This document shows positions 1 through 64,000 of a DNA stretch of 64,000 nt, piece after piece; positions within the stretch are counted from its first letter, which is position 1; every line of letters begins with the position of its first letter. Location of the stretch: contig JACPSZ010000008.1 in the NCBI GenBank assembly GCA_024860875.1, forward strand, positions 148,106-212,105, read 5' to 3'. The notes under the pieces are model-generated. The model saw nothing but the letters and a program-made list of their open reading frames with translations, did no database searches and was not told the origin of the DNA. Position numbers and translations under genes: made by a program. Source of the stretch: Nitrososphaerota archaeon. Lineage in GTDB: Archaea; Thermoproteota; Nitrososphaeria; Nitrososphaerales; UBA57.

Positions 1-265
1 ATGCAACGCCGCCAGCTTGTCCTGCACGGGAATTCCCTTCACCCTTTACCCTTGCCATTCTTGCAACTCCTCTTCCTGTGTTCCACGAAAGTGCGCTTGT
101 CCTCATACCTGCCATCGGATCTCTGCCCTGCCTCTGAATCGAATGTGACCTCAAGGCGTAGAAAGCCTTCTGAATAAGATCAGGTCTGTAATCGTAAGAG
201 AATATTACAGGAAGTTCTGTTTTTTCGGCTTCCTTTCCATCCAAATCATATACAGCAACTTTCAT
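1..265 (-). CDS. rpl4: Ribosomal protein L4 (uL4), N-terminal part
   Basis: This is the N-terminal 88 residues of large-subunit protein L4; the rest runs off the left edge. It starts at an ATG at 265 (MKVAVYDLDG) and reads without a stop to position 1. The stretch containing RQGRDPMAGMRTSALSW followed by a GRG(V)ARMARVKGEG segment is the rRNA-binding start of archaeal/eukaryotic L4. It begins five bases after the L3 stop on the same strand, the usual archaeal order L3-L4, so the two are surely cotranscribed. Partial only because of the window border; no sign of damage. Confidence 0.93.
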   Translation of the reverse strand, partial: MKVAVYDLDGKEAEKTELPVIFSYDYRPDLIQKAFYALRSHSIQRQGRDPMAGMRTSALSWNTGRGVARMARVKGEGNSRAGQAGGVA

Positions 266-270
266 CCAAA

Positions 271-1275
271 TTACCTCGCTGGGACTGTGCTTATCTGCAA
301 AATCTTGGGAGGTTCACTCTTCACTTTTACGGGTCGAGAAGGAAGTTTGAGTGTGACCAGCCTCTTGATAGGACCAGGTACGGAACCCTTCACTATCAGA
401 TAGTCGCTCTCAACTTTCCCAAAGTGCAGGAAATCTCCCGCTGGAGTTATTGGGTGATCCTTAGCATTTGCAATTGCGAGTATCCTCTTGTTTTTGTCCA
501 TGCGCTGATGGAAGCCCATCTGACCTGCTCTGGGCACTGTATACATGATAGTGCTCGGGTGCCATGGATTTAACACACCGACTGCCCTTACGCTCTTGCG
601 AGACTTGTGCTGCTTTCGCTTTACGCCCATACGTGTGACAGGACCTTCAAAACCCTTACCTTTTGTAACTGCGATAGCATCGACCATCATGCCAGCTTTC
701 AAAACATCGCTGGCCTTAATGCTCTTTCCAAGCATGGATTTTGCATATTCTACTTGTGCCTTTATGTCACCACCGCCGATTTCGATCTCGAAAACGAATG
801 GCTTCTTCTGCGATAGCCCTGCATCTTCAGGCTTCACAGAAATCAAAGCAGAGACCTGCTTTACCTTTGATATGTTGTCAATAACATGCTTAATTTTCTT
901 CTCGGAATCTTTTGCATTTATCTTGAACTTCCTTTCAAGCTCCTTTGGGAGGTTTTCGACAAAAACATCGGTGAAAGGTTGCATCCCATCATAGCCGTGC
1001 GAATAGGCTCTGAAACCGATTATCGTTATTGGAACAGTTGCCAAGACTGTGGAAGCATTGAACAGGGGCTTGCCAAAATTGGGCGTCTTCTCCCTGTCAT
1101 CAAGAGTTATGACATGGATACTTCCAGCTTTGAAGGCCGGAACGCCTAGAATTGTTGGTTTGTCAGATGATGTTGCAGGCCAAGTCCTCACTCTGGGGAT
1201 GAGCCTCTGCCTTCTTGCCCTCGGGATAAAGGCAAGGGAGCCCCTTCTTGGAGAACTGTGCTTTCGATGACCCAT
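271..1275 (-). CDS. rpl3: Ribosomal protein L3 (uL3)
   Basis: Full-length archaeal L3 of 334 residues, a core protein of the 50S subunit near the peptidyl-transferase centre. It starts MGHRKHSSPRRGSLAF, the typical archaeal N-terminus, and carries the conserved GKGFEGPVTRMGVKRKQHK core and the basic loop with GFHQRMDKNKRI. The start ATG at 1275 fits the family. It is followed by L4 after five bases and preceded by S25e, whose stop lies about 60 bases upstream, so the head of the ribosomal operon may begin with S25e or with L3 itself. In many archaea a SPOUT methyltransferase (COG2106) precedes L3; here that gene is elsewhere, at 17.7-18.5 kb. Confidence 0.97.
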   Translation of the reverse strand: MGHRKHSSPRRGSLAFIPRARRQRLIPRVRTWPATSSDKPTILGVPAFKAGSIHVITLDDREKTPNFGKPLFNASTVLATVPITIIGFRAYSHGYDGMQPFTDVFVENLPKELERKFKINAKDSEKKIKHVIDNISKVKQVSALISVKPEDAGLSQKKPFVFEIEIGGGDIKAQVEYAKSMLGKSIKASDVLKAGMMVDAIAVTKGKGFEGPVTRMGVKRKQHKSRKSVRAVGVLNPWHPSTIMYTVPRAGQMGFHQRMDKNKRILAIANAKDHPITPAGDFLHFGKVESDYLIVKGSVPGPIKRLVTLKLPSRPVKVKSEPPKILQISTVPAR

Positions 1276-1334
1276 AGACTATCAGCAAACAGATTATACG
1301 CTATCATTCATTGCCTTTTTAAGTATTCTTGCAC

Positions 1335-1673
1335 CTAGCCAGCTTTTGCCAGTTGCCAGATGTAGTGGCCGCTGTATCCTCCTACCCTTTTGATCGTAGA
1401 TTTAGACTCTAAACCCTTCAGAAATGTCGTTGCGACAGATGCATTAATATTCAATGCCTTTGCAGTTTTGTAAATCGTGATAGCCTTCATTCCCCCGAAA
1501 ATCTTTGCAACTTGGCTATCATCCATCTTGGGAATTGAGATGGACTGCAATTTTTGCTGCTGTAGAGATTTATCTGCCTTGCCTGATTTTTTCTCCTCCG
1601 CCTTCTTTGGCTCATCTGTCTTACTCTGAGTTTTCTCTGCCTGTGCTAGAGGTTTCTTCTTGGTTCCGCCCAA
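1335..1673 (-). CDS. rps25e: Ribosomal protein S25e
   Basis: Small-subunit protein S25e, 112 residues. The first 45 residues are a Lys/Glu/Ser-rich low-complexity tail (GGTKKKPLAQAEKTQ) and the rest is a winged-helix domain ending SGHYIWQLAKAG, with the family pattern of a helix pair and an SKSTIKRVGG turn. S25e is found in eukaryotes and in Thaumarchaeota and some other crenarchaeal-side lineages but not in euryarchaea, so it is a useful taxonomic marker. It lies upstream of L3 on the same strand with a 59-base gap. The tail suggests rRNA contact outside the folded domain. Confidence 0.93.
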   Translation of the reverse strand: MGGTKKKPLAQAEKTQSKTDEPKKAEEKKSGKADKSLQQQKLQSISIPKMDDSQVAKIFGGMKAITIYKTAKALNINASVATTFLKGLESKSTIKRVGGYSGHYIWQLAKAG

Positions 1674-1907
1674 TTTCTATTCTGCTCTTTGTCAGAAGAG
1701 GGCAGAAATATAGTTTGCCTTTACTGCTGTGCCCGCCCCTGCACAACAACGGACGAGGGGTAGCGATGGAGTGGAAGATAGAAAACGATGTTGATGAAGT
1801 GGTGCTAATTTTATGTTATTTTGCCTTTCATTATTATTAATAGAAATAATAGTGGAGTAGAGTACTCTGTTCAACAAAATTAGAACAAAAATTATGGGAA
1901 AGAGAGG

Positions 1908-2183
1908 TTACCTGAACCTTCTCTCGTCCTTTGCCCTGACCTTGACCAATCCGAAGTGAACTGCACACGATACACAGTAGTGCTTCAGCGTCCTGCTCGT
2001 TGCAATGTACGCTCCCTGCGCCCTCAGCTCCCTCGCAAGCATCGGTTCTACCAAACCTACCCTCGTTGTGAGTTTCTTGGCCTTGTCCTTTGGGACTAAG
2101 GTTCCGCAGTTGCTACATTGTACTAAGTCTGATCGTCCTTTGCCGCCCTTTGAACGGCCTCTGCTCTTGCGCTTCTTTGTCAT
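1908..2183 (-). CDS. rps26e: Ribosomal protein S26e
   Basis: Small-subunit protein S26e, 91 residues from the ATG at 2183 (MTKKRKSRGRSKGGKGR). An upstream in-frame extension to 2261 exists but its 26 extra residues do not resemble the family and would run into the promoter of the divergent kinase gene. The core has a zinc-binding CSNCG pair and a second YCVSC pair, about 50 residues apart, as in S26e. The protein sits at the mRNA exit channel in eukaryotes. S26e together with S25e supports a thaumarchaeal host. It is divergent from the PfkB kinase at 2249; the 65 bases between must hold both promoters. Confidence 0.94.
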   Translation of the reverse strand: MTKKRKSRGRSKGGKGRSDLVQCSNCGTLVPKDKAKKLTTRVGLVEPMLARELRAQGAYIATSRTLKHYCVSCAVHFGLVKVRAKDERRFR

Positions 2184-2248
2184 TATGTTCGCTTGGCACA
2201 GCATGGAATTCACATGCATAAATCTTATGCCCTTCGACCCCCTGTACT

Positions 2249-3142
2249 TTGCACCTTGCAATAGTCGGCCACATCGCTATTGACACTATAGCGTTGAAAG
2301 GCTCTGAGGTTTCCTCATTGGGAGGGCCTCCGTGCTATGCAGGTTTGACTGCAAAGAGGCTTAATTCTGAGGTTACTCTTGTTACCAAAATTGGTGCAGA
2401 TTTCCCTGATGAATACCTGCTCTGGTTAGCTCGGAATGGCATAAACTTTGCAAAAAATTCCAAATCTCTTAACAGCAAAACTACTAGATTCAAAATTAAT
2501 GTAAGAAAAGAGGGTAGGAGTTTACAGCTAACTTCAAGGTGTAAAGAGATTGAAGCTTCCCAGCTTAATGGTTTGGATGTTGACGGAGCAATATTGAGCC
2601 CCATAGTAGGCGAGATACCAAAGGAAGTTTCCGACGCAATAGTTTCAAAAGGGATTACAACATTTCTTGACCCGCAGGGCTATTTGCGAAAGTTCGACAA
2701 AAAAGGGTTCTGCAGCCTTGGAAAACTCTCTTTGAGCAAACTGCCAAGGACATCTGTAATAAAAGTAGACCCCGAAGAAGGTTACATTCTAACTGGCACT
2801 TCAAACTTACATGACATAGCCCTGAAGTTGAGAAAACATGGTTTCGAAAATGTCGTAGTTACCAATGAAGCAAAAAACGTAATCGTAGCATCAGAAGAAA
2901 GTGTCGTAGAGCTGAAGGTTCCAAAGGTGAATGTTAATGATACTACAGGTCTTGGCGACATACTTGCAGGCTCTTTCATGGCCACGTATCTCAAAACAAA
3001 CGACTTTCTCTGGTCTGCGTGTGCTGGTGTAGCGTGTGCCTCTTCTGCATCTAAAGGTAAGGGAATAAACAAAATAGATCAGATCAAAGATTGGGAAGAT
3101 ATTGCAGAGGAGGTTAAAGAAGAGATGAAGAAACTTGCTTAG
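2249..3142 (+). CDS. PfkB-family sugar/nucleoside kinase
   Basis: A 297-residue ribokinase-fold kinase. The N-terminus LAIVGHIAIDTI and GGPPCYAGLTAKRLN match the substrate-side motifs of the family, and DTTGLGDILAGSF is the second PfkB signature with the catalytic Asp and anion hole. The start is a TTG at 2249, chosen because it gives the canonical hydrophobic first strand; an A/T-rich box (CATAAATCTTATG, about 2215-2228) lies at a suitable distance for a leaderless transcript. The substrate cannot be read from the sequence: ribose, fructose phosphate, nucleosides and others are all handled by relatives. It is followed 40 bases later by an unknown protein. Confidence 0.88.
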   Translation: MHLAIVGHIAIDTIALKGSEVSSLGGPPCYAGLTAKRLNSEVTLVTKIGADFPDEYLLWLARNGINFAKNSKSLNSKTTRFKINVRKEGRSLQLTSRCKEIEASQLNGLDVDGAILSPIVGEIPKEVSDAIVSKGITTFLDPQGYLRKFDKKGFCSLGKLSLSKLPRTSVIKVDPEEGYILTGTSNLHDIALKLRKHGFENVVVTNEAKNVIVASEESVVELKVPKVNVNDTTGLGDILAGSFMATYLKTNDFLWSACAGVACASSASKGKGINKIDQIKDWEDIAEEVKEEMKKLA

Positions 3143-3182
3143 TATTCGCTTGTTATATAGCTGAGAGGTTCAGGCAGAAACA

Positions 3183-4178
3183 TTGCCAAAGAAGAGACTG
3201 ATTCCCGAAGAGATAGAGAAGCATCTCACTGATGCAGGCTTAAACTCAATAGCTTTGATAGGATGCAGGAGCACGGGAAGGTTTCACCCCTGCTGCGAGT
3301 TCGACGTTTTTGTAGATGTGAAGGACAATACTGTTAGGCATGAAGTAATAGACTCGAAGTTTATTGATATCATCCCTATTCCGACCAAGCCTAGCGAATC
3401 CGATCTGTTCAATGCCCTGCAGATGAAGGTAATTTCCGATCCATCTCTGCTTTTTGCAGCTCTGCAGCGGGACGATCAACGAATAGTTGCAGAGGGCTAC
3501 GGCCTCTCCAGATTGTTGGAGGCAATCTCCGCGATAAAGAAGGCCGAAAGCTGCAATATTGAGAAGAATTTTGTCGATGCTTCCTTTTGGCTGAATTTCG
3601 CTGGCTACGGCCTTGCAGAAGCTGCAGTCTCCACACATGCGATGTCAGTGCATCCTACGCATTTGCTTGACGACATAAGAGAGGCTTTCATGGAGATTGG
3701 CGCTCCTCAAGAAACTTTCTTTGAAGCCATAAACCTGCAGTCTGCAAGCAGGACATCTGTAGAAAGGAGACTTGAAGGCATGAACCAGATAATACTCTCA
3801 AGTCTGCAGATTCAGGAGGGATCGCCAGAAAGCATTTACATTTATTCGAAGCAGCTTAACCAAAAGGTTTCGTGGCTTCTTAAAAATCACGCAGTCCTTC
3901 AGGCTCAAACCTTTCTCGGCTACCACGCTATTAGAATGGTGAAAATGATGTACAGCAGGTTCTGCAGGGAAATGGGAATACCGGAGCATCATAATAGACT
4001 CGTTGCAGAACTTTTGGAAAGAGGGGAAAGGCCATATAGAATTTCGCAGGATTCTTTCAGGCTTCTTGGGATACAAAGCGAGGTTTCCTCGATGACATCT
4101 GTTGCACAGCATCTAAGATCATTGGCAGAAGCTGTCAGAAGGACTATAGCTGGCGAAAGGCTCAGCATGAAACAGTGA
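3183..4178 (+). CDS. Unknown protein with degenerate nucleotidyltransferase-like N-terminus
   Basis: A 331-residue protein starting at TTG 3183 (MPKKRLIPEEIEKHL). Residues about 20-45, with ALIGCRSTGRFHPCCEFDVFV, resemble the GS...(S)DxD strand-turn of MNT-type nucleotidyltransferases, although the second Asp is uncertain (EFD). The remaining 250 residues look almost wholly helical, a layout reminiscent of MNT/HEPN-type proteins, but I do not recognise the helical part. No signal peptide or membrane segment. It lies between the PfkB kinase and the EF-1A-like gene with short gaps (40 and 43 bases), all on the plus strand, so it may share their transcript. Function unknown. Confidence 0.7.
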   Translation: MPKKRLIPEEIEKHLTDAGLNSIALIGCRSTGRFHPCCEFDVFVDVKDNTVRHEVIDSKFIDIIPIPTKPSESDLFNALQMKVISDPSLLFAALQRDDQRIVAEGYGLSRLLEAISAIKKAESCNIEKNFVDASFWLNFAGYGLAEAAVSTHAMSVHPTHLLDDIREAFMEIGAPQETFFEAINLQSASRTSVERRLEGMNQIILSSLQIQEGSPESIYIYSKQLNQKVSWLLKNHAVLQAQTFLGYHAIRMVKMMYSRFCREMGIPEHHNRLVAELLERGERPYRISQDSFRLLGIQSEVSSMTSVAQHLRSLAEAVRRTIAGERLSMKQ

Positions 4179-4221
4179 ATCTTGCTTAATAACTTCCCTC
4201 CATGTTCCGAGCAGACCGGCA

Positions 4222-5140
4222 ATGAAATCGTTCAACTTTGCGGTGCTTGGCGACGCCTCTATTGCAGATCAGCTTGGGAAAGCGGGTCCAAAGAGTGACA
4301 TCACTTTTTACGAAAAGAAGACATCTGACAGCATATTTTGTTTTATTGCACCTTCAAGTTTCCCAGATAAGGTTCAACCTCTAATTCAAACTATTGCACT
4401 TTCAGAATATGTCATATTGAATCCTACAAAAATAGACAAGGCTCTGGGCGAGCAGATCGTTGCGCTCGACAATATGAAAATTGAGAGAGGTTTCATAATT
4501 TCTAGCTGGCTAGACGAGGAATTAAGAAAGTTCATCAGATCTACGATACTAGAAAAGTACCAGTTTGTTGCTCTTGATGAATTAAGGCAGAAGATTGAGA
4601 ATCTCCCAGAGATTAGACAGAACGGTCAGGCAAAGGTTTTGGTCGACGCTTCGTTTGAAGTAAAAGGTGTAGGAACAGGAGTTCTTGGAGTTGTAAGGAG
4701 GGGAACGATAAAACAGCACGACGAATTGGAGGTTTCCCTCAAAAAAAAAAAAGCCCGTTTCGGTAAGGTCAATACAGATGCACGATGATGATGTCGAGTC
4801 TGCACCTTCCCCAGCAAGAGTCGGTTTGTCGATAAAAGGCTTGACTGCAAAAGAGATAGACAGAGGAGATGTTATTGGAGCGCCAAATTCCCTTCAAATA
4901 AGTAACGAGTTGAGGATAAAGTTCCAGACGAACCGCTTCTACAAAGGCGAAATCAATCCATCTTGGACGTACCATCTCTGCATCGGTCTTCAAATCAAAC
5001 CTGTTATAATTAAGATGAATAATGGGATGATGATATCTTCCGACAAGCCCGTAACATATGAGCCAGATGAACATTGCATAATGCTTGATCTAAATTCAGC
5101 ATCTACGAGAGTGGTAGGAAATGGTACAGTTACAGGCTAA
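4222..5140 (+). CDS. EF-1A/SelB-like translation GTPase paralogue, broken in frame at an A12 run
   Basis: Two adjacent frames together encode one EF-1A/SelB-like protein of about 305 residues. Frame one runs from ATG 4222 to 4788. Its family-like sequence stops at a run of 12 A (4741-4752) after LEVSLKK, and dropping one A lets the reading continue as PVSVRSIQMHDDDVESA..., the classical EF-Tu domain-2 motif VRSIQ-H-D-V, through RVGLSIKGLTAKEIDRGDVI to the stop at 5140. Domain 1 is degenerate: no GKS/T P-loop and no NKxD, so it probably does not bind GTP. Non-GTPase EF-1A paralogues are known in archaea. The split may be transcriptional slippage, programmed shifting, a real mutation or a base-calling error. 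Confidence 0.8.
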
Positions 5141-5179
5141 AGGCTTAACTACATACTTTCGAGTCTTTATTGAGTCAGA

Positions 5180-5884
5180 TTGCAAGGCGTGATTCTGGCA
5201 GGAGGCTTAGGAACGAGGCTCAGACCATACACTCTATTCCTACCGAAGCCCATGCTCCCTTTGGGTGACAAGCCTCTTCTGCAGCATCTTATCGAATGGC
5301 TGAAGAGGAACGATGTTACAGAATTTACCATCTGCGTAGGCTACCTCCGCAAGAGTATAGAGGAATATTTTGAAAATGGCAAGGAGTTAGGAGTTTCAAT
5401 CAATTACGCAAGGACTAACAAACCATTAGGCACCGCTGGCCAACTAAAATCTGCAGAATCTCAATTAAAAGGAAGCTTCGTCTGTATCTATGGGGATTCA
5501 ATATTAGACTTCAAGCTCAAAGATGCAATGAAATTCCACGAAAAGAAAAAAGCCCTTGCAACGATGATATTAATGGAATACAAAACAAATCTCAGATACG
5601 GGTTCATAGAGCTTAATGGAGAAGGGAGGGTAAAGGCGTGGAGAGAGAAGCCCGAAGTCAAAGGAATGATAAACGTTGGATGCTACATAATGGAAAAGCG
5701 CTTTTTGAAGTATATCCCCAAAGAGAAGATGTACGGCATGGACATCGCTTTTAGAAATGCCATCGATGCTGGGGAGAAGATCTATGGTTATCCTGCAAAG
5801 GGCACCTTCAACGACATTGGAGACAAAAGGTCCTACGCTTCTGCCTACGAGAAATACCTTAGCGAGCTGGGCAAGATACTGTGA
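5180..5884 (+). CDS. Sugar-phosphate nucleotidyltransferase
   Basis: A 234-residue NTP-transferase. The N-terminus VILAGGLGTRLRPYT is the nucleotide-binding GGxGTRLxPxT loop, followed by PKPMLPLGDKPLLQH with the conserved Lys, and YGDSILDFKL holds the metal-binding Asp. This short single-domain form resembles glucose-1-phosphate or mannose-1-phosphate nucleotidyltransferases without a left-handed beta-helix; which sugar and nucleotide it uses is open. The start is a TTG at 5180. Its TGA overlaps the GTG start of the next gene, so the two are translationally coupled. The whole 5.2-8.2 kb group likely makes activated sugars for glycans or N-glycosylation. Confidence 0.9.
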   Translation: MQGVILAGGLGTRLRPYTLFLPKPMLPLGDKPLLQHLIEWLKRNDVTEFTICVGYLRKSIEEYFENGKELGVSINYARTNKPLGTAGQLKSAESQLKGSFVCIYGDSILDFKLKDAMKFHEKKKALATMILMEYKTNLRYGFIELNGEGRVKAWREKPEVKGMINVGCYIMEKRFLKYIPKEKMYGMDIAFRNAIDAGEKIYGYPAKGTFNDIGDKRSYASAYEKYLSELGKIL

Positions 5885-7101
5885 GCCTAATCGTCTTTGA
5901 GGATTCAATAGTCGAAAACTTTTACCCGCTCACTCTGACGAGGGCAGGATTCGAGCTACTTTTTGGTACGAAGACTCTGCTAAGTGGCTTGACGCAGAAT
6001 CATGACGATGTTTCCGTCTATGTAAGAGGCTATCTAAGAAATGTCCTGAAGCACAGATTGAAGCACAAAATAAACAGCGTAGAGCGTGATGGCGATGCAC
6101 TAGTCGTTAATGGTTTGATTAATTCTTCCAAAACTAAAAGGATTCTTGGCAGAGAGGGAAGGTTCGTAGCAGTATCAGGAAATAACGTTGTAGCAGCAAG
6201 AGTGCCTGCAAGATACATTTCTGGTTCTGGTGATTATCCTCTGGCTAAGCTTGCAACTCTGAAGGAATTTGACATATTGAAAGCTGATGAATCGACCCTC
6301 TATAGACATCCGTGGGAACTTGTCGATGACAATGCAAAGGCTATTGAAGAGCAAACCAAAGGTTTCCAAAGTGCAAAAACTGATGTTTTCATAAACGGCC
6401 CTCGGAGCAGAGCCATGGTATCGACAAAAGCGGAGATCGAATCTCCCGTTGCAATTGATACCCGTAAAGGGCATGTAGTCATTGATGCAGGAGCACACGT
6501 AGATGCAATGACGAGGTTAGAAGGGCCGTGCTACATAGGCAAGAACACGAAAATCCGCTCAGCACAGATAGGAGAGGGGACGAGCATAGGAGATTTTTGC
6601 GTCATAGGAGGAGAAATTGAGCATTCCGTCATCCAAAGCTACGCCAACAAGGCACATCTGGGATATCTCGGCCATTCCATAGTGGGCTCTTGGGTCAATC
6701 TTGGAGCACTAACAACAAATTCGAACCTGAAAAACACATACGGCGAAATCAAGATCAATGACATATCCACAAAGCGTATCAAAGTTGGAAGCTACATAGC
6801 GGACAACGTTAAAACAGCAATAGGAACTTTAATCCTTGCAGGTAAGAAGATCGGAATAACGTCACACGTGTACGGCCTCGCTGCAGAAGATGTCCCATCT
6901 TTTACAATATACGCAAAGACTCTTGACAAAAGACCTGTAGAACTAGAACTGCAATCAGCGATAGAGACGCAGAAGCGCATGATGGCAAGAAGAGGGGTCA
7001 TGCAGAATAGTGATTATGTAAACTTGCTAAAGCATATTTTCAAAATGACTATAAATGAGCGGCGACACATGAAGGTAAGTCGAGAAAAGTTCAAAATCTG
7101 A
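5881..7101 (+). CDS. GlmU-like UDP-N-acetylglucosamine diphosphorylase/acetyltransferase
   Basis: A 406-residue protein of the alternative GlmU type. The first half begins SLIVFEDSIVENFYPLTLTR, typical of this branch, where the nucleotidyltransferase domain lacks the usual GGxGTR loop. From about residue 190 hexapeptide repeats form a left-handed beta-helix (IGKNTKIRSAQIGEGTSIGD; YANKAHLGYLGHSIVG; LGALTTNSNLKNTYG), the acetyltransferase half. It starts with GTG overlapping the previous stop by four bases. Such proteins finish UDP-GlcNAc synthesis in archaea. Because the N-terminal loop is degenerate, the pyrophosphorylase step may be shared with the preceding gene product; that is inference. 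Confidence 0.82.
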   Translation: MSLIVFEDSIVENFYPLTLTRAGFELLFGTKTLLSGLTQNHDDVSVYVRGYLRNVLKHRLKHKINSVERDGDALVVNGLINSSKTKRILGREGRFVAVSGNNVVAARVPARYISGSGDYPLAKLATLKEFDILKADESTLYRHPWELVDDNAKAIEEQTKGFQSAKTDVFINGPRSRAMVSTKAEIESPVAIDTRKGHVVIDAGAHVDAMTRLEGPCYIGKNTKIRSAQIGEGTSIGDFCVIGGEIEHSVIQSYANKAHLGYLGHSIVGSWVNLGALTTNSNLKNTYGEIKINDISTKRIKVGSYIADNVKTAIGTLILAGKKIGITSHVYGLAAEDVPSFTIYAKTLDKRPVELELQSAIETQKRMMARRGVMQNSDYVNLLKHIFKMTINERRHMKVSREKFKI

Positions 7102-7121
7102 TAAGTTGTAGAGTGAAATAG

Positions 7122-8192
7122 ATGCTAGAAGAAGCAGAAGTTGCAAAAGTTGATAAATCTGGTCTCTACAGGATATATGAGGCATGGCCAGAGTATGCTA
7201 TACAAGCCTCAAACATAAGGGTCAACCTCCCTTCTTATGATAAAATAGAGAACATAATCCTTGCAGGAATGGGAGGCTCTGCTTGTCCCGCTGACATAAT
7301 AAGAAACTGGCTCTCTCCTCAGATAGAAGTTCCTCTGATAGTAGTTAGGGATAGCAGGCTGCCTAGTTTCGTCAGCAAGAATACTTTGGTAATCGCGTCG
7401 AGCGTATCTGGCGATACACGTGAAACAATCTTGGCAGCAAGACAGGCATCCGAAAAAAAGGCTATATTGGCAACTGTGTCTGCTGGAGGGAAACTCGCAA
7501 AGTTCTCCGAGAAGCATAGCATACCTCATACTACCGTAAGGAAACTTCAGGTTCCGAGGGCGAGTCTGCTCTTCGTTCTCTTCCCCATGGTCTCCATGCT
7601 TTCAGGCCTTGACATAATCAGGCCTCCCCGCTATGAAATCGACGAGGCTAAAAAGACGCTATCAAAGATATGGGGCACGATATCTGTTAACGTTCCGTTT
7701 GAGAGGAACCCTGCAAAGGCGCTCGCAGACAGGCTTCGTGGTGGAATACCAATTATCTTCTCTGCCGACCTCCTCTCTGCAGCGGCCACTCGTTTCAAAG
7801 ACTGCCTCAACGAAAACTCCAAAATTCACGCCTTCAGCGACTCCCTTCCCGAGATAGCACATAACGAAATCGAGGCATGGAACAACGACTGGGACGATGT
7901 ACTCAAGCCAGTGTTGCTGAGGCAGCCCGTGGAAAATGAAAATGTCAAGGAGAGGTTCAAAGCATTTGAAGAGCTCTTTACTGCTAGGGAAATCATCCCT
8001 AGCAACATAGTTGCGGAGGGGGAGACTTTATTGAGCAACATTCTCGGAATGATTTACCTGCTCGATTATGCCTCGATCTACCTTGCTACGTTAAAGAAAG
8101 TCGATCCTACGCCCACTCCTAACATAGACGCTCTGAAGGCCAAGCTCGATGCAAGGCTATCATCTATAGATATGATAATAGAAAAGAGCTAA
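7122..8192 (+). CDS. Bifunctional phosphoglucose/phosphomannose isomerase
   Basis: A 356-residue SIS-domain isomerase that interconverts glucose-6-P, mannose-6-P and fructose-6-P. The sugar-binding segments ILAGMGGSACPADII (residues 46-60) and ASSVSGDTRETILAAR match the archaeal PGI/PMI family, and SLPEIAHNEIEAW holds the conserved catalytic Glu and His of the second domain. It starts at ATG 7122, 20 bases after the GlmU-like gene, on the same strand, and so completes a block that converts fructose-6-P into nucleotide sugars. Its stop overlaps by four bases with the end of the convergent GalT-like gene. Confidence 0.93.
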   Translation: MLEEAEVAKVDKSGLYRIYEAWPEYAIQASNIRVNLPSYDKIENIILAGMGGSACPADIIRNWLSPQIEVPLIVVRDSRLPSFVSKNTLVIASSVSGDTRETILAARQASEKKAILATVSAGGKLAKFSEKHSIPHTTVRKLQVPRASLLFVLFPMVSMLSGLDIIRPPRYEIDEAKKTLSKIWGTISVNVPFERNPAKALADRLRGGIPIIFSADLLSAAATRFKDCLNENSKIHAFSDSLPEIAHNEIEAWNNDWDDVLKPVLLRQPVENENVKERFKAFEELFTAREIIPSNIVAEGETLLSNILGMIYLLDYASIYLATLKKVDPTPTPNIDALKAKLDARLSSIDMIIEKS

Positions 8193-9142
8193 ATTCCCAC
8201 GAGCTCTGCAAGTTCTTTTCTTGCAGCCCTGCCAAGAATCTCACCTGTCATTTCAGGCGATATATCATTTACAAAGACGCCCAAGCCCTTTTCTATGCTC
8301 CCCCATGTCTTGAGCATTGGATGAACCTCTATATGCCAATGGTAATCGTTGCCCATCTTCTCGTTTATAGAATGGAAACTCATGCTGAAGGGAACCTTGT
8401 CTAATTCTCTTTGCATCCCTCCAAGCGTTGAGCGTAATATCAATGCTAGATCATTAATCACTCTGCTAGAGGTACTCAGGAAGCCAGAGTCGTGTGATTT
8501 AGGGTAAATCCAAAATTCATAGGAACTTGTCGGTGCCCAAGGTGCAAACGCTATGAAATGTTCCGTCGAGATTAACTGTCTCGGGCCTCCCTGCTCAACG
8601 CTGATTACCCTGCACATTGGACATATTCCAAGATCCTGCATCGACCTTTCCACTGCTGCCATTTCCTCCATTATCACAGAGGGTATTTCAGGAAGCGTGA
8701 GCATTTCGAGGCTTGGATGCAGTATTCCTCCTGCAGCATTGCCGTATCTTGCCAACAAGAGAACGAAATTGTCCTTCCTTCCATATTGCGATTTCATGTT
8801 TTCCTGAGCAACGCTCAGCAGCTTCGATATGCTATCGACAGGAAGTTTCTGGAAGGAGCTGTTATGGCCAAGGTTTGCAACCAAAACATGATGCGTGTTA
8901 TTTTGCGGAGATTTGTCTGAAACTTCATTAACGCTCAGGCTGTTTGTATGCTCAATAATCAACGGGAGGGAGGGCTTGCTCTTTGAACTATTCACATAAT
9001 CGCAGACGAAGCATTCCGTGTCTGGCTCTTCTTCTACTGCTAAATCAGTGCCCCTAACGCTTCGATCTGTATTGGTTAAGGTGAGCCTGTCTGTAAAATA
9101 ATCCCTCCTTAGCTCGGGCACGCCAAACGCATTGCGCAACAA
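8189..9142 (-). CDS. GalT-family nucleotidyl/hexose-1-phosphate transferase with altered active site
   Basis: A 317-residue member of the HIT-superfamily galactose-1-phosphate uridylyltransferase group. Two CxxC pairs (C44/C47, C174/C177) could bind metal. The second-domain motif HWHIEVHP (H268, H270, H274) is present. In the first domain the usual HPHxQ is replaced by HPSLE (H142-P143-S144, E146), so the nucleophilic His is a Ser and the Gln a Glu. It therefore may not use the normal uridylyl-His intermediate; a phosphorylase-like or divergent role is possible. It is convergent with the isomerase gene and 17 bases downstream of serA, its likely operon partner. Confidence 0.8.
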   Translation of the reverse strand: MLRNAFGVPELRRDYFTDRLTLTNTDRSVRGTDLAVEEEPDTECFVCDYVNSSKSKPSLPLIIEHTNSLSVNEVSDKSPQNNTHHVLVANLGHNSSFQKLPVDSISKLLSVAQENMKSQYGRKDNFVLLLARYGNAAGGILHPSLEMLTLPEIPSVIMEEMAAVERSMQDLGICPMCRVISVEQGGPRQLISTEHFIAFAPWAPTSSYEFWIYPKSHDSGFLSTSSRVINDLALILRSTLGGMQRELDKVPFSMSFHSINEKMGNDYHWHIEVHPMLKTWGSIEKGLGVFVNDISPEMTGEILGRAARKELAELVGI

Positions 9143-9159
9143 GATTATAGGCTTATAGG

Positions 9160-10407
9160 TTAAGCAGCGACTCGGAGCACGATATCGAGTTTTTTCAGTT
9201 CAGCAAGGGCTTCCTTGCTCGGCAGTTGATGGACAAGGTAAACGGTCAAAACGTGCCCAGTTCCTATCTCTCTCGAACGGTTCTCTCGTATGTTTATTTT
9301 GTATTCGCCTAGCTTTCCATCAATCTGCGCAAATGCCCCGGGAACATCAAGGTGGTGTATGAACAGGGGATAGACTTGCTTCTCCTCCATTTCTACAGTT
9401 TCCCCAACGTTCACGGAATTGGAGAAATCGCCTTTCAGAAGATAGTCTACTACTATGCGAGCAATCTCTATGGAAGTCTTCATCTGTGCCTCTTTAGTCG
9501 ACGCTCCAAGGTGAGGAGTAAGGACAACATTGTCAAGCCCTCTGAGTTTATTCACAAAGTCCGTGCTCTCGGATTCTGGTTCTTCTGCATAGACATCGAG
9601 TCCTGCACCCGCTATTTTGCCAATTTTTAATGCTTGATACAGTGCACTTTCATCAATGTTTTGTCCTCTTGACGTGTTTATGATGATAGCGTTGGGCTTC
9701 ATAAGGGCAATTTCTTTCTCTCCAACAACAGTCGCGTTCCCGCCTGTGTGAAGGCTGATGTAGTCTGCCCTAAGCACTTCTTCCTTTGAAACGTATTTTA
9801 TCCTCGAATCAGGGAAAGCTTCGCGAACCTTATCCAAGGCTATGTCATAGCCTATGACTTGAGCACCAAACCCGCTAAGCAATCTGGATAATCTTTGTGC
9901 TATTCTCCCGCAGCCGAGCAGACCTACAGTCTTGCCCGATAATTCATAGCCTTCCATGTTGCGCCTGCTCCATTTGCCATTCTTTAGCGTATGATCTGCC
10001 TTCGATATCCTCCTCGAAACGTTCAGCATCAATCCGATTACCAATTCCGCAACTGCATTTGTATTCCCATATGGAGCAGTCTTAACAATAATTCCCTTCT
10101 GCGATGCCGCCTCAACATCTATGTTGTCAAAGCCCACTCCCTGCCTTCCAATAATCTTAAGGTTCCCAGAGGCGCCAGCCTCGATAACCTGCTTTGTCAC
10201 TTTCGTAGAGCTTCTGACCGTTAGAGCATCAAATCCTCCAATGGCTCTGCCAAGTTCGTCAGGCTTCCTTCTGCGGTCATCTACCGATATGCCAGCCTTC
10301 TGGAATATCTCGATGCCTTCGGGGTTCATGCCGTCATTGACGAGGACTTTGATAGCAATCACTGTTGTCGCTTTAGTTTGAGGAGATTTATGTCTTTGGA
10401 GCATCAT
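9160..10407 (-). CDS. serA: D-3-phosphoglycerate dehydrogenase
   Basis: Catalyses the first step of serine synthesis, oxidising 3-phosphoglycerate with NAD. The Rossmann loop GLLGCGRIAQRLSR, the catalytic Arg in INTSRGQNIDE, Glu in YAEEPES and His in LTPHLGAST are all there. A C-terminal ACT-type domain follows directly (DVPGAFAQIDGKLGEYKINI), without the long intervening domain of larger forms; total length 415. The N-terminus is uncertain: family homology begins at IKVLVNDGM, so a GTG at 10362 (residue 16) may be the true start instead of the ATG at 10407. Divergent from apgM, with 40 bases between, so both promoters are tightly packed. Confidence 0.94.
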   Translation of the reverse strand: MMLQRHKSPQTKATTVIAIKVLVNDGMNPEGIEIFQKAGISVDDRRRKPDELGRAIGGFDALTVRSSTKVTKQVIEAGASGNLKIIGRQGVGFDNIDVEAASQKGIIVKTAPYGNTNAVAELVIGLMLNVSRRISKADHTLKNGKWSRRNMEGYELSGKTVGLLGCGRIAQRLSRLLSGFGAQVIGYDIALDKVREAFPDSRIKYVSKEEVLRADYISLHTGGNATVVGEKEIALMKPNAIIINTSRGQNIDESALYQALKIGKIAGAGLDVYAEEPESESTDFVNKLRGLDNVVLTPHLGASTKEAQMKTSIEIARIVVDYLLKGDFSNSVNVGETVEMEEKQVYPLFIHHLDVPGAFAQIDGKLGEYKINIRENRSREIGTGHVLTVYLVHQLPSKEALAELKKLDIVLRVAA

Positions 10408-10447
10408 GATTAGGCTTTTAAAGGAAGAAACTTCGCGGCTTCACTGA

Positions 10448-11710
10448 ATGGACAAGAAACTTGTATATATTTTGCTCGACGGCGTAGGCGACAAGCCCGA
10501 TCCCACGCTGAATTACGTTACTCCACTGCATGCTGCGAAAACCCCAGCACTTGATAGACTTGCAAGAAATGGAAAGAGCGGCTTAGTCTACACTGTAAAG
10601 AAGGGGATAGCCCCAGAATCCGATATTGGAGTATTCTGCATGCTCGGCTATGACTTTACAAAGAGTTACATTGGAAGGGGAGTTGTCGAAGCTATTGGGT
10701 CTGCTTTGAGGTTTCAAAATGGATACATCGCATTAAGGGGAAACTTTGCCACGCTTGGCGACAAGAACACGATAATTGACAGGAGGGCTGGAAGAAATCT
10801 CACTACGGAAGAGGCGAATGATCTGAGCAAGACGATAAGCGAAAAGGTGAGCCTTCCGCAGAACGCAGAGATTCAGTTCATTTCCACTGTTGGACATAGG
10901 TGCGTTCTGGTAATTTCCGTCAAAGGCGAGAAACTCTCTGCAAACATCTCTAATACTGACCCTGCGTATGAAAGGGTTCACGGAATTGGGGCTGCAGTAA
11001 CTGGCGATAGTGAATTTTCCCTTGCCAAATGCAAACCTCTTGATAGGAAACCTCAAACCAAACTTGCTGCGGAACTGATAAACGAATTTACCGAGAAGGC
11101 CAAGAAGGTTCTTGCCGAGCATCCAGTCAATTCAAAAAGAAGGAAGGAGGGAAAGAAGCCTGCGAACGTCATTCTGCTAAGGGATGCTGGAGACTCTTTG
11201 GTAGAGCTTCCCAGCATGAAGGAAAAATATGGTTTGGATTTCGCCTGTCTGTTAGATATGCCGGTTGAGAAAGGAATAGCCAAATTGACAAAGATGGAGC
11301 AGTATGCGGGAGGCTCTACGACAGATTATGAATACAAAGCCAAGATGACTGCAGACATTCTAAAAAAACATGACGCTGTCTATGTTCACATCAAGACTAC
11401 GGATGAACCCGGGCATGATGGCGATGCTAGACTGAAAACGAAGGTCGTCGAGCAGATTGACGCTAGGTTTCTCGCTCCTCTAATCAAGACGGTAGACTTG
11501 AAGAAGACCACTTTTGTAATCTCTGCAGATCATTCGACGCCTTGCATCATGAAAGGACACAGCGACGACCCAGTACCCCTGCTGGTTTCGTTGGAGGGGA
11601 TGGACAAAGATGGTACATGCAGGTACACGGAAAAAGAGGCAAAGAAGGGCAGCATGGGCATACTAAAAGGGATCAACGCATTGAAAACTGCAATATCGCT
11701 CATTTCGTAG
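10448..11710 (+). CDS. apgM: Cofactor-independent phosphoglycerate mutase, archaeal type
   Basis: A 420-residue ApgM of the alkaline-phosphatase superfamily, interconverting 3- and 2-phosphoglycerate. The N-terminal metal site KLVYILLDGVGDKP, the segment GIAPESDIGVFCMLGYDF with the Ser that is phosphorylated, and the C-terminal metal motifs DEPGHDGD and ISADHSTPC are diagnostic. It starts at ATG 10448. It overlaps tail to tail by 11 bases with the cyclic 2,3-diphosphoglycerate synthetase homologue, which uses a related three-carbon substrate, and is divergent from serA, so three genes around phosphoglycerate lie together. Confidence 0.95.
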   Translation: MDKKLVYILLDGVGDKPDPTLNYVTPLHAAKTPALDRLARNGKSGLVYTVKKGIAPESDIGVFCMLGYDFTKSYIGRGVVEAIGSALRFQNGYIALRGNFATLGDKNTIIDRRAGRNLTTEEANDLSKTISEKVSLPQNAEIQFISTVGHRCVLVISVKGEKLSANISNTDPAYERVHGIGAAVTGDSEFSLAKCKPLDRKPQTKLAAELINEFTEKAKKVLAEHPVNSKRRKEGKKPANVILLRDAGDSLVELPSMKEKYGLDFACLLDMPVEKGIAKLTKMEQYAGGSTTDYEYKAKMTADILKKHDAVYVHIKTTDEPGHDGDARLKTKVVEQIDARFLAPLIKTVDLKKTTFVISADHSTPCIMKGHSDDPVPLLVSLEGMDKDGTCRYTEKEAKKGSMGILKGINALKTAISLIS

Positions 11711-13043
11711 CCCTCTTCATTATACCCTGTATCCTATCACGCAGGAAACCCTCCAACCCAGGCTTGCTAATATCCGAGATCTCAAACCGGACACGATAAA
11801 CAGGCTTCTTGATTTTGATTAATCTTCTAAGGTCTGCAGGTGTCCCAAGCACAACAGCATCGCAATTGACATTCTGTATGGACTGCTCGAGGTCTTTGAT
11901 CTGTTTGTCGCTGTAGCCAAGGGCTGGAAGCACAGAACCTATGTGCTTGTAGTTTCGAAATGCTTCAGCGATGGTTCCGACTGCGTACTTCTTTGGATCG
12001 ATTAAAACTGCACCCGCAGCTCTGGCTGCAGAGGCTCCCACACCCTCCGCAAGCCCTCCATGCGTAGTTGTCGGGCCATCTTCAACAACAAGCACTCTTT
12101 TATTCCTCAAAAGTTCTGCAGAATCTATAGTTGCAATAGATTTAACACGGAATATTGGAGCCTTCGAGTTTAATTCTCTGTAGATATTAACGCTCTTTTT
12201 GATTTGTTCTTCAGACGCCACATTGCACTTGTTGACTACTATGGCATCGGACATCCTTATGTTGACTCCGCCTGGGTAATACTCTGTTTCATGACCTGAC
12301 CTTAATGGGTCGACGACTGTTATCGTAATAGTTGCTCTGTAAAATGGGAAATCATTGTTCCCTCCATCCCAGACTATTATGTCACTTTCTTTTTCTGCTG
12401 CATCAAGTACTTGCTGATAGTCTACTCCTGCAAGGACAGTATCTCCTCTGTCAAGGTGCTGCTCATACTCCTCCCTCTCTTCTATTGTTGCATGATGCTT
12501 TTCGAGATCGGCTTTTGTGCGGAATACCTGAACAGCATCATTCAGATCGCCATAAGGCATGGGGTGCCTTACAATTGCTGGTTTCAGAGCAAACGCCTTC
12601 GTCACATCAACCACCTTCCTTGATACACTGCTCTTCCCCGCGCCACTTCTTGAGGCTACGACTGCAATGATAGGTAGTTTGGACTCCAGCATAGTGTCGT
12701 TAGGGCCAAGAAAATGAAAAGCTGCCCCTGCAGACATTGCAATAGATGCTAGCGTCATCAGAGATTTGTAGGAGATATCGCTGTACGAGAAAAACACGTC
12801 GTCCACTGAGAATTTCTTTATGAGATGTGCAAGAAGTTCTTCGCTGTAAATCGGAATGCCGTTCGGATAAAGATGCCCTGCAAGATCTGCAGGGTACTCG
12901 CGATGTTCTATGAGTGGTATTTGTGCTGCTGTAAAAGCTACAACGTTATAGCTTGGATTGTTCCTGAAGGATACGTTGAAATTATGGAAATCCCTTCCTG
13001 CAGCTCCAACTATTACGGCATTTCTTGCTCTTGCCAACGGCAT
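11700..13043 (-). CDS. Cyclic 2,3-diphosphoglycerate synthetase homologue
   Basis: A 447-residue P-loop protein. ASRSGAGKSSVSRKV (about residues 131-145) is the ATP-binding loop, preceded by a Rossmann-like N-terminal domain. Further family features are RHPMPYGDL and IVWDGGNNDFPFY. Characterised relatives in hyperthermophilic methanogens join ADP and 2,3-bisphosphoglycerate chemistry to make cyclic 2,3-diphosphoglycerate, a stabiliser; relatives are also common in organisms where that product is not known, so the reaction here is uncertain. The start ATG is at 13043. Tail overlap with apgM supports a three-carbon phosphate substrate. Confidence 0.82.
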   Translation of the reverse strand: MPLARARNAVIVGAAGRDFHNFNVSFRNNPSYNVVAFTAAQIPLIEHREYPADLAGHLYPNGIPIYSEELLAHLIKKFSVDDVFFSYSDISYKSLMTLASIAMSAGAAFHFLGPNDTMLESKLPIIAVVASRSGAGKSSVSRKVVDVTKAFALKPAIVRHPMPYGDLNDAVQVFRTKADLEKHHATIEEREEYEQHLDRGDTVLAGVDYQQVLDAAEKESDIIVWDGGNNDFPFYRATITITVVDPLRSGHETEYYPGGVNIRMSDAIVVNKCNVASEEQIKKSVNIYRELNSKAPIFRVKSIATIDSAELLRNKRVLVVEDGPTTTHGGLAEGVGASAARAAGAVLIDPKKYAVGTIAEAFRNYKHIGSVLPALGYSDKQIKDLEQSIQNVNCDAVVLGTPADLRRLIKIKKPVYRVRFEISDISKPGLEGFLRDRIQGIMKRATK

Positions 13044-13120
13044 TTAGCATGCGATGCGTTTTCTAAAACGTTTGCAGTATCCCAGAATGTTTTTACCATT
13101 GGCCTTTGCTATAACATCAG

Positions 13121-13663
13121 TTGTCGCAACAAAAAACTCTGGAACTCGGGGCTGATGCACCTGAATTTTATGATCTATTAGGTGCAGATGGGAAGAGGTA
13201 TTCCCTAAAGGACTTGAGTAAGCCCATACTTGTAATAATCTTCAGCTGCAATCATTGTCCGTACGTTCAGGCGTACGAAGACAGGATTATCTCAATAGCA
13301 AGGGATTACATGGCCAAAGTGCAAATTGTAGCTATAAACTCCAATGACGAAAAATCGTATCCTGAAGACGACTACAAGCATATGGTCGAAAGAGCCAAGA
13401 AGAAAGGCTTCACCTTTCCTTATTTGAGAGATAAAGAGCAAAATGTTGTTTCTGCCTATGGTGCTGTATGTACACCGCACGTATTCGCCTTTGACAAAGA
13501 CAGGAAATTGAGGTATCAGGGAAGGATAGACGACAGCAAAGACCCGAAAATGATAAAATCGCACGATCTAAGAAATGCATTGGACGATCTTATTGCGGGA
13601 AGAGAGGTTAGAACTCCTTTGACAAGAGCCTTCGGTTGCAGCATAAAGTGGTTCATGCAGTAG
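13121..13663 (+). CDS. Thioredoxin-like redoxin (AhpC/TSA-type fold)
   Basis: A 180-residue thioredoxin-fold protein starting at TTG 13121. IFSCNHCPYVQAYEDR holds a CxxC pair (C-N-H-C) at the end of the first strand, typical of a widespread redoxin family. TPHVFAFDKD contains the cis-Pro region. No signal peptide, so it acts in the cytoplasm. It may reduce peroxides or protein disulfides; the partner is unknown. Divergent from the diphosphoglycerate synthetase homologue, with 77 bases between the starts. It precedes a small Lrp-type ligand-binding protein by 40 bases. Confidence 0.85.
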   Translation: MSQQKTLELGADAPEFYDLLGADGKRYSLKDLSKPILVIIFSCNHCPYVQAYEDRIISIARDYMAKVQIVAINSNDEKSYPEDDYKHMVERAKKKGFTFPYLRDKEQNVVSAYGAVCTPHVFAFDKDRKLRYQGRIDDSKDPKMIKSHDLRNALDDLIAGREVRTPLTRAFGCSIKWFMQ

Positions 13664-13703
13664 TGGTAAGCGTTTTATTCATGCAAATATAGTAGATGAT
13701 ATC

Positions 13704-13937
13704 ATGCCAAAGGCTTACGTTCTCATAAACACGGACCCAGAAGTCGAAGAGGAGTTCATTCAACATCTAAAAGCAATAGACGGGGTTACTGAAGCAACAT
13801 CGGTTTACGGAATCTACGATTTCGTAGCTAAGGTTGAAGCAACTTCGATGGAGAAGGTCAAGGAAGTCATAACTTGGAAGATTAGAAGGCTGAAGAACGT
13901 TAAAGCCACTACAACATTGATTTCTGTAGAGGATTAG
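13704..13937 (+). CDS. Stand-alone Lrp/AsnC ligand-binding (RAM) domain
   Basis: A 77-residue protein consisting only of the effector-binding domain of Lrp/AsnC regulators: [17 protein letters not shown], then [13 protein letters not shown], the conserved turn of the amino-acid binding site, and a final strand [10 protein letters not shown]. It has no DNA-binding domain, so it may bind amino acids or join full-length Lrp proteins as a partner. A second stand-alone copy is encoded at 32599. Start ATG 13704. Its stop overlaps by four bases with the end of rpoK on the other strand. Confidence 0.88.
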
Positions 13938-14281
13938 CCTAGAAGAACCTTAAGAGGAATATCCTGATATCTTCCGTCTGGAAGCGATCTTCTTATTGAA
14001 ATTGGAAGGGCTTTGCTCTCAAGTTCAGCAGTCGCAATTGCTATTGGATCTCTGACGTTCTCCTTTAATGGCAGGAATGGAGGAGCGCCATAAGATAGCT
14101 GCAGTGCACGTGTACCGATAATCCTTGCCCTCTCAAACCTTGTAAGCTTCGGAGGGCCTATCTGAACTTCTGAGCCTTTTATCTCGTCCCGTGTTACGGT
14201 GACAAGTTTTCGTTTTATTCTTGGTGCAGGAGGTTCTGGAGCCTTTTTCTTTGTCTTGCGTGTCTTACTTGCTGTAACCAT
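13934..14281 (-). CDS. rpoK: DNA-directed RNA polymerase subunit K (Rpb6 homologue)
   Basis: A 115-residue RpoK. The conserved Rpb6 core [20 protein letters not shown] and [19 protein letters not shown] with the basic end [14 protein letters not shown] clamps the large polymerase subunit. The first 30 residues are a basic, Pro-rich tail ([15 protein letters not shown]) that extends beyond the shortest archaeal forms. Start ATG 14281. It is encoded alone, away from the rpoHBA operon at 49.8-57.2 kb. The 208 bases upstream, shared with a divergent small regulator, are A/T rich and hold its promoter. Confidence 0.93.
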
Positions 14282-14489
14282 GGGCGAGCATAACCTCTAA
14301 AAGAACACTATGCATGCGAAACTCAAATAATAAGTATTGCGGCAATATTTCGGAATAACCTAAGAATATCTTATCGCAAGTTTTTTCGAAAATTTGATGG
14401 TTAATAACAAAAGAGGTAAAAGGTCAGAAATACTTTACCATTCCAAAAATGTTTGGCCTTTTGGAAGGTGTCGATGAGCTAGACTAATT

Positions 14490-14762
14490 TTGCGAAGATC
14501 CTTTGCAGAAATTGCATTTGACGTCCTCCGTTTGATTGCAACTGGTCGATCTGCTAAGACTAAGCTTATGCTGGGAGCGAACACTAGCTCACCTACTTGC
14601 GAAAAGGCTTTGGATAGACTAAAAGAAAAAGGGCTAATCATTCCCAAAGATCAAAGTTTTCTCCTTACTCCCAAGGGTGCTCAAGTTCTGGATTCATACA
14701 AGCAATCAGTAGGGGAGATATTCCCAGAACTCTTAAAAGAAGACATAGCCCTGCTATGGTAA
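14490..14762 (+). CDS. Small winged-helix regulator
   Basis: A 90-residue winged helix-turn-helix protein from TTG 14490. The pattern is helix-helix-recognition helix-wing: FDVLRLIATGRSAKTKLML, SSPTCEKALDRLKEKGLI, then SFLLTPKGAQVLDSY as wing and final helix. This is the layout of the ArnR1/COG3432-type archaeal regulators. It ends 52 bases before the PQQ dehydrogenase gene on the same strand and is a candidate local regulator of it. The dehydrogenase has its own A/T-rich box, so the two need not share a transcript. Confidence 0.78.
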   Translation: MRRSFAEIAFDVLRLIATGRSAKTKLMLGANTSSPTCEKALDRLKEKGLIIPKDQSFLLTPKGAQVLDSYKQSVGEIFPELLKEDIALLW

Positions 14763-14814
14763 TCAATTTACGAAACCAATAAATAGAGCCTTAGAGGCCG
14801 ATTTCTGACCCCAA

Positions 14815-16989
14815 ATGAGTCCAAAAGACTCGACTACAGAAAAACGGTATGTTGTGAAGGCATTATCTGTAATAGTAACGGTATTACTCCTCGTATCCCC
14901 TCTAATAGCAATCTCTTCAATGATTGTTCCTGCAAACGCGCAAGTAGCGCCGCCACAGATACCTGTTCTGACCCCAGCGGCCCAACAAATGTCCAAAGAC
15001 GAAAGGAATTGGGAATATATAGCTAGTGGAAGGCTAGGCGGAAATTACAATCCCCAGAAACAGATTACCAAAGACAATATCCAATATCTTGAACTAAAGT
15101 GGATATGGCCTGTGCCATCCTTGGGTAGGATACCTGGTCAAGTCCTACAAGGCTTTGGGACAAACCCTGCAGAAGGTGTGAAGGCTCCCCCACTTGTTGT
15201 AGATGGTGTTGCCTACGTAATCCTGAACAGCAAGACTGTCATCGCTCTGGACGCAAAGACGGGCAAACAAATATGGGTGACCCCTGTTGTAGCTAGCAAC
15301 ACCAACAACTCGATTCAGGCAGGCGGCAAGTATCCCATAACAACTGAAGGCTCGCACACGCATGGCATGAATTACATCGATGGCCAAATATGGATCACTG
15401 ATTACGGCTGCGCTGTGACAGTCCTAAATGCAAAGACAGGAAAAGTTGACAGGCAATATAGAGATCTATGCTTAGAAATTCCTATTAACGATCCGAGAGG
15501 AGTAGGAATACCTACAAACAGCGGATGGTATGGCAGTCTATTTGGGTTCCCTCCAACGGTTTACAAGGGCGGTAATTCATTCTTTTACGGGCAAGGAGGA
15601 GCATCCGAAGGAACTTGGGGAGGAAGACTTTATGCGGCCATGTACGACATTAATACTGGAAAGCTCATATGGAGAACGTTCTTAATGCCGCCATGCGGAG
15701 ATCCAAAGACGTGCGGACCCGGTAAAGATGGGCCATTATTCGTCAAAGAGAAACAGGAATGGGGGCAATGGCTTGTCGATAACTGCAACAAGATATGGAT
15801 ACAAGGTATAAAGGCTTGTGAAATAGACCGGGACATACTAAGAAACGACTGGGGAGACATGAGATCGAATTCGGGCATAAGCCAAATCTGGTCAACTGGT
15901 ATGGTAGATGAGGAAACTGGCATTGTATACTTTGGTACGGCTCAAGCAGGACCAGACTGGAACAAGACCTATGCACCTGGCCCCAATCTCTTCGGCGCAT
16001 CAATCATAGCACTGAATGCAAAGACTGGAGCATTGGTATGGGCTCATCAGACAAGCGCGCATGACCTCTGGGACTACGACTGCTCATGGAACGGCGTGCT
16101 GGCTACTGCAAAGGTAAAGGGACAGACGAAGAAGGTGGTAATGAAGGGATGCAAGAACGGTATCGTATACATACTTGATGCAGCTACTGGCGAAGCGTTG
16201 TGGGTCTTTGAACCTCCATCCATAAAGAGAACTCCGAATGCTTACCCATATAATCCTAGGAGCAAGGAGGATATGACAAAGCCGTGGCTAGGCTATCCAA
16301 GCAAAGACTCATTCTGGTTGAACTGCCCTGCTGGTGGATGCCTCGAATCTGACATCGCTTACGACCCAACAAGAAATACGGTCTACTTTGCTATACAGAA
16401 CCCTCCAAGTTGGTCGAAGGTGGGGCCTGCAGAGATAAGAGGAGTGAGCCTTGCATCGGCACCCGCAGGAACCAGGCCATACATACCCAAAGTTAACTAT
16501 ACCGTCAACGCATATGATCTGGATACAGGGAAACTGAAATGGGAGTTCACTTCAACCGTCGGAGTTGGTTACAGAGGAGGCATAATGGCGAGCGGAGGGC
16601 TCGTATGGCCCACATCGCAAGACGGCTTCTTCCGTATACTTGATGCTGACACCGGAAAAGTAGTGTTCGAGAAGCAAGAGCAAGGAAACGTGCAACCAAG
16701 CATAGGTGCAACTGCGGACGGCAAGTTGATAGTGCTTAGGTACATAGGAGACGGTAACCTCCCCGGAGCAATTGCTGCCTACGGCCTGCCTGACAATGTA
16801 CCAGCACCAAAAGAAGTGATCAAAGAAGTCATAAAGGAAGTTCCCAAGGAGGTGATCAAAGAAGTACCAAAAGAAGTCATCAAGACCGTAACAGTCGAAA
16901 CTGTCAGCCCCATATCATATGCTGCAATAGGCATAAGCGTAGTCATACTCGTCATTGCAGGAGTTCTCTTCACAAGAAGAAAGAAGTAA
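14815..16989 (+). CDS. Surface-anchored PQQ-dependent (quinoprotein) dehydrogenase
   Basis: A 724-residue beta-propeller dehydrogenase acting outside the membrane. Residues 15-42 form a signal or membrane segment ending PANAQ. The propeller carries repeated quinoprotein motifs (VVDGVAYVILNSKTVIALDAKTGKQIW region, then NAKTGALVWAHQ). SAHDLWDYD places the presumed catalytic Asp at 420 and a second Asp at 422, the DxD pair seen in lanthanide-dependent enzymes such as XoxF and PedH, where calcium enzymes have Ala or Ser. A Lys-Glu-Val stalk (KEVIKEV repeats, about residues 666-690) leads to a C-terminal membrane anchor and RRKK. Substrate (an alcohol or sugar) unknown. An AATAAATA box lies 33 bases upstream of the ATG. 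Confidence 0.9.
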   Translation: MSPKDSTTEKRYVVKALSVIVTVLLLVSPLIAISSMIVPANAQVAPPQIPVLTPAAQQMSKDERNWEYIASGRLGGNYNPQKQITKDNIQYLELKWIWPVPSLGRIPGQVLQGFGTNPAEGVKAPPLVVDGVAYVILNSKTVIALDAKTGKQIWVTPVVASNTNNSIQAGGKYPITTEGSHTHGMNYIDGQIWITDYGCAVTVLNAKTGKVDRQYRDLCLEIPINDPRGVGIPTNSGWYGSLFGFPPTVYKGGNSFFYGQGGASEGTWGGRLYAAMYDINTGKLIWRTFLMPPCGDPKTCGPGKDGPLFVKEKQEWGQWLVDNCNKIWIQGIKACEIDRDILRNDWGDMRSNSGISQIWSTGMVDEETGIVYFGTAQAGPDWNKTYAPGPNLFGASIIALNAKTGALVWAHQTSAHDLWDYDCSWNGVLATAKVKGQTKKVVMKGCKNGIVYILDAATGEALWVFEPPSIKRTPNAYPYNPRSKEDMTKPWLGYPSKDSFWLNCPAGGCLESDIAYDPTRNTVYFAIQNPPSWSKVGPAEIRGVSLASAPAGTRPYIPKVNYTVNAYDLDTGKLKWEFTSTVGVGYRGGIMASGGLVWPTSQDGFFRILDADTGKVVFEKQEQGNVQPSIGATADGKLIVLRYIGDGNLPGAIAAYGLPDNVPAPKEVIKEVIKEVPKEVIKEVPKEVIKTVTVETVSPISYAAIGISVVILVIAGVLFTRRKK

Positions 16990-16998
16990 TAACAAAAA

Positions 16999-17022
16999 TT
17001 GGCCTTGCACTTGCAAGGCCAA
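16999..17022. terminator. Perfect 11-bp hairpin after the PQQ dehydrogenase
   Basis: TTGGCCTTGCA (16999-17009) and TGCAAGGCCAA (17012-17022) are exact inverted copies with a two-base spacer, beginning about 10 bases after the dehydrogenase stop, followed by a T run (17031-17035). The placement suggests transcription termination or 3'-end stability. A symmetric site could also bind a dimeric protein. Confidence 0.6.
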
Positions 17023-17070
17023 CCTCTGACTTTTTCCAAAAAGACTTTACAGAACCCCTTTTGACCTTCG

Positions 17071-17451
17071 ATGGGATTGTCATCAGTATCCAAGATAGAG
17101 TTTAGGGCAATTTTTGAGGGTAAGGGCGAAGCCAACATCAGCATATACAGGCACCTCTCTCCAGTTACAGTGAACAACATGCTGATGCAAACCAAACTTG
17201 CAGGGCGAATAGTCCGTTTTCAGGACGTTTTCATCTACGCGCCTCTAGGAATTAGAGTTGGGGTCGAGAAGGCTAAGAGACAGTTCAAGAGAGGAGAGAT
17301 TGCATTCATGTCTTCTGCAGGAGCAATATGTTTCTTCCTCAAAGATGCAAGTGTTAGAGTACCTATGAACCCTCTTGGAGAGGTTTCTTTTGGCATGGAG
17401 ATAATTGAGAAATGCGGTGCCGGGGATACAGTATTGCTGATCAAAGAGTAA
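17071..17451 (+). CDS. Cyclophilin-like fold protein (DUF369/COG2164 type)
   Basis: A 126-residue protein with a compact beta-rich pattern. IYAPLGIRVGVEKAKRQFKRG, then GEIAFMSSAGAICFFLKDA and PLGEVSFGMEIIE match the archaeal and Thermotoga cyclophilin-like family of unknown function. It has no catalytic Arg/Phe set that would make it a peptidyl-prolyl isomerase by inspection. It starts at ATG 17071, just past the hairpin that ends the dehydrogenase gene, and is followed 32 bases later by a small membrane protein. Confidence 0.75.
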   Translation: MGLSSVSKIEFRAIFEGKGEANISIYRHLSPVTVNNMLMQTKLAGRIVRFQDVFIYAPLGIRVGVEKAKRQFKRGEIAFMSSAGAICFFLKDASVRVPMNPLGEVSFGMEIIEKCGAGDTVLLIKE

Positions 17452-17483
17452 AGCATTTCTCCGTGCCTTGGGATGACTAGAAC

Positions 17484-17690
17484 GTGGACGCTCAGAGCAA
17501 GCTGAGGATCATCGATATTGCGTCTCTGCTAATTTCGCTTGTAGCCTTCGCAGGAGTCGCTTACATCTTGATCTTAGATAACTTTCAGTTCCTGTTCAAC
17601 TGGAAGATTTTGCTCTGGGTAGGTATTATATCCGTAGTAAGTTTCTTCCTGATAAGGAAAAGGCAAAGAATCTTCAGGGAAACTCTCTAG
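17484..17690 (+). CDS. Small two-helix membrane protein
   Basis: A 68-residue protein starting at GTG 17484. Two hydrophobic helices are clear (ASLLISLVAFAGVAYILIL and ILLWVGIISVVSFFLI), joined by a short loop and ending in a basic tail RKRQRIFRETL, so the C-terminus is probably cytoplasmic. I do not recognise the family. It follows the cyclophilin-like gene on the same strand and overlaps the convergent SPOUT methyltransferase by four bases. Its clean start and fit between neighbours support it being real. Confidence 0.6.
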   Translation: MDAQSKLRIIDIASLLISLVAFAGVAYILILDNFQFLFNWKILLWVGIISVVSFFLIRKRQRIFRETL

Positions 17691-18514
17691 CTCCTAGCAA
17701 GGTTTAGAATTGCTAATGTAGCAAGTATGGCCTCTTCAGCTCTAACTGTTTCTACGGCTTGTTTAGGAACCGTGTTCAGCAGAATAGAGTTCTGCACTTG
17801 CAACTCCTCTTTTGCCAGTATTTCAGGCAACCCATGCTTTGGCGAGCCGAAGGCAACAAGCACATTATTACATGACCTGATTCTCTCGCCTATGGAATTC
17901 CATTTATCCTGAATATTAGTCCCTTTTCTCGATGTAAAAACTGCAAAATCTGGCCTGAGCTGCTGAAACATTTTGGTCAAGCTGGGGAAGGTTTCTACGG
18001 TATAGCCCCAGTAATCTGGGGTATCCTTCTTGTCTATGATTGTTGCGGAAATTTCATTGCTTACGGAGTCTATTTGGACAGTTATTCTACTGTTCTGAAG
18101 CATATTACCAGAGATGATCGCAAGCTCTGATAACCCAATATCGACAAGAGTTTTTCCGCCCTGTTTTACTACGATGCCTTCCCTTACGTCGCCTGCTTTC
18201 ACTTTGTAGATGTCTGCAGAGACAAGATGGCTTGGGATTCGTAGAGGGGGCAGAAGCCCTGCAAATTTGAGCTCTTCGGAGATTGGATAAACTTTCTTCC
18301 GCAAATATTGCGGAGTTTCGAGGTATTCCAGTATTAGCTTAAGGAACCTGCTTTCGTCCCTTGCCTTGCCCTCTACGCCGTAAATGCAAATTTTGTTAAT
18401 GCCAAAAATCGCTGCAGCCCTTGCTATCATACCTGCTTTTTCCGTTCTTTCCCTTAACGTAGAGCAATCTTCAAGGACTATGGAGGGGATTGCTATCCAG
18501 AGTTCTTGTTCCAT
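17687..18514 (-). CDS. SPOUT-family RNA methyltransferase (COG2106)
   Basis: A 275-residue putative RNA methyltransferase. It starts MEQELWIAIPSIVLEDC and has an inserted OB-like middle domain (HLVSADIYKVKAGDVREGIV). The C-terminal knot region VLVAFGSPKHGLPEIL and SILLNTVPKQAVETVRAEEA is the S-adenosylmethionine-binding trefoil knot of the family. In many archaea this gene lies immediately before ribosomal protein L3, which suggests a role in ribosomal RNA modification; here it is displaced. Its start abuts that of a divergent flavin-type gene. Confidence 0.88.
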   Translation of the reverse strand: MEQELWIAIPSIVLEDCSTLRERTEKAGMIARAAAIFGINKICIYGVEGKARDESRFLKLILEYLETPQYLRKKVYPISEELKFAGLLPPLRIPSHLVSADIYKVKAGDVREGIVVKQGGKTLVDIGLSELAIISGNMLQNSRITVQIDSVSNEISATIIDKKDTPDYWGYTVETFPSLTKMFQQLRPDFAVFTSRKGTNIQDKWNSIGERIRSCNNVLVAFGSPKHGLPEILAKEELQVQNSILLNTVPKQAVETVRAEEAILATLAILNLARS

Positions 18515-18837
18515 TGGCTCAACCTAAAATTAGCAGGGAATTATCCTTAGCTGGCATGCAGGAAGCTCAGTTTCTCTACCTAACTACGAAAGGTCGAAAT
18601 ACGCGAAAGATGCGCGAGATAGAGATATGGTTTGTTGAATATGATGGAAACTGCTACATTGTTTCGGAGCTGGGAGAAGGTTCGAACTGGGTGCAGAACA
18701 TCAAGCATGAAACATCAATATCTTTCAGAGTAGGGGACAAGGTCTTTAAGGGAACTGCAAGAATCATGGCTGATAAAAAAACCCGAATTATCATCAAGAG
18801 TTTCAAAGTTGATGGACAAGAAGTACGGCTGGAGTAA
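18514..18837 (+). CDS. Deazaflavin (F420)-dependent nitroreductase-like protein
   Basis: A roughly 107-residue split-barrel protein related to the DDN/DUF385 F420-dependent group. LYLTTKGRNTRKMREIEIWF corresponds to the family start (LTT-GR-TG---E-WF), followed by YIVSELGEGSNWVQNIKH, where the substrate and cofactor site lies, and a final FKVDGQEVRLE. The start is not certain: TTG 18490, TTG 18514 or ATG 18556 are all in frame. 18514 gives the usual 15-20 residues before the first motif without overlapping the divergent methyltransferase much. F420 is common in this group of archaea. Confidence 0.72.
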   Translation: MAQPKISRELSLAGMQEAQFLYLTTKGRNTRKMREIEIWFVEYDGNCYIVSELGEGSNWVQNIKHETSISFRVGDKVFKGTARIMADKKTRIIIKSFKVDGQEVRLE

Positions 18838-18854
18838 CGGATTAATTGTTGAAC

Positions 18855-19466
18855 TCAAGCCTTCTTAGCAGATATCTTTCTGGTGTAGATTAATGCAACT
18901 ACAGCAACGGCTATTCCTATTGTTAGTATGATGTAAGGTAGGGGGCTCGTGTCAGCAGCCACTTCACCAAAGAACGCCTTCCCTTCATATGTCCCTGTAG
19001 TTGAGCTGCTGCTTCTGAATGCGCCCTCCAAATGATATCCTTCTAAACCATCTCTTCCTCTATCGTGCCAGAACTGCCCTATCAGAGTAGAGCCTGTAGT
19101 ATTGAAGCCTTCTATGCTAGCAACAAATGAAAATACTGCCTGCCCAGGCCCTCTACCATTGACCTTGCCAGTGAAGGTTCCCCACCCAGTCGAAGTTGCT
19201 TTGTTCGTTTTGGTATCTATTTCCTGAAAGACCAGATATTCCAGCAAACCCTCCAAATCCCCTCTCATTTCAGCCTTGACATTTAGCGTCCTGTACGTTA
19301 TCCCCTCTGCAGTTGTCCTGTTGCTCAGCATTGTCGCTGCTGTAGTTTCATATGTGCCCTTGATGGGTGCCTGCTCTGCAGAATACGCTGTATGGAAGGT
19401 TGTGAATAGTGCTAATGTTAAGAGTGCAAGAATTATGGCTGCAGGTTTGTTCAATTCTGGTGCCAT
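18855..19466 (-). CDS. Secreted, C-terminally anchored beta-rich protein
   Basis: A 203-residue protein with an N-terminal signal (AAIILALLTLALFTTFHTAYS, cleavage near SAEQAP), a beta-rich middle, and a C-terminal membrane segment (PYIILTIGIAVAVVALIYTRK) with a basic tail. The middle, with WGTFTGKVNGRGPGQAVFSF and LEGYHLEGAF, resembles the lipocalin-like DUF3224 barrel. It is therefore probably exposed on the cell surface. Convergent with the F420-type gene; 29 bases downstream of a zinc-ribbon membrane protein on the same strand. Confidence 0.72.
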   Translation of the reverse strand: MAPELNKPAAIILALLTLALFTTFHTAYSAEQAPIKGTYETTAATMLSNRTTAEGITYRTLNVKAEMRGDLEGLLEYLVFQEIDTKTNKATSTGWGTFTGKVNGRGPGQAVFSFVASIEGFNTTGSTLIGQFWHDRGRDGLEGYHLEGAFRSSSSTTGTYEGKAFFGEVAADTSPLPYIILTIGIAVAVVALIYTRKISAKKA

Positions 19467-19495
19467 GTCAAAAGTGTATTCTTAAAAGCTCTTGC

Positions 19496-19741
19496 CTAAT
19501 CGCAGGGAAAGCCGCATTCAGGGCACTCGGAAACCTCCTTTTCGATTTCTGCACTGCAGTAAGAGCAGAACTTCTTTGTAGGATCGTCTGGTACCGGAGG
19601 GTTGGGCTCTTTTAATAGAATGCCTCCAGCTATCATTGCAGGTCCCGCTAGAAGCAGCATTATACCGAGAGGACCGAACAGCAGGAAGAATATCCCCGCG
19701 AAGGTTACGATTACCCCGCAAACCGCAAGGGCAGGCCACAT
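19496..19741 (-). CDS. Small membrane protein with C-terminal zinc ribbon
   Basis: An 81-residue protein with two closely spaced hydrophobic segments (ALAVCGVIVTFAGIFFLLF and GIMLLLAGPAMIAGGILL) and a C-terminal zinc ribbon KFCSYCSAEIEKEVSECPEC, four Cys in two CxxC pairs. The ribbon should face the cytoplasm. Such proteins are widespread and uncharacterised. Start ATG 19741. It may share a transcript with the secreted protein that follows. Confidence 0.75.
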   Translation of the reverse strand: MWPALAVCGVIVTFAGIFFLLFGPLGIMLLLAGPAMIAGGILLKEPNPPVPDDPTKKFCSYCSAEIEKEVSECPECGFPCD

Positions 19742-19823
19742 GGATTGTAATTTGATACTGAATAATATAGGCTTTACAGAAAAATTAAAAGGGGAGGGAC
19801 CTTTCAGGCCCCATTTTACTGGG

Positions 19824-20201
19824 CTAGCGCTTTGCCCTGACCTTGGTAGACCTTCTGGGTTTTGTCGTCCGAGACCTCAGTTTGGGCTTTGGAGCCTCGA
19901 TGGAGACCTCTGTAGTCGTTACAGACGGCACAGACATCTCTGGTGCTGTTGTTGTTATGGGAGTAACCTCATGGACTTCTGTGATTGGAGCCAGCGAGCT
20001 GACTGGCGTCTCGACAGAGAGTACTGGCGAATAATCGAACTGGTGTGTTATTGGCGTTTCTTCGATACTTGTTTCGTGGGCAATGGAAATTGCCGATGGT
20101 TCTGTTATTGGGTCTGACATCGAAGCTGACATATCAGCGCTTACGACAGACAGGCTTGGCCTTCCGCCAAACCAGTTTCTTAGTGCGGTAAAGATACCCA
20201 T
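19824..20201 (-). CDS. Low-complexity Thr/Ser/Pro-rich protein with basic tail
   Basis: A 125-residue reading frame starting MGIFTALRNWFGGRPSL. After an amphipathic start it is dominated by Thr, Ser, Pro and Val (VETPVSSLAPITEVHEVTPI) and ends in a strongly basic KPKLRSRTTKPRRSTKVR segment. There is no signal peptide. I do not recognise it. The basic end could bind nucleic acid. Frames on the opposite strand are also open in this repetitive stretch, so reality is not certain; the sensible start and good spacing to the divergent gene (11 bases) favour this one. Confidence 0.5.
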   Translation of the reverse strand: MGIFTALRNWFGGRPSLSVVSADMSASMSDPITEPSAISIAHETSIEETPITHQFDYSPVLSVETPVSSLAPITEVHEVTPITTTAPEMSVPSVTTTEVSIEAPKPKLRSRTTKPRRSTKVRAKR

Positions 20202-20212
20202 GTGCCGAAATA

Positions 20213-20953
20213 ATGCTCAATGACATAAGTCGGTTTGGGTTAAATAATGTCCACAATGTTGTTAAATGGCAAGAAACTTTGACCTTCTCACGAATATCTT
20301 TGAATGGTAATGCTCTCCTATTAATGCTTGATTTGATTGAGAATGACTTGCTTGATGTTTCTGCCCCAGAAGGCATAGCGAGGAATGTTTGGAAGAGTTC
20401 CCTCGCATTTGTGAAATCTCATGGCATGGGGCAGACGTACGATGGAAAACTGCAGCTAAAGTCTTCGGACAGGGTTAGAATTGCAATGCTTGCGGCTCCA
20501 ATGGTGCAGGATTTGAGGAAAGTTTCGCAGAAATTAGGCTGGAGGGACTTCGAGCTCTTCGTTTCTGAGGTTGCAGAGCATTATGGTTATCATGTCAAGA
20601 GCAACTTGATCATAGCGAAGCCGAGGGTGCAAATTGACCTCATTGCTGTAAAAGGGACTATGTGCATAGCCATAGACTGCAAGCACTGGGGGAAGAGTGC
20701 AGGGGTGTCGAGCCTTAGCGTGATTGCAAAGAGGCAGATCAGGAGGGCGAAAATATTGTTGAGGAGTGATGAGGCAAAGTCCTCGAATGTTAAGACTGCG
20801 TTGCCAGCCATAGTAACTCTGCTCCCTAGTCTTAGTAGAACTATTGCGGGTGTTCCTGTAGTACCTGTTTCAGAGATCAACAACTTCTTTGCAAATGTCG
20901 ATGGATACATTGGTGATTACAAGGTGATACGCAGACGGGAAAGGATCAGATAG
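20213..20953 (+). CDS. Restriction-endonuclease-like protein (PD-(D/E)xK fold)
   Basis: A 246-residue protein. FELFVSEVAEHYGYHV precedes the nuclease core QIDLIAVKGTMCIAIDCKHW, which reads as D...(D)xK with the two metal-binding acids and the catalytic Lys; the following SVIAKRQIRRAKILL has basic residues. This resembles Mrr-like and Holliday-junction-resolvase-like archaeal nucleases. The N-terminal 100 residues are helical and may recognise DNA. No methyltransferase is adjacent, so it is not an obvious restriction system. It lies directly before a direct repeat bounding the 21-24 kb accessory block and might be part of it. Confidence 0.75.
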   Translation: MLNDISRFGLNNVHNVVKWQETLTFSRISLNGNALLLMLDLIENDLLDVSAPEGIARNVWKSSLAFVKSHGMGQTYDGKLQLKSSDRVRIAMLAAPMVQDLRKVSQKLGWRDFELFVSEVAEHYGYHVKSNLIIAKPRVQIDLIAVKGTMCIAIDCKHWGKSAGVSSLSVIAKRQIRRAKILLRSDEAKSSNVKTALPAIVTLLPSLSRTIAGVPVVPVSEINNFFANVDGYIGDYKVIRRRERIR

Positions 20954-20957
20954 TATT

Positions 20958-20981
20958 GGCGACTCTGCTAAATGCCTTTAG
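20958..20981 (+). repeat. Left copy of the direct repeat bounding the 21-24 kb block
   Basis: GGCGACTC and AAATGCCTTTAG, separated by four bases, recur at 24456-24479; 21 of 24 positions agree. It begins four bases after the nuclease gene stop. It may be a recombination scar or attachment core. Confidence 0.6.
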
Positions 20982-20997
20982 ACGAGTGATCTCACTC

Positions 20998-21056
20998 ACC
21001 TAAATCTATAATGTGGGTGATTAGCCCACCTACCTCCCCACATTTTTCATTTAGGT
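20998..21056 (+). ncRNA. Two-part inverted repeat, possible structured RNA or site
   Basis: ACCTAAAT (20998-21005) pairs exactly with ATTTAGGT (21049-21056), and inside it ATGTGGG (21011-21017) pairs exactly with CCCACAT (21037-21043), with a symmetrical five-by-five internal loop (CTATA opposite TTTTC). The 19-base apex contains another small CCCACC segment. Such order suggests a folded RNA or a protein-bound cruciform, but no known family is recognised. Confidence 0.45.
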
Positions 21057-21161
21057 ATTGCGACAATGGTAAAGCCGACTGCCACCGTAGCTCGGTATTG
21101 TTTTACCCTGGTGCTACAATACAGCATCAAAATATTCCTATATGATTCAAAAATTCCTCTC

Positions 21162-21200
21162 CACCTATGGAGACGGGTTTATAGTACCTCCTTCTTTTTT
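21162..21200 (+). repeat. Dispersed hairpin element, copy 1 (most diverged)
   Basis: It reads CACCTATGGAG, then GGTTTATAG, then ACCTCCTTCTTTTTT. The order CRCCTA, purine-rich arm, GGTTATGG-like apex, pyrimidine arm CCTCCT and a T run is shared with the copies at 29335 and 30420. It sits in the gap before the VOC/AHSA1 gene. Confidence 0.45.
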
Positions 21201-21435
21201 CTTGATTCAGAGCGAACTCATCGAGCAATGAGCAATAAATTGTCCTACAATAATTTCTTTGTCGAGTTTGCAGAGTACATCCTGCTCATGTGTTGTAGTT
21301 AATCTGAGCTGTTAAGCTAGCGTCAGGTAAAAAGGTTGATTTTGAATATGGGAAAGATTTTCATAAACTTCAAAGTAGCGCCTAGATGCCTATGCAGTTC
21401 GAAAACTTAATGAATATTCAAACTTATCTATCGTT

Positions 21436-22290
21436 ATGGCAAAGCTAAACACATATCTCAATTTTGCGGGCAACACGGAAGAAGCATTCAATTTTTACAA
21501 ATCCGTTTTTGGAGGAGAATTTACATCCGTAGTCCGCTTCAAAGACATGCCTATGGAAGGTGTGAATATCCCAAAAGAAGATAAAAACAAAATCATGCAC
21601 ATTGGCTTGCCCATCGGAAAAGACAACGTGTTAATGGCAACAGACACGCTTGAGTCGCTTGGACAGAAATTAGTACAGGGCAACAATGTCCATATTTCAG
21701 TTAATCCGGAAAGCAAAGAAGAGGCAGACAGGATATTTAGTGCACTTTCTGTCGGCGGCACGATAGAGATGCCAATCGCTGACCAAGTGTGGGGAGATTA
21801 TTATGGCAGTTTTAAGGATAAATTTGGAGTACAGTGGATGGTGAATTATAGCTATCCGAAAGAAAGCCGGGCGATCGCAAAAACAATTACTGTGGAAAAT
21901 ATGATAAACGCTCCACTAGAAAAGGTTTGGAAACTGTGGACAGAGCCAAAGCATGTTATGAAGTGGTGTTACGCATCAGACGACTGGGAAGCTCCGCATG
22001 CTGAGAATGATCTGCGTGTGGGCGGAAAATTCAAAACTGTCATGGCGGCCAAAGATAAAAGTGCGGGCTTTGATTTTACGGGCGTATATACCAACTTAAA
22101 AAAGCACGAGCTGATCGAATATAACATGGACGACGGTCGGCATGTGAAAGTAGAATTTACTAAGCTTCCGAAGAGTGTAAGGATTACCGAAACCTTCGAA
22201 CCTGAAAAGGAAAATCCGGAAGACATGCAGCGATCCGGTTGGCAGGCAATTTTAGACAATTTCAAAAAATATGTTGAGGGTAACAAATAA
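21436..22290 (+). CDS. Fusion of a VOC (PhnB-like) domain and an AHSA1/SRPBCC domain
   Basis: A 284-residue two-domain protein. Residues 1-140 (TYLNFAGNTEEAFNFYKSVF ... QVWGDYYGSFKDKFGVQWMV) form a VOC domain of the PhnB/glyoxalase-like group. Residues 150-280 (NAPLEKVWKLWTEPKHVMKW, then GGKFKTVMAAKDKSAGFDFTG) form an AHSA1-type START-like domain with a hydrophobic cavity. Both domains are common as separate neighbouring genes in soil bacteria; the fusion is less usual. Function unknown, often linked to stress or antibiotic tolerance by annotation only. It is the first gene of a block with bacterial-looking content. Confidence 0.85.
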   Translation: MAKLNTYLNFAGNTEEAFNFYKSVFGGEFTSVVRFKDMPMEGVNIPKEDKNKIMHIGLPIGKDNVLMATDTLESLGQKLVQGNNVHISVNPESKEEADRIFSALSVGGTIEMPIADQVWGDYYGSFKDKFGVQWMVNYSYPKESRAIAKTITVENMINAPLEKVWKLWTEPKHVMKWCYASDDWEAPHAENDLRVGGKFKTVMAAKDKSAGFDFTGVYTNLKKHELIEYNMDDGRHVKVEFTKLPKSVRITETFEPEKENPEDMQRSGWQAILDNFKKYVEGNK

Positions 22291-22349
22291 CTATGCAAAA
22301 AATCACACCACCAGAAAGATACGAAAGAACGTGCTAAAAGGATGAAAAA

Positions 22350-22646
22350 TTGATCGTGGAAATAGCAGAATTCAAAACCAAAAAAGGTGTTACTGATTTA
22401 CAGGTGCTCAAAGCATCGCAAAAGGCGTACGACGACTTTCTATCCAAGTGCAAGGGCTTCATCAGCCGAGAGCTAATAAAAAGCGATGATGGAACGTGGA
22501 TGGACGTCGTACATTTTGAAACAGTCGAAGGCGCGGAAAACGCAGCGCGGGAATTTCCGAACAACCCTGGCGGAAAAGCCTTCGAAGAAGTAATTGACAA
22601 GACAACCGCCAAAATGCTACACTTCAAGGTGGCCAAAAAGTATTGA
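22350..22646 (+). CDS. Antibiotic-biosynthesis-monooxygenase-like (ABM) dimeric barrel protein
   Basis: A 98-residue ferredoxin-like dimeric alpha/beta-barrel protein from TTG 22350. The pattern EIAEFKTKKGVTDLQVLKA, helix, FISRELIKSDDGTWMDVVHF, helix and final strand MLHFKVAKK is that of the ABM family. It has no visible cofactor site. It lies 59 bases after the VOC/AHSA1 gene on the same strand and is likely cotranscribed with it. The role is unknown; relatives range from monooxygenases to haem-degrading enzymes. Confidence 0.75.
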   Translation: MIVEIAEFKTKKGVTDLQVLKASQKAYDDFLSKCKGFISRELIKSDDGTWMDVVHFETVEGAENAAREFPNNPGGKAFEEVIDKTTAKMLHFKVAKKY

Positions 22647-22728
22647 AGCCGGTAATTATTGAGGAGGAATTCCGACGAAGAAAATTGGGACGGATAGTAA
22701 ATAGATCAAGTGTGCAAGGAGAAGTGGT

Positions 22729-23418
22729 ATGAGAAAAATAATTGCAAATACGTTTCTAACGTTAGATGGAGTCATGCAGGCGCCAGGCGGACCCGAAGAA
22801 GATCCCACAGGCGGTTTTAAGTACGGTGGATGGTCGGTCAACTACTGGGATGGAATGATGGGCAAGGTCATCATGGAAGGGCTGCTGGGAAAACCGTTCG
22901 ACCTTTTGCTCGGCAGGAAGACCTACGAGATATTCGCCGCACATTGGCCATTTGTCAAGAATGACCCGGACAAGCTGAACGCAATGGCTGCAGACAAACT
23001 GAACAGCGCCAAGAAATACGTTGTCTCAAAAACGCTTGCCAAAGCCGACTGGAAAAACTCCACGCTCATCAAAGGAGACGTTATGAAAAAAATCATCAAG
23101 CTCAAGGAACAGACTGGACCCGAAATACAAGTCCACGGTAGCAGCAATCTTATCCAGACGCTTCTGGAACACGACCTCATCGATGAGTTCCGTGTGTGGA
23201 CCTTCCCTCTTGCTCTCGGTGGCGGCAAGCGCCTTTTCGGCGAAGGCACCATCCTCACCAGTTTAAAACTGATTGACTGCAAAATCTCGACGACGGGCGT
23301 CATCATTGCCACTTACGCGAGGGGCGGAAAGGTCAAGACAGGTTCGGTTGCGCTCGAAAATCCAACAGAGGCAGAACTCGCTCGCCGCAAAAAGCTTGTG
23401 GAGGAAAGTCAGCAATAA
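22729..23418 (+). CDS. Dihydrofolate-reductase-family (RibD C-terminal type) protein
   Basis: A 229-residue reductase-like protein. MRKIIANTFLTLDGVMQAPG is the typical N-terminus; GRKTYEIFAAHWP, IQVHGSSNLIQTLLEHDLID and FPLALGGGKRLFGEG are the NADPH- and substrate-site segments of the RibD_C/DHFR-like group. These stand-alone proteins are abundant in soil bacteria and seldom characterised; a true folate role is unlikely. A GGAG motif 9-12 bases before the ATG (AAGGAGAAGTGGT) is a bacterial-style ribosome binding site. Part of the imported-looking block. Confidence 0.85.
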   Translation: MRKIIANTFLTLDGVMQAPGGPEEDPTGGFKYGGWSVNYWDGMMGKVIMEGLLGKPFDLLLGRKTYEIFAAHWPFVKNDPDKLNAMAADKLNSAKKYVVSKTLAKADWKNSTLIKGDVMKKIIKLKEQTGPEIQVHGSSNLIQTLLEHDLIDEFRVWTFPLALGGGKRLFGEGTILTSLKLIDCKISTTGVIIATYARGGKVKTGSVALENPTEAELARRKKLVEESQQ

Positions 23419-23508
23419 TCGGTGAAGTAAAACATGAAAAAATTCATCATCAAGACCGAGAGCTAGAAATCATTAAGAGATAGCATAGAAAAGTTAAGGA
23501 GGAATACA

Positions 23509-24405
23509 ATGGTAGCAACTGAACAAAAAATTACACCCCATTTATGGTTTGACAAAGAAGCCAAGGAGGCGGCTAAGCTCTACACCTCCGTCTTTAAGGA
23601 CTCCAAAATTATAAACACGACAACGCTTCACAACACCCCTTCTGGCTCGGCGGACATTGTATCATTCGAGCTTCTTGGGCAGGCATTTATGGCTATCAAC
23701 GCAGGCCCATTCTTCAAATTCAATCCATCCATTTCGTTCCATGTTAAATGTAAGAGTAGGGATGAGGTTGATTCATTGTGGAAAAGACTGTCCGAAGGAG
23801 GCAAGGTACTCATGGAGCTGGGCGAATATCCGTTCAGCGAAAGATATGGATGGATGCAAGACAGGTACGGCCTTTCTTGGCAGGTGATCTTCGTGGGCAA
23901 GAGCGAGATAAAGCAAAGAATTACCCCCGTACTCATGTTTGTCGGCAACGTTTGCGGCAAAACAGAAGAAGCGGTCAACTTTTACGCATCGGTGTTCCAT
24001 AAAACCAAAGTTGGGAATATCGTCCGCTACGGCAAAGGCGAAGAACCCGACAAGGAAGGAACGGTAAAGTATACCGCTTTCACGCTTGAAGGCCAGGATT
24101 TTGGCGCCATGGACAGCGCGCGTCAACACAACTTTGCTTTCAACGAAGCGATTTCCTTCATAGTGAACTGCAAGACACAGGAGGAAATTGACTACTACTG
24201 GGGAAAGCTGTCCGCAGATCCAAAGGCCGAACAGTGCGGTTGGCTAAAAGATAGGTACGGCCTTTCGTGGCAGATTGTTCCCGCTGTTATGGACAAGATG
24301 ATGAAAGATAGAGATCAGAAGAAAATAGCGCGGGTGACAGAGGCGTTCCTCAAAATGAAAAAATTTGATATTGCGAAATTAAAGAAAGCATACGAGGGAC
24401 GATAA
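23509..24405 (+). CDS. Tandem VOC (PhnB-like) protein
   Basis: A 298-residue protein with two copies of the same VOC/PhnB-like unit: residues 1-130 (TPHLWFDKEAKEAAKLYTSV ... RYGLSWQVIF) and 140-265 (TPVLMFVGNVCGKTEEAVNF ... RYGLSWQIVP). Each half ends with the diagnostic LKDRYGLSWQ-type motif. The pair folds as one barrel in relatives. The start ATG 23509 follows a strong AAGGAGG ribosome-binding site at six bases, unusual for this window, which supports a bacterial source. It is the last gene before the right-hand direct repeat. Confidence 0.87.
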   Translation: MVATEQKITPHLWFDKEAKEAAKLYTSVFKDSKIINTTTLHNTPSGSADIVSFELLGQAFMAINAGPFFKFNPSISFHVKCKSRDEVDSLWKRLSEGGKVLMELGEYPFSERYGWMQDRYGLSWQVIFVGKSEIKQRITPVLMFVGNVCGKTEEAVNFYASVFHKTKVGNIVRYGKGEEPDKEGTVKYTAFTLEGQDFGAMDSARQHNFAFNEAISFIVNCKTQEEIDYYWGKLSADPKAEQCGWLKDRYGLSWQIVPAVMDKMMKDRDQKKIARVTEAFLKMKKFDIAKLKKAYEGR

Positions 24406-24455
24406 TTCTCTTCAAGGCTTCAGGAACCTCTGACTTAATAGCCTTCTAGATGAAA

Positions 24456-24479
24456 GGCGACTCGGTCAAATGCCTTTAG
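24456..24479 (+). repeat. Right copy of the direct repeat bounding the 21-24 kb block
   Basis: GGCGACTC and AAATGCCTTTAG as at 20958-20981, with three differences in the middle. Same orientation, 3.5 kb apart, enclosing the four VOC/AHSA1, ABM, DHFR-like and VOC genes. Confidence 0.6.
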
Positions 24480-24626
24480 GTCATTTTTTCCCGTAACTCT
24501 GAATCGTCATCGTCGCCGTCTATTCTCATTTAAAAGCTTCATAATAACTATTCGCTTAATGTCTTCTGATACCTCTGCGGATTTTCTGCCTCACTTTTGG
24601 GGATTTGCTCTGTTATGATTTTATCT

Positions 24627-24645
24627 GGCCCCCTATACGGGGGCC
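24627..24645. terminator. G/C hairpin with five-base loop
   Basis: GGCCCCC (24627-24633) and GGGGGCC (24639-24645) pair exactly around TATAC. It is the strongest simple hairpin in this part of the window. No T run follows, so a terminator is only one possibility; it may be a protein site or an RNA structure in the leader of the next gene. Confidence 0.4.
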
Positions 24646-24736
24646 GTGTGTGGGCGGGCGTGAAGATGCATTCCTCCAACCGTGAGGAGTTATCAGAACA
24701 GCCAAATGCAAAGATACATAGCCCTGTATTTTATCA

Positions 24737-25855
24737 ATGGCTGGAAAATTGGGCATAGACGGGTTTGCTAGCGAAGAAGGAACAAGAAACTTTGCCGCCA
24801 AGGCAGTTAAGCTAGGAGTTCTAAGAGAACACTTCCGGAGCTACAATGAACTAACGTTGTCAAGCCTCGGCATGGGAACCTACCTCGGGGAAACTGACAG
24901 GGAAACTGACATTCTAGTCTCCAAAGCGGTCGAAGAATCTGTAAGATCTGGTGCAATTAACGTAATTGATACTGCAATAAATTACCGCTTCCAGAAGGCT
25001 GAGCGTTCTGTTGGTAATGCATTAAGAAAGATGGTTGAAGGGAACTCTGTCAAGAGGAACGAAATCTTCCTCGCAACAAAGAACGGCTACCTTACACCAG
25101 ACGGAGATTTGAAAATGGACTTCTGGAAGTATGTTCACGAAAATCTCGTAAAGACTAACATCATCAAACCTAATGAAATCTCGTCGGGAATGCACTGCAT
25201 GTCAGTAAATTACCTTAAGGATCAACTGCAAAGAAGCCTTCGCAATTTAGGAGTCGAGTGCGTTGATTTAATGTATTTGCACAACGCTGCAGAAGCTCAA
25301 TTAAACGATATCTCCATGGAAGAGTTCTTTGAAAAGCTAATGTCAGTATTTACATTCTATGAAGACATGCGGAAAGAGGGGAAGATCAGATATTATGGTT
25401 TAGCTACATGGTCCTGCTTTCGATTGCCTGCGGATGACCCCGAATACCTGAGCCTTTCAGAAGTGGTTTCTGTTGCAAAGGAAGTAGATGATGATCATGG
25501 TTTCAAGTTTATCCAATTGCCTTTCAACCTTGGAATGAAGGAAGCTTTTATGCTCAGAAACCAGAACGTTGATGGCGAAATGCTTTCGACACTTGAAGCT
25601 GCTAAGAAACTTGGCTTAGGCGTCTTTACAAGTGTGCCACTGCTACAGGGGAGGCTCCTTAATCCAAGAACACTTCCAAACATTGAAGGAATCGACAAAC
25701 CTGCTCTGAAATGCCTCCAGATAGCACGGTCTGCACCCATAATCTGCCCTCTTGTGGGACAAAAGGATTCTTCGCATGTAAAAGAAAATGTGCAAATTGC
25801 AAAGCTGCCATTCATAGAATACGAAAGATTAGCGTCTTTGATATCATCATTTTAA
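24737..25855 (+). CDS. Aldo/keto reductase
   Basis: A 372-residue NADPH-dependent (alpha/beta)8-barrel oxidoreductase. LGMGTYLGETDRET, NVIDTAINYRFQKAERSVG (catalytic Asp and Tyr), FLATKNGYL (Lys) and VDLMYLHNAAE (His) provide the four catalytic residues of the superfamily. It is slightly longer than usual owing to an N-terminal extension and an insertion after residue 120 (KYVHENLVKTNIIKPN). Substrate unknown. Start ATG 24737. The downstream DUF1801 gene begins 24 bases after its stop. Confidence 0.9.
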   Translation: MAGKLGIDGFASEEGTRNFAAKAVKLGVLREHFRSYNELTLSSLGMGTYLGETDRETDILVSKAVEESVRSGAINVIDTAINYRFQKAERSVGNALRKMVEGNSVKRNEIFLATKNGYLTPDGDLKMDFWKYVHENLVKTNIIKPNEISSGMHCMSVNYLKDQLQRSLRNLGVECVDLMYLHNAAEAQLNDISMEEFFEKLMSVFTFYEDMRKEGKIRYYGLATWSCFRLPADDPEYLSLSEVVSVAKEVDDDHGFKFIQLPFNLGMKEAFMLRNQNVDGEMLSTLEAAKKLGLGVFTSVPLLQGRLLNPRTLPNIEGIDKPALKCLQIARSAPIICPLVGQKDSSHVKENVQIAKLPFIEYERLASLISSF

Positions 25856-25878
25856 TACCAAATAATACTTTGAAGGCA

Positions 25879-26244
25879 ATGATGGATGCCAAGGTCAAGC
25901 GGTGGCTAGATGATCTTTCTGAGTCAAAGAAGGAGCTGGCGATGAAGGTTCGAGAGATAGTCTTCAAGGCTGAACCCTCAATCAAAGAGGCAATAAAGTG
26001 GGGCAGCCTTACCTTCATTTCTGATGAAAATATCGCTTGGATCATCAATTACCCTCAAAAAGAATACACCAACTTCGGCTTCTTCAGGGCAACAGAATTG
26101 TCGGACCCGAAAAGGTTGCTAGAGGGTTCAGGAAAAGGTCTCCGGCATGTGAAGATCAAGAGCGAGAAGGATATTGATGCTAAGCAATTTACTGCATGGA
26201 TAAAAGAAGCCGTAAAGCTGAACAAGGAAAAGCCCAAGAAATAA
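25879..26244 (+). CDS. DUF1801 (YdhG-like) protein
   Basis: A 121-residue protein starting at ATG 25879 (MMDAKVKRWLDDLSESKKEL). EIVFKAEPSIKEAIKWGSLTF, WIINYPQKEYTNFGFF and GLRHVKIKSEKDIDAKQF give the DUF1801 pattern, a small alpha/beta fold related to iron-chaperone frataxin-like and YdhG proteins of unknown role. A longer upstream frame to 25711 is the out-of-frame shadow of the reductase and is not accepted. Ends five bases before the tRNA-Gln fragment at 26250. Confidence 0.82.
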   Translation: MMDAKVKRWLDDLSESKKELAMKVREIVFKAEPSIKEAIKWGSLTFISDENIAWIINYPQKEYTNFGFFRATELSDPKRLLEGSGKGLRHVKIKSEKDIDAKQFTAWIKEAVKLNKEKPKK

Positions 26245-26249
26245 GAATT

Positions 26250-26279
26250 GGCAGCCCCTAGATTCGACTGGGGTCACCA
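26250..26279 (-). repeat. Degraded 3' fragment of tRNA-Gln (putative attachment-site scar)
   Basis: On the minus strand it reads TGGTGACCCCAGTCGAATCT, then a shortened acceptor end GGGGCTGCCA. This matches the T-arm, acceptor 3' strand and CCA of the complete tRNA-Gln at 28010-28135, with one T missing in the T-loop and three bases missing at the arm junction. It has the same orientation as the full gene and lies on its 3' side, as expected of the displaced tRNA end after an integration. Confidence 0.65.
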
Positions 26280-26301
26280 ACTTGAAACGATCAAAGCATA
26301 T

Positions 26302-26571
26302 TCACGTTAACCTAGAAAAGTCATCGTAAACATTTTTTCGATGCCCAATGTATAAGACAATGACTCTACGTTCATCTCTGTCAATTTCATAAATAGCCCG
26401 ATAATCGCCTATTCTTATGCGCCAAAAGGCTGAAGGTCTTAGCTGCTCACCTTTAGTTTCAGGAGAATCTTCTAATGATTTTAGAATGCTCTTTATTCGA
26501 TTCTTCAGATCGGGGTTCAGTTTGGCAAAAGCCTTGGCCGCCTTCTGATGCAGGAAGACTCTATAACTCAT
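26302..26571 (-). CDS. RelE/ParE-family toxin
   Basis: An 89-residue RelE-fold toxin. YRVFLHQKAAKAFAKLNPDL is the first strand and helix, LRPSAFWRIRIGDYRAIYEI holds the conserved basic strand (R-I-R-G-x-Y-R) and VIVLYIGHRKNVYDD is the final strand. Such toxins usually cut mRNA on the ribosome. Its start overlaps the antitoxin stop by four bases, the classical antitoxin-first order. It lies inside the putative tRNA-Gln integration. Confidence 0.88.
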   Translation of the reverse strand: MSYRVFLHQKAAKAFAKLNPDLKNRIKSILKSLEDSPETKGEQLRPSAFWRIRIGDYRAIYEIDRDERRVIVLYIGHRKNVYDDFSRLT

Positions 26572-26795
26572 TGAACTTCGTCAATGGGTAAGAGCATTTC
26601 GGGCTTTTTCTTGGCCTCTCTGCTCCTTTGCACAAGCATCTTGGAAAAAACTCTAGTGCGCTCCCTTTCCTGATGGATGGCAACTATGGTCTTGATGGCA
26701 TCGCTTCTGCTGGCGAACTTCCCTTCTTTCACCCATCTGTCTATTGTCTTAGCCATTTCTTTTGGGATCCTGACTTGAACCTGCAGAGTGGCCAT
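26568..26795 (-). CDS. Ribbon-helix-helix antitoxin
   Basis: A 75-residue antitoxin. TLQVQVRIPKEMAKTIDRWV, then GKFASRSDAIKTIVAIHQ is a ribbon-helix-helix DNA-binding domain, and the C-terminal SREAKKKPEMLLPIDEVQ is the flexible toxin-binding end. It overlaps the downstream RelE toxin by four bases. As in relatives, the pair should bind and repress its own promoter, which lies in the A/T-rich DNA from 26796. Confidence 0.85.
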   Translation of the reverse strand: MATLQVQVRIPKEMAKTIDRWVKEGKFASRSDAIKTIVAIHQERERTRVFSKMLVQRSREAKKKPEMLLPIDEVQ

Positions 26796-26940
26796 TAAAG
26801 TGTAAACGTTTTTGTTTACTAATAAATACTTCTAAGACGTATTATAATACATTAGATAATATGTTTAGCTTATCTTCGTGTTGCGTCTTATATGCTATTG
26901 TTCGAAAAACAAAAATCAAAGTGACGAGCCTTCATTTCTG

Positions 26941-27126
26941 ATGCCTCCCCCGGTTGCGAAGACTATACGAGATCTACTCTATTGGGAGTATGCCAAGCTA
27001 ATTGCTGGGAGTGCTGTAGGGGATAGGAAGAATTATGGTTTTATAATGTATACCTTCAACAATCTAAGAAAAGGGAACCTTAAGCCATCAACAATTCTAA
27101 GAGAGAACCAGACTCTAGTGATGTAA
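26941..27126 (+). CDS. Small protein like the N-terminal segment of archaeal HNH-associated proteins
   Basis: A 61-residue frame from ATG 26941 (MPPPVAKTIRDLLYWEYAKL). The motif IRDLLYWEYAKLIAGSA, a Lys-Asn-Tyr-Gly-Phe-Ile-Met stretch and FNNLRKGNLKPSTILREN resemble short thaumarchaeal proteins in which the same unit sits alone or before an HNH nuclease domain; this is from memory and should be searched. Translation could also begin at TTG 26878, which adds 21 residues that look random. It lies within the putative tRNA-Gln integration and may be the remnant of a nuclease gene. Confidence 0.45.
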   Translation: MPPPVAKTIRDLLYWEYAKLIAGSAVGDRKNYGFIMYTFNNLRKGNLKPSTILRENQTLVM

Positions 27127-27310
27127 CGGGAGATAAGAAGCTCGGCATACTAGCGGCAAAAACAGTATCAGAAACAAAACATATTTGCGTATTGCAGATA
27201 AGTTGCTATTACTCAAGATATTCCATTATACCCATGTTCATGTTCTGATATTAAGATATTCCACAAGAAAAGCGGCTGTTGTGACTGCTGTGCACGGAGC
27301 TCTTGAAATA

Positions 27311-27655
27311 CTAACTTGTCTTTCTTACTTGGATAGCTTCCTGTTCAGTAGCTTTCTCCATTGCCTGCTTGCCTAATGCCAAATCAAGCTCAATTAATTT
27401 CTGGACTACTGGATTCTTTCTGTTGAGATTGTACAGAGAAGCCCTTCCTATCTTTCTCGTTTGTATGAACACCCCAGAGGATTCTAGCGCCTTCCAAGCC
27501 TTGAAGAAGGTGCTCCTTGACATTGGAACCTGTTTAGATGCCTCTTGCTTGGAGTAGTCTAGCGACGGGTTATAAAGAAAGAAATCAAGTATCTTAATGG
27601 TTGGTGCTTCCCCTAACTGTTTCAGCAGCAGGCTTTCTTCGCGTAGCATCTTCAT
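27311..27655 (-). CDS. Winged-helix transcriptional regulator
   Basis: A 114-residue DNA-binding protein: TIKILDFFLYNPSLDYSKQE, VPMSRSTFFKAWKALESSGV (recognition helix) and IQTRKIGRASLYNLNRKNP (wing) make a winged helix of the ArsR/MarR-like archaeal type, with a C-terminal helix for dimer formation. It is divergent from the interrupted gene at 27714; the 58 bases between contain TATATAA (about 27675-27681). These two genes are the rest of the content of the 26.3-28.0 kb interval. Confidence 0.8.
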   Translation of the reverse strand: MKMLREESLLLKQLGEAPTIKILDFFLYNPSLDYSKQEASKQVPMSRSTFFKAWKALESSGVFIQTRKIGRASLYNLNRKNPVVQKLIELDLALGKQAMEKATEQEAIQVRKTS

Positions 27656-27713
27656 TCTTTATCTAGCTCAATAGGTATATAACCGTGCACCCAGAAAGTA
27701 CCATTATCGAACC

Positions 27714-28001
27714 TTGGAACAAGTGAGCGATGCCTACATCAGAGCATCAATTCTTTACAGATTGTACAAGCAGGGCAAGTGGGGAGGAAGCCACATCGAT
27801 TTTGAGAATTTAAAGAAAGGGTTCAGCCCGAGGTAGCTCGGGAAGAGAGGTTCGAAGAGGATCGAGCAGCTTGCTGAGGAACTGATCAAGGAGGGCTATA
27901 TCGTAGCGAAGATAACATCATACGGCTATCATGTGAGCCTAAATCCTCGAAGAAGTGTTGAAATCCAGAAAATCATAGACGGGTTCATTGCTGAACATTG
28001 A
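27714..28001 (+). pseudogene. Small conserved archaeal protein interrupted by an in-frame TAG
   Basis: From TTG 27714 the frame reads MEQVSDAYIRASILYRLYKQ, then GKWGGSHIDFENLKKGF, meets TAG at 27834-27836, and continues in the same frame as LGKRGSKRIEQLAEELIKEG, YIVAKITSYGYHVSLNPRRS to TGA at 28001. The two halves make one protein of about 95 residues of a helical type seen in other archaeal accessory regions (YRLY-GKWG, then KEGFL-K-TSYG-EVSLN). A nonsense mutation is the simplest reading; recoding is not excluded. It ends eight bases from the tRNA-Gln 3' end (discriminator base at 28010), inside the putative integration. Confidence 0.65.
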
Positions 28002-28009
28002 AAATTTGG

Positions 28010-28135
28010 TAGCCCCGCCCAGATTCGAACTGGGGTCACCAGGTTTCTTTTTCTGAGGATCCAGAGCCTGGCATCCATAGCCCAACCCTAGTGATTGGCC
28101 GCTAGACTCCGCGAGCTTGTGCTCTCGACGGGGCT
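28010..28135 (-). tRNA. tRNA-Gln (CTG), apparently with three introns
   Basis: Acceptor strands AGCCCCG (28135-28129) and CGGGGCT pair exactly; T-arm CCCAG-TTCGAAT-CTGGG and anticodon stem CCAGG/CCTGG are perfect. A CCA follows the discriminator A. The A1-T72 pair and anticodon CTG indicate glutamine. The gene is 126 bases; a normal 73-base tRNA results if three segments are removed: about 19 bases between positions 7 and 8 (with CGAG/CTCG hairpin), about 18 between 21 and 22 in the D-arm, and 16 in the anticodon loop after position 37. The remaining D-stem is GTCT/GGAT with G-T pairs. The first two sites are non-canonical. Confidence 0.82.
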
Positions 28136-28198
28136 GCGTCGGGGCTGAACTATGCTTCCTAATTCTCGAGTTTTTTAGTGTTTCATATTTCCAAAAGG

Positions 28199-29170
28199 TC
28201 AGGGAAGGCCGACCTGCTGGAACTTTTCTTCATACGTGCTCATCTTTCTTACATTTTCTTCGGTCGGGAAGAATCTGATCTTTTCAATGTTAAACCGAGC
28301 ACCATACTTCATTTTGGTATTTGGCCTTGCGGGTATCAGCCCTTCATACTCTGTCCCCATCTTTCTCTGCCAATCCTCTGATAATAGATAATTGTAGAAT
28401 AACTTTGCAGCGTTAGGATGCTGAGCATTTTCCAGCATGGCAATGCTCCTCTGCATCGCAAGATTTGGAACATCTTCCATGTTCACCGTATTGACAGACC
28501 AGCCTACTTTGATTAAAGGAAGAGGTAATCCTATTCCATACTCTCCTCTTGCTATGTATTTGTGCAAATTATGATAACATGGAAAAGACTTTGGCTCTAC
28601 ATTATGGGTAAAATCCTTCATTATGCGTTCCCACTTCCTTTCTCCAAAGATCTCCAGCAGAGTTGCGAAGTAATAGAAACTGTATAGTCCGTCGGTTCTG
28701 TCAACTACAGACTGCATGGCAATTTTACCCTTTAATTTAGGGTCTGCTAAATCTTGCCAGCTTGAAGGGACATCATCAGGTTCGATTATGTTTGGATTGT
28801 AAACTGTCCTTGTTGGCTCTATTGCTATGCCAGCCCACTGGTTATCTTCATCTCTAAATTGCGCAGGATAAGCGTCAAGAAGGTCTGAAGAATATCTTTT
28901 CAGATAGCCGGCTTCTTTAAGGTGCAAAATAGCGTAGTGAGGCTGCATCACGATGTCAGCAGTCTGCATTCCGTTCTTCACTTCCTGCTCTATTCTGCTT
29001 ATTGTTGGGCCTGGATGCGCACCATAATAAGTCAGGTTTATGTCGTATTCAGGATATCTTCTCCTAAAACTCCTCAGTATGTTGAAGAAGGTGCTGTGGA
29101 ATGGGCCATAAACTATCAGTTCGCGCTCAGGTTCCTTAACCGCTATATTCTTTGCTTCTGTATCGGGCAT
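28199..29170 (-). CDS. Solute-binding protein (family 1) without signal peptide
   Basis: A 323-residue periplasmic-binding-protein fold of the iron/thiamine/spermidine group. ELIVYGPFHSTFFNILRSFR is the first strand and helix, ISRIEQEVKNGMQTADIVMQ the ligand-side segment, YNPNIIEPDDVPSSWQDLAD and KGKIAMQSVVDRTDG the domain hinge, and LSEDWQRKMGTEYEGLIPAR the end. Unusually it begins MPDTEAKNIAVKEPEREL with no signal peptide, lipobox or membrane segment, and no permease or ATPase is nearby. It may be cytoplasmic, a ligand sensor, or truncated at the N-terminus. Confidence 0.82.
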   Translation of the reverse strand: MPDTEAKNIAVKEPERELIVYGPFHSTFFNILRSFRRRYPEYDINLTYYGAHPGPTISRIEQEVKNGMQTADIVMQPHYAILHLKEAGYLKRYSSDLLDAYPAQFRDEDNQWAGIAIEPTRTVYNPNIIEPDDVPSSWQDLADPKLKGKIAMQSVVDRTDGLYSFYYFATLLEIFGERKWERIMKDFTHNVEPKSFPCYHNLHKYIARGEYGIGLPLPLIKVGWSVNTVNMEDVPNLAMQRSIAMLENAQHPNAAKLFYNYLLSEDWQRKMGTEYEGLIPARPNTKMKYGARFNIEKIRFFPTEENVRKMSTYEEKFQQVGLP

Positions 29171-29295
29171 GTCTGTTCAAATCCGTCTGAGCCTAGAGAT
29201 CAAATTAAGCGTTATAGCAGAATAATCCTTACACCCTAACATGTGAGGGTATCTAGCATCTTTTACTAACCAATTTAACTGTAGAAGAAATTTAG

Positions 29296-29308
29296 TGGGC
29301 CGGGGCGG
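29296..29308 (-). repeat. Possible second tRNA-Val 3'-end remnant
   Basis: TGGGCCGGGGCGG here corresponds to TGGGCCAGGGCGG at the 3' end of tRNA-Val (31752 onward), one mismatch in 13, same orientation. Short and G/C rich, so it could be chance; its place outside the Fic pseudogene is what makes it notable. Confidence 0.35.
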
Positions 29309-29334
29309 GCCTTATCCATTAAGTGGTTTGAGTC

Positions 29335-29378
29335 CGCCTACGAAGGCAGGTTATGGTGCCTCCTCCCCTTTGTTTTTG
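29335..29378 (+). repeat. Dispersed hairpin element, copy 2
   Basis: CGCCTACGAAGGCAGG, then TTATGGTGCCTCCTCCCC and a T-rich end. AGGCA and TGCCT pair around GGTTATGG. Over the 27-base core it agrees with copy 3 (30420) at 23 positions. Both copies have the same orientation and enclose the Fic pseudogene. Confidence 0.55.
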
Positions 29379-29482
29379 AATCATTTGTTGATATGAATCA
29401 ATCGAGTTCGAATCGTGGGTGTTACCACTACATTCAACATGCAAACCAAAATCTTATCAATATGTAGTGATAACGATACTGC

Positions 29483-30329
29483 GTGGCAACGATAGCAAGG
29501 AGAACAGTGAAGGGAATCACGTACTACTACCTAGAGCACACCATAAGGCAAGACGGTAGAGTAACAAAGAAATCAAGATATCTGGGCCGCACAATCCCGA
29601 AGGACATAGAGAAGGTCAAGAAGCAGTTTGCATACGAATTGAACAGGGAAAAATGGTTCGACATATTCGACAAGATCAAGGAGAATTACGCTACCGAACT
29701 AGCGAAAATCCCAAAGTCGGCTAGAGAGAAGGAGCTCAACGAATTCTCGGTCAGGTTCACCTACGACACACAGAGAATAGAGGGTTCGACCCTGAGTCTG
29801 AGGGAAACAGCTCAGCTACTGGAGAAAGGCATCAGCCCGAGCGGGAAACCTCTCGAGGACGTTAAGGAGGCTGATGCGCACCAAAAAGTCTTCTTTGAGA
29901 TGCTCAGGTACCAAAAAGATCTGTCACTTGAAGTTGTGCTGTACTGGCATAAGAAGCTCTTCGAGGGAACGAAGCCCGATATAGCCGGACAGATAAGAAG
30001 GCACGGAGTCAGGATCACGGGAAGCAAGTTCGTCCCTCCGTCTCTAGTCGAACTCCATCCTTTAATCAGACAGTTCTTCAGCTGGTATAATGGCAACAAG
30101 GTGACGATGCATCCCGTCGAACTCGCCGCATTAGTGCATCTGAAGTTCGTTACTGTGCATCCGTTCGAACAAAAATGAATACCCAATGCTGAACATCGAG
30201 CATAAAGGAAGGCGAACTTACTACAATGCCCTCGAGAGGTCGCAGGTCAACAATAACGAAAGGATCTTCTGCCAGTGGTTCTTCAGGAAATATCTTAGAG
30301 AACAGAAGCCTCACTTGAGGCGAAGCTAG
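29483..30329 (+). pseudogene. Fic-family AMP-transferase gene that lost its catalytic loop
   Basis: The frame from GTG 29483 gives 231 residues of a Fic/DOC protein: N-terminal linker, inhibitory-like RFTYDTQRIEGSTLSLRET helix, then LVHLKFVTVHPFEQK and a stop at 30178. Downstream, from 30180 in another frame, YPMLNIEHKGRRTYYNALER and the C-terminal helices continue to TAG at 30329. The stretch missing between HPF and YPML is the xGNGRxxR part of the active-site motif plus the following helix, about 20 residues. The protein cannot be active. The gene is bracketed by two hairpin-element copies. Confidence 0.85.
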
Positions 30330-30419
30330 TCATTCCTTTTCTTCCCCCGGTCAAAGATCCTCCTTGTAGCAATTTTTACTGGCAAGAAAACTACCCGATA
30401 ATATCAAAACATAGCGTCT

Positions 30420-30465
30420 CACCTATTGGAGGCAAGTTATGGAGCCTCCTTCCCAAATTTTTGTT
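30420..30465 (+). repeat. Dispersed hairpin element, copy 3
   Basis: CACCTATTGGAGGCAAG, then TTATGGAGCCTCCTTCCC and a T-rich end. GGAGGC and GCCTCC pair exactly around AAGTTATGGA. It lies 90 bases after the Fic pseudogene and 18 bases before the tRNA-Val fragment. Confidence 0.55.
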
Positions 30466-30482
30466 TTAATCTTGAGGCGAGT

Positions 30483-30497
30483 CAGGGCGGACTTGAA
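30483..30497 (-). repeat. tRNA-Val 3' fragment (putative attachment-site scar)
   Basis: CAGGGCGGACTTGAA is an exact 15-base copy of 31757-31771, the T-arm of tRNA-Val, in the same orientation and on the 3' side of that gene. A nearby inverted copy (TTCAAGTCC at 30508-30516) lets it form a hairpin. The oxidoreductase gene lies between fragment and tRNA. Confidence 0.5.
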
Positions 30498-30604
30498 TAG
30501 GAATAGGTTCAAGTCCAATCACCTCGCACCAGTATTTCCAGTATTACTGAGTAGGTAAATTCTTACTCCCATTGTTTTATATCAGATACTGCCTTGCATT
30601 AACA

Positions 30605-31543
30605 ATGAAATCGGTTCAAATAAAAGGTTATGGAGGAAGCGAAGTAGTTGAAATCAATCGAAATACGCCTCCACTAAATGATCCATCCGCGGGAATGGTT
30701 CTAGTCAAGGTAAAAGCAGCCGGCATTAATCCAGCAGATTGGAAAATCCGCGAAGGCTACATGCAAAAAATGATACCGCTTCAATTCCCATCGACAATGG
30801 GCATGGATTTTTCTGGGGTTATCGAGAAAGTAGGAAACTCTGTCCCCGATCTAAAGCGAGGCGATGAAGTGTACGGACAAGCAGGAGTCGTCAATGGAGG
30901 ATCGGGAGCTTTTGCAGAGATGGCCTTGGCAAAGGTTAACAGCATGGGACATAAGCCCAAAACCCTGACTCATCGAGAGGCTGCTGCTTTACCGCTGGCA
31001 GGTGTTAGCGCTTGGCAGGCCCTTGTGGAAACTATTAAACTAACAAAGGGTCAGAAGCTTCTGATTCATGGCGGGGCAGGAGGCATAGGAACTATTGCTA
31101 TTCCGTTGGCCAAGCATCTTGGTGCTTACGTAGCAACGACAGTGAGCACAAGCGACAAGCAGTTTGCAAAGGAGCTGGGGGCGGTTGAAGTCATAGATTA
31201 CAAGACACAAACTTTTGAAGACTTGCTGCATGGCTATGACGCAGTCTTTGATACCGTAGGAGGCGAAACCTACACTAAGTCATTCAAAATACTGAAGAAA
31301 GGCGGCATGATCGTATCGATGCTAGAGCAGTCAAACCAAGAGCTGATGAGCCGCTTCGGCGTGAAAGCCATATCGCAATTCACTCAAGTAAACAGAGAAC
31401 GACTGACAAAACTGGCACAATGGGTCGACCAAAATAATATCCGCGTGCATGTTGACAGAACCTTTCCGCTTGAGGAGGCTGCCAAGGCACTCGACTATCA
31501 AAAAAACGTGCATCCAAGAGGCAAAGTCGTCTTGGCAATCTAG
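30605..31543 (+). CDS. NADPH-dependent quinone/zinc-free medium-chain oxidoreductase
   Basis: A 312-residue medium-chain dehydrogenase/reductase from ATG 30605 (MKSVQIKGYGGSEVVE). KVKAAGINPADWKIREGYM and MGMDFSGVIEKVGNSV are the catalytic-domain motifs, LIHGGAGGIGTIAIPLAKHL is the nucleotide-binding loop. No zinc-binding Cys residues are visible, which points to the quinone-reductase branch. The gene has a bacterial-like coding style and lies between a tRNA-Val fragment and the tRNA-Val gene, so it may be imported. An upstream extension to 30572 adds unrelated residues and is not accepted. Confidence 0.9.
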   Translation: MKSVQIKGYGGSEVVEINRNTPPLNDPSAGMVLVKVKAAGINPADWKIREGYMQKMIPLQFPSTMGMDFSGVIEKVGNSVPDLKRGDEVYGQAGVVNGGSGAFAEMALAKVNSMGHKPKTLTHREAAALPLAGVSAWQALVETIKLTKGQKLLIHGGAGGIGTIAIPLAKHLGAYVATTVSTSDKQFAKELGAVEVIDYKTQTFEDLLHGYDAVFDTVGGETYTKSFKILKKGGMIVSMLEQSNQELMSRFGVKAISQFTQVNRERLTKLAQWVDQNNIRVHVDRTFPLEEAAKALDYQKNVHPRGKVVLAI

Positions 31544-31751
31544 AGAAGAGAACCCCGAGCAGCGTAGGATGGTTGGCAGGCTAGATGAGGGGCGGTTTAC
31601 TGGATAAAGACATAAATTCGCTCCAGAAGCTGGCCCAATGAGATGGCAATCCCGTTTTTTGCGAGTGCAAGAGCAGCACAAACTGGAAATCACTCTACTT
31701 GATAGTATTGGCATAATTCAAAGCTAAAAAGGTCTAGAAGAGGAAATTCTA

Positions 31752-31826
31752 TGGGCCAGGGCGGACTTGAACCACCGACCTTCGCTGTGTGAGAGCGACG
31801 TCCTAACCAAGCTAGACGACTGGCCC
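31752..31826 (-). tRNA. tRNA-Val (CAC)
   Basis: A 75-base gene without intron. GGGCCAG and CTGGCCC pair as acceptor, TCGCT/AGCGA as anticodon stem around CTCACAC (anticodon CAC), and GGCGG-type T-stem with GGTTCAAGTCC. The discriminator is A and no CCA is encoded. Its 3' end faces left, toward the fragments at 30483 and 29296. Confidence 0.93.
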
Positions 31827-31865
31827 TAGCATACCTGCCTTCGCACAACGCTTTAAAGACGAATA

Positions 31866-32513
31866 TTAGTCCTCTCTGCTCCAGCACTTCTGACTATATT
31901 TGCAATAAGAGCACTTCCAGACAAGGTTCAAATTCTTCTTCACATGCGGTGCAGCAAACGGATTTTTTGAGGATACGGCATCGTTGAACAGTTTTGCCCT
32001 GTTTTCGATCTCTTTCTTAACTTCTGCAAGCTCGCTATCATTGAGAGTGATAGTTCTGAACCTGAATGGTCTGCCCCTATTGTTGACCATAAGGTAGAGC
32101 AAAATCCCGACATTAGAGTTAGTCATCGCCATATAGTACTTTAGTTGGGTAACATGGAAAGGCCTTACGGAGTCATCGTCAGATCTTATGGTCTTAATTT
32201 CTATCGGAACTCCATCAAAAAGGTCAATTGTGCCTATAACTCCATCAACCGTTATCTCCCGCTCTGCAATTGCAGAGCCCTTCTCAGCAAGCCTTTGCAG
32301 AGCAACGTGCGCACCTTCGCCCAAAGCATACGAAACTAAATCCCTTTCATCAATAGCCCTGGGCTCGAGTTTCCTGAAGACCTGCTCTCTTATGCAGAGT
32401 ATCAAGTCTGAAACATGAGTACCCTCTCTTTCCTGCGCATACTCCTCCTCCAACAGTTTCAGCAGCTTTTCCCGATATGGGGAGCCTTCTTCGATGAGCA
32501 AGTCGCTATGCAA
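31866..32513 (-). CDS. Solitary Cas4-like PD-(D/E)xK nuclease with iron-sulfur cysteines
   Basis: A 215-residue Cas4/RecB-type exonuclease. Cys40 and the C-terminal trio Cys201, Cys204, Cys210 (KCSYCKYSQKC) are the four ligands of a 4Fe-4S cluster. Asp97 and Glu105-x-Lys107 (GTIDLFDGVPIEIKT) give the nuclease centre, and QLKYY (Gln123) is the RecB-type QxxxY motif. Relatives cut single-stranded DNA ends and, in CRISPR systems, trim spacers. No cas gene or repeat array is in the window, so a general repair role is as likely. Ends 40 bases beyond tRNA-Val. Confidence 0.85.
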   Translation of the reverse strand: MHSDLLIEEGSPYREKLLKLLEEEYAQEREGTHVSDLILCIREQVFRKLEPRAIDERDLVSYALGEGAHVALQRLAEKGSAIAEREITVDGVIGTIDLFDGVPIEIKTIRSDDDSVRPFHVTQLKYYMAMTNSNVGILLYLMVNNRGRPFRFRTITLNDSELAEVKKEIENRAKLFNDAVSSKNPFAAPHVKKNLNLVWKCSYCKYSQKCWSRED

Positions 32514-32598
32514 TTAATATCGAATGCTATTGAAGTTTGCCCTCAAAACATCCAAAGGATTCAATAATGGGTTCTACAATAGCATATAGGGAGAGATA

Positions 32599-32826
32599 TT
32601 GGCAAAGGCCTTCGTCTTGATAAACGTCCAAACAGGCACTGAGGACAAGGTCATAAAGCAGCTAAAGACTGCAAAGAATGTTAGCGAAGCGTACTTTGTT
32701 TACGGAGTGTACGACTTTATCGTCACCGTAACAGCACCAACGACGGACGAACTCAAAGATAGTGTTCTAAGTCTCAGGAAGATTTCCGAGATTACTTCTA
32801 CACTAACAATGATGGTAATAGAGTAA
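32599..32826 (+). CDS. Stand-alone Lrp/AsnC ligand-binding (RAM) domain
   Basis: A 75-residue effector domain starting at TTG 32599, with AKAFVLINVQTGTEDKVIKQ, YFVYGVYDFIVTVTA and a final strand STLTMMVIE. It lacks a DNA-binding part. It is similar in length and layout to the protein at 13704 and likely an ancient paralogue. It may bind an amino acid or partner with full Lrp proteins. Divergent from the Cas4-like gene, 85 bases apart. Confidence 0.86.
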   Translation: MAKAFVLINVQTGTEDKVIKQLKTAKNVSEAYFVYGVYDFIVTVTAPTTDELKDSVLSLRKISEITSTLTMMVIE

Positions 32827-33090
32827 GGGCATCCAAGAGTAAATTACTAGCATACTCTACTACTCTACTCCTCAGAACAACACTCTAAATATGACATACC
32901 ATACGTCTTAGTACGAGAATACCCGAAAGATCAATAACGATCAACCATCAAACAAATACTTACTTTAGTTTTTGAGTATATATGAAGGGGGGCCTATCAT
33001 TTGCACACAGGAGTTTACACTAACATTCTATTCTTATTCGCTTTATATACCGGGGGGAGGGGGTACTTTTTGCAGTGGCACGTGTTCATC

Positions 33091-33567
33091 TTAATTCAGT
33101 AGTTCGAATATAGATATATTCATTGTCGTAGGTTCAGTAACTGCAGCCCTTCCCTTGCTCACAACCTCAGCATGGACATTCAGATCTCCTCCTTCCCTCG
33201 TCATCAGGTGTATCGTGTATGCATTTGTCTTAAGGTGAGGGACGTATACTAACATGCTGTTCTCGGCAACTGCCTCTCCCTTTGCATTCTCAAGCGTTAT
33301 TCTTAGCAGAACGTCTTTCTTTTCCTCCATCCCTGTATTTGTAACTAGAACCTTTACTGTAACTACTGCGCTTGGAGGGGGTGCGGACTTCTCTTGGTTC
33401 AGTTTAGCATTTTCTAAAGTTACTGTGAAAGTTTCAAGTATTGGCAGTGTAGGTCTTACAGTGACCGCCGTTGCCTGCGGATTGAACATTAGTGCAATAG
33501 GCATAAAAGCCAGTATGCCCATAGCCATTGCAATTCCAAACCGCTTTGTCCGCATCTGCATCACCAT
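33091..33567 (-). CDS. Secreted beta-sandwich protein
   Basis: A 158-residue protein with a signal peptide (FGIAMAMGILAFMPIALMF, cleavage near ATAVTV), then a single Ig-like domain of the CARDB type: SAVVTVKVLVTNTGMEEKKD and LLRITLENAKGEAVAENSML. It has no membrane anchor at the end and could be released or held by partners. Divergent from the TrmB-type regulator; a CATCCTA-TG-TAGGATG palindrome overlaps its start region. The start could be one of several clustered ATG/GTG codons. Confidence 0.7.
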   Translation of the reverse strand: MVMQMRTKRFGIAMAMGILAFMPIALMFNPQATAVTVRPTLPILETFTVTLENAKLNQEKSAPPPSAVVTVKVLVTNTGMEEKKDVLLRITLENAKGEAVAENSMLVYVPHLKTNAYTIHLMTREGGDLNVHAEVVSKGRAAVTEPTTMNISIFELLN

Positions 33568-33616
33568 CCTATGTAGGATGGGTGGAGGATATCTGTTGCA
33601 GTCTGTAACAAATTAG

Positions 33617-33660
33617 TGAACAGTGAATTGTTCATTTTGAACGAACAGTTTTTAAATACC
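33617..33660 (+). promoter_or_regulatory. Promoter and palindromic operator of the TrmB-type gene
   Basis: TGAACA-GTGAAT-TGTTCA (33617-33634) is an exact six-base inverted repeat, followed by a second, overlapping one (GTTC-ATTTT-GAAC, 33630-33642). The TATA-type box TTTTTAAATA (33649-33658) lies about 26 bases before ATG 33681, which would make the transcript leaderless. Autoregulation is typical of TrmB-type proteins; operator identity is inferred. Confidence 0.55.
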
Positions 33661-33680
33661 TTATGCTCGTACGGTGGCTA

Positions 33681-35351
33681 ATGGCGGAAGATGCTGTAGT
33701 CAGCCAGCTCACCGATTACGGCCTTGATAGCGAAGAAGCAAGAGCGTACATAGCCCTGAACAAGCTTGGTCCTAGTAAGGCAAGCACATTAGCATCGGTA
33801 TTGAAGTTTGATAGGGTCAAGACCTACAGGATCCTTGATAGCCTCAGAAGCGCGGGTGTAGTTGAATCCTCGCTCAGCAAGCCCATGAGATTTACTGCAG
33901 TGCCTCTGGAGAAGGCCTTAGATTCCCTAATCGTTGAATTCAGGGAAAAGGTCACGAAGATGGAAGCTAGCAAAGAAGAACTACTTCAAGCGTGGGCCAA
34001 ACTTCCATCTTTAGCAGAGCCACTCTCTGGTCCCAAGTTCAAGATACACCAAGGCAGGCTCAAGATACATTCAGAGCTTTCAAGGATGACAAAGCTTGCC
34101 AAGCAGGAGATTCTTCTGCTCACAACTCGGAATGATCTTAACAGGATGCTCTACTCTGGCGTCTATGACGCTCTTGCTGAAGCCAGCAGGGCAGGCAAGT
34201 CGATCAGGATACTTACGCAAATAGACAAGTCTGCCATAGAAATGACTAAGGAATACGAGGGGATTTCCAAGTTAAGGCACATGGACATGCCAGGGCTGGC
34301 CTCTTTCTACACTGTTGACAACAACGAAATTCTAATCTCGGTCACATCGGAGGATTCGATGAAACTCGATGATAGCAGAGACGTTGCATTATCGACCGAC
34401 GCGACCGAATTTGTGAGAGTTGTCAAAGTATTCTTTCAAACATCTTGGGAAGGCGCTCTTGACGCGCAGGCAAAAATTCAGTCTCTAGTTAGCGGTGTTC
34501 CGCTTGAGGAATTGAGGATAGTCCGCTCCGTAGAAGAATATGCGGAAATGTTCACAAGAATGCTCTCCTCTGCGAAAAACGATGTTACCTTCGTCGTGAA
34601 CCTACCAAATCCAAAACTCCTTCCTCAAAATTCGTGGGAGATTCTGCAAGGGTTATCTGCAAGAGCTGTAAAGGTCAGGCTCATAACGTCTATACTGCCA
34701 GAAAATCTTGAAACTGTTACAAGGTTGCAGTCTATTGCAGAGGTTAAGCATTCTAACAGGAGGCTTGCACTGCAGATGCTTATATCAGACAGAAAGGAGG
34801 TCTTGCTAGCTCCGTCAACCACTGAAGATACTTCGGCCGTGTTCATGTGGTCGAATATCAAAGCGTACGTCTACCTTATCCTGCAGCTTGCCGACGAATT
34901 GTGGGGCGAAGGAATAGATGCCCAACCATTGATGGAAACCCTGCGGATGTCTATTGAGATTAAAGAGTCTCTAACAAATCTACAGAAGGAGCTTAATGTG
35001 CATGGGCTTGAGCTTGAGAGCCCGGGCAGAGTTCAGGGTTTAAGTGGGGTATCGCACAAATTCGATGTCCTGATCAGGAATGCTAAGCAACCCAAACAGT
35101 TTTTCGTCGCTGACATAAGAGTCGGTCCAGAAGCCATAGAACCTCAATCGATGCTCTCAATCTACGCTAGAATGGTCGATATTAAGCCGACCAAAGCCTT
35201 CCTTCTTTCGATATCGCCCTCAGAAGTTGCTCGGAAGGGTGCAGACCTAGCTTCCATGTATGGAATCGACGTCATAGTAGGCAAAGACTCTAGGGATGTC
35301 TGTCTGAAGTTGCTAAAAACGATAGCACCTTTGATCAAGGCAAAGCCCTAG
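33681..35351 (+). CDS. TrmB-family regulator with a nuclease-fold C-terminal domain
   Basis: A 556-residue regulator from ATG 33681 (MAEDAVVSQLTDYGLDSEEA); an ATG at 33663 is upstream of the likely transcription start. Residues about 5-75 are the TrmB winged helix (GPSKASTLASVLKFDRVKTY). Then come a coiled segment (REKVTKMEASKEELLQAWAK) and two phospholipase-D-like effector halves (residues 110-430). The last 90 residues, with SHKFDVLIRN and FFVADIRVG, resemble a PD-(D/E)xK fold in which the Lys is Arg, so probably inactive. The combination is larger than usual TrmB proteins. A surface-locus regulator by context. Confidence 0.82.
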   Translation: MAEDAVVSQLTDYGLDSEEARAYIALNKLGPSKASTLASVLKFDRVKTYRILDSLRSAGVVESSLSKPMRFTAVPLEKALDSLIVEFREKVTKMEASKEELLQAWAKLPSLAEPLSGPKFKIHQGRLKIHSELSRMTKLAKQEILLLTTRNDLNRMLYSGVYDALAEASRAGKSIRILTQIDKSAIEMTKEYEGISKLRHMDMPGLASFYTVDNNEILISVTSEDSMKLDDSRDVALSTDATEFVRVVKVFFQTSWEGALDAQAKIQSLVSGVPLEELRIVRSVEEYAEMFTRMLSSAKNDVTFVVNLPNPKLLPQNSWEILQGLSARAVKVRLITSILPENLETVTRLQSIAEVKHSNRRLALQMLISDRKEVLLAPSTTEDTSAVFMWSNIKAYVYLILQLADELWGEGIDAQPLMETLRMSIEIKESLTNLQKELNVHGLELESPGRVQGLSGVSHKFDVLIRNAKQPKQFFVADIRVGPEAIEPQSMLSIYARMVDIKPTKAFLLSISPSEVARKGADLASMYGIDVIVGKDSRDVCLKLLKTIAPLIKAKP

Positions 35352-35486
35352 AGCGGGTAGTCGAATCTCTGTCTTCTTCCTACTGGCTCATGCGGCCTGC
35401 GTTCTGTATAGGTCAAGCCCAGCATGATCATCGCTATGGCTGCTATAACCGCTGTGTGTACACCATAGATGTCTAGGAAGCCAACA
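35348..35486 (-). pseudogene. Duplicated C-terminal fragment of the giant repeat protein gene
   Basis: On the minus strand this encodes VGFLDIYGVHTAVIAAIAMI, MLGLTYTERRPHEPVGRRQR and FDYPL with a stop, nearly the same as the last 45 residues of the giant protein (37097-42139). Homology ends sharply near 35486. It has no start and its stop overlaps the end of the TrmB-type gene. It is a leftover of a second giant gene or of a duplication around the inserted DNA. Confidence 0.85.
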
Positions 35487-35492
35487 TTATGG

Positions 35493-35535
35493 GCGCGATA
35501 CCCTGTTTCCCAAATACGACTGTTGCCCGCGCCGC
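35493..35535 (+). repeat. Left imperfect direct repeat bounding vapBC
   Basis: GCGCGATACCCTGTTTCC, then CAAATACGACTGTTGCCC here, compared with GTGCGATACCCTGTTCTC and similar at 36296; GCGATACCCTGTT is exact in both. About 70 percent agreement over 40 bases. Confidence 0.5.
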
Positions 35536-35605
35536 ATATGAACTAAAGAGTTAACAGAGCCCTTGGGAGCAAAAGATAATAGGTACTTTTGAACTAAAGT
35601 TCGCT

Positions 35606-35893
35606 GTGGGAAACATCAAAGTTACGGTCGATGATAAAGTCGAGGAGCGGTTCAGACGGGTGGCCATGAAGAAGTTTGGATATGGAAGAGGCGCCCTTAG
35701 CACAGCTGCTGAAGCAGCCCTTGCACAATGGTCCTCAAAAGAGGATATAGAGGAGGTAACTCTCGACGAACTAGATGATCCCGTAGCGGCCATAGAAGGG
35801 TTATTGAAGCATGCTACTGAGTCTTCAGTCGAGTTGCAATACAAAGCCAGCAGAATTAGAGTGAAGAAGACCCTTGGACATATCTCTCATTGA
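35606..35893 (+). CDS. vapB: VapB-type antitoxin
   Basis: A 95-residue protein from GTG 35606. NIKVTVDDKVEERFRRVAMK with GYGRGALSTAAEAALAQW is a ribbon-helix-helix-type archaeal antitoxin start. The acidic middle EEVTLDELDDPVAAIEGLL and basic end would wrap the toxin. It overlaps the PIN-domain toxin by 20 bases, the usual antitoxin-first order. Flanked by imperfect direct repeats as a unit. Confidence 0.82.
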   Translation: MGNIKVTVDDKVEERFRRVAMKKFGYGRGALSTAAEAALAQWSSKEDIEEVTLDELDDPVAAIEGLLKHATESSVELQYKASRIRVKKTLGHISH

Positions 35894-36293
35894 CGCCAAT
35901 ATTTTTTTGGAACTTGAACTCGGACAATCAAGATCATCCGAATGCAAGGAATTCTTGTCCCAAGTTGCAAGAGGAAGAATCAAAGCAGTGACGACTGACT
36001 TTATCCTAGATAGCGTTGCGTTGGTTATGGAAGATAAGAGGAGTCCACCAAAAGACATCAGGAAATTCTTCGTGAGTCTCGCTCTTTACAACGGACTTTC
36101 TATTTACAGTCTTGATCTCAAAGATAGAATAGTAGCCGCCGAGGAAATGATCAGGGAACGCCTTGACTTTGACGACTCTACGTCTATTGCAGCCATGAAG
36201 CGATTGAAAATAAAAGACATAGTATCCTTCGACAAAGATTTTGATAAGGCCAAAGCGTTAACTCGAGTTGAGCCTAGGGACATTCTAAGATGA
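35874..36293 (+). CDS. vapC: VapC-type PIN-domain toxin
   Basis: A 139-residue PIN nuclease starting at TTG 35874. ISLIDANIFLELELGQ carries the first catalytic Asp and a Glu; LDFDDSTSIAAMKRLKIKDI the central acids, and VSFDKDFDKAKAL the last, so the metal site is complete. Relatives cut tRNA or rRNA. The stop at 36293 is directly before the right-hand direct repeat. Confidence 0.88.
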   Translation: MDISLIDANIFLELELGQSRSSECKEFLSQVARGRIKAVTTDFILDSVALVMEDKRSPPKDIRKFFVSLALYNGLSIYSLDLKDRIVAAEEMIRERLDFDDSTSIAAMKRLKIKDIVSFDKDFDKAKALTRVEPRDILR

Positions 36294-36295
36294 GC

Positions 36296-36340
36296 GTGCG
36301 ATACCCTGTTCTCTAAACGCGATCGTTACGTGCCACCGAT
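36296..36340 (+). repeat. Right imperfect direct repeat bounding vapBC
   Basis: GTGCGATACCCTGTTCTC, then AAACGCGATCGTTACGTGCC, matching 35493-35535 in the same orientation. It begins three bases after the vapC stop. Confidence 0.5.
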
Positions 36341-36462
36341 TTCTGCCGATTCTAATCGCCTCCAAAAAGGGCAAAAAAAGTCTATTGGAGGGCAGAGTCA
36401 CAGGGCTTGTTTCTGCAGGTCTTTAGCAAGCTTTATACGTGTATATGCGGTATACGTACTCG

Positions 36463-36831
36463 ATGGTGAGAACTGTCACACTAAAAATCAAAGATAGGAT
36501 GTCCTTGGTGTTACCGACAAGGTATTCAAAGAGGGAGGTGGAGGAAATAGAAAGAGCTCGCAGAGTCCTCGGGCTCTCCTCGCGAAGCGCTTTCATAAGA
36601 GAGGCTGTCCTAAGCAAACTGGAGGAAATAAAGCAGGTGCGAGTGGTAGAAATGCAAGATGTCTCTGTAGACCAAGCCTCGGAGATGATTGACAGGTATC
36701 TGATGAATAAGCCGGGCGTCCACTACGTAAGCGAACTGATTGAGGAGCTTGGGCTCGAGCCAAGAATAGCCTTTGAGGCTGTAGAGAAGCTAGTCCAAGG
36801 TGGTAGCGTAAGAGTAAGGAATAAAGTATGA
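36463..36831 (+). CDS. Ribbon-helix-helix/CopG-like protein with C-terminal domain
   Basis: A 122-residue protein from ATG 36463 (MVRTVTLKIKDRMSLVLPTR). ERARRVLGLSSRSAFIREAV is a ribbon-helix-helix core; the rest (SVDQASEMIDRYLMNKPGVH, YVSELIEELGLEPRIAFEAV) forms a second helical, winged-helix-like unit for reading or partner binding. Its stop overlaps the start of a 57-residue protein in ATGA form. This looks like an antitoxin-type or regulatory pair. Confidence 0.7.
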   Translation: MVRTVTLKIKDRMSLVLPTRYSKREVEEIERARRVLGLSSRSAFIREAVLSKLEEIKQVRVVEMQDVSVDQASEMIDRYLMNKPGVHYVSELIEELGLEPRIAFEAVEKLVQGGSVRVRNKV

Positions 36832-37001
36832 CAATCCTTACAGCAGAAGGCGATGGGATAATAGGCAAACGGATAATCTACGTAGCCCGTAAAGTGGATG
36901 GGCCCCACCTTGTGCGAAAAAGTGGAAGCCACAGAGGTCTCTTGGGCAAGCTTTACGATGCTGAGGCCTATGTCGATCTGCCCATTGAAAAGGCAAACTA
37001 G
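36828..37001 (+). CDS. 57-residue partner of the ribbon-helix-helix protein
   Basis: A short gene starting at ATG 36828 inside the stop of the preceding gene (ATGA overlap). It reads MTILTAEGDGIIGKRIIYVA, RKVDGPHLVRKSGSHRGLLG, KLYDAEAYVDLPIEKAN. The pattern suggests a small beta-rich domain. The tight coupling supports a real gene. No family is recognised; a toxin or an accessory factor of its neighbour is possible. Confidence 0.6.
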   Translation: MTILTAEGDGIIGKRIIYVARKVDGPHLVRKSGSHRGLLGKLYDAEAYVDLPIEKAN

Positions 37002-37096
37002 ATAGGCCTAAGCAGTTTCGCAATACGACAACTAACCAAAGCTAAAAGTACTCAGATAGGAATATGACACATATGCCCAGTTCAGTTATTCAAACG

Positions 37097-40000
37097 CTAG
37101 AGCGGGTAGTCGAATCTCTGCCTTCGTCCTACTGGCTCATGGGGCCTGCGTTCCGTATAGGTCAAGCCCAGCATGACCATCGCCATAGCTGCTGCAACTG
37201 CTGCGTGCACACCATAGATGTCTAGGAAGCCGACATCGTAAATTCGTGTGACTGCCTCAGATTCTATTCCATCTGCAATTATCTGCGATGCGACTCTATA
37301 TTTTCCAGAAGTTGCAATCGGGAATCCTAGCGGAATTTCTTGCATGTTTGCAACATCTACTGAGAGCGACTTTATGCCAGAGGTTATCGTGTTGCCCTCC
37401 GGGTCCATTAACCAGTACTTGAAGACGACATTGCTCGATCTGTCGCCCATATTTATCAAACTTGCCGCAGTGAGTATCTGTGCCTGTGGGACTATCTCTA
37501 ACCTGCTCCAACTTGGCAGAACCTTTCCCATACCTATCACTACGTCAAATAATCCTATTGTAACGGGCTTGTTCATTATGGCCCACTTGCTAAAGTGAGT
37601 AATATCCTCGCTCGTTTCTAAATAGTGCTCAACCTCGTTTACTACACTTGCAACAGGCCTCCACTGTTGCAGTGACTCAGAGAAGGTGTATAGCCAGAGG
37701 TCCGATGGTTGTAGACCAAGAGTTCGCATTTGTTCTGAGCTATAATAGAGCCTTACTTTTGCGTTGAAATTCGTCTGTATGCTCATAGTGATTTCTACAG
37801 GCGTACCTACGATTGTGTGGCTCGAAGGCGGAGCTATACTCTGAACGTCTGCTAAGGGTTGGACGATTACGTTTGCGGCGTTGTCAATCTTTGTTATCAT
37901 AACTGCTGCGTTTGAAGTCGACCTTGCGTTGACCATTAATGGTTCGTTCGGACTGACGAGCTGTGGGGCAGCTATAGCAACTAGTGTCTGCTTTACTGGA
38001 CCAATAATGTGAGCTTCAAGCGTCTTTACAATGACGCTCATGGTGTCGGTAATCGTTCTGTATATGTTAGAGGTAGCCTGTGAAGCAATGCTCATAGCTA
38101 TATTGTCACCTATTGGCGCTGTCAGTTTTGCAAGACGGCCTATGGTGTCAGATAGGTTCAGTGTTTCAGCAAGCTCGACAAAGTTAGGTATGCTTTTTGT
38201 AAGGCTATCGACAACCCTAACGATATCTTGTAGTTGTAAGTTTATTGTGATAGTTCGTGCCAACTGCTCGGCAATCTGGATCGTCTCGGTCAGGAGCACT
38301 TGTTGAATGTATGTGCTTGTCAGGGTATCTATGTTTTCTATTTGATCAGCTAGCCCTCTTAGAAGATTTGTATTAGATGATGCTTCTCCAGCGACTCCGA
38401 GGACATCCTCAATTGCGACCAAGAAGGAGAATGGAGGCTTTATGATTGGTTGGGTAGGCTGTTGCTGCCCCTGTCCTGTTGAAGATACATCTACGAATAG
38501 CAAAGATTGGATTATGCTTCTGAGAGAGATCAAACCTCTATTTACATTTTCCGTAATGGCTATGGTTTCAGCCAGTTGAGGCCATAAGCTCTTGTTAATT
38601 ACATCGCTGAAACTTAGTCCATCGCTTATTATTATTGGAGAGAACGATTGAAATCTGCTTGCTACATCGCTTAGCGTGAGAGATTCTGTTATGGAAAGTG
38701 ACGCTACATACATTCTGCTTATGGATTCGCTTATGGAAAGTGCTTGCGAGATTACCCTGTCTAATGCAATAGCTCGCTCTACGGTATCTGCAAAAGAGCT
38801 CGTGTCGCTGATGCCCCTTGCAAAGTTCGCGAAAATATCAGCCATATCTGCAAGCGTTGCAGTTTCTGTCAGCCCTCTTACCAACTCTACAGACCTTTCT
38901 ACTGTCTCCGAGACTGCCATGGTTTGGTCAATGCTTCTGCTAAATTCTACAACCCTGTTTAGAGCATCGGAAATTACAGGAACTTCAGCGACTGTTCTTG
39001 TTGAAACTAGAGCCCTGTCAAGAGAATCAGACATGGACGTGCTCTCGTCTGCAGTTCTGGATAACCCGAGCATTCTTGCAATCGAATCGGAAACAGTTAA
39101 CGCTTGATCAATGCTTCTGGTCATGGCTGCTAGCCTATCTATTGCATCACTGATAGATACTGAATCTGCGACTTCTCTTACAAAGTTGTTTAGGGAGGCT
39201 ACTGCATCGGTTATTACAGTTGTGTCAGTGATTCCTCTTGTCAGATCAATTGCCCTCTCAAGAGAGTCGGATATGGAGAACGATTGAGCTACATCCCTTG
39301 TCAGTGCGATGGCTCTATCGACTGTATCGCTTATTGTAGTCGGATCTGCCATTGATCTGATGAATCCGCCTAATCCAGCAGTTGTGTCTGCAAGAATTGC
39401 TGTGTCTGTTGCAGTTCTAAAAAGTACTGTGATTCTGCCCGCGGTATCACTAAAGATAGTTGTATCAGTAACAGTTCTGAATAATTCCAGCGTCGAGGCG
39501 AGAGTGTCAGATATTGTACTAGAATCTGCAATTTCTCTTGAAAAGTTAGTTAAGGAAGATACTGTATCCGACACTGTCAATGCTTGGTCAATGCTTCTTG
39601 CCATTACTACTAACCTGTCCGCAACATCAGTGATCGTTGCTGTGTCTGCGATCGTCCTTGCAAAATTGCTCAGAGATGATGCTACGTCAGCTAATGTAGA
39701 TGAGTCTGCAATTGATCTTGATAGAGCTATTGCTCTATCTAATGTTTCAGATATGGAAATTGATTGAGTCATATCTCTACTGAGCACAAGAACTCTGTCA
39801 ACTGTATCGCTGATTGTAGATGTGTCTGTTATCAGTCTAATGAAGCCCCTTACTCCATCCGTAGCATCCGTGAATGTGGAAATGTCTGTAATTTCCCTCG
39901 TTAATGCTACTGTTCTGTCCAAAGTTTCGGATATGGAGAGCATCTGAACCACGTCTCTGCTTAGTGTAAGTGCTCTCTCGATTGTGTCAGTAATTGTAGC

Positions 40001-42139
40001 AGAATCTGTCATTGATCTGATGAATCCTCTTAATCCTTCTGCAGTCTCCGTGAACACTGCAGTTTCTGTTGCATCTCTAAAGAGTACCGTGATTCTGTCT
40101 GCTGTGTCGCTGAAAGTTGCTGCTTCCGAAACAACCCTGAATAAGTTGAGCATTGAAGTCACAGTGTCAGATACAGTGCTGGAGTCTGTAACTGTTCGTG
40201 CAAAGTTGCTAAGCGAGGTTGCTACGTCAGAAACTATCAGTGATTGGCTTATGTTTCTGGTAAGAACTGCAGCTCTGTCTACAGTATCGCTAAAGGTGCT
40301 GGATTCTGCTACTGTCCTGAACAAGTTAAGTGTCGAAATTACCGTGTCAGATATTGTACTAGAGTCAGTCATTGCCCTAGCAAAGTTGCTCAGATATGAT
40401 GCTATATCAGTAATTGTAGTTGTGTCAGTAATTCCTCTTGTCAGATCAATTGCCCTTTCTAAAGTTTCAGACATGGATATCGCTTGAGATATGTCCCTGC
40501 TCAATGCAATTAATCGGCTTGCAGCATCAGTGAATATCGTTGGATCAGTTATGGTTCTAATAAAGTTAGGCATGCTAGTTATTGCATCTGCAATTGTTGG
40601 ATTCTCTGTTAGAGACCTTGTTAATTGCGTGAACCTCTCTACTGTGTCGCTTATCGTACTTGAATCAGTAATCGCCCTAACAAAGTTAGGCAAGCTTTCC
40701 AGAGTGTCAACCACGCTTGCAGCGTCTGCCATGCTTCTGGAGAGCAATATTGCTCTCTCTACCGAATCGGAGAAGACCGGAGTTTCGTCCGCCGTTCTGT
40801 AAAGCAGGACTGTTCGTTCTATAGAATCTGCTAGCGATACTGTTTCTGTTGCGCTCCTTGCAAGTGCTACCACTCTTGCGATTGAATCTATGAATGCAGG
40901 ATTGTCTGTAACTTCCCTTGCCATTGTTACAAGTCTTGTGATATCGTCAGATACGCCCAGAAATTCTGCTAGAGCTCTTGTAAGTTCCACTACCCTTGTA
41001 GCTTCGTCTGAGAACGATGCGATGTCTGCCAGGCTCCTTGTCCCTGTGAACTGCCTGTTGATCTCGTCTGTGTATGTAGAAAGCTCTCCAACCGATCTAA
41101 AGAGAGAGGCCATTCTTGCTATAGAGTCGCTCATTGTTGGATTTTCTTCCAAAAGGCGTGCCAAATTGAGCATCCTGTCTACGCTGTCAACGAATGTTGC
41201 AGTTTCGGCCATTGCCCTTGTGCCTACGAAGAGTCTTGCCAGGTCGTCGCTTACCGTCAGCGATTCTGATCCCGTTCTTGGGAAGTGGACCATTCTATCA
41301 ATTGCGTCAGATATTGTTGGGGTTTCTGTCATGCTTCTTGCTACAATGATGGCCCTCTGTAATGAGTCTGTAATCGATGGCGTTTCTGTAACCTGCCTTA
41401 CTAGCGTGGTCGCTCTGGCTATGTCATCTGACAAGGTGATGGTATCGTTAATTCTTTTGAGAACACCGAAGACTTTATCCACAATTTCAGACCATGTCAT
41501 GCTGTCGCTTATGCCTCTAACTCCTGCCATTCCTCTGCTTGAAGAGTCCGATGTAGTTACCGTCTCGCTCATGCTTTTTGAAAAAGCCTGCGTATAGTAG
41601 ACCGTAACTCTTATCCAATTTACCCTTCTGGCCCTCGTATCGTCTGTTCCCAACTTGACGGTGAATGAAGCAGAGTTTATGTCAGAAGCTACCCATGACA
41701 GGCCCCACAAGGCTGAAGAACTGCCATAGGTATTGATATTCTGTCCAGAATCACAAGATTGATTTGCTAGATTATCTTCTGTAGTCTCAGTTCCAAGAGT
41801 GCTTTCATCTTTGCCAACATTTACGAGCAGGCCAGCAGCTGGATTAACCCCTTTGCTCGCCTTGACCTCAACGGTTATGCCCGTAATTGTAGCGTTAGAG
41901 GGAATATTAAAGCTGAAGCTCTTCCAAAAACCTGATATGGCTGACGCTGATGTTGCACATGCAGTTTCATCGCTACCGTTAGCATCATTTGGATTTGTCC
42001 AAGAATTTGTGCCTGCAGCTCCAGCATAGAGAGGTCCACTTGAGTTATCAGCAAAAGCTGGCTGAATTGGAGGATCGAAATGAGAAATAAGAGTGGTGAG
42101 GCTAAGCAGGATTATAAAAAAACCCGCGCTTGTGCGCAT
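37097..42139 (-). CDS. Giant anchored surface protein with 47 exact 20-residue repeats
   Basis: A 1680-residue extracellular protein. Signal peptide at residues 1-30 (FFIILLSLTTLISHF, then AFADN), a beta-sandwich domain to about 190 (AGAAGTNSWTNPNDANGSDE), then repeats at 229-1168, each 20 residues with pattern [TAS]-[DE]-x-x-[ST]-h-[ST]-D-x-h-x-R-h-h-x-L-x-R. After a Gln/Pro-rich link come more degenerate repeats and a C-terminal beta-rich region (YYSSEQMRTLGLQPSDLWLY), a membrane helix (AAVAAAMAMVMLGLTY) and a basic tail. Thaumarchaea have comparable repetitive surface proteins. Likely adhesin or S-layer-like spacer. Forms a unit with the gene 41 bases upstream. Confidence 0.88.
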   Translation of the reverse strand: MRTSAGFFIILLSLTTLISHFDPPIQPAFADNSSGPLYAGAAGTNSWTNPNDANGSDETACATSASAISGFWKSFSFNIPSNATITGITVEVKASKGVNPAAGLLVNVGKDESTLGTETTEDNLANQSCDSGQNINTYGSSSALWGLSWVASDINSASFTVKLGTDDTRARRVNWIRVTVYYTQAFSKSMSETVTTSDSSSRGMAGVRGISDSMTWSEIVDKVFGVLKRINDTITLSDDIARATTLVRQVTETPSITDSLQRAIIVARSMTETPTISDAIDRMVHFPRTGSESLTVSDDLARLFVGTRAMAETATFVDSVDRMLNLARLLEENPTMSDSIARMASLFRSVGELSTYTDEINRQFTGTRSLADIASFSDEATRVVELTRALAEFLGVSDDITRLVTMAREVTDNPAFIDSIARVVALARSATETVSLADSIERTVLLYRTADETPVFSDSVERAILLSRSMADAASVVDTLESLPNFVRAITDSSTISDTVERFTQLTRSLTENPTIADAITSMPNFIRTITDPTIFTDAASRLIALSRDISQAISMSETLERAIDLTRGITDTTTITDIASYLSNFARAMTDSSTISDTVISTLNLFRTVAESSTFSDTVDRAAVLTRNISQSLIVSDVATSLSNFARTVTDSSTVSDTVTSMLNLFRVVSEAATFSDTADRITVLFRDATETAVFTETAEGLRGFIRSMTDSATITDTIERALTLSRDVVQMLSISETLDRTVALTREITDISTFTDATDGVRGFIRLITDTSTISDTVDRVLVLSRDMTQSISISETLDRAIALSRSIADSSTLADVASSLSNFARTIADTATITDVADRLVVMARSIDQALTVSDTVSSLTNFSREIADSSTISDTLASTLELFRTVTDTTIFSDTAGRITVLFRTATDTAILADTTAGLGGFIRSMADPTTISDTVDRAIALTRDVAQSFSISDSLERAIDLTRGITDTTVITDAVASLNNFVREVADSVSISDAIDRLAAMTRSIDQALTVSDSIARMLGLSRTADESTSMSDSLDRALVSTRTVAEVPVISDALNRVVEFSRSIDQTMAVSETVERSVELVRGLTETATLADMADIFANFARGISDTSSFADTVERAIALDRVISQALSISESISRMYVASLSITESLTLSDVASRFQSFSPIIISDGLSFSDVINKSLWPQLAETIAITENVNRGLISLRSIIQSLLFVDVSSTGQGQQQPTQPIIKPPFSFLVAIEDVLGVAGEASSNTNLLRGLADQIENIDTLTSTYIQQVLLTETIQIAEQLARTITINLQLQDIVRVVDSLTKSIPNFVELAETLNLSDTIGRLAKLTAPIGDNIAMSIASQATSNIYRTITDTMSVIVKTLEAHIIGPVKQTLVAIAAPQLVSPNEPLMVNARSTSNAAVMITKIDNAANVIVQPLADVQSIAPPSSHTIVGTPVEITMSIQTNFNAKVRLYYSSEQMRTLGLQPSDLWLYTFSESLQQWRPVASVVNEVEHYLETSEDITHFSKWAIMNKPVTIGLFDVVIGMGKVLPSWSRLEIVPQAQILTAASLINMGDRSSNVVFKYWLMDPEGNTITSGIKSLSVDVANMQEIPLGFPIATSGKYRVASQIIADGIESEAVTRIYDVGFLDIYGVHAAVAAAMAMVMLGLTYTERRPHEPVGRRQRFDYPL
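38636..41455 (-). repeat. Tandem array of 47 units of 60 bp inside the giant gene
   Basis: From the codon for the Arg at residue 229 to the Pro at 1168 the coding sequence is divided into 47 consecutive units of exactly 60 bases, with no insertion or deletion. Higher-order blocks exist: units 21-27 resemble units 32-38 in order, which means some expansion went by eleven-unit (660-base) segments. Units 17-18 also resemble 37-38. Confidence 0.9.
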
Positions 42140-42180
42140 CGGGTATCCCCTTTAGCCTCTTTTTTCCTATTGCGGACTAT

Positions 42181-42747
42181 TTACGAGATCGTTATAGTCC
42201 AGGTTATGGTTATTTGGTCTCCGCTGATCAGGTTTACCGAGCTGAAAGTGTTCTCAGCCAGCATACCTGCAGATGATGCTGTGTTCGAATTGAATAGCCC
42301 TGCTGCTTGAACTGCCGTGAACGAGCCTGATGCAGTGAACGTCTTCTTTACGATGATTGTGCTAGTGCTGTTCGCATGGTTATAGACTCCTTCTGCTCTC
42401 TGAAGTCCATTCGTGGTGATCTCTCCGCTCAGCGTAGTGTCACCAGCTGCTGGTGTTATTGCTGTAGTAGTCAATGCGATGTAGGTTGTACCTAGAGGAT
42501 TAGCCTTCACGCTCGCATTAGTGCCAGCAATTAGTTGCTTTGCGATTATGTCTATTCCTTGGTTTGTGATCAGGTTGTGGCCTTCTTGGAAGTAGATGAC
42601 TTTGCCTTCTCTGACTACTTGCACCTTGACCCATCCTGAGACCTTCACGCCTTCGTACACTTGTGTTCCGCTAGAGTAGCCGTAGCCGAATGACGCAATT
42701 GCGACCACTAGGCCGACCATCACAGCGATTGGGACCGTCTTATTCAT
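42181..42747 (-). CDS. Secreted or membrane-anchored beta-rich surface protein
   Basis: A 188-residue protein with an N-terminal hydrophobic segment (VPIAVMVGLVVAIASFGYGY). The outside part includes EGHNLITNQGIDIIAKQLIA, TTYIALTTTAITPAAGDTTL, KKTFTASGSFTAVQAAGLFN and a closing GDQITITWTITIS, a pattern met in tail-fibre-like and archaeal surface proteins. Start ATG 42747 with GGAGG upstream. It lies 41 bases before the giant gene and may be exported or assembled with it. Confidence 0.75.
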   Translation of the reverse strand: MNKTVPIAVMVGLVVAIASFGYGYSSGTQVYEGVKVSGWVKVQVVREGKVIYFQEGHNLITNQGIDIIAKQLIAGTNASVKANPLGTTYIALTTTAITPAAGDTTLSGEITTNGLQRAEGVYNHANSTSTIIVKKTFTASGSFTAVQAAGLFNSNTASSAGMLAENTFSSVNLISGDQITITWTITIS

Positions 42748-42871
42748 ACCTATTTTTCCTCCTACCCCATATAGGTATGGTGGGGGAATTGTCCTTTTTT
42801 ACGGAAAACCGTAAAAATTTGACCGCCCTTTTCAAAAAGAAATACAGTACAGATTACTAATTCGGCAAACT

Positions 42872-43975
42872 TTACTTGAAGTAGCCCTGAAAGTCCTTTA
42901 TCATGCGAGCTTTGTTGAGCTGCCATCCCTTCTTCTCGTCAAACATTCCTGTAGGCAGAGGGAAGCCTGCAGAGTCGTAAGAGTCGCATATCCTGATATC
43001 CAATTTGCCGAGGCCCGAAGAATTCTGGTCAATAAAGTGCATTGCAGCGTTAAGCTGTGTCGCTGGTATATTCGCAAACACATAGTAGTTGGAGTTCGTA
43101 GTGTAAAGTTCCATCCACGAAAACGGGAACCTGTAGAACATTTCCCTGACTTTGTTCAGCCCATCTTGCTTAACATTCTCAAATGAGAATATGACTTTGG
43201 AGACGCTGTTTTTATCATATGGTCCTCCTGTCCCTACCCAGCCTACTATGTGCTGTCCTATCATGTTCCGCTTCTTCACGTGCTCTGTAAAGTGATAATA
43301 CGCAATATCCTCGCTTACCTTGAGGCTCTCAGCCATCTTCGATACCGAAATGTTCGCATTGGACTGCAATTCAGCAAGAATCTGAAGATCTATATTGTCA
43401 GGCTCCTCTAAAGTGATGGCAACGTTTGCAGCAGGAATCTCTACAGGTGAAATCTTGAGCTTCTCCAGGTCCTCCCACTTAAAGTTCCATTCGCCCTTCT
43501 GGAAGTCGTAAAGATCGGTCATAAGCGGAAAGTGCTTGTACCATACTGTATCTTCGGCTTGGTAAGACTCCAGAATGCCATTCTCCTTCAGATAAGAAAG
43601 GAAGTCCTTGTACTCTGTCCAGCCGTTATTCGGTACGACAAGCATCATAGTCGTGACTTTGCTGCCTATTGTCTTGGCATAGTATGTAACATAGAGCTGC
43701 TCTGAAACTTCTTCGAGCGCCCTAGCAGCCTTTGCTATGTACTGGCTCGGGAAGGTTACCGAAATTATCTTTCTTGAGAGTGAAATTTTATCGTAATTGA
43801 TACCAAGATGGATTGCTATTCTCTGCTTTGGGAATTGGCGGTTGACCTTATATCGAACCGTTTCTTCTGGCATTCCAACCATTTTTGCCAGTTTTGAATA
43901 GTTCTCTCCGCCGACCTGGCCTATAGCGTCTACTAGCCTTGCAATCCCATTATTGGACTTTTCACTGCCAGACAT
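42872..43975 (-). CDS. Double-HTH Lrp-type transcriptional regulator
   Basis: A 367-residue protein with two Lrp-like helix-turn-helix units. The first is near residues 8-45 (ARLVDAIGQVGGENYSKLAK, MVGMPEETVRYKV), the second near 190-235 (NIDLQILAELQSNANISVSK, MAESLKVSEDIAYYHF), each followed by an effector-like alpha/beta unit. Such double regulators occur in archaea. No catalytic domain is seen. By its position directly upstream of the surface-protein genes, it probably regulates them. Start ATG 43975. Confidence 0.78.
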   Translation of the reverse strand: MSGSEKSNNGIARLVDAIGQVGGENYSKLAKMVGMPEETVRYKVNRQFPKQRIAIHLGINYDKISLSRKIISVTFPSQYIAKAARALEEVSEQLYVTYYAKTIGSKVTTMMLVVPNNGWTEYKDFLSYLKENGILESYQAEDTVWYKHFPLMTDLYDFQKGEWNFKWEDLEKLKISPVEIPAANVAITLEEPDNIDLQILAELQSNANISVSKMAESLKVSEDIAYYHFTEHVKKRNMIGQHIVGWVGTGGPYDKNSVSKVIFSFENVKQDGLNKVREMFYRFPFSWMELYTTNSNYYVFANIPATQLNAAMHFIDQNSSGLGKLDIRICDSYDSAGFPLPTGMFDEKKGWQLNKARMIKDFQGYFK

Positions 43976-44158
43976 TATCTACACTCTATAGTTTCGGTAT
44001 TTCATGTGCAAAGTTAACAGAATAAAGGCATTATGACCGAATAATCAGTACTCCAAGTCAATATTATTGATTCTGGCAACTCTGCAAGAGGTTTCTTTAT
44101 ACGGCCTGTTCAGACAGTTTCTACCAACAAATACTCTGAACATAGTCAATCCCGTCAC

Positions 44159-44605
44159 TTAGCAACTGATGCTGCTTGATTTGTTCACAATGATGTAAGG
44201 CTCTTGACCGTCGACGAAGAGTATCCCTGAGAAAGTAAATCCTGGGCTTGGCAGGTCTAGGATAGAGATATCGACCCTGTATGTATCGCCAGATATTGCA
44301 ATCAAAAGATTTCCAGTTCCTTGGTTGTAGCTCCATCTTCCAGTAACTGGGCTACTAATTCCTAAATCGGTCGCTGAGAAAGTGCCTTCTAACGTTCCCA
44401 GCAAGATGCCGTCCGTGCCTTGAACAGTTTGGCTATTGCTTATGCTGAACTCCCATCCGCTTAGTGAAGTCGTTATTGCAGGCTGACGAACCACTACGCC
44501 ACTTAACGAGCCAGACAGACTACAGGGATTGGCTCCAGTGCTTTGGAAGGTGTGAAACAGCAATGCTGCAAGCGAGATAGCAGTAATGATACCAATAGTC
44601 TTCAT
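44159..44605 (-). CDS. Small secreted protein
   Basis: A 148-residue protein from ATG 44605 (MKTIGIITAISLAALLFHTF). After the signal it has a Ser/Gly/Leu-rich beta domain (SLSGSLSGVVVRQPAITTSL, then GTLEGTFSATDLGISSPVTG) ending in an odd Cys. Upstream in-frame ATG codons at 44617 and 44647 add residues before the signal and seem less likely. No family recognised. It is separated by 180 bases from the double-HTH regulator. Confidence 0.62.
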   Translation of the reverse strand: MKTIGIITAISLAALLFHTFQSTGANPCSLSGSLSGVVVRQPAITTSLSGWEFSISNSQTVQGTDGILLGTLEGTFSATDLGISSPVTGRWSYNQGTGNLLIAISGDTYRVDISILDLPSPGFTFSGILFVDGQEPYIIVNKSSSISC

Positions 44606-44776
44606 GCTCAATGCCATAGATAGTCTCCACGAACCTCTAACCTGCATTTAGTCTCTACGGATTTGAGCTCCGAAAATGATGACCGGAGCAGAAATTCTAG
44701 TGGCCTCTGAGGAGTTTGTACAAGAAATCGGGTGGTGCATAAGGGTTTTATTGGGCATAATTGGATTTCCTTACTA

Positions 44777-44983
44777 ATGTCTAAAGCTCTCCTTACGAAA
44801 CGTGATAGAAAGTTGCTTACTGAAACCAAGAAGATCATGGAAGAGATATTGGAGACTCAGGAAGTCCTAGCCGACCGACGACTGGTCGATTCGATCAAAC
44901 GTTCAAAGCGTGACCTCAAATCTGGAAGAGTCCTCGAGTGGGAGCAATTGAAACGTGAGCTCAAGTCAAAAGGCAAACTATAG
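44777..44983 (+). CDS. Antitoxin of a RelBE-type pair
   Basis: A 68-residue protein from ATG 44777 (MSKALLTKRDRKLLTETKKI). It is mostly charged helix (EILETQEVLADRRLVDSIKR) ending WEQLKRELKSKGKL, which is like small antitoxins that wrap RelE toxins. An extension to 44732 is unneeded. It overlaps the toxin by 29 bases. No DNA-binding fold is obvious. Confidence 0.72.
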   Translation: MSKALLTKRDRKLLTETKKIMEEILETQEVLADRRLVDSIKRSKRDLKSGRVLEWEQLKRELKSKGKL

Positions 44984-45230
44984 CCTTGTCCCCACCAAAG
45001 AGTTCCTTAAGAGTCTTGAGAAACTGGACAGGCAGACAAACCAAAGAATCATCAGATCAATCGAGGACATAGCTCTGAAGCCGTTCCTTGGTAAGCCCCT
45101 CAGGGGAGAATTGCAGGGAATATATTCACTGAGGGTCGGTGAATATCGGGTACTCTACTCCATCAATACCCGAAAGCGCGAGCTCATCGTACACGTTGCC
45201 AAGCACAGGAGTAAGGTCTACGAAAAATAG
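44955..45230 (+). CDS. relE: RelE-family toxin
   Basis: A 91-residue RelE toxin from GTG 44955. SLVPTKEFLKSLEKLDRQTN, then KPFLGKPLRGELQGIYSLRV, GEYRVLYSINTRKRELIVHV and KHRSKVYEK are the canonical strands, with the conserved Arg/Lys of the active site. The first residues overlap the antitoxin end; a later start near codon 6 is possible. Second of three toxin-antitoxin pairs in the surface locus. Confidence 0.88.
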   Translation: MSSSQKANYSLVPTKEFLKSLEKLDRQTNQRIIRSIEDIALKPFLGKPLRGELQGIYSLRVGEYRVLYSINTRKRELIVHVAKHRSKVYEK

Positions 45231-45369
45231 AAGGTCTCATGGCGTAGTCAGACGTGAATGAGCGAAGATTACCTAAAGCATCTGTAAAAGCGTCAATGGC
45301 ATCATCGGCTGCCCTTCGGGATGAAGATAACGCCTATACCTCAAATTGGAAGCTGCTGGACATCGAGAG

Positions 45370-45639
45370 TTACAATCCTCGGCTATATGCCTGTTTGTGT
45401 GTACCGCATGAGAGGAGGATGAGCCTGTCTTTGTATATCCTGTATACTATTCGAAGTGTCAAAGTTGCCCGACAGCTCCATGAGCATTTATACGGTTCTC
45501 TCTGAAGATGATGAGAACCTTTCGGTTGGTCTGCCGAGGTAGCCAGCTCATCGATTGCATTATCAAGGGCTTGTTGCTGAGTGCTGGATAGTTCTTTATA
45601 CCTAGCTATGAATTCTGGCCGTACTTCGGTATATCTCAT
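45370..45639 (-). CDS. RelE-type toxin, diverged
   Basis: An 89-residue toxin. RPEFIARYKELSSTQQQALD and IDELATSADQPKGSHHLQRE precede CSWSCRATLTLRIVYRIYKD and LILLSCGTHKQAYSRGL, the strand order of RelE-fold toxins of the archaeal type. Its Cys content is unusual. Overlaps the antitoxin stop by four bases. Convergent with the first RelE pair 140 bases away. Confidence 0.78.
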   Translation of the reverse strand: MRYTEVRPEFIARYKELSSTQQQALDNAIDELATSADQPKGSHHLQREPYKCSWSCRATLTLRIVYRIYKDRLILLSCGTHKQAYSRGL

Positions 45640-45995
45640 TCCTTCCGCTTAAGCATCTTGTGAAGGAATTGTGATGGCTTGGTCGTTGGAGGCACAACGA
45701 TTCCCTTTTCTCGGATCCCTCTAATAATACTAGCCTCGAATTCAGGATCGAATAGTATCTCCAGGTTGGCGAGGATGTCTGCCTTGGATTTCCCCTGCGA
45801 GATCATATCGGCTATAAGATCCATAGCTTCGATAAGGGTAGCGTTAGCGATCTCTGATCTTGGATGAATATAATCCCTTATTGCTTGTTCAACGAACTGG
45901 CTCAGCGAGCCTTTTCGGCTGCCAATACGTCTCCTGATAGCCTCCCGTAATTCCTTGTCAAGGTCATCATCAATGCGAATCAGTAACTGCTTCAT
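45636..45995 (-). CDS. Antitoxin of the diverged RelE-type pair
   Basis: A 119-residue protein from ATG 45995 (MKQLLIRIDDDLDKELREAI). The start is a ribbon-helix-helix domain (IRIDDDLDKELREAIRRRI, then SLSQFVEQAIRDYI), followed by a long helical region and a basic tail. An upstream extension to 46067 is out of family. It overlaps the toxin by four bases. Confidence 0.75.
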   Translation of the reverse strand: MKQLLIRIDDDLDKELREAIRRRIGSRKGSLSQFVEQAIRDYIHPRSEIANATLIEAMDLIADMISQGKSKADILANLEILFDPEFEASIIRGIREKGIVVPPTTKPSQFLHKMLKRKE

Positions 45996-46394
45996 GTTGA
46001 TATTAGATGATATTGAGTGATATATATCCTCTTCTTGAATAGTAAGAGCATCTGCTATGCTACACACAAAGATGTGCGCATAGAATACCCTTAAGAGAAT
46101 CTAACTATGCTAGGAAGCCAATGCAGGGTACTTTGCTGGGAAAGCCTGTCTAACGGCATCCGAGAGGTACTCGACCGTAATCAACTCCTTGCCCTGAATA
46201 ACTCGTCGGGAGATCTTTAGTTAACTTCTGATAAACCTAAGGCTTACCAGGCATCAAGCATGTCCTGGGGGCCCCTATCGTTTTGTAGGGCCTAGAGGGG
46301 GTATAAAAAGTGGACAAACGGATTTCTCGAAGAGTTACCAGAGCCACTCCTAGCTTAAAATAAATATGGGGGAGTTAATTCACAATGTAAGTGA
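45996..46394. other. Gene-free 399-base stretch with a gene remnant, hairpin and TATA boxes
   Basis: On the minus strand 46110-46220 reads LKISRRVIQGKELITVEYLS, DAVRQAFPAKYPALAS and a stop, but has no start codon and a stop directly before it, so it may be a gene remnant. GGCCCCTA (about 46268-46275) and TAGGGCC form a small hairpin. TATAAAAAG (46301-46309) and AAATAAATA (46358-46366) look like promoter boxes; the second is properly placed for the next gene, and TTCAC-AATGTAA-GTGAA (46379-46395) may be its operator. Confidence 0.5.
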
Positions 46395-47648
46395 ATGCCT
46401 CTGGAGAGCCAAACTGAAGAAAATTACGAGCAGTTGGCTGAAGAGCTCTGCCAGTACGGTCTTACACGTAATCAATCTGAGACTTACATATCTCTCACGC
46501 GCAGTTCTTGGTCATCCGCGTTAGAAGTTGCAAAGTTGACTGGAAAGCACCATGAGGAGGTATATCGATCAATCGATAAATTAAGAGAATTAGGATTAAT
46601 TTCAGTAATGCCTGGAAGGCCGACAAGATACTTGGCGCTCCCTCCCGATCAGGGCCTTTCATTATTGATAGAATTAGAAACGCAGAAAGTGAAGGCCCTA
46701 AAGAAAAAGCAGAGTGATCTTGCAAAGAAACTTGAATCGATAAGGATTGAGCACAAAGGCGTGCCCGAGCAAAAAGGCTTCAGGTGGATAGCAGATAATG
46801 CTCTTTCAGTAAGCATGTTTATGTCTGCAATAAACGAAGCACATTTCAAGATTGCGACGACATTAACTACCAGAGAACTTGAGATGGTTTCATCTGGCAA
46901 TATATTCAGAACTTTGCTCGAGGCACAAAAGCGCAACGTGGAGGTTGAGATTCTTACAAGAGTAACCACAAGTAATGCAGAATTGGTTCAGAACCTAGCC
47001 AAGCAATTTACAATAAGGCACAGGGGGATGATACCCGCAGGTTTAGCGGTATTCGACCAAAACAACGCAAGGCTGGTCTTTCAATCGGGAGAGCATGATG
47101 ATCAGGGGCCTAACATGATAGAGATATGGTCGAGTAACAAGCGCTTCGTGGATTGCATAATCTCCCTGAATTCGGAGCTCTGGGAGAGCGCGATGGACAT
47201 TTCAATAATTCTTGAGCTGATAAAGGCAGGCAGCAATGTTCCTCACATCGAACTATTCAAAGACAGGCACTCTGTCATGGACGTTATTGCAAAGATAGCC
47301 CTAGAAGCAAACAAGGACGTCTACGTAGTATCGGATTCCAAGCATTTGAACGAAATTCTTCGGATACTAAACTCGGGAAGCGTATCCAACAAAAAATTGA
47401 AGGTGCATGTACTGACACAAGCAGACGGAGACTCGGCCACATTAGTCAGCAAATACGCGTCTAACAGCAGTTTTGGCTTTAGGTACAGCGAAAATGCAAA
47501 GATGGTAGCGGTATCTTCAGGATCCAGGTGCATGATATTGCCAGAGCCCAGCCTCCTTAACGAAGGAATCTACGTTGCCACCGGAGCCCGTGCATCGATT
47601 CTCGGCATTCTCCTGAAAGACCTCTATAACACCGCCGTTGAAGGTTGA
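46395..47648 (+). CDS. TrmB-family transcriptional regulator
   Basis: A 417-residue regulator from ATG 46395. The winged helix is at residues 15-80 (LAEELCQYGLTRNQSETYIS, SALEVAKLTGKHHEEVYRSI, DKLRELGLISVMPGRPTRYL), then a coiled segment KKKQSDLAKKLESIRIEH and two phospholipase-D-like effector halves to the end. It differs from the longer relative at 33681 by lacking the nuclease-like C-terminus. Such proteins usually bind sugars; the ligand is unknown. Likely leaderless, with a TATA box 30 bases before the ATG. Confidence 0.85.
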   Translation: MPLESQTEENYEQLAEELCQYGLTRNQSETYISLTRSSWSSALEVAKLTGKHHEEVYRSIDKLRELGLISVMPGRPTRYLALPPDQGLSLLIELETQKVKALKKKQSDLAKKLESIRIEHKGVPEQKGFRWIADNALSVSMFMSAINEAHFKIATTLTTRELEMVSSGNIFRTLLEAQKRNVEVEILTRVTTSNAELVQNLAKQFTIRHRGMIPAGLAVFDQNNARLVFQSGEHDDQGPNMIEIWSSNKRFVDCIISLNSELWESAMDISIILELIKAGSNVPHIELFKDRHSVMDVIAKIALEANKDVYVVSDSKHLNEILRILNSGSVSNKKLKVHVLTQADGDSATLVSKYASNSSFGFRYSENAKMVAVSSGSRCMILPEPSLLNEGIYVATGARASILGILLKDLYNTAVEG

Positions 47649-47908
47649 AACCAAGAGCTAATTCCCGTGCATATACTCTACTATTCTAGTACTCATCAGA
47701 ACAATTTTTCTTGCAACGGAATGAAAGCAATTTACTGCAAAAATTAACACCACTTCAATTGCAGTTTCTATCTTTCACTTCATCTATACTCCCCCATAGT
47801 CTAACATGGGGCCCATTTTGTAACTCTATTCTGCTTTATATTGTAGCCCTCTCCTAATAGCCATACCTGAGTACCCGTCTTTTGCGCAGGGGCGTGTTTT
47901 GTTACTTT

Positions 47909-48508
47909 TTACCTTGACGCCATAGCCACGCGTTCTTGCTCATTCTTCTTCTTTATCGAATAACTGTTAGTATCATTACGAACAGCGGCCATAATTTCGT
48001 CAGCAAGAATCTCTTCAACGCTTCTCCTAGAAGCAAAGCTAGCATCTCTAACACCCTCAGAGATGAACCTTAATGCAAGATCAAGTCTCCTTTGAGGAGA
48101 AATATCAACAGAAACATGATAGACAACTCCTCCGTAAGCAATCCTAGTAGTGTCTTCATTTGGAGATGCGTTCTCCACGGCCCTGACAAGAACCTCTATG
48201 GGATTCTTCCCAGTTTCAAGCGCTATGATGTCAAATGCTGACTTTACAATGTTCATGGCTCTCTGCTTCTTCCCTCCCATCCTTCCCGTGTTCTTAGCAT
48301 GCTTCTTCCCAAAGTGCATTATTGAATTAACTAATCTTTCTACAATGTTGACATGGGATTTTCCAAATTTTTTGTGCTCGTGCCTTCCCATCGATGTAGG
48401 AATAATAACAGGGTTCAGAGAAATTACCCTCTTAAGTCCTGGATCCTTAACTTCCACTTGGCTATAATCCCACTTTCTAAACAACATCAAGTTAGGTGCA
48501 TTTGTCAT
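47909..48508 (-). CDS. rps7: Ribosomal protein S7 (uS7)
   Basis: Small-subunit head protein S7, 199 residues from ATG 48508 (MTNAPNLMLFRKWDYSQVEV). ERLVNSIMHFGKKHAKNTGR, then VLVRAVENASPNEDTTRIAY and RRLDLALRFISEGVRDASF are the rRNA-binding core. A start at 48541 would overlap S12 by 29 bases; the later ATG gives a four-base gap like others in the operon. No EF-1A gene follows as in many archaea; 260 bases without a gene come next. Confidence 0.94.
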   Translation of the reverse strand: MTNAPNLMLFRKWDYSQVEVKDPGLKRVISLNPVIIPTSMGRHEHKKFGKSHVNIVERLVNSIMHFGKKHAKNTGRMGGKKQRAMNIVKSAFDIIALETGKNPIEVLVRAVENASPNEDTTRIAYGGVVYHVSVDISPQRRLDLALRFISEGVRDASFASRRSVEEILADEIMAAVRNDTNSYSIKKKNEQERVAMASR

Positions 48509-48512
48509 CTTC

Positions 48513-48950
48513 TTACCTTCTGGGCTTCTCCTTTCTCCCATAAACTAACTCGTTCAGCGAAACACCGTTGATCTTGAAGACCTTCCATCGGACACCAGGA
48601 ATGTCTCCCATTGACAGTCCCATTGAACCTCCGATCCCTTCAACAGAAACTTCATCATGCTCATCAACAAAGTTCAAAGCGCCGTCTCCGGGCAGGAAAG
48701 CGGTTACCTGCTTCCCGTTCTTTACTAGTTGTATTCTGACACATTTTCTAATAGCGGAGTTGGGCTGCTTGGATTCTATTCCGACTTTCTCGAGTACTAT
48801 CCCTCGAGCCTGCGGAGCGCCTTCTAGTGGGTCTGCCTTTGTGTCCAACATCAGCATCGTCCTCTTGTAATACTTGTCAGACCAGCGCGTCCGCTGCCTC
48901 TTCAGTCGCAACTGCCTTCCTGAAAATTCACCCTTCGGAGAGTTTGCCAA
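48513..48950 (-). CDS. rps12: Ribosomal protein S12 (uS12)
   Basis: A 145-residue archaeal S12. [20 protein letters not shown] is the conserved decoding-centre stretch, with [15 protein letters not shown] and the final basic tail. It begins [20 protein letters not shown], typical of archaea. Next in the operon after nusA with a 46-base gap. Confidence 0.96.
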
Positions 48951-48996
48951 GTGTCAGCACCATTTTACTGCTTCTATAAAAGCCTAAACGAATTCA

Positions 48997-49440
48997 TTAC
49001 TGATGCACTATATGAACATTGACTATAGCAAAATAGCGCTTTGCCAGCAACCTAGCTCGTTCAGCATTCCTTCCTCCTCTTCCCACAAGAGCACCCTTCT
49101 TCTTTTCATCTACCACTACTGTAGCTACCTTCTTTCCATCTAGCTTGTCAGTAATCCTCACTTCAGAAACAAGTTTTGGATCAAGTGAGTTTTTGATAAA
49201 TTCCTTTGGATCGTCTGAATGTTCTACCAGTTCAACTGGTCTTCCGACATACTTCTGCACATTCTTTATCGATTGACCTCCTTTTCCTATTGCCAAGCCC
49301 ATCTCTCCCTTGTTGATTACAAAAATTATCCTGTTCATAGCATCATCAATGATGCAATCTCTGGGCGTCGAGCCACTATTTCTCTGAAATATTTGTATGA
49401 GCTCTAGTTCTTGCGATGTTAGTTTGATATTTTCAGGCAT
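48997..49440 (-). CDS. nusA: NusA-like KH-domain transcription factor
   Basis: A 147-residue archaeal NusA with two KH domains and no S1 part. GEMGLAIGKGGQSIKNVQKY (first GxxG loop) and KKGALVGRGGRNAERARLLA (second) bind RNA. It begins MPENIKLTSQELELIQIFQR, eight bases after the L30e stop, in the standard archaeal order. Confidence 0.93.
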   Translation of the reverse strand: MPENIKLTSQELELIQIFQRNSGSTPRDCIIDDAMNRIIFVINKGEMGLAIGKGGQSIKNVQKYVGRPVELVEHSDDPKEFIKNSLDPKLVSEVRITDKLDGKKVATVVVDEKKKGALVGRGGRNAERARLLAKRYFAIVNVHIVHQ

Positions 49441-49448
49441 CAGGAAAT

Positions 49449-49769
49449 CTACTTTGCAATTGATTCTAGTATAGGCTTCAGGTTGGCATCACCGGGGCTC
49501 TTTATGGCGAGTGCTGATATGCGGAACTGCTTCCCAAGTGCTTTGCCCAGACCTACTGAGCTCTGTTCGAGCTGCAGGAATGGAACTGCAGCAGTGTCGC
49601 ACGTTTTCTGCAAAGCACCTAGTTCTGAATCATCCAGAGTTGACGATGCTATGACGACCTTCGAGCCCTTCACCGATTTTGCAACTTCCTTGTACCCTGC
49701 AACGTACTTTCCAGTCTTCGCAACACCTGTTAATGTCCTTGTCAGGGTCTTTTCATCTATCATACTCAT
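49449..49769 (-). CDS. rpl30e: Ribosomal protein L30e
   Basis: A 106-residue L7Ae-fold protein. VAKTGKYVAGYKEVAKSVKG and KVVIASSTLDDSELGALQKT, then PFLQLEQSSVGLGKALGK are its kink-turn-binding elements. Its start overlaps the rpoA stop by four bases (or begins two codons later). Standard place between rpoA and nusA. Confidence 0.93.
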   Translation of the reverse strand: MSMIDEKTLTRTLTGVAKTGKYVAGYKEVAKSVKGSKVVIASSTLDDSELGALQKTCDTAAVPFLQLEQSSVGLGKALGKQFRISALAIKSPGDANLKPILESIAK

Positions 49770-52700
49770 CGCTTCATGTAGAGGTCTATCATGCCCGTGC
49801 CTACAGGTATAACCATCCCTACGATGACATTCTCGGTTACTCCCTTCAGTTCTTCAACTTGTCCAGTCACGGACGCTTCTGCCAGCGTCGGCACTGTAAT
49901 TTCGAATGCCGCTCTTGCCAGTACGCTGGGCTTCTTTCCAGCAATGCCATGCCTTCCGATCTGCTGCAGAAATCCCTTTGATGTCATCAAGTCTGCAACG
50001 AGCAATATGTGCCTTATATCAACCTCAAGACCCTGCTCGTCGAGGGTACTTGTAATCTCGTTGATCAGTGCTATTCTTGCGGCTTCAATGCCCAATGTTG
50101 TTGCAACTTCAAAGATGTTGTTTGTAGTTGTCCTGCTCGAGTCTACCCCAGGCGTTCTTAGAACCTTGGCCAAATTTGAACCTGAAGTCTGGATCATCCA
50201 CTCTTCCTCTTCTTTCACAACCGTAACCCTTTCAATCCCAGGTATTCCTTTGACCTTCTGGTTTAGAGCCTTGTTCCTAAGAGTAAACAGCGTCGGTAAA
50301 TCGCTCCCTTCAACTTGAATTGTTACAGTGTTATTCTTCTTGCTATATTCTACATCCCTCTTGCCAGACTGCACCGCAGTTTTGATCCCTTCTGGTTCGA
50401 CTCCTCTGTCCTTCATCTTATCTGCATCAAGATGTAGAACAACTCCGCTGTCAATGTCAACTTCGCTGTACGCTAGCACATCGTCGACCTTGGTAAAGAG
50501 TATCTCTCGAGCAACTGCAAGTGCCTTCTCGTTTGACTTTCTATGCTCCTCGTCAAGGTATACGTTCATTGCTGGGGTTGCAGGTACCTTCCTAGCATCG
50601 ACTAGTTCTATCAATCTTGGAAGTCCTAGTGTCACATCCCTTTCCTTGACGCCTGCAAAGTGGAATGTCCTGAGCGTCATCTGTGTACCAGGTTCTCCAA
50701 TTGATTGTGCAGCTACTATTCCGCTAGCCTCTCCAGGCTCCACCATAGCCTTCTTGAACAGCTCAACTGTCTTTTCGCAGACAGATTTCATCCCTTCTAC
50801 AGAGAGTGGCAACTTTTCGAATGCCCGCCTGAGGTCTTGTAGTATCCTCTGGTTCAATGTCCCATCGTATCCTGCAAGCATCTTGTCGATTTGCGCTGCT
50901 GTGACCTTGCTGGCTGAGTGTGTTAGTGCTTCAATCTCTGCAAGCCTTTCGACCTTGACCGCCTGTCCATGGTCGCTCTTCACGGGGTCTATGCCGTCTT
51001 CGCCATAGACGAACTGAATTATGCCTCCGCTCGGGTCTCTAACGGTCAGATCGTATTCGACTCTTAAATGCTCAAGCGCATTCACAAGCCTTCTCTGCAT
51101 GTAACCACTCTGCTGGGTCCTGACCGCTGTATCGACAAGTCCTTCCCTTCCTCCCATCGCATGGAAGAAGAATTCTTCAGGACCCAATCCATGTCTGTAG
51201 TTCGACCTTACGAAACCTTTTGCATCTGGCGTAAGATCTCCTTGCTTATAGTGCGAAAGTGCCCTACCAGCATAGCCTTTAGTAATACGTTTCCCTCTAA
51301 CTGATTGCTGACCGAGCGATGCAGTCATCTGCCCTATGTTGAGGCTCGAACCCCTTGCCCCAGTTCGTGCCATTATCACTCCTGCGTTTGTAAGCGGAAA
51401 CGCTCTGTCTGCAATTCTGCCCGCACGATCCCTCGCTTTCGATAACTCATTGACGATGTAAAACTCTAAAGCTTCTTCTGGAGAAAGACCCTTTGTCAGA
51501 GCCAGCATTCCCTGATTGTATTGTCTGATTAGATCTTTGACCTTCGTATAGGCTTCGTCAAGGACGCTCTTGATCTCCTTCTGAGCCTCATCCTCTAGCA
51601 CAAGTTCGTCGTATCCGTACGAGAAGCCCATCCTTGTCATGTACGCTCTTAGCATCGAAAGTATTGAGTTAAGGAACCTCCGAGCATGTTCGGTTCCATA
51701 ATCCTTAGCGATCCTGTGCAGTATGCTGTCGGGCTCCTCTGCTCCTATCGCTGCCCTGTCGACGACTCCGCTCACAAGCTCACCGTTGCGTATCACAATG
51801 TCCTTGCCTCCCTTCTGCTGCTTGAGCCCTCTAGCCCATTTTGAGATCATTATGTAGTTGAAGTCTTTAGGCAGGAATAGTGAGAAGAGCTGCTTTCCAG
51901 AGTACTTTGGCTGGGGCTTCTTTTCTACTGGTTCTGGAAGAGAACCCGAATAGCCTCCAACAAGTGCTAAGTTTGTGAATTCTTCTGCTGCAAGCAGTGT
52001 ATCGTCTTTTGTCAACAAAAATGCCGCTGTCAGGAAGTCCCTGATAGCTCCGATTATCGGCGCTCCATACCTTGGAGATAGTATCTGGTCTTTTACCTGC
52101 ATCAGAGCCAGAGCTTCAGACCGTGCCTCTTCTCCTTGAGGTACATGAAGGTTCATTTCATCGCCATCAAAATCTGCATTGTATGGCGGGCACACCGCTG
52201 GATGTAATCTGAAGGTTCTGTAGGGCAACACTCTCACAAAGTGTGCCATTACAGACATCCTGTGCAAAGATGGCTGCCTGTTGAACAAAACGATGTCTCC
52301 ATCGAGCAGATGCCTCTCGACTATCACTCCAGGCGCTAGAGAATCTGCGACTGTTGATCTGTCAGTCACATAATCTAGCCTGATCTTTACTCCATCCGGT
52401 CTTATGACATAGTTTGCACCTGGGTGGTTGAACGGGCCGTTCGTGACGAGCTGCTTTAGGAATGTTATGTTCCAGTCGGAAACCTTTTCGGGAATTGTAA
52501 GCTTCCTTGCAATATCAACTGGGACTCCAACTTCGGATACGTCGAGGCTGGGGTCTGGAGATATTACTGTTCTTGCTGAGAAGTCGACTCTTTTACCTGA
52601 TAAACTGCCCCTGAACCTTCCTTCTTTACCTTTCAACCTCTGGCTCAAAGTCTTCAGAGGTCTCCCTGATCTATGGTGGGACTGTGGTATGCCAGAAACT

Positions 52701-53554
52701 TCATTGTCGAAGAATGTAGTTACATGGTATTGCAACAGGTCAACAAGGTCTTGGACGATCAGCGGAGGAGTGCCAGATTCTTTGGCTTCCCTTACCCTCT
52801 GGTTCACCCTCAGAATGTCCACGATCTTGTGTGTTAGATCGTCTTCTGATCTGATGCCTGACTCAAGGGTAATAGATGGTCTTACGCCTACTGGAGGAAC
52901 AGGGAGAACCTGCAGGACGAACCATTCTGGCCTTGTAGCCAAGTTGTTGTAGCCGAGCAGCCTGAACTCTTCATCCTTGATGCGCTCCAACCTTTCCCGA
53001 ATTGCAATTGGCAGAAGCCTTGTGGCTCCTCCTTCCTCTGTAATCTCATGAAATATCGTAGGCTTTGTGAACTCTATTTCGTATTGGTTCTTGCCGCAGT
53101 GTGGGCAGAGTTTTTCCTTCCTTGCCTTCAGGAAGATTTCTTTTGCTATAGTTTCGACAAGGTATGGAGTGTAAGCGGCGTTATTCTCGAGCTGCTCTTT
53201 GTATTGACCAATTAACTCGTTTGGAAGTTTCAATCTTCCGCATGCTCTGCATGTTGTGACAAGCAACCTGTTGATATCATCTACAAATGCTATGTGCAGC
53301 ACTGGTTCTGCAAGCTCAACATGGCCAAAATGGCCTGGGCAGTTTGATGTCGTATTTCCGCAAGTACCGCATTTCTGTCCCGGCTCTAGTGTGCCAAGCC
53401 TGTTGTCCATCAAGCCTCCTTGCACTGACATTCCGTCTTCATCGTAAGTCTCTGGAGCAGTAATCTCCGCGACCGAATACTTGCGTGTCTCGCTAGGAGA
53501 TATAACCGCAAACTTTATTCCGCCAACGGCCTTTACAGTTTCTTCTACCGACAT
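49766..53554 (-). CDS. rpoA: RNA polymerase subunit A, unsplit A'+A''
   Basis: The 1262-residue largest subunit in one chain. CGTCGNTTSNCPGHFGH is the clamp zinc site, NADFDGDEMNLHVPQ (about residues 459-470) the catalytic triad of Asp. The region where most archaea split A' from A'' (after RVEYDLTVRDPSGGII, about residue 865) runs on without a stop through GEASGIVAAQSIGEPGTQMT (bridge-helix/trigger-loop side). The unsplit form is typical of Thaumarchaeota and a few relatives. Starts 12 bases after the rpoB stop. Confidence 0.97.
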   Translation of the reverse strand: MSVEETVKAVGGIKFAVISPSETRKYSVAEITAPETYDEDGMSVQGGLMDNRLGTLEPGQKCGTCGNTTSNCPGHFGHVELAEPVLHIAFVDDINRLLVTTCRACGRLKLPNELIGQYKEQLENNAAYTPYLVETIAKEIFLKARKEKLCPHCGKNQYEIEFTKPTIFHEITEEGGATRLLPIAIRERLERIKDEEFRLLGYNNLATRPEWFVLQVLPVPPVGVRPSITLESGIRSEDDLTHKIVDILRVNQRVREAKESGTPPLIVQDLVDLLQYHVTTFFDNEVSGIPQSHHRSGRPLKTLSQRLKGKEGRFRGSLSGKRVDFSARTVISPDPSLDVSEVGVPVDIARKLTIPEKVSDWNITFLKQLVTNGPFNHPGANYVIRPDGVKIRLDYVTDRSTVADSLAPGVIVERHLLDGDIVLFNRQPSLHRMSVMAHFVRVLPYRTFRLHPAVCPPYNADFDGDEMNLHVPQGEEARSEALALMQVKDQILSPRYGAPIIGAIRDFLTAAFLLTKDDTLLAAEEFTNLALVGGYSGSLPEPVEKKPQPKYSGKQLFSLFLPKDFNYIMISKWARGLKQQKGGKDIVIRNGELVSGVVDRAAIGAEEPDSILHRIAKDYGTEHARRFLNSILSMLRAYMTRMGFSYGYDELVLEDEAQKEIKSVLDEAYTKVKDLIRQYNQGMLALTKGLSPEEALEFYIVNELSKARDRAGRIADRAFPLTNAGVIMARTGARGSSLNIGQMTASLGQQSVRGKRITKGYAGRALSHYKQGDLTPDAKGFVRSNYRHGLGPEEFFFHAMGGREGLVDTAVRTQQSGYMQRRLVNALEHLRVEYDLTVRDPSGGIIQFVYGEDGIDPVKSDHGQAVKVERLAEIEALTHSASKVTAAQIDKMLAGYDGTLNQRILQDLRRAFEKLPLSVEGMKSVCEKTVELFKKAMVEPGEASGIVAAQSIGEPGTQMTLRTFHFAGVKERDVTLGLPRLIELVDARKVPATPAMNVYLDEEHRKSNEKALAVAREILFTKVDDVLAYSEVDIDSGVVLHLDADKMKDRGVEPEGIKTAVQSGKRDVEYSKKNNTVTIQVEGSDLPTLFTLRNKALNQKVKGIPGIERVTVVKEEEEWMIQTSGSNLAKVLRTPGVDSSRTTTNNIFEVATTLGIEAARIALINEITSTLDEQGLEVDIRHILLVADLMTSKGFLQQIGRHGIAGKKPSVLARAAFEITVPTLAEASVTGQVEELKGVTENVIVGMVIPVGTGMIDLYMKR

Positions 53555-53566
53555 CGCTGTCCCTCC

Positions 53567-56500
53567 TTACACCTTGTCTTTAATTAGTAGTCTTGGGGCA
53601 ATGTTCAAGCTCATCATCTCCTGCAAAAGTAGCTTGAAGGCATATGCTATCACAACAGTGGAGATCTGCGATTGATCTCCATCCACTCTACAGACGTACT
53701 TCCTCTGCCTTGCATCATGATATGCTATCAAGCCGCACTTCTCGCATATGTGTATCTTGGTCTTGTCAGCCTCATCAAGCAGCCTGTCCTTTAGAACCAT
53801 TGCTGCTCCATAGGCGATAAGGCAGTCCCTCTCCATTTCACCGAAGCGGAGACCTCCTCCTCTTGCCCTGCCTTCTGTAGGCTGCTTTGTAAGCATCTGC
53901 ACCTGTCCCCTTGCCCTTGCATGTATCTTGTCAGCGACCATGTGATGCAGTTTTTGATAATAGACTACTCCAACGAATATTTCAGAAGTGTACTTCCTTC
54001 CTGTCCTGCCATCGTACATCACTTCCTTTCCTGTAGATTTGAATCCGTGCTTCTCCAGCATGCCTCCGAGATCTTCTGGCTCTTCTCCTGTGAATGCAGT
54101 CCCATCCACTGGATGGCCTTCGAGTGCTGCTGCCTTTCCTGCAATAGATTCGATGAATTGTCCTACCGTCATCCTTGAAGGGAAGGCGTGTGGGTTGATG
54201 ATGACATCTGGTACGACTCCATCTTCAGTGTAAGGCATGTCCTCCTGATCCACGACCAATCCAACGACTCCTTTCTGGCCGTGCCTTGATGCAAACTTGT
54301 CCCCAATTTCAGGAACCCTCATGTCCCTGACCCTTACCTTGAACACCTGTCCTCCCTCCACATTCTGAGTCATGAATATCGCATCAATAGTTCCAGTTTC
54401 TGAAGGCCTGACTGCGACTGAGGTGTCCCTCCTTGCGGGCCCTTTGATCTCGAACTCTTTGTACTCCTCCATGAACCTCGGCGGGCTTGTCCTTCCTATG
54501 ATAACGTCGCCTCCGCTAACGACGGATTCATGCATGATTACTCCGTCTCCTTCAAGAAGCCTATAGTACTTCTCTCCTCTATACCCTCTGATGTTGGACT
54601 CGGCAGAAGGAATTTCGAAGTTGTCTTTCATTCCTCCGAGGTACTGCTTTGCTTCGCCTTCGTAAAGCCTGTAGAAGAACGAGCGTGCTAAACCTCTATC
54701 AACGGCAGCTTTGTTCATGATTATCGCGTCTTCGATGTTGTACCCTTCATACGAAAGCACGGCAACTATGCAGTTCTGCCCAGTCGGTCTAACGTCAAGA
54801 TTCAGCAGGGGAGTTGATTTCGTTCTTACTAGCTGCGGCTGTGGATATACGAGCAAGTGCTGTCTAACAAGAGTGTTGTAGCCATATGTAGGAGCGGGGA
54901 AGCCCAGAGATTGCTTTGCCATCGCAGATTCGTATGTATTTCTTGGAGATTGGTTGTGCTCTGGGTAGGGAATCATCGATGCCGTTACACCGAATATAGC
55001 CGATGGGAAGACCTCCATGTGAGTACGACCTTTAGTCAGAGACTTTTGGTCAATAGCGACGTAGCAATTTTCCTCTTCGCTCGCATCGACAAGCTCCATG
55101 GCACCCATCTGAATAAGGTCGTTCCAGCTCAGCTCGCCTTTTTCAACTCTGTTGAGCGTTTCTTCAGTTAGTAGGAGTTCTCCATCATCAACAATCAGCA
55201 ATGGCCTAAGGACTCTTCCCGGGGCTACATCGACATAGATCCTTCCAGCAGCATTTTCGTTCTTTGGAGCTACGTAGCTTATGCTTACGTGCGGGTGGAC
55301 GGTGCCCTGCCTCCGCATAGCCCTGAACTGGCCTACGAGCCTCTCAGCATCAAGGACATAGCCGATGAATCTTCCATCGACGAAGACCCTGCTTCCATCA
55401 GCCTTTGTGGTAGGATCCGCCTCCTTTGTAGTCTTAACGCCGAGCTCTGTCAGCCTTTCTACTACTTCAGATGCGCTGCTGCTGACTGAAATCAGTGCTG
55501 AAAGTGCAATATTCTTTACAAGACCACAGTTAGAACCTTCGGGGGTTTCGTTCGGACATATTCTTCCGAAGTGTGTAGCGTGTAGGTCTCTTGCTTCGAA
55601 GTTAGGCTGGCTTCTACTAAGGGGGCTCTGAATCCTTCGCAGGTGGCTCAGCGTAGAGAGGTAGTTTGTCCTGTCAAGAAGCTGCGTAACGCCTACCTTG
55701 CCTCTGCCCCAATTTCCTGTTGCAATGGCATTCCTTAATTTGTCCGTAATTATTCCTGGCCTTATCGCTGCACCAACGACATTCATGCCTCTTCGCTGTC
55801 CTGTCCTTTCGAGCTGATACTTCATGTCGCGTATGAGATTCCTTATAGCAGTCCTGAAGAGATCGGCAATCATCTGGCCTGCGAATTTTATCGTCTTGTT
55901 TCCGTAGTGGTCTTTGTCGTCAGGAACCACCCATCCAAGCTTCAGTTCAAGTAGCTTTGACACTGCTTCTCCAAGGAACATGGCCTTGTCGAATCTGTCA
56001 TTTGGAGTTCTCCCAAGGTGAGGCAGGAGACCCCAATCCAACAACGATTCTGCCTTGCGCAGCCTGTATTCTTCGACCATTCCATGAGCAACCCTGTTCC
56101 CTATGTAAACCAAGGCTTCCTGATTGGTCTTGACTTCAGCAGCCTTCTCAAAGGAAACTTCGAGGAAATCCTGAATTTCTGCTCTGCTTGATATTGCATT
56201 GGCAGTGTCTTTGTCAGTCTCTATTCCCAGAGCCTTCATTATGACAACTAGAGGAAGGTCTGTGGGGGAGCTCGGAAGTTTGAGGTTTATTGCTCCGTCC
56301 TTCTTCATTGAGATTTCGAGTTTGGCCCTATAACCTACAATGGAAGAATAAATCTTCGACTTATAGACTACGTTGCCTCCAGTCTCCTCAACATCAACAA
56401 GTATCTTGTTAGGCGACAAATCTTCCAAGCCAACAATGACCCTTTCAGATCCATTTACTATGAAATAACCTCCAGGATCGTTCGGGTCTTCGCCAACATC

Positions 56501-56923
56501 GATAAGCTGCTGCTCGGTCATCTTTGAAAGAGCGCACAAATCAGATTTTACCATTACTGGCAGGTCTCCGATGTGCTGGTTCTGCTGCTCTCGCACAATG
56601 CCGTTCTCTTCTACGATCATCTCCAAATGCACTGGAGCGACATAAGAGAGATTTCTCAGCCGAGCTTCAAGAGGTAGAATATTGCTTACCGAGCCGTCGA
56701 TTTCGACCACTCTCGGATTTCCAACCTTAACCTTCCCAAACCTGATTTTGTATGGACTGGTCAGCGACTCTATTTCTGCGCTGCCTATTTCATCTATAAT
56801 GAGCTGAATCCCTCGCTCGAAAAATTCATTGTACGAATTAAGGTGCTGTCTGGCTATGCCTTCCTTGCGCAGAATGTCCTCGATTATGGGCCACGTATCC
56901 AATTTACCAGCTAATTTCTGCAT
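53567..56923 (-). CDS. rpoB: RNA polymerase subunit B, unsplit
   Basis: The 1118-residue second subunit as a single chain. DPNDPGGYFIVNGSERVIVG, the fork-loop and wall stretches, RVRDMRVPEIGDKFASRHGQ (catalytic Lys/Arg region) and the C-terminal zinc site CEKCGLIAYHDARQRKYVC are all there. Starts at ATG 56923, three bases after the rpoH stop, a sign of tight coupling. Confidence 0.97.
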   Translation of the reverse strand: MQKLAGKLDTWPIIEDILRKEGIARQHLNSYNEFFERGIQLIIDEIGSAEIESLTSPYKIRFGKVKVGNPRVVEIDGSVSNILPLEARLRNLSYVAPVHLEMIVEENGIVREQQNQHIGDLPVMVKSDLCALSKMTEQQLIDVGEDPNDPGGYFIVNGSERVIVGLEDLSPNKILVDVEETGGNVVYKSKIYSSIVGYRAKLEISMKKDGAINLKLPSSPTDLPLVVIMKALGIETDKDTANAISSRAEIQDFLEVSFEKAAEVKTNQEALVYIGNRVAHGMVEEYRLRKAESLLDWGLLPHLGRTPNDRFDKAMFLGEAVSKLLELKLGWVVPDDKDHYGNKTIKFAGQMIADLFRTAIRNLIRDMKYQLERTGQRRGMNVVGAAIRPGIITDKLRNAIATGNWGRGKVGVTQLLDRTNYLSTLSHLRRIQSPLSRSQPNFEARDLHATHFGRICPNETPEGSNCGLVKNIALSALISVSSSASEVVERLTELGVKTTKEADPTTKADGSRVFVDGRFIGYVLDAERLVGQFRAMRRQGTVHPHVSISYVAPKNENAAGRIYVDVAPGRVLRPLLIVDDGELLLTEETLNRVEKGELSWNDLIQMGAMELVDASEEENCYVAIDQKSLTKGRTHMEVFPSAIFGVTASMIPYPEHNQSPRNTYESAMAKQSLGFPAPTYGYNTLVRQHLLVYPQPQLVRTKSTPLLNLDVRPTGQNCIVAVLSYEGYNIEDAIIMNKAAVDRGLARSFFYRLYEGEAKQYLGGMKDNFEIPSAESNIRGYRGEKYYRLLEGDGVIMHESVVSGGDVIIGRTSPPRFMEEYKEFEIKGPARRDTSVAVRPSETGTIDAIFMTQNVEGGQVFKVRVRDMRVPEIGDKFASRHGQKGVVGLVVDQEDMPYTEDGVVPDVIINPHAFPSRMTVGQFIESIAGKAAALEGHPVDGTAFTGEEPEDLGGMLEKHGFKSTGKEVMYDGRTGRKYTSEIFVGVVYYQKLHHMVADKIHARARGQVQMLTKQPTEGRARGGGLRFGEMERDCLIAYGAAMVLKDRLLDEADKTKIHICEKCGLIAYHDARQRKYVCRVDGDQSQISTVVIAYAFKLLLQEMMSLNIAPRLLIKDKV

Positions 56924-56926
56924 CTT

Positions 56927-57181
56927 CTAACCCTCCACGACAAACCTGTAGTATGGCATTTCTCCTGCAGTAGGGCTCTTTCTTGAAATTTTAATGAGGT
57001 CGCCTGGTCTTCCTCCGATTTCCTTTACGATGGGGTCCGATACCAGAATATACGGAAATTGTTCGAGTTTTGCGTTATACGTTTTCAGAATCTCGCCTAC
57101 ATTTTCCTCCGGAACTATTTCGTGTTTGGGAACGTAGATGTGATCCGACACTTTCAAATCTAATTTAGACTCTTCACTCAT
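56927..57181 (-). CDS. rpoH: RNA polymerase subunit H (Rpb5 C-terminal homologue)
   Basis: An 84-residue RpoH from ATG 57181 (MSEESKLDLKVSDHIYVPKH). HEIVPEENVGEILKTYNAKL, EQFPYILVSDPIVKEIGGRP and the final PYYRFVVEG are the archaeal family. It heads the polymerase operon. On the coding strand GTTAAATAA near 57255 is a probable TATA box. Confidence 0.95.
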   Translation of the reverse strand: MSEESKLDLKVSDHIYVPKHEIVPEENVGEILKTYNAKLEQFPYILVSDPIVKEIGGRPGDLIKISRKSPTAGEMPYYRFVVEG

Positions 57182-57299
57182 ACACAATACACTCTTCGAG
57201 TATCCACACTAACCTAGCACGTGCTGCGCTCTTTTGTTTAGGTTTAATGCCGATTATTTAACGGTTCCTACGTTCCGGATACAGCATTTTTTACAAAAA

Positions 57300-57617
57300 T
57301 TAGGTAGGTTTGAGTGCTTCAGGGAGATATCCGTTGTTAAAAAGCCATTGTGCGTGTGCCTGTATGTATCGCCAGACTACGTCAGCACGGGTTTTATTGA
57401 AATCCCACGGTGCAACTAATACAATATCGTTTTCCCTAATCCACATTCTCCTCTTCATTGTGCCCCTGATCCTGCACAACCGTGTTTCTCCGTCAGTACA
57501 CTTGACAAGAAGATGGTCTCCTCCAGAAAGCTTAACCACCTTCCCAAGCACTTGCCCAGTCTGTGGCATCACAAGCTCCTTAAGATCAGCTTCGCTGAGC
57601 ACCTTTCTCTTTCCCAT
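57300..57617 (-). CDS. Translation initiation factor aIF1A
   Basis: A 105-residue S1/OB-fold factor homologous to eIF1A. GQVLGKVVKLSGGDHLLVKC and IRGTMKRRMWIRENDIVLVA, then PWDFNKTRADVVWRY are its RNA-binding strands. It binds the small-subunit A site during initiation. Start ATG 57617 follows GGAG and, further up, TTATATAAG (about 57656-57664). Transcribed toward rpoH with a 119-base gap. Confidence 0.95.
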   Translation of the reverse strand: MGKRKVLSEADLKELVMPQTGQVLGKVVKLSGGDHLLVKCTDGETRLCRIRGTMKRRMWIRENDIVLVAPWDFNKTRADVVWRYIQAHAQWLFNNGYLPEALKPT

Positions 57618-57869
57618 TCTATTCGCCTCTCCTAACTCGCTCTTCTAAATAGTTCACTTATATAATCTATCATCGTCGAAAGTCAGAAACATTCTTCTGA
57701 ACGGAGCGATGACAAACGAGAACTCTGGTGTGGTCTATTTAACCATGACCGTCTACTGTTCTGTCCAATCCTTGAGGCGTTTATGCTAACGTAATGCTGG
57801 CCCATGTCCTATAAGCTTGAGAGCCGGATTGCCGCATCCCGATATTATATCTGCGTCAGATTCAGGTTC

Positions 57870-58160
57870 TTATGGCGTCGGAGGTGTGATGACGAAGAAC
57901 CTCAAGAAGAAGGCTATCGTAAATGCCAGTATCATAGTAATTATCAATGCTGCTCCCGCTGCTGCAGCTCCTTTAGGTGATGGAAGGCCGTCTTTCAGAA
58001 GGCCGCCAGGAAACAGTATTACGCCTACCAGAAGACAGTAGGCAGATATCGCATGCAGACCTTGCAGAAAGGTCTCTGCTATGTTTGCATAAGAAATCCA
58101 TATCCCAACGACTCCGCCCGCAATCAAAAGGGAACCAGGTGTCATTAATTCCCAGTCCAT
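57870..58160 (-). CDS. Small three-helix membrane protein
   Basis: A 96-residue protein with three hydrophobic helices: SLLIAGGVVGIWISYANIAE, GLHAISAYCLLVGVILFPGG and GAALIITMILAFTIAFFLRF. It is first to last in a membrane-protein run (58.2-59.5 kb) before the oxidase genes, same strand. Not recognised. It may be an accessory to the oxidase or its assembly, by position only. Confidence 0.65.
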   Translation of the reverse strand: MDWELMTPGSLLIAGGVVGIWISYANIAETFLQGLHAISAYCLLVGVILFPGGLLKDGLPSPKGAAAAGAALIITMILAFTIAFFLRFFVITPPTP

Positions 58161-58204
58161 GTTCTCTGCCTTTACCCTGACGGTTTTGTTTTAAAATGTT
58201 TCTG

Positions 58205-58540
58205 CTAACTTTGCCTAACTAAATCCTTGAGCATCTGTTCATATTGCTCTTTGGTGATCTCGCCTTTGGCATATCGCTCCCGAATTGTCAGGAGCGCCCT
58301 GTCTTCATCTCTCCAGTAATACCTCCTGTATCCCCATCCCCAAGGAAAGAATATCCATTTCAAAACTATGAAAAGGAAAAATAGTCCGATAATCGGGAAC
58401 CAGCCGAATCTAAAACCCATCATCGATGGGTATGTACCTCTAAAGAGTAATATTGAAAGGATGGTTGCTACGCCGATAAGAACGAACATTACTGCCAGTC
58501 CGGCAGAGATCCATTTTCTGGGAGATCTGTCAGGATACAT
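58205..58540 (-). CDS. Membrane protein with SHOCT-type C-terminus
   Basis: A 111-residue protein with two membrane helices (SAGLAVMFVLIGVATILSIL and FPIIGLFFLFIVLKWIFFPW) and an ending LTIRERYAKGEITKEQYEQM, a SHOCT motif. The SHOCT segment is a short helical pair at the end of many membrane proteins, possibly for oligomer formation. Start ATG 58540. In line with the oxidase run. Confidence 0.75.
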   Translation of the reverse strand: MYPDRSPRKWISAGLAVMFVLIGVATILSILLFRGTYPSMMGFRFGWFPIIGLFFLFIVLKWIFFPWGWGYRRYYWRDEDRALLTIRERYAKGEITKEQYEQMLKDLVRQS

Positions 58541-58581
58541 GTATTAATTATCATAAGAGTAGCCTAAAAGGTTTTTTGAGG

Positions 58582-59472
58582 TTAATTTGGCAGAGCCTTA
58601 TTCCTTTCTTTGGAGATTCTTATGCAGCTGCCTCCAAGCGCCTTTGCAATGTTACCCAGAACCATGTAGGGCGTGATTAACAAAACAGGGATCGTTATCG
58701 CAATTATGAGAAATTGGAATGGTGCCAGAGAGAGCGCAAGTGTGGTAGCACCTGCACCTCCAACAATATTTGCAAGGAACAAGCCCGCGCAAGTGGGACA
58801 CCCTGTGAACAGACCTATTGCGGCGCCCAGCCCGGCGCTCCAATTCTGCTTAGATATGGAAGGCCTGTTCTTCCAAGCATAGTACGTCAGCGAAACGTTC
58901 AATGCTACAAGGCCGGAAACTATTACTAGAGTAAGCAGGGTCAACGGCAATATCAGAAATCCGATATTTTCAGTAAGATAGCCTACCAACACTGGTATCT
59001 GGCCTGGAGGGCCACAGCAGGGACTGATGATTACGCTCGGTATGATTGCGTTGTACACTTCAGAAAACTTGACATCGGGCATGTACACTATCATGCTTGT
59101 AACGAAACTGTAGAACATGCCGTATAGTATGACTGCAATAATGAATATTTTTACAACTCCCTTCTCTGTAAAAATATACGGAATAATCGAACCTATATTG
59201 TAAGGAATTTCTTCTGCTTTTTTCACTGCTAAAATTCGTTGCTTGAGCACTTTGTATAATCCAAATGCAGAGAGCAAAACGGCTGCAATAAGAACTGAGA
59301 AGTATAGGTATGCTAATGCATCAAGGAAGACTGATGACTCTGCTGAAAGGGTAGGGATGGAGGCTTCTACAATTGAATAGAATCCCATGTTAATGGCAAC
59401 AAGCAATGCCCCGACCAAGGTGATTGCTGGCAGTGAAGTGATCTCATTGATATATTGTGATAAGCTCTGCAA
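58582..59472 (-). CDS. Six-helix membrane protein with two Cys motifs
   Basis: A 296-residue membrane protein of unknown family with about six helices. Two Cys motifs are remarkable: SPCCGPPGQIP, in a loop after the third helix, and LFTGCPTCAGLFL, within or at the edge of the fifth. CxxC and CC pairs in membrane proteins near oxidases often handle copper or disulfides; that is a guess here. It lies 42 bases downstream of the cupredoxin gene on the same strand, so a role in copper delivery or electron transfer to the oxidase is attractive but unproven. Confidence 0.72.
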   Translation of the reverse strand: MQSLSQYINEITSLPAITLVGALLVAINMGFYSIVEASIPTLSAESSVFLDALAYLYFSVLIAAVLLSAFGLYKVLKQRILAVKKAEEIPYNIGSIIPYIFTEKGVVKIFIIAVILYGMFYSFVTSMIVYMPDVKFSEVYNAIIPSVIISPCCGPPGQIPVLVGYLTENIGFLILPLTLLTLVIVSGLVALNVSLTYYAWKNRPSISKQNWSAGLGAAIGLFTGCPTCAGLFLANIVGGAGATTLALSLAPFQFLIIAITIPVLLITPYMVLGNIAKALGGSCIRISKERNKALPN

Positions 59473-59514
59473 TGCTACTTATGCGCAAGGCGGAAAATAT
59501 GAGGGTTTTGTAGG

Positions 59515-59988
59515 CTAACCCTCGACCTTGAATTCACCCCACATGCCGAGTATGGAATGTCCCGGCACTGGGCATATGTAGTAATAGCTTCCAGCCTTGT
59601 CAGCCTTGAATGCTACAATTCCCTCTTGTCCAGGGGTAAGCGGCCTTGCACCAGTCCCCACATTGGACTTGAACAGAATTGGCGATTTGTCGTCCTTCTC
59701 CGGCGTTACTGCAAATGCATGTGCAGTGGCTCCGACATTCTTGAGTGTAATCTTGACCACATCTCCAGTCTTTACTGTAATGGTCGGGCCTGGAGAACTC
59801 AGGTTCTGACCGTCAAAACCAAATCCGAAACCCTTCGCAACCTCTCCACCATCTACAACGAACTCTATCGTAGGGATTGCTGTTTGAGCCTGACTTTGGG
59901 CTGGAAAAATTAATGCCAATGAAATCCATTCGAGCCATATACCTCCTGCTATCAGTGCAAGTAATGCTACTGCATAGGTGCTTCTCAT
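59515..59988 (-). CDS. Cupredoxin (plastocyanin/sulfocyanin-like), secreted
   Basis: A 157-residue blue copper protein. The signal or anchor is at the start (YAVALLALIAGGIWLEWISL). Copper ligands are visible: His in VGATAHAFAVTP, then Cys, His and Met in YYYICPVPGHSILGMWGEF. It should carry electrons outside the membrane to the CuA site of the oxidase. It is three bases downstream of the subunit IV gene and is part of the oxidase operon. Confidence 0.92.
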   Translation of the reverse strand: MRSTYAVALLALIAGGIWLEWISLALIFPAQSQAQTAIPTIEFVVDGGEVAKGFGFGFDGQNLSSPGPTITVKTGDVVKITLKNVGATAHAFAVTPEKDDKSPILFKSNVGTGARPLTPGQEGIVAFKADKAGSYYYICPVPGHSILGMWGEFKVEG

Positions 59989-59991
59989 GTT

Positions 59992-60264
59992 CTACACTCC
60001 GTGCAACGCTGCGATTGAGAGCAGACTTAGCGTTATCAGCAGTATGACTGCTGTGAACCCAAAAAGCACAATGGATGAAATGGCCTTAGGCTCGTCTTTA
60101 AGGTGCTGGAAGAAAAGTGCCACAAGTACGGCTTTCACTCCAGCCAAACCTATTATGGAAGTGATCAACACCTGTTGCGACAACGGTTGGCCTATCAGTA
60201 TAAGCTCAAAGACAGTACTTCCGATAAGTATAGCAAATATTGCTGAATACGTTACGACGCCCAA
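59992..60264 (-). CDS. Cytochrome c oxidase subunit IV-like protein
   Basis: A 90-residue protein with three membrane helices. VLITSIIGLAGVKAVLVALF followed by FQHLKDEPKAISSIVLFGFT is the pattern of prokaryotic subunit IV (helix, FxHL, helix). It lies between the fused subunit I+III and the cupredoxin, with very short gaps. It helps assemble or stabilise the oxidase. Confidence 0.88.
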   Translation of the reverse strand: MGVVTYSAIFAILIGSTVFELILIGQPLSQQVLITSIIGLAGVKAVLVALFFQHLKDEPKAISSIVLFGFTAVILLITLSLLSIAALHGV

Positions 60265-60274
60265 TTCTTTTCAC

Positions 60275-62695
60275 TCATATTAGGTAGAAGAGCGGGAAGA
60301 GGAATATCCATATGATGTCGACTATGTGCCAGTAAAGGCCGAAGTTATGGATATTTTCGCTTCCATGTTCACCCATATGCCTGCCTTTTAGGGCTCCTCC
60401 TATGAGGATCGTCATTGCGGCGAGTCCTCCAATCACGTGCGCTCCATGCGCTCCCGTAGTAATATAGTAGGTGCTCATAACGACCCCGCTATCGAAGGTG
60501 TGTCCTTCGTGGAACAATTCCTGCCATTCAGTTGCCTTGTTATAGAGGAACCAGAGACCAAGGAATATTGTCAATAGAAGTGATCCTATTACGCCTGCCT
60601 TTGATTCTCTTTTTGAATAGACCAGTGCCATCACTGCAGTAAAACTACTTGTAAGCAGAATGAAGGTGTTGATTGCACCGTGTTGTATTTGAAATACAGT
60701 ATTAATTGCAGGCCAATCTAGCGTTCCTGCCCGTATGAAAATGTAAGCGCCTATGAATGTTCCAAATAGTATCACTTCTGAAGCGAGGAATACCCATACT
60801 CCCATCCTCACCCTTGCGACGTGTTTGAACGGCCACCCTTCAGCTTCCTCGTCTTCGAAAGATACGAACTTTTCTTTGGCAAAGCCGTAGAGCCCCAAAC
60901 CCCCAAGTATGAAGCCGGTCAATAATATCCAGAGATACAACATGCCTTCAATAAACGACGCTGTTGGAAGTAGAGTGACCCCCAATATTCCTAGTATAAG
61001 GGTAAAGGCCGCTCCAGCTAGTGCGACGGGCCACTGGCTTAGGTGGCTCTCCATAATCCCATGTTCTGCATGTGCAGTACTCATAGTATGTGTTCCTCCA
61101 TTGGCAAATGCTCCGAGGCCAGGCAGGCTTATCGTGCCATCTTCAGAGAACCTTGGCGTGACATCGAAGTCATTTTGAGGAGGCGGGGATGGAACCGCCC
61201 ACTCGAGCGTAAAGCCATTCCACGGGTTTGATCCTGCGGGCGCTCCAGTCTTTGAGCTTTCGTAGAAGTTGTAGAGCATGAGGATTTGAGCAAGGCCGAA
61301 GACGAACCCTCCAATAGTTGACAAATAGTTCGTGAAGGCCCACTGGGTTTCTGTGAAAGTGACAACACGCCTAGGCATTTCGTAGTTCATGAACATCGGG
61401 AAATAAAGCAAAGTGAAACCGATTACAGAGAGTACGAAGTGGGCCTTGCCGAGACCCTCGTCATACATCTTCCCAGTGATCTTCGGATACCAATAATAGA
61501 ATGCGCCAAAGAGTGCGACTACACCTCCCCCGACCATTACATAGTGGAAGTGTGCCACGACGAAGTAGGTTCCTCTTAGTGCATAATCAAGAGCTACAGA
61601 TCCTAAGAACACGCCCGTAATGCCGCCTACAATGAATAGTGCTATAGAACCCAAAACAAACAGCATAGGTGTTTTGAGCCTAACCTTACCCTTTACAAGC
61701 GACTCGATCATGGCGATCACTATGATGTCAAATGGTAGAGAAATGGCAATTGTAGTCACCGTGAATATTTTTGCGACTAAGGGATCGTAGCCGGTCACGA
61801 ACATATGGTGTCCCCAGACTCCAAAACTTAGAAGAGCTACAATTATGAATGACATGATGATGTACTTTCTACCGTATAGCGGTCTTCTTGTAAATGTCGG
61901 GATAATGTCACCGATTGCCCCCATAGCAGGGAACAGAACAACGTACACTTCTGGGTGGCCGAAGAACCAGAAAAGATGGTCCCAAAGCAGTGAACCGCCT
62001 TGCGGTGAGCCGAAATACATAGTACCAAGAGTTCTATCCCCCATTAACATAATAGTTCCTGCAAGTAACGATGGGAATGCGTAAAGCATCATGAATACAG
62101 TTAAGAGGATTGTCCAAGTGAACATCGGCATCTGCATCAGTTTCATGCCTGGAGCGCGCATCTTCAGAATAGTTGTAATAAAGTTGACAGAACTTACTGT
62201 TATCGATACGATAAAGAGAATAAGACCACCGGCAGCTAGGCTGAGACCCAGGTTAGGCGTGAACCTCAGTGTTGTTAGGGGGGCATAGAGCGTCCAGCCT
62301 CCGTCTGGCAAGCCTGCTGCAGAACTCATTAAGAGCAATATACCGCTGAAGAGGTATAGCCAATAACTCAGAGCATTGATCCTAGGAAATGCAAGGTCTC
62401 TCGCCCCTATCTGTAGAGGGACAATCCAATTTGCGAATCCGAATGCAAACGGGGACAGGAACCACAGCACCATTATGAGTCCATGAGTGGTAAATGCCTG
62501 ATTGAATGCAGAGCTTGCGATGAAGTTGTTGTTAGGCACTGTAAGCTGCACCCTAACAAGAAGTGCTAATGCGCCTCCAACGAAGAGGAAGTATAGTGAT
62601 GTAACTATGTAGAGTGAACCTATGTCTTTGTGATTAGTAGAGAACAGCCATCTCTTAATTGAGTAAGATGGTGGTATATGGTGTTCCTCGCTCAT
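60275..62695 (-). CDS. Haem-copper oxidase, fused subunits I and III
   Basis: An 806-residue fusion. Subunit I: FSTNHKDIGSLY start, His ligands in QAFTTHGLIM (haem), GHPEVYVVLFPAMG (CuB with Glu and the cross-linked Tyr), GHHMF and FVVAHFHYVMVGG. The GHPEVY Glu indicates an A-type, proton-pumping enzyme. After about residue 540 there is a linker, two helices, then subunit III (KHVARVRMGVWVFLASEVIL and following helices). Fusions of this kind are known in archaea. Reduces oxygen to water at the membrane. Overlaps the subunit II stop by four bases. Confidence 0.95.
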   Translation of the reverse strand: MSEEHHIPPSYSIKRWLFSTNHKDIGSLYIVTSLYFLFVGGALALLVRVQLTVPNNNFIASSAFNQAFTTHGLIMVLWFLSPFAFGFANWIVPLQIGARDLAFPRINALSYWLYLFSGILLLMSSAAGLPDGGWTLYAPLTTLRFTPNLGLSLAAGGLILFIVSITVSSVNFITTILKMRAPGMKLMQMPMFTWTILLTVFMMLYAFPSLLAGTIMLMGDRTLGTMYFGSPQGGSLLWDHLFWFFGHPEVYVVLFPAMGAIGDIIPTFTRRPLYGRKYIIMSFIIVALLSFGVWGHHMFVTGYDPLVAKIFTVTTIAISLPFDIIVIAMIESLVKGKVRLKTPMLFVLGSIALFIVGGITGVFLGSVALDYALRGTYFVVAHFHYVMVGGGVVALFGAFYYWYPKITGKMYDEGLGKAHFVLSVIGFTLLYFPMFMNYEMPRRVVTFTETQWAFTNYLSTIGGFVFGLAQILMLYNFYESSKTGAPAGSNPWNGFTLEWAVPSPPPQNDFDVTPRFSEDGTISLPGLGAFANGGTHTMSTAHAEHGIMESHLSQWPVALAGAAFTLILGILGVTLLPTASFIEGMLYLWILLTGFILGGLGLYGFAKEKFVSFEDEEAEGWPFKHVARVRMGVWVFLASEVILFGTFIGAYIFIRAGTLDWPAINTVFQIQHGAINTFILLTSSFTAVMALVYSKRESKAGVIGSLLLTIFLGLWFLYNKATEWQELFHEGHTFDSGVVMSTYYITTGAHGAHVIGGLAAMTILIGGALKGRHMGEHGSENIHNFGLYWHIVDIIWIFLFPLFYLI

Positions 62696-63369
62696 GGTCT
62701 TGAAGCCCCTTGAACCGGGTGCTCAGCCTCCGCAGGCTTCACCTTCGAATACCAATCCTGAAATTCAGCAGGATCCATAACTATGAGTTTCGTTTTCATG
62801 TACGCGTGTCCTACACCACAGAACTCGAAACATACTATGTTGTACTCTCCGGTATCCTTTGGAATAAACCAGATTGTGTTGGTTCTGCCTGGTAAAGCGT
62901 CCATCTTTGTTTTGTATTCGAGAACTCCAAAACTGTGCGCGACATCATTGGAAACAATTTTCAATATTACTGTTTCATCTTTTGGCACTCTTAGAACTGT
63001 GTCTTCATAATTGTTTGGATAAACAAACTTCCAGCCCCACTGGAACCCATTTACTTGCACGTTAAGTGTGCCAGAAGGAGGTGTGTTAAGCGTATCAATC
63101 ACAGCAAACGTCCCGTTTAGCAGAAAGGTCAGAATTACGATGGACAACGCTAGAGAAATTACCACTGACCTGGGGTGTCCCCTTTCTTCAGGGACTTTGC
63201 CTAGTATTGGAGTATCTTCCGGTTCTGGTGTTTTCGAGCCTCTATCTCGGTACTTAAAAATCACAATTAGAAATATTGCTATGACTACGACTCCCACAAG
63301 AATCCCCAGCCAGACGAATAGGTCAAAGAGGGGTTGAAAGATTTCGCTGGTGCTCGAAACCATGTTCAA
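62692..63369 (-). CDS. Cytochrome c oxidase subunit II (CuA)
   Basis: A 225-residue subunit II. Two helices (LFDLFVWLGILVGVVVIAIF and VVISLALSIVILTFLLNGTF) are followed by a cupredoxin domain with the aromatic QWGWKFVYPN patch and CuA site His (DVAHSFGV) and CFEFCGVGHAYM. It starts the oxidase operon. ATG 63369. Divergent from the haem A synthase gene, with a shared 105-base promoter region. Confidence 0.95.
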   Translation of the reverse strand: MNMVSSTSEIFQPLFDLFVWLGILVGVVVIAIFLIVIFKYRDRGSKTPEPEDTPILGKVPEERGHPRSVVISLALSIVILTFLLNGTFAVIDTLNTPPSGTLNVQVNGFQWGWKFVYPNNYEDTVLRVPKDETVILKIVSNDVAHSFGVLEYKTKMDALPGRTNTIWFIPKDTGEYNIVCFEFCGVGHAYMKTKLIVMDPAEFQDWYSKVKPAEAEHPVQGASRP

Positions 63370-63474
63370 GAGACACTTGCCCTATAGGTTATTTAACAAT
63401 TTCTGGCTCAAAGGATGTTTCTGTTTTGAAGACAATTTCCAGCTTTTTATATCGCCACTCACAAAGGAGATGCG

Positions 63475-63906
63475 ATGGTCAGCACAGGAACCATAGCTAC
63501 GATTACAGCAATTATGGTCTACCTCCTTATGATAATCGGCGCGTTCGTAAGAGCGAGCGGTTTTGGCCTTGCTTGCCCGGATTGGCCTACTTGCCATGGC
63601 CAAATAATTCCGGAGTTCACGACACCTGTCATATCGGAGTACACTCATAGAGTCGTTGCTGCCTTTTCATCGCTGTTCGTATTAATCACAATGGTGCTTG
63701 CAGTAAAGAGGCACAGGGGCAGCGGAGTTGCCACGTTCGCTACGCTTAGCTTCCTGCTCATAATTGGTCAGGTTATTTTAGGAATGGTGACGGTGCTTTC
63801 AGAGCTTGATCCTCTTATAGGAACTGCTCATCTTGCTATGGCTACAGCTGTCTTTGGTTCAACAGTAATTACGGCAGTGCTTGCACGCAAGCTTCCGATA
63901 ACTTAA
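63475..63906 (+). CDS. Half-size haem A synthase (CtaA/Cox15-like)
   Basis: A 143-residue protein with four membrane helices, half the length of bacterial CtaA, as in some archaea where it works as a dimer or pair. GLACPDWPTCHGQ carries the two Cys of the family; EYTHRVVAAF and IGTAHLAMATAVFG have haem-ligand His. It turns haem O into haem A for the adjacent oxidase. Start ATG 63475, divergent to subunit II. Confidence 0.9.
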   Translation: MVSTGTIATITAIMVYLLMIIGAFVRASGFGLACPDWPTCHGQIIPEFTTPVISEYTHRVVAAFSSLFVLITMVLAVKRHRGSGVATFATLSFLLIIGQVILGMVTVLSELDPLIGTAHLAMATAVFGSTVITAVLARKLPIT

Positions 63907-64000
63907 CGGTGCATAGCAACAAATTATTTTAAGGTCGGCTTTGCTCAGTCGTATTGAACCAATTTGCGGACATGCATATTTGCTGTTGATCAACCTCAGA
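63907..64000. other. Right edge: no gene established
   Basis: An A/T-rich box (ATTATTTTAA, 63925-63934) suggests a promoter. A frame from TTG 63964 stays open to the edge but is only 12 codons and cannot be assigned. Confidence 0.4.

Follow-up and report, generated by a model that had tools for sequence, protein, structure and literature searches.

An anchored D-x-D quinoprotein from a thaumarchaeal paralog expansion and its possible use of a lanthanide

We describe a gene, found in a 64,000-nucleotide stretch of archaeal DNA (the window), whose product is genuine and well formed and belongs to an expansion of archaeal quinoproteins that is already published. This product is quite probably a membrane-anchored, outward-facing PQQ-type alcohol or sugar dehydrogenase, and use of a lanthanide by it is possible. 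The heterotrophic thaumarchaeon that carries the gene has about 35 paralogs of this kind, the present one included. Lanthanide use has been demonstrated only in bacteria within the part of the literature covered here, and lanthanide counts based on the D-x-D motif would be strongly affected by archaea such as these, in which dozens of paralogs carry it. The points most worth following are a pair of cysteines flanking the active site, the differences in metal ligands among the paralogs and a PqqC-only pattern of PQQ synthesis genes.

The gene, its fold and its paralogs

The open reading frame at 14815-16989 on the forward strand encodes 724 amino acids and carries DYD at residues 420-422, as the preliminary description of this DNA had said. 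Its identification there as an archaeal quinoprotein is borne out by a PF01011 profile match of 180.7 bits (gathering cut-off 26.7; 6.9e-53) and by the propeller fold of an AlphaFold2 model built from a 44-row alignment (mean pLDDT 83.5, pTM 0.83). Among solved structures the top sequence matches are quinohaemoprotein alcohol dehydrogenases (ADHs) and XoxF. The protein falls far under the cut-offs of TIGR03075, the PQQ-dependent methanol/ethanol dehydrogenases (177.3 bits, cut-off 480.05), and of TIGR03074, the membrane glucose dehydrogenases (130.6 bits, cut-off 832.65), and under that of TIGR04528, the 'acido-empty-quinoprotein' group A (145.9 bits, cut-off 650), which is its second-best NCBIfam match. 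All 27 PQQ-ADH entries among the structural matches listed for the model take ranks 1-27, with Z of 29.3-32.8 over 446-509 residues. In the comparison with XoxF and PedH that had been proposed, the fold of the model agrees with theirs (6dam, Z 32.3; 6zcw, 31.7) but does not single these enzymes out, since the calcium enzyme 4cvb (32.8) and 1kb0 (32.7) are tied with them and the fold match thus does not tell the metals apart.

The propeller lies between two hydrophobic segments. Residues 7-34 (14833..14916, forward strand) form a helix in the model, with a hydrophobic window of 2.58, that may be a signal peptide or an anchor. Towards the other end, a KEV-rich stalk at residues 666-690 (16810..16884, forward strand) precedes a membrane helix, predicted from the model and from hydrophobicity, at residues 700-723 (16912..16983, forward strand) beside a terminal RRKK; the KEV stretch and this helix uphold the earlier claim of a surface stalk and C-terminal anchor. 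The stretch 677-698, partly stalk, has pLDDT below 50 in the model. The stalk would raise the propeller off the membrane.

The host genome (1.67 Mb, 91.6% complete) has 70 PF01011 matches, which resolve into 35 PQQ-ADH-like open reading frames (ORFs) that take up 4.5% of its length (75.6 kb). These were chosen from 42 ORFs of at least 380 amino acids by removing 7 that were unrelated or weak BamB-like propellers; one of the 35 runs off its contig (L009), one is open at the 5' side of its stretch (L038) and one is short at 637 amino acids (L067). The stalk, scored as at least four KEV or KEI within the last 180 residues, occurs in 23 of the 35, and 33 have a hydrophobic segment at the C-terminus. 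The stalk-and-anchor module recurs at 48-85% identity in most of these paralogs, although many of them are over their full length only 33-45% identical to the window protein, and it is also found in a few ORFs beyond the 35. We considered the KEV stalk as the mark of a dedicated electron carrier and rejected this, since the other stalk matches read in the genome are not cupredoxins: by eye, from their translations, they resemble quinoprotein remnants, small surface ORFs and one NHL-like propeller. ORFs that carry the stalk and do not resemble quinoproteins lie at L149 (2175-3431, reverse strand), L148 (1131-1706, forward) and L150 (1702-2253, forward), one of them being the NHL-like case; the stalk seems to serve more generally as a spacer at the cell surface. 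In phage records there were no more than 5 matches, all weak or partial.

Apparent degenerate quinoprotein remnants at 1969-2493 of L145 and about 1900-2500 of L146, both on the reverse strand and at least one ending in stalk and anchor, point to gene birth and death within the expansion. The named relatives from a genome scan are mostly thaumarchaeal metagenome-assembled genomes (MAGs), including ATL, ASW8 (ASW8_bin1), UBA223, SAT139, ALOHA and several with a groundwater label; Calditenuis and Caldarchaeum are further named relatives.

Within the window itself, a small winged-helix gene (14490-14762, forward strand; HTH_45) lies 52 bases upstream of the quinoprotein gene on the same strand, its product just short of the Sso10a family cut-off. 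The reverse strand encodes, at 60275-62695, a fusion of heme-copper oxidase subunit I with a COX3 domain (PF00115, PF00510) and, at 37097-42139, a 1680-residue ORF that has no Pfam match at 1e-5.

Metal ligands and a cysteine pair

Residues were compared in an alignment of 112 archaeal rows, made up of the 35 paralogs and 77 of 78 relatives (one lacks the region), and 8 of 9 bacterial rows, one again lacking it. Because a D-x-D-C pattern was used in part to collect the archaeal relatives, the unbiased motif counts are those of the 35 paralogs. Asp420 (16072..16074, forward strand, as are all codons below) is aligned with the catalytic Asp (MxaF D303, XoxF D299, Escherichia coli glucose dehydrogenase (GDH) D466) and Asp422 (16078..16080) with the lanthanide Asp, XoxF D301. 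Sequence and profile alignments agree in setting Asp422 opposite its lanthanide-binding counterpart in XoxF (6dam) and PedH (6zcw), where the preliminary description had put it. Asp is kept at 420 in 93 of the 112 rows and at 422 in 101, so that DYD is no chance string; among the 35 paralogs the counts are 27 and 30, with both residues in 27 and the full DYDC in 23. Trp359 is present in 105 archaeal rows, and Lys447 (16153..16155), in the column of MxaF Arg331 and E. coli GDH Lys493, in 101 (31 of the 35 paralogs).

Gln377 (15943..15945) occupies the column of the metal ligand Asn256 of XoxF (Asn261 of MxaF), which in the 35 paralogs holds D in 18, Q in 8, N in 4, A in 2 and E, V and S in one each. 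Glu265 (15607..15609) is the probable counterpart of the XoxF ligand Glu172, in an alignment ambiguous by 1-2 residues: HMMER and MAFFT both set the bacterial Glu opposite the neighbouring Ser264. Since 26 of the 31 rows having Gln377 carry a Glu in this ligand loop, we dropped the idea that the window protein had lost its Glu; judged by these residues, it most likely retains an E/Q/D/D ligand set (E265/Q377/D420/D422). None of the 18 paralogs with Asp377 has an acid in the loop, and among the 118 rows in our tree those with Asp or Glu at 377 lack an acid in the loop (residues 259-271) in 31 cases and have one in a single case. An acid swap at the metal site, with compensation of charge, was rejected as the explanation: the state at 377 changes only twice on the tree, and of 9 independent pairs differing in loop acid 0-1 differ at 377, so the pattern reflects shared descent and is not independent evidence.

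The strict E/N/D/D set is found in only 5 of the 112 rows, one paralog from the host genome (L024; G000:C11:24909-28220, protein 673-2742, reverse strand) and four relatives 60-63% identical to it (L081, L083, L086, L092). Because it keeps this set, L024 is on its ligand residues a better archaeal lanthanide candidate than the window protein, and the best seen here. One genome thus allows a direct comparison of the window protein (E/Q/D/D), a stalked group with Asp at the Asn column and no Glu, and L024.

In the dehydrogenase that we favour, PQQ would sit in the propeller against Trp359, a cation would be bound by Asp420, Asp422, Gln377 and probably Glu265, Lys447 would be placed near the quinone, and electrons from the substrate would pass through PQQ to either a quinone in the membrane or a blue-copper carrier. 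A narrower form of this reading, that the enzyme depends on a lanthanide as XoxF and PedH do, we consider a serious possibility that falls short of probable. It is consistent with the place of Asp422, with the persistence of Asp422 without Asp420 in 9 of the 112 rows (the reverse occurs in 1) and with an E/Q/D/D set that would give as many acidic ligands as XoxF has, and a 2025 ocean survey, in the text available to us, reads lanthanide binding directly from D-x-D (PMC11996626). Against it stand Gln for Asn, Lys for Arg, the lack of a vicinal Cys pair, the tied Z values of 6dam, 6zcw, 4cvb and 1kb0, and the better candidate L024. The motif had been offered as a divider between lanthanide and calcium enzymes, and here the preliminary description is not supported, since E. 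coli GDH shares the HDLWDxD context (HDLWDMD), with its D466 and D468 at the columns of Asp420 and Asp422; D-x-D is thus not diagnostic for lanthanides and cannot carry the claim alone. Surveys that count D-x-D need the further caution that in these archaea the remaining ligands vary from paralog to paralog.

The comparison with GDH raises a second reading, that of a calcium or magnesium enzyme with a glucose-dehydrogenase-like site, its second Asp being structural or an extra ligand to a divalent metal. E. coli GDH shows the same HDLWD-x-D context and likewise has Lys at the Arg331 position, a Lys found also in the quinohaemoprotein ADHs 1yiq, 1kv9 and 8gy2, and the E. coli membrane enzyme is active with divalent metals, Ca and Mg among them, according to the accessible part of the 2025 survey (PMC11996626). 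However, the window protein scores 130.6 bits against the TIGR03074 cut-off of 832.65, and the same portion of the survey predicts that membrane glucose dehydrogenase may itself be facultatively lanthanide-using (PMC11996626), so that the analogy is not clean; we regard this reading as conceivable but rather doubtful.

The D-x-D loop is flanked by Cys423 (16081..16083), directly after Asp422, and its candidate disulfide partner Cys446 (16150..16152), directly before Lys447; in the model a single hairpin (strands 427-434 and 437-445) has the two at its open end, and the pair flanks the active site. Both are present in 99 of the 112 archaeal rows, neither in 13 and a single one in none; for the unbiased 35 paralogs the figures are 30 with both and 5 with neither. 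The pair is present in all 92 archaeal rows that have both Asp420 and Asp422, and both cysteines are missing from all 8 bacterial rows. This exceptionless co-occurrence is suggestive of an active-site disulfide. On the tree there are only 3 changes, in each of which the two columns move together (sign test p 0.25), and Cys199/Cys219 shows a like pattern (both in 84 rows, neither in 27, one in 1). The pair is a new observation here; no mention of it was found in the parts of the literature on these quinoproteins covered in our search, in which it was not queried by name. A joint reading would make these proteins a separate thaumarchaeal design, in which Cys423-Cys446 ties the D-x-D metal loop to the strand whose Lys contacts PQQ and replaces the vicinal disulfide of methanol dehydrogenases, a trivalent lanthanide sits in E/Q/D/D (in the stalked paralogs, between three Asp) and PqqC makes PQQ from a scavenged precursor, a combination that we think improbable as a whole.

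PqqC and the supply of PQQ

The window had been described as holding no PQQ synthesis gene, and this is correct for PqqC, whose homologues lie on contigs C8, C9 and C25, the window being on C6. The genome search that had been suggested found these three homologues, one of them over its cut-off (281 bits, cut-off 240) and matched by solved PqqC structures, and no PqqB, PqqD or PqqE over cut-off. The gene with 281 bits (3346-4068 of locus L070, reverse strand) is divergent from an adjoining quinoprotein gene (4151-6070, forward strand) whose product lacks the D-x-D pair (HDLAGHGC). PqqC homologues occur in 8 of 10 genomes of this archaeal family; PqqE, PqqB and PqqD profiles reached their cut-offs in 0 of 21 genomes, the host included, those for PqqE and PqqB, the two that the positive controls covered, doing so in 3 of 3 bacterial controls. 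The best PqqE match in the host genome (about 90 bits, cut-off 381) was not accepted because it scores higher as AhbC/NirJ1-like (543 and 537 bits, both under the cut-off of 650), nor was its neighbour, which matches TIGR04053 at 496 bits, over the cut-off of 395.

The earlier suggestion that PQQ may be taken up is incomplete. With PqqC present and the other three not found over cut-off, plain uptake of the cofactor is not the sole option: the cell may complete PQQ from an imported precursor or follow another route, or PqqC may have another role. The supply of PQQ is unproven, these three genes not having been found over cut-off, and this must be weighed against the PQQ-dehydrogenase reading together with the TIGR03075 score far under cut-off, His183 in place of Arg109, the missing vicinal Cys pair and the rank of TIGR04528. 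Some of the same points would fit an 'empty' quinoprotein fold that has ceased to use PQQ and is retained as a scaffold at the surface or for a binding role, namely the weak TIGR04528 match, the 0 of 21 genomes and the loss of both Asp from some paralogs in the host genome. The retention of both Asp in 27 and of Lys447 in 31 of the 35 paralogs, and of PqqC beside a quinoprotein gene, argues against this, and we think it unlikely.

Comparison with known quinoproteins

The nearest published case is that of the heterotrophic marine Thaumarchaeota (HMT), for which Aylward and Santoro (2020; PMC7300363) report, in the portion available to us, 4-19 quinoproteins per MAG in 21 variants, with DYD in 4 and another DXD in 5 of the 21, a Cys-Cys motif in none, predicted membrane segments in 19, and a PQQ synthase gene in the genomes. 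DYD in this archaeal group has thus been in print since 2020, and the novelty is smaller than the preliminary description implied. A 2024 review restates the DYD point and, in its accessible text, gives the function of these quinoproteins as unknown (PMC11845868); from similar excerpts, such genes number up to 8 in Gagatemarchaeaceae, with pqqC inferred as an ancestral gain (PMC10640624), and a 2026 study found these genes highly expressed (PMC13374868). As far as the available text goes, the HMT quinoproteins and those of the window genome are alike in forming many divergent PQQ-ADH paralogs with DYD or DXD, without a vicinal Cys pair and with membrane segments; they differ in number, 4-19 per MAG there as against 35 ORFs here, 27 of them with D-x-D. 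Cys423/Cys446, the complete set of ligands and the failure to find PqqB, PqqD and PqqE do not occur in that portion of the HMT account (PMC7300363).

With XoxF (6dam, 4mae) and PedH (6zcw) the window protein shares the fold, Asp420, Asp422, Trp359 and the probable Glu ligand, at 23-25% identity in structural alignment. It differs from them in having Gln377 for Asn, Lys447 for Arg, and a membrane anchor and stalk, and in lacking the vicinal Cys-Cys that they hold above PQQ; from MxaF as well as from these two it differs in having His183 for Arg109 (MxaF numbering). The E. coli membrane GDH, Gcd, has HDLWD-x-D, a Lys at the Arg331 column and no vicinal Cys pair in common with it. Gcd has several membrane helices, unlike the window protein, whose model has one N-terminal helix.
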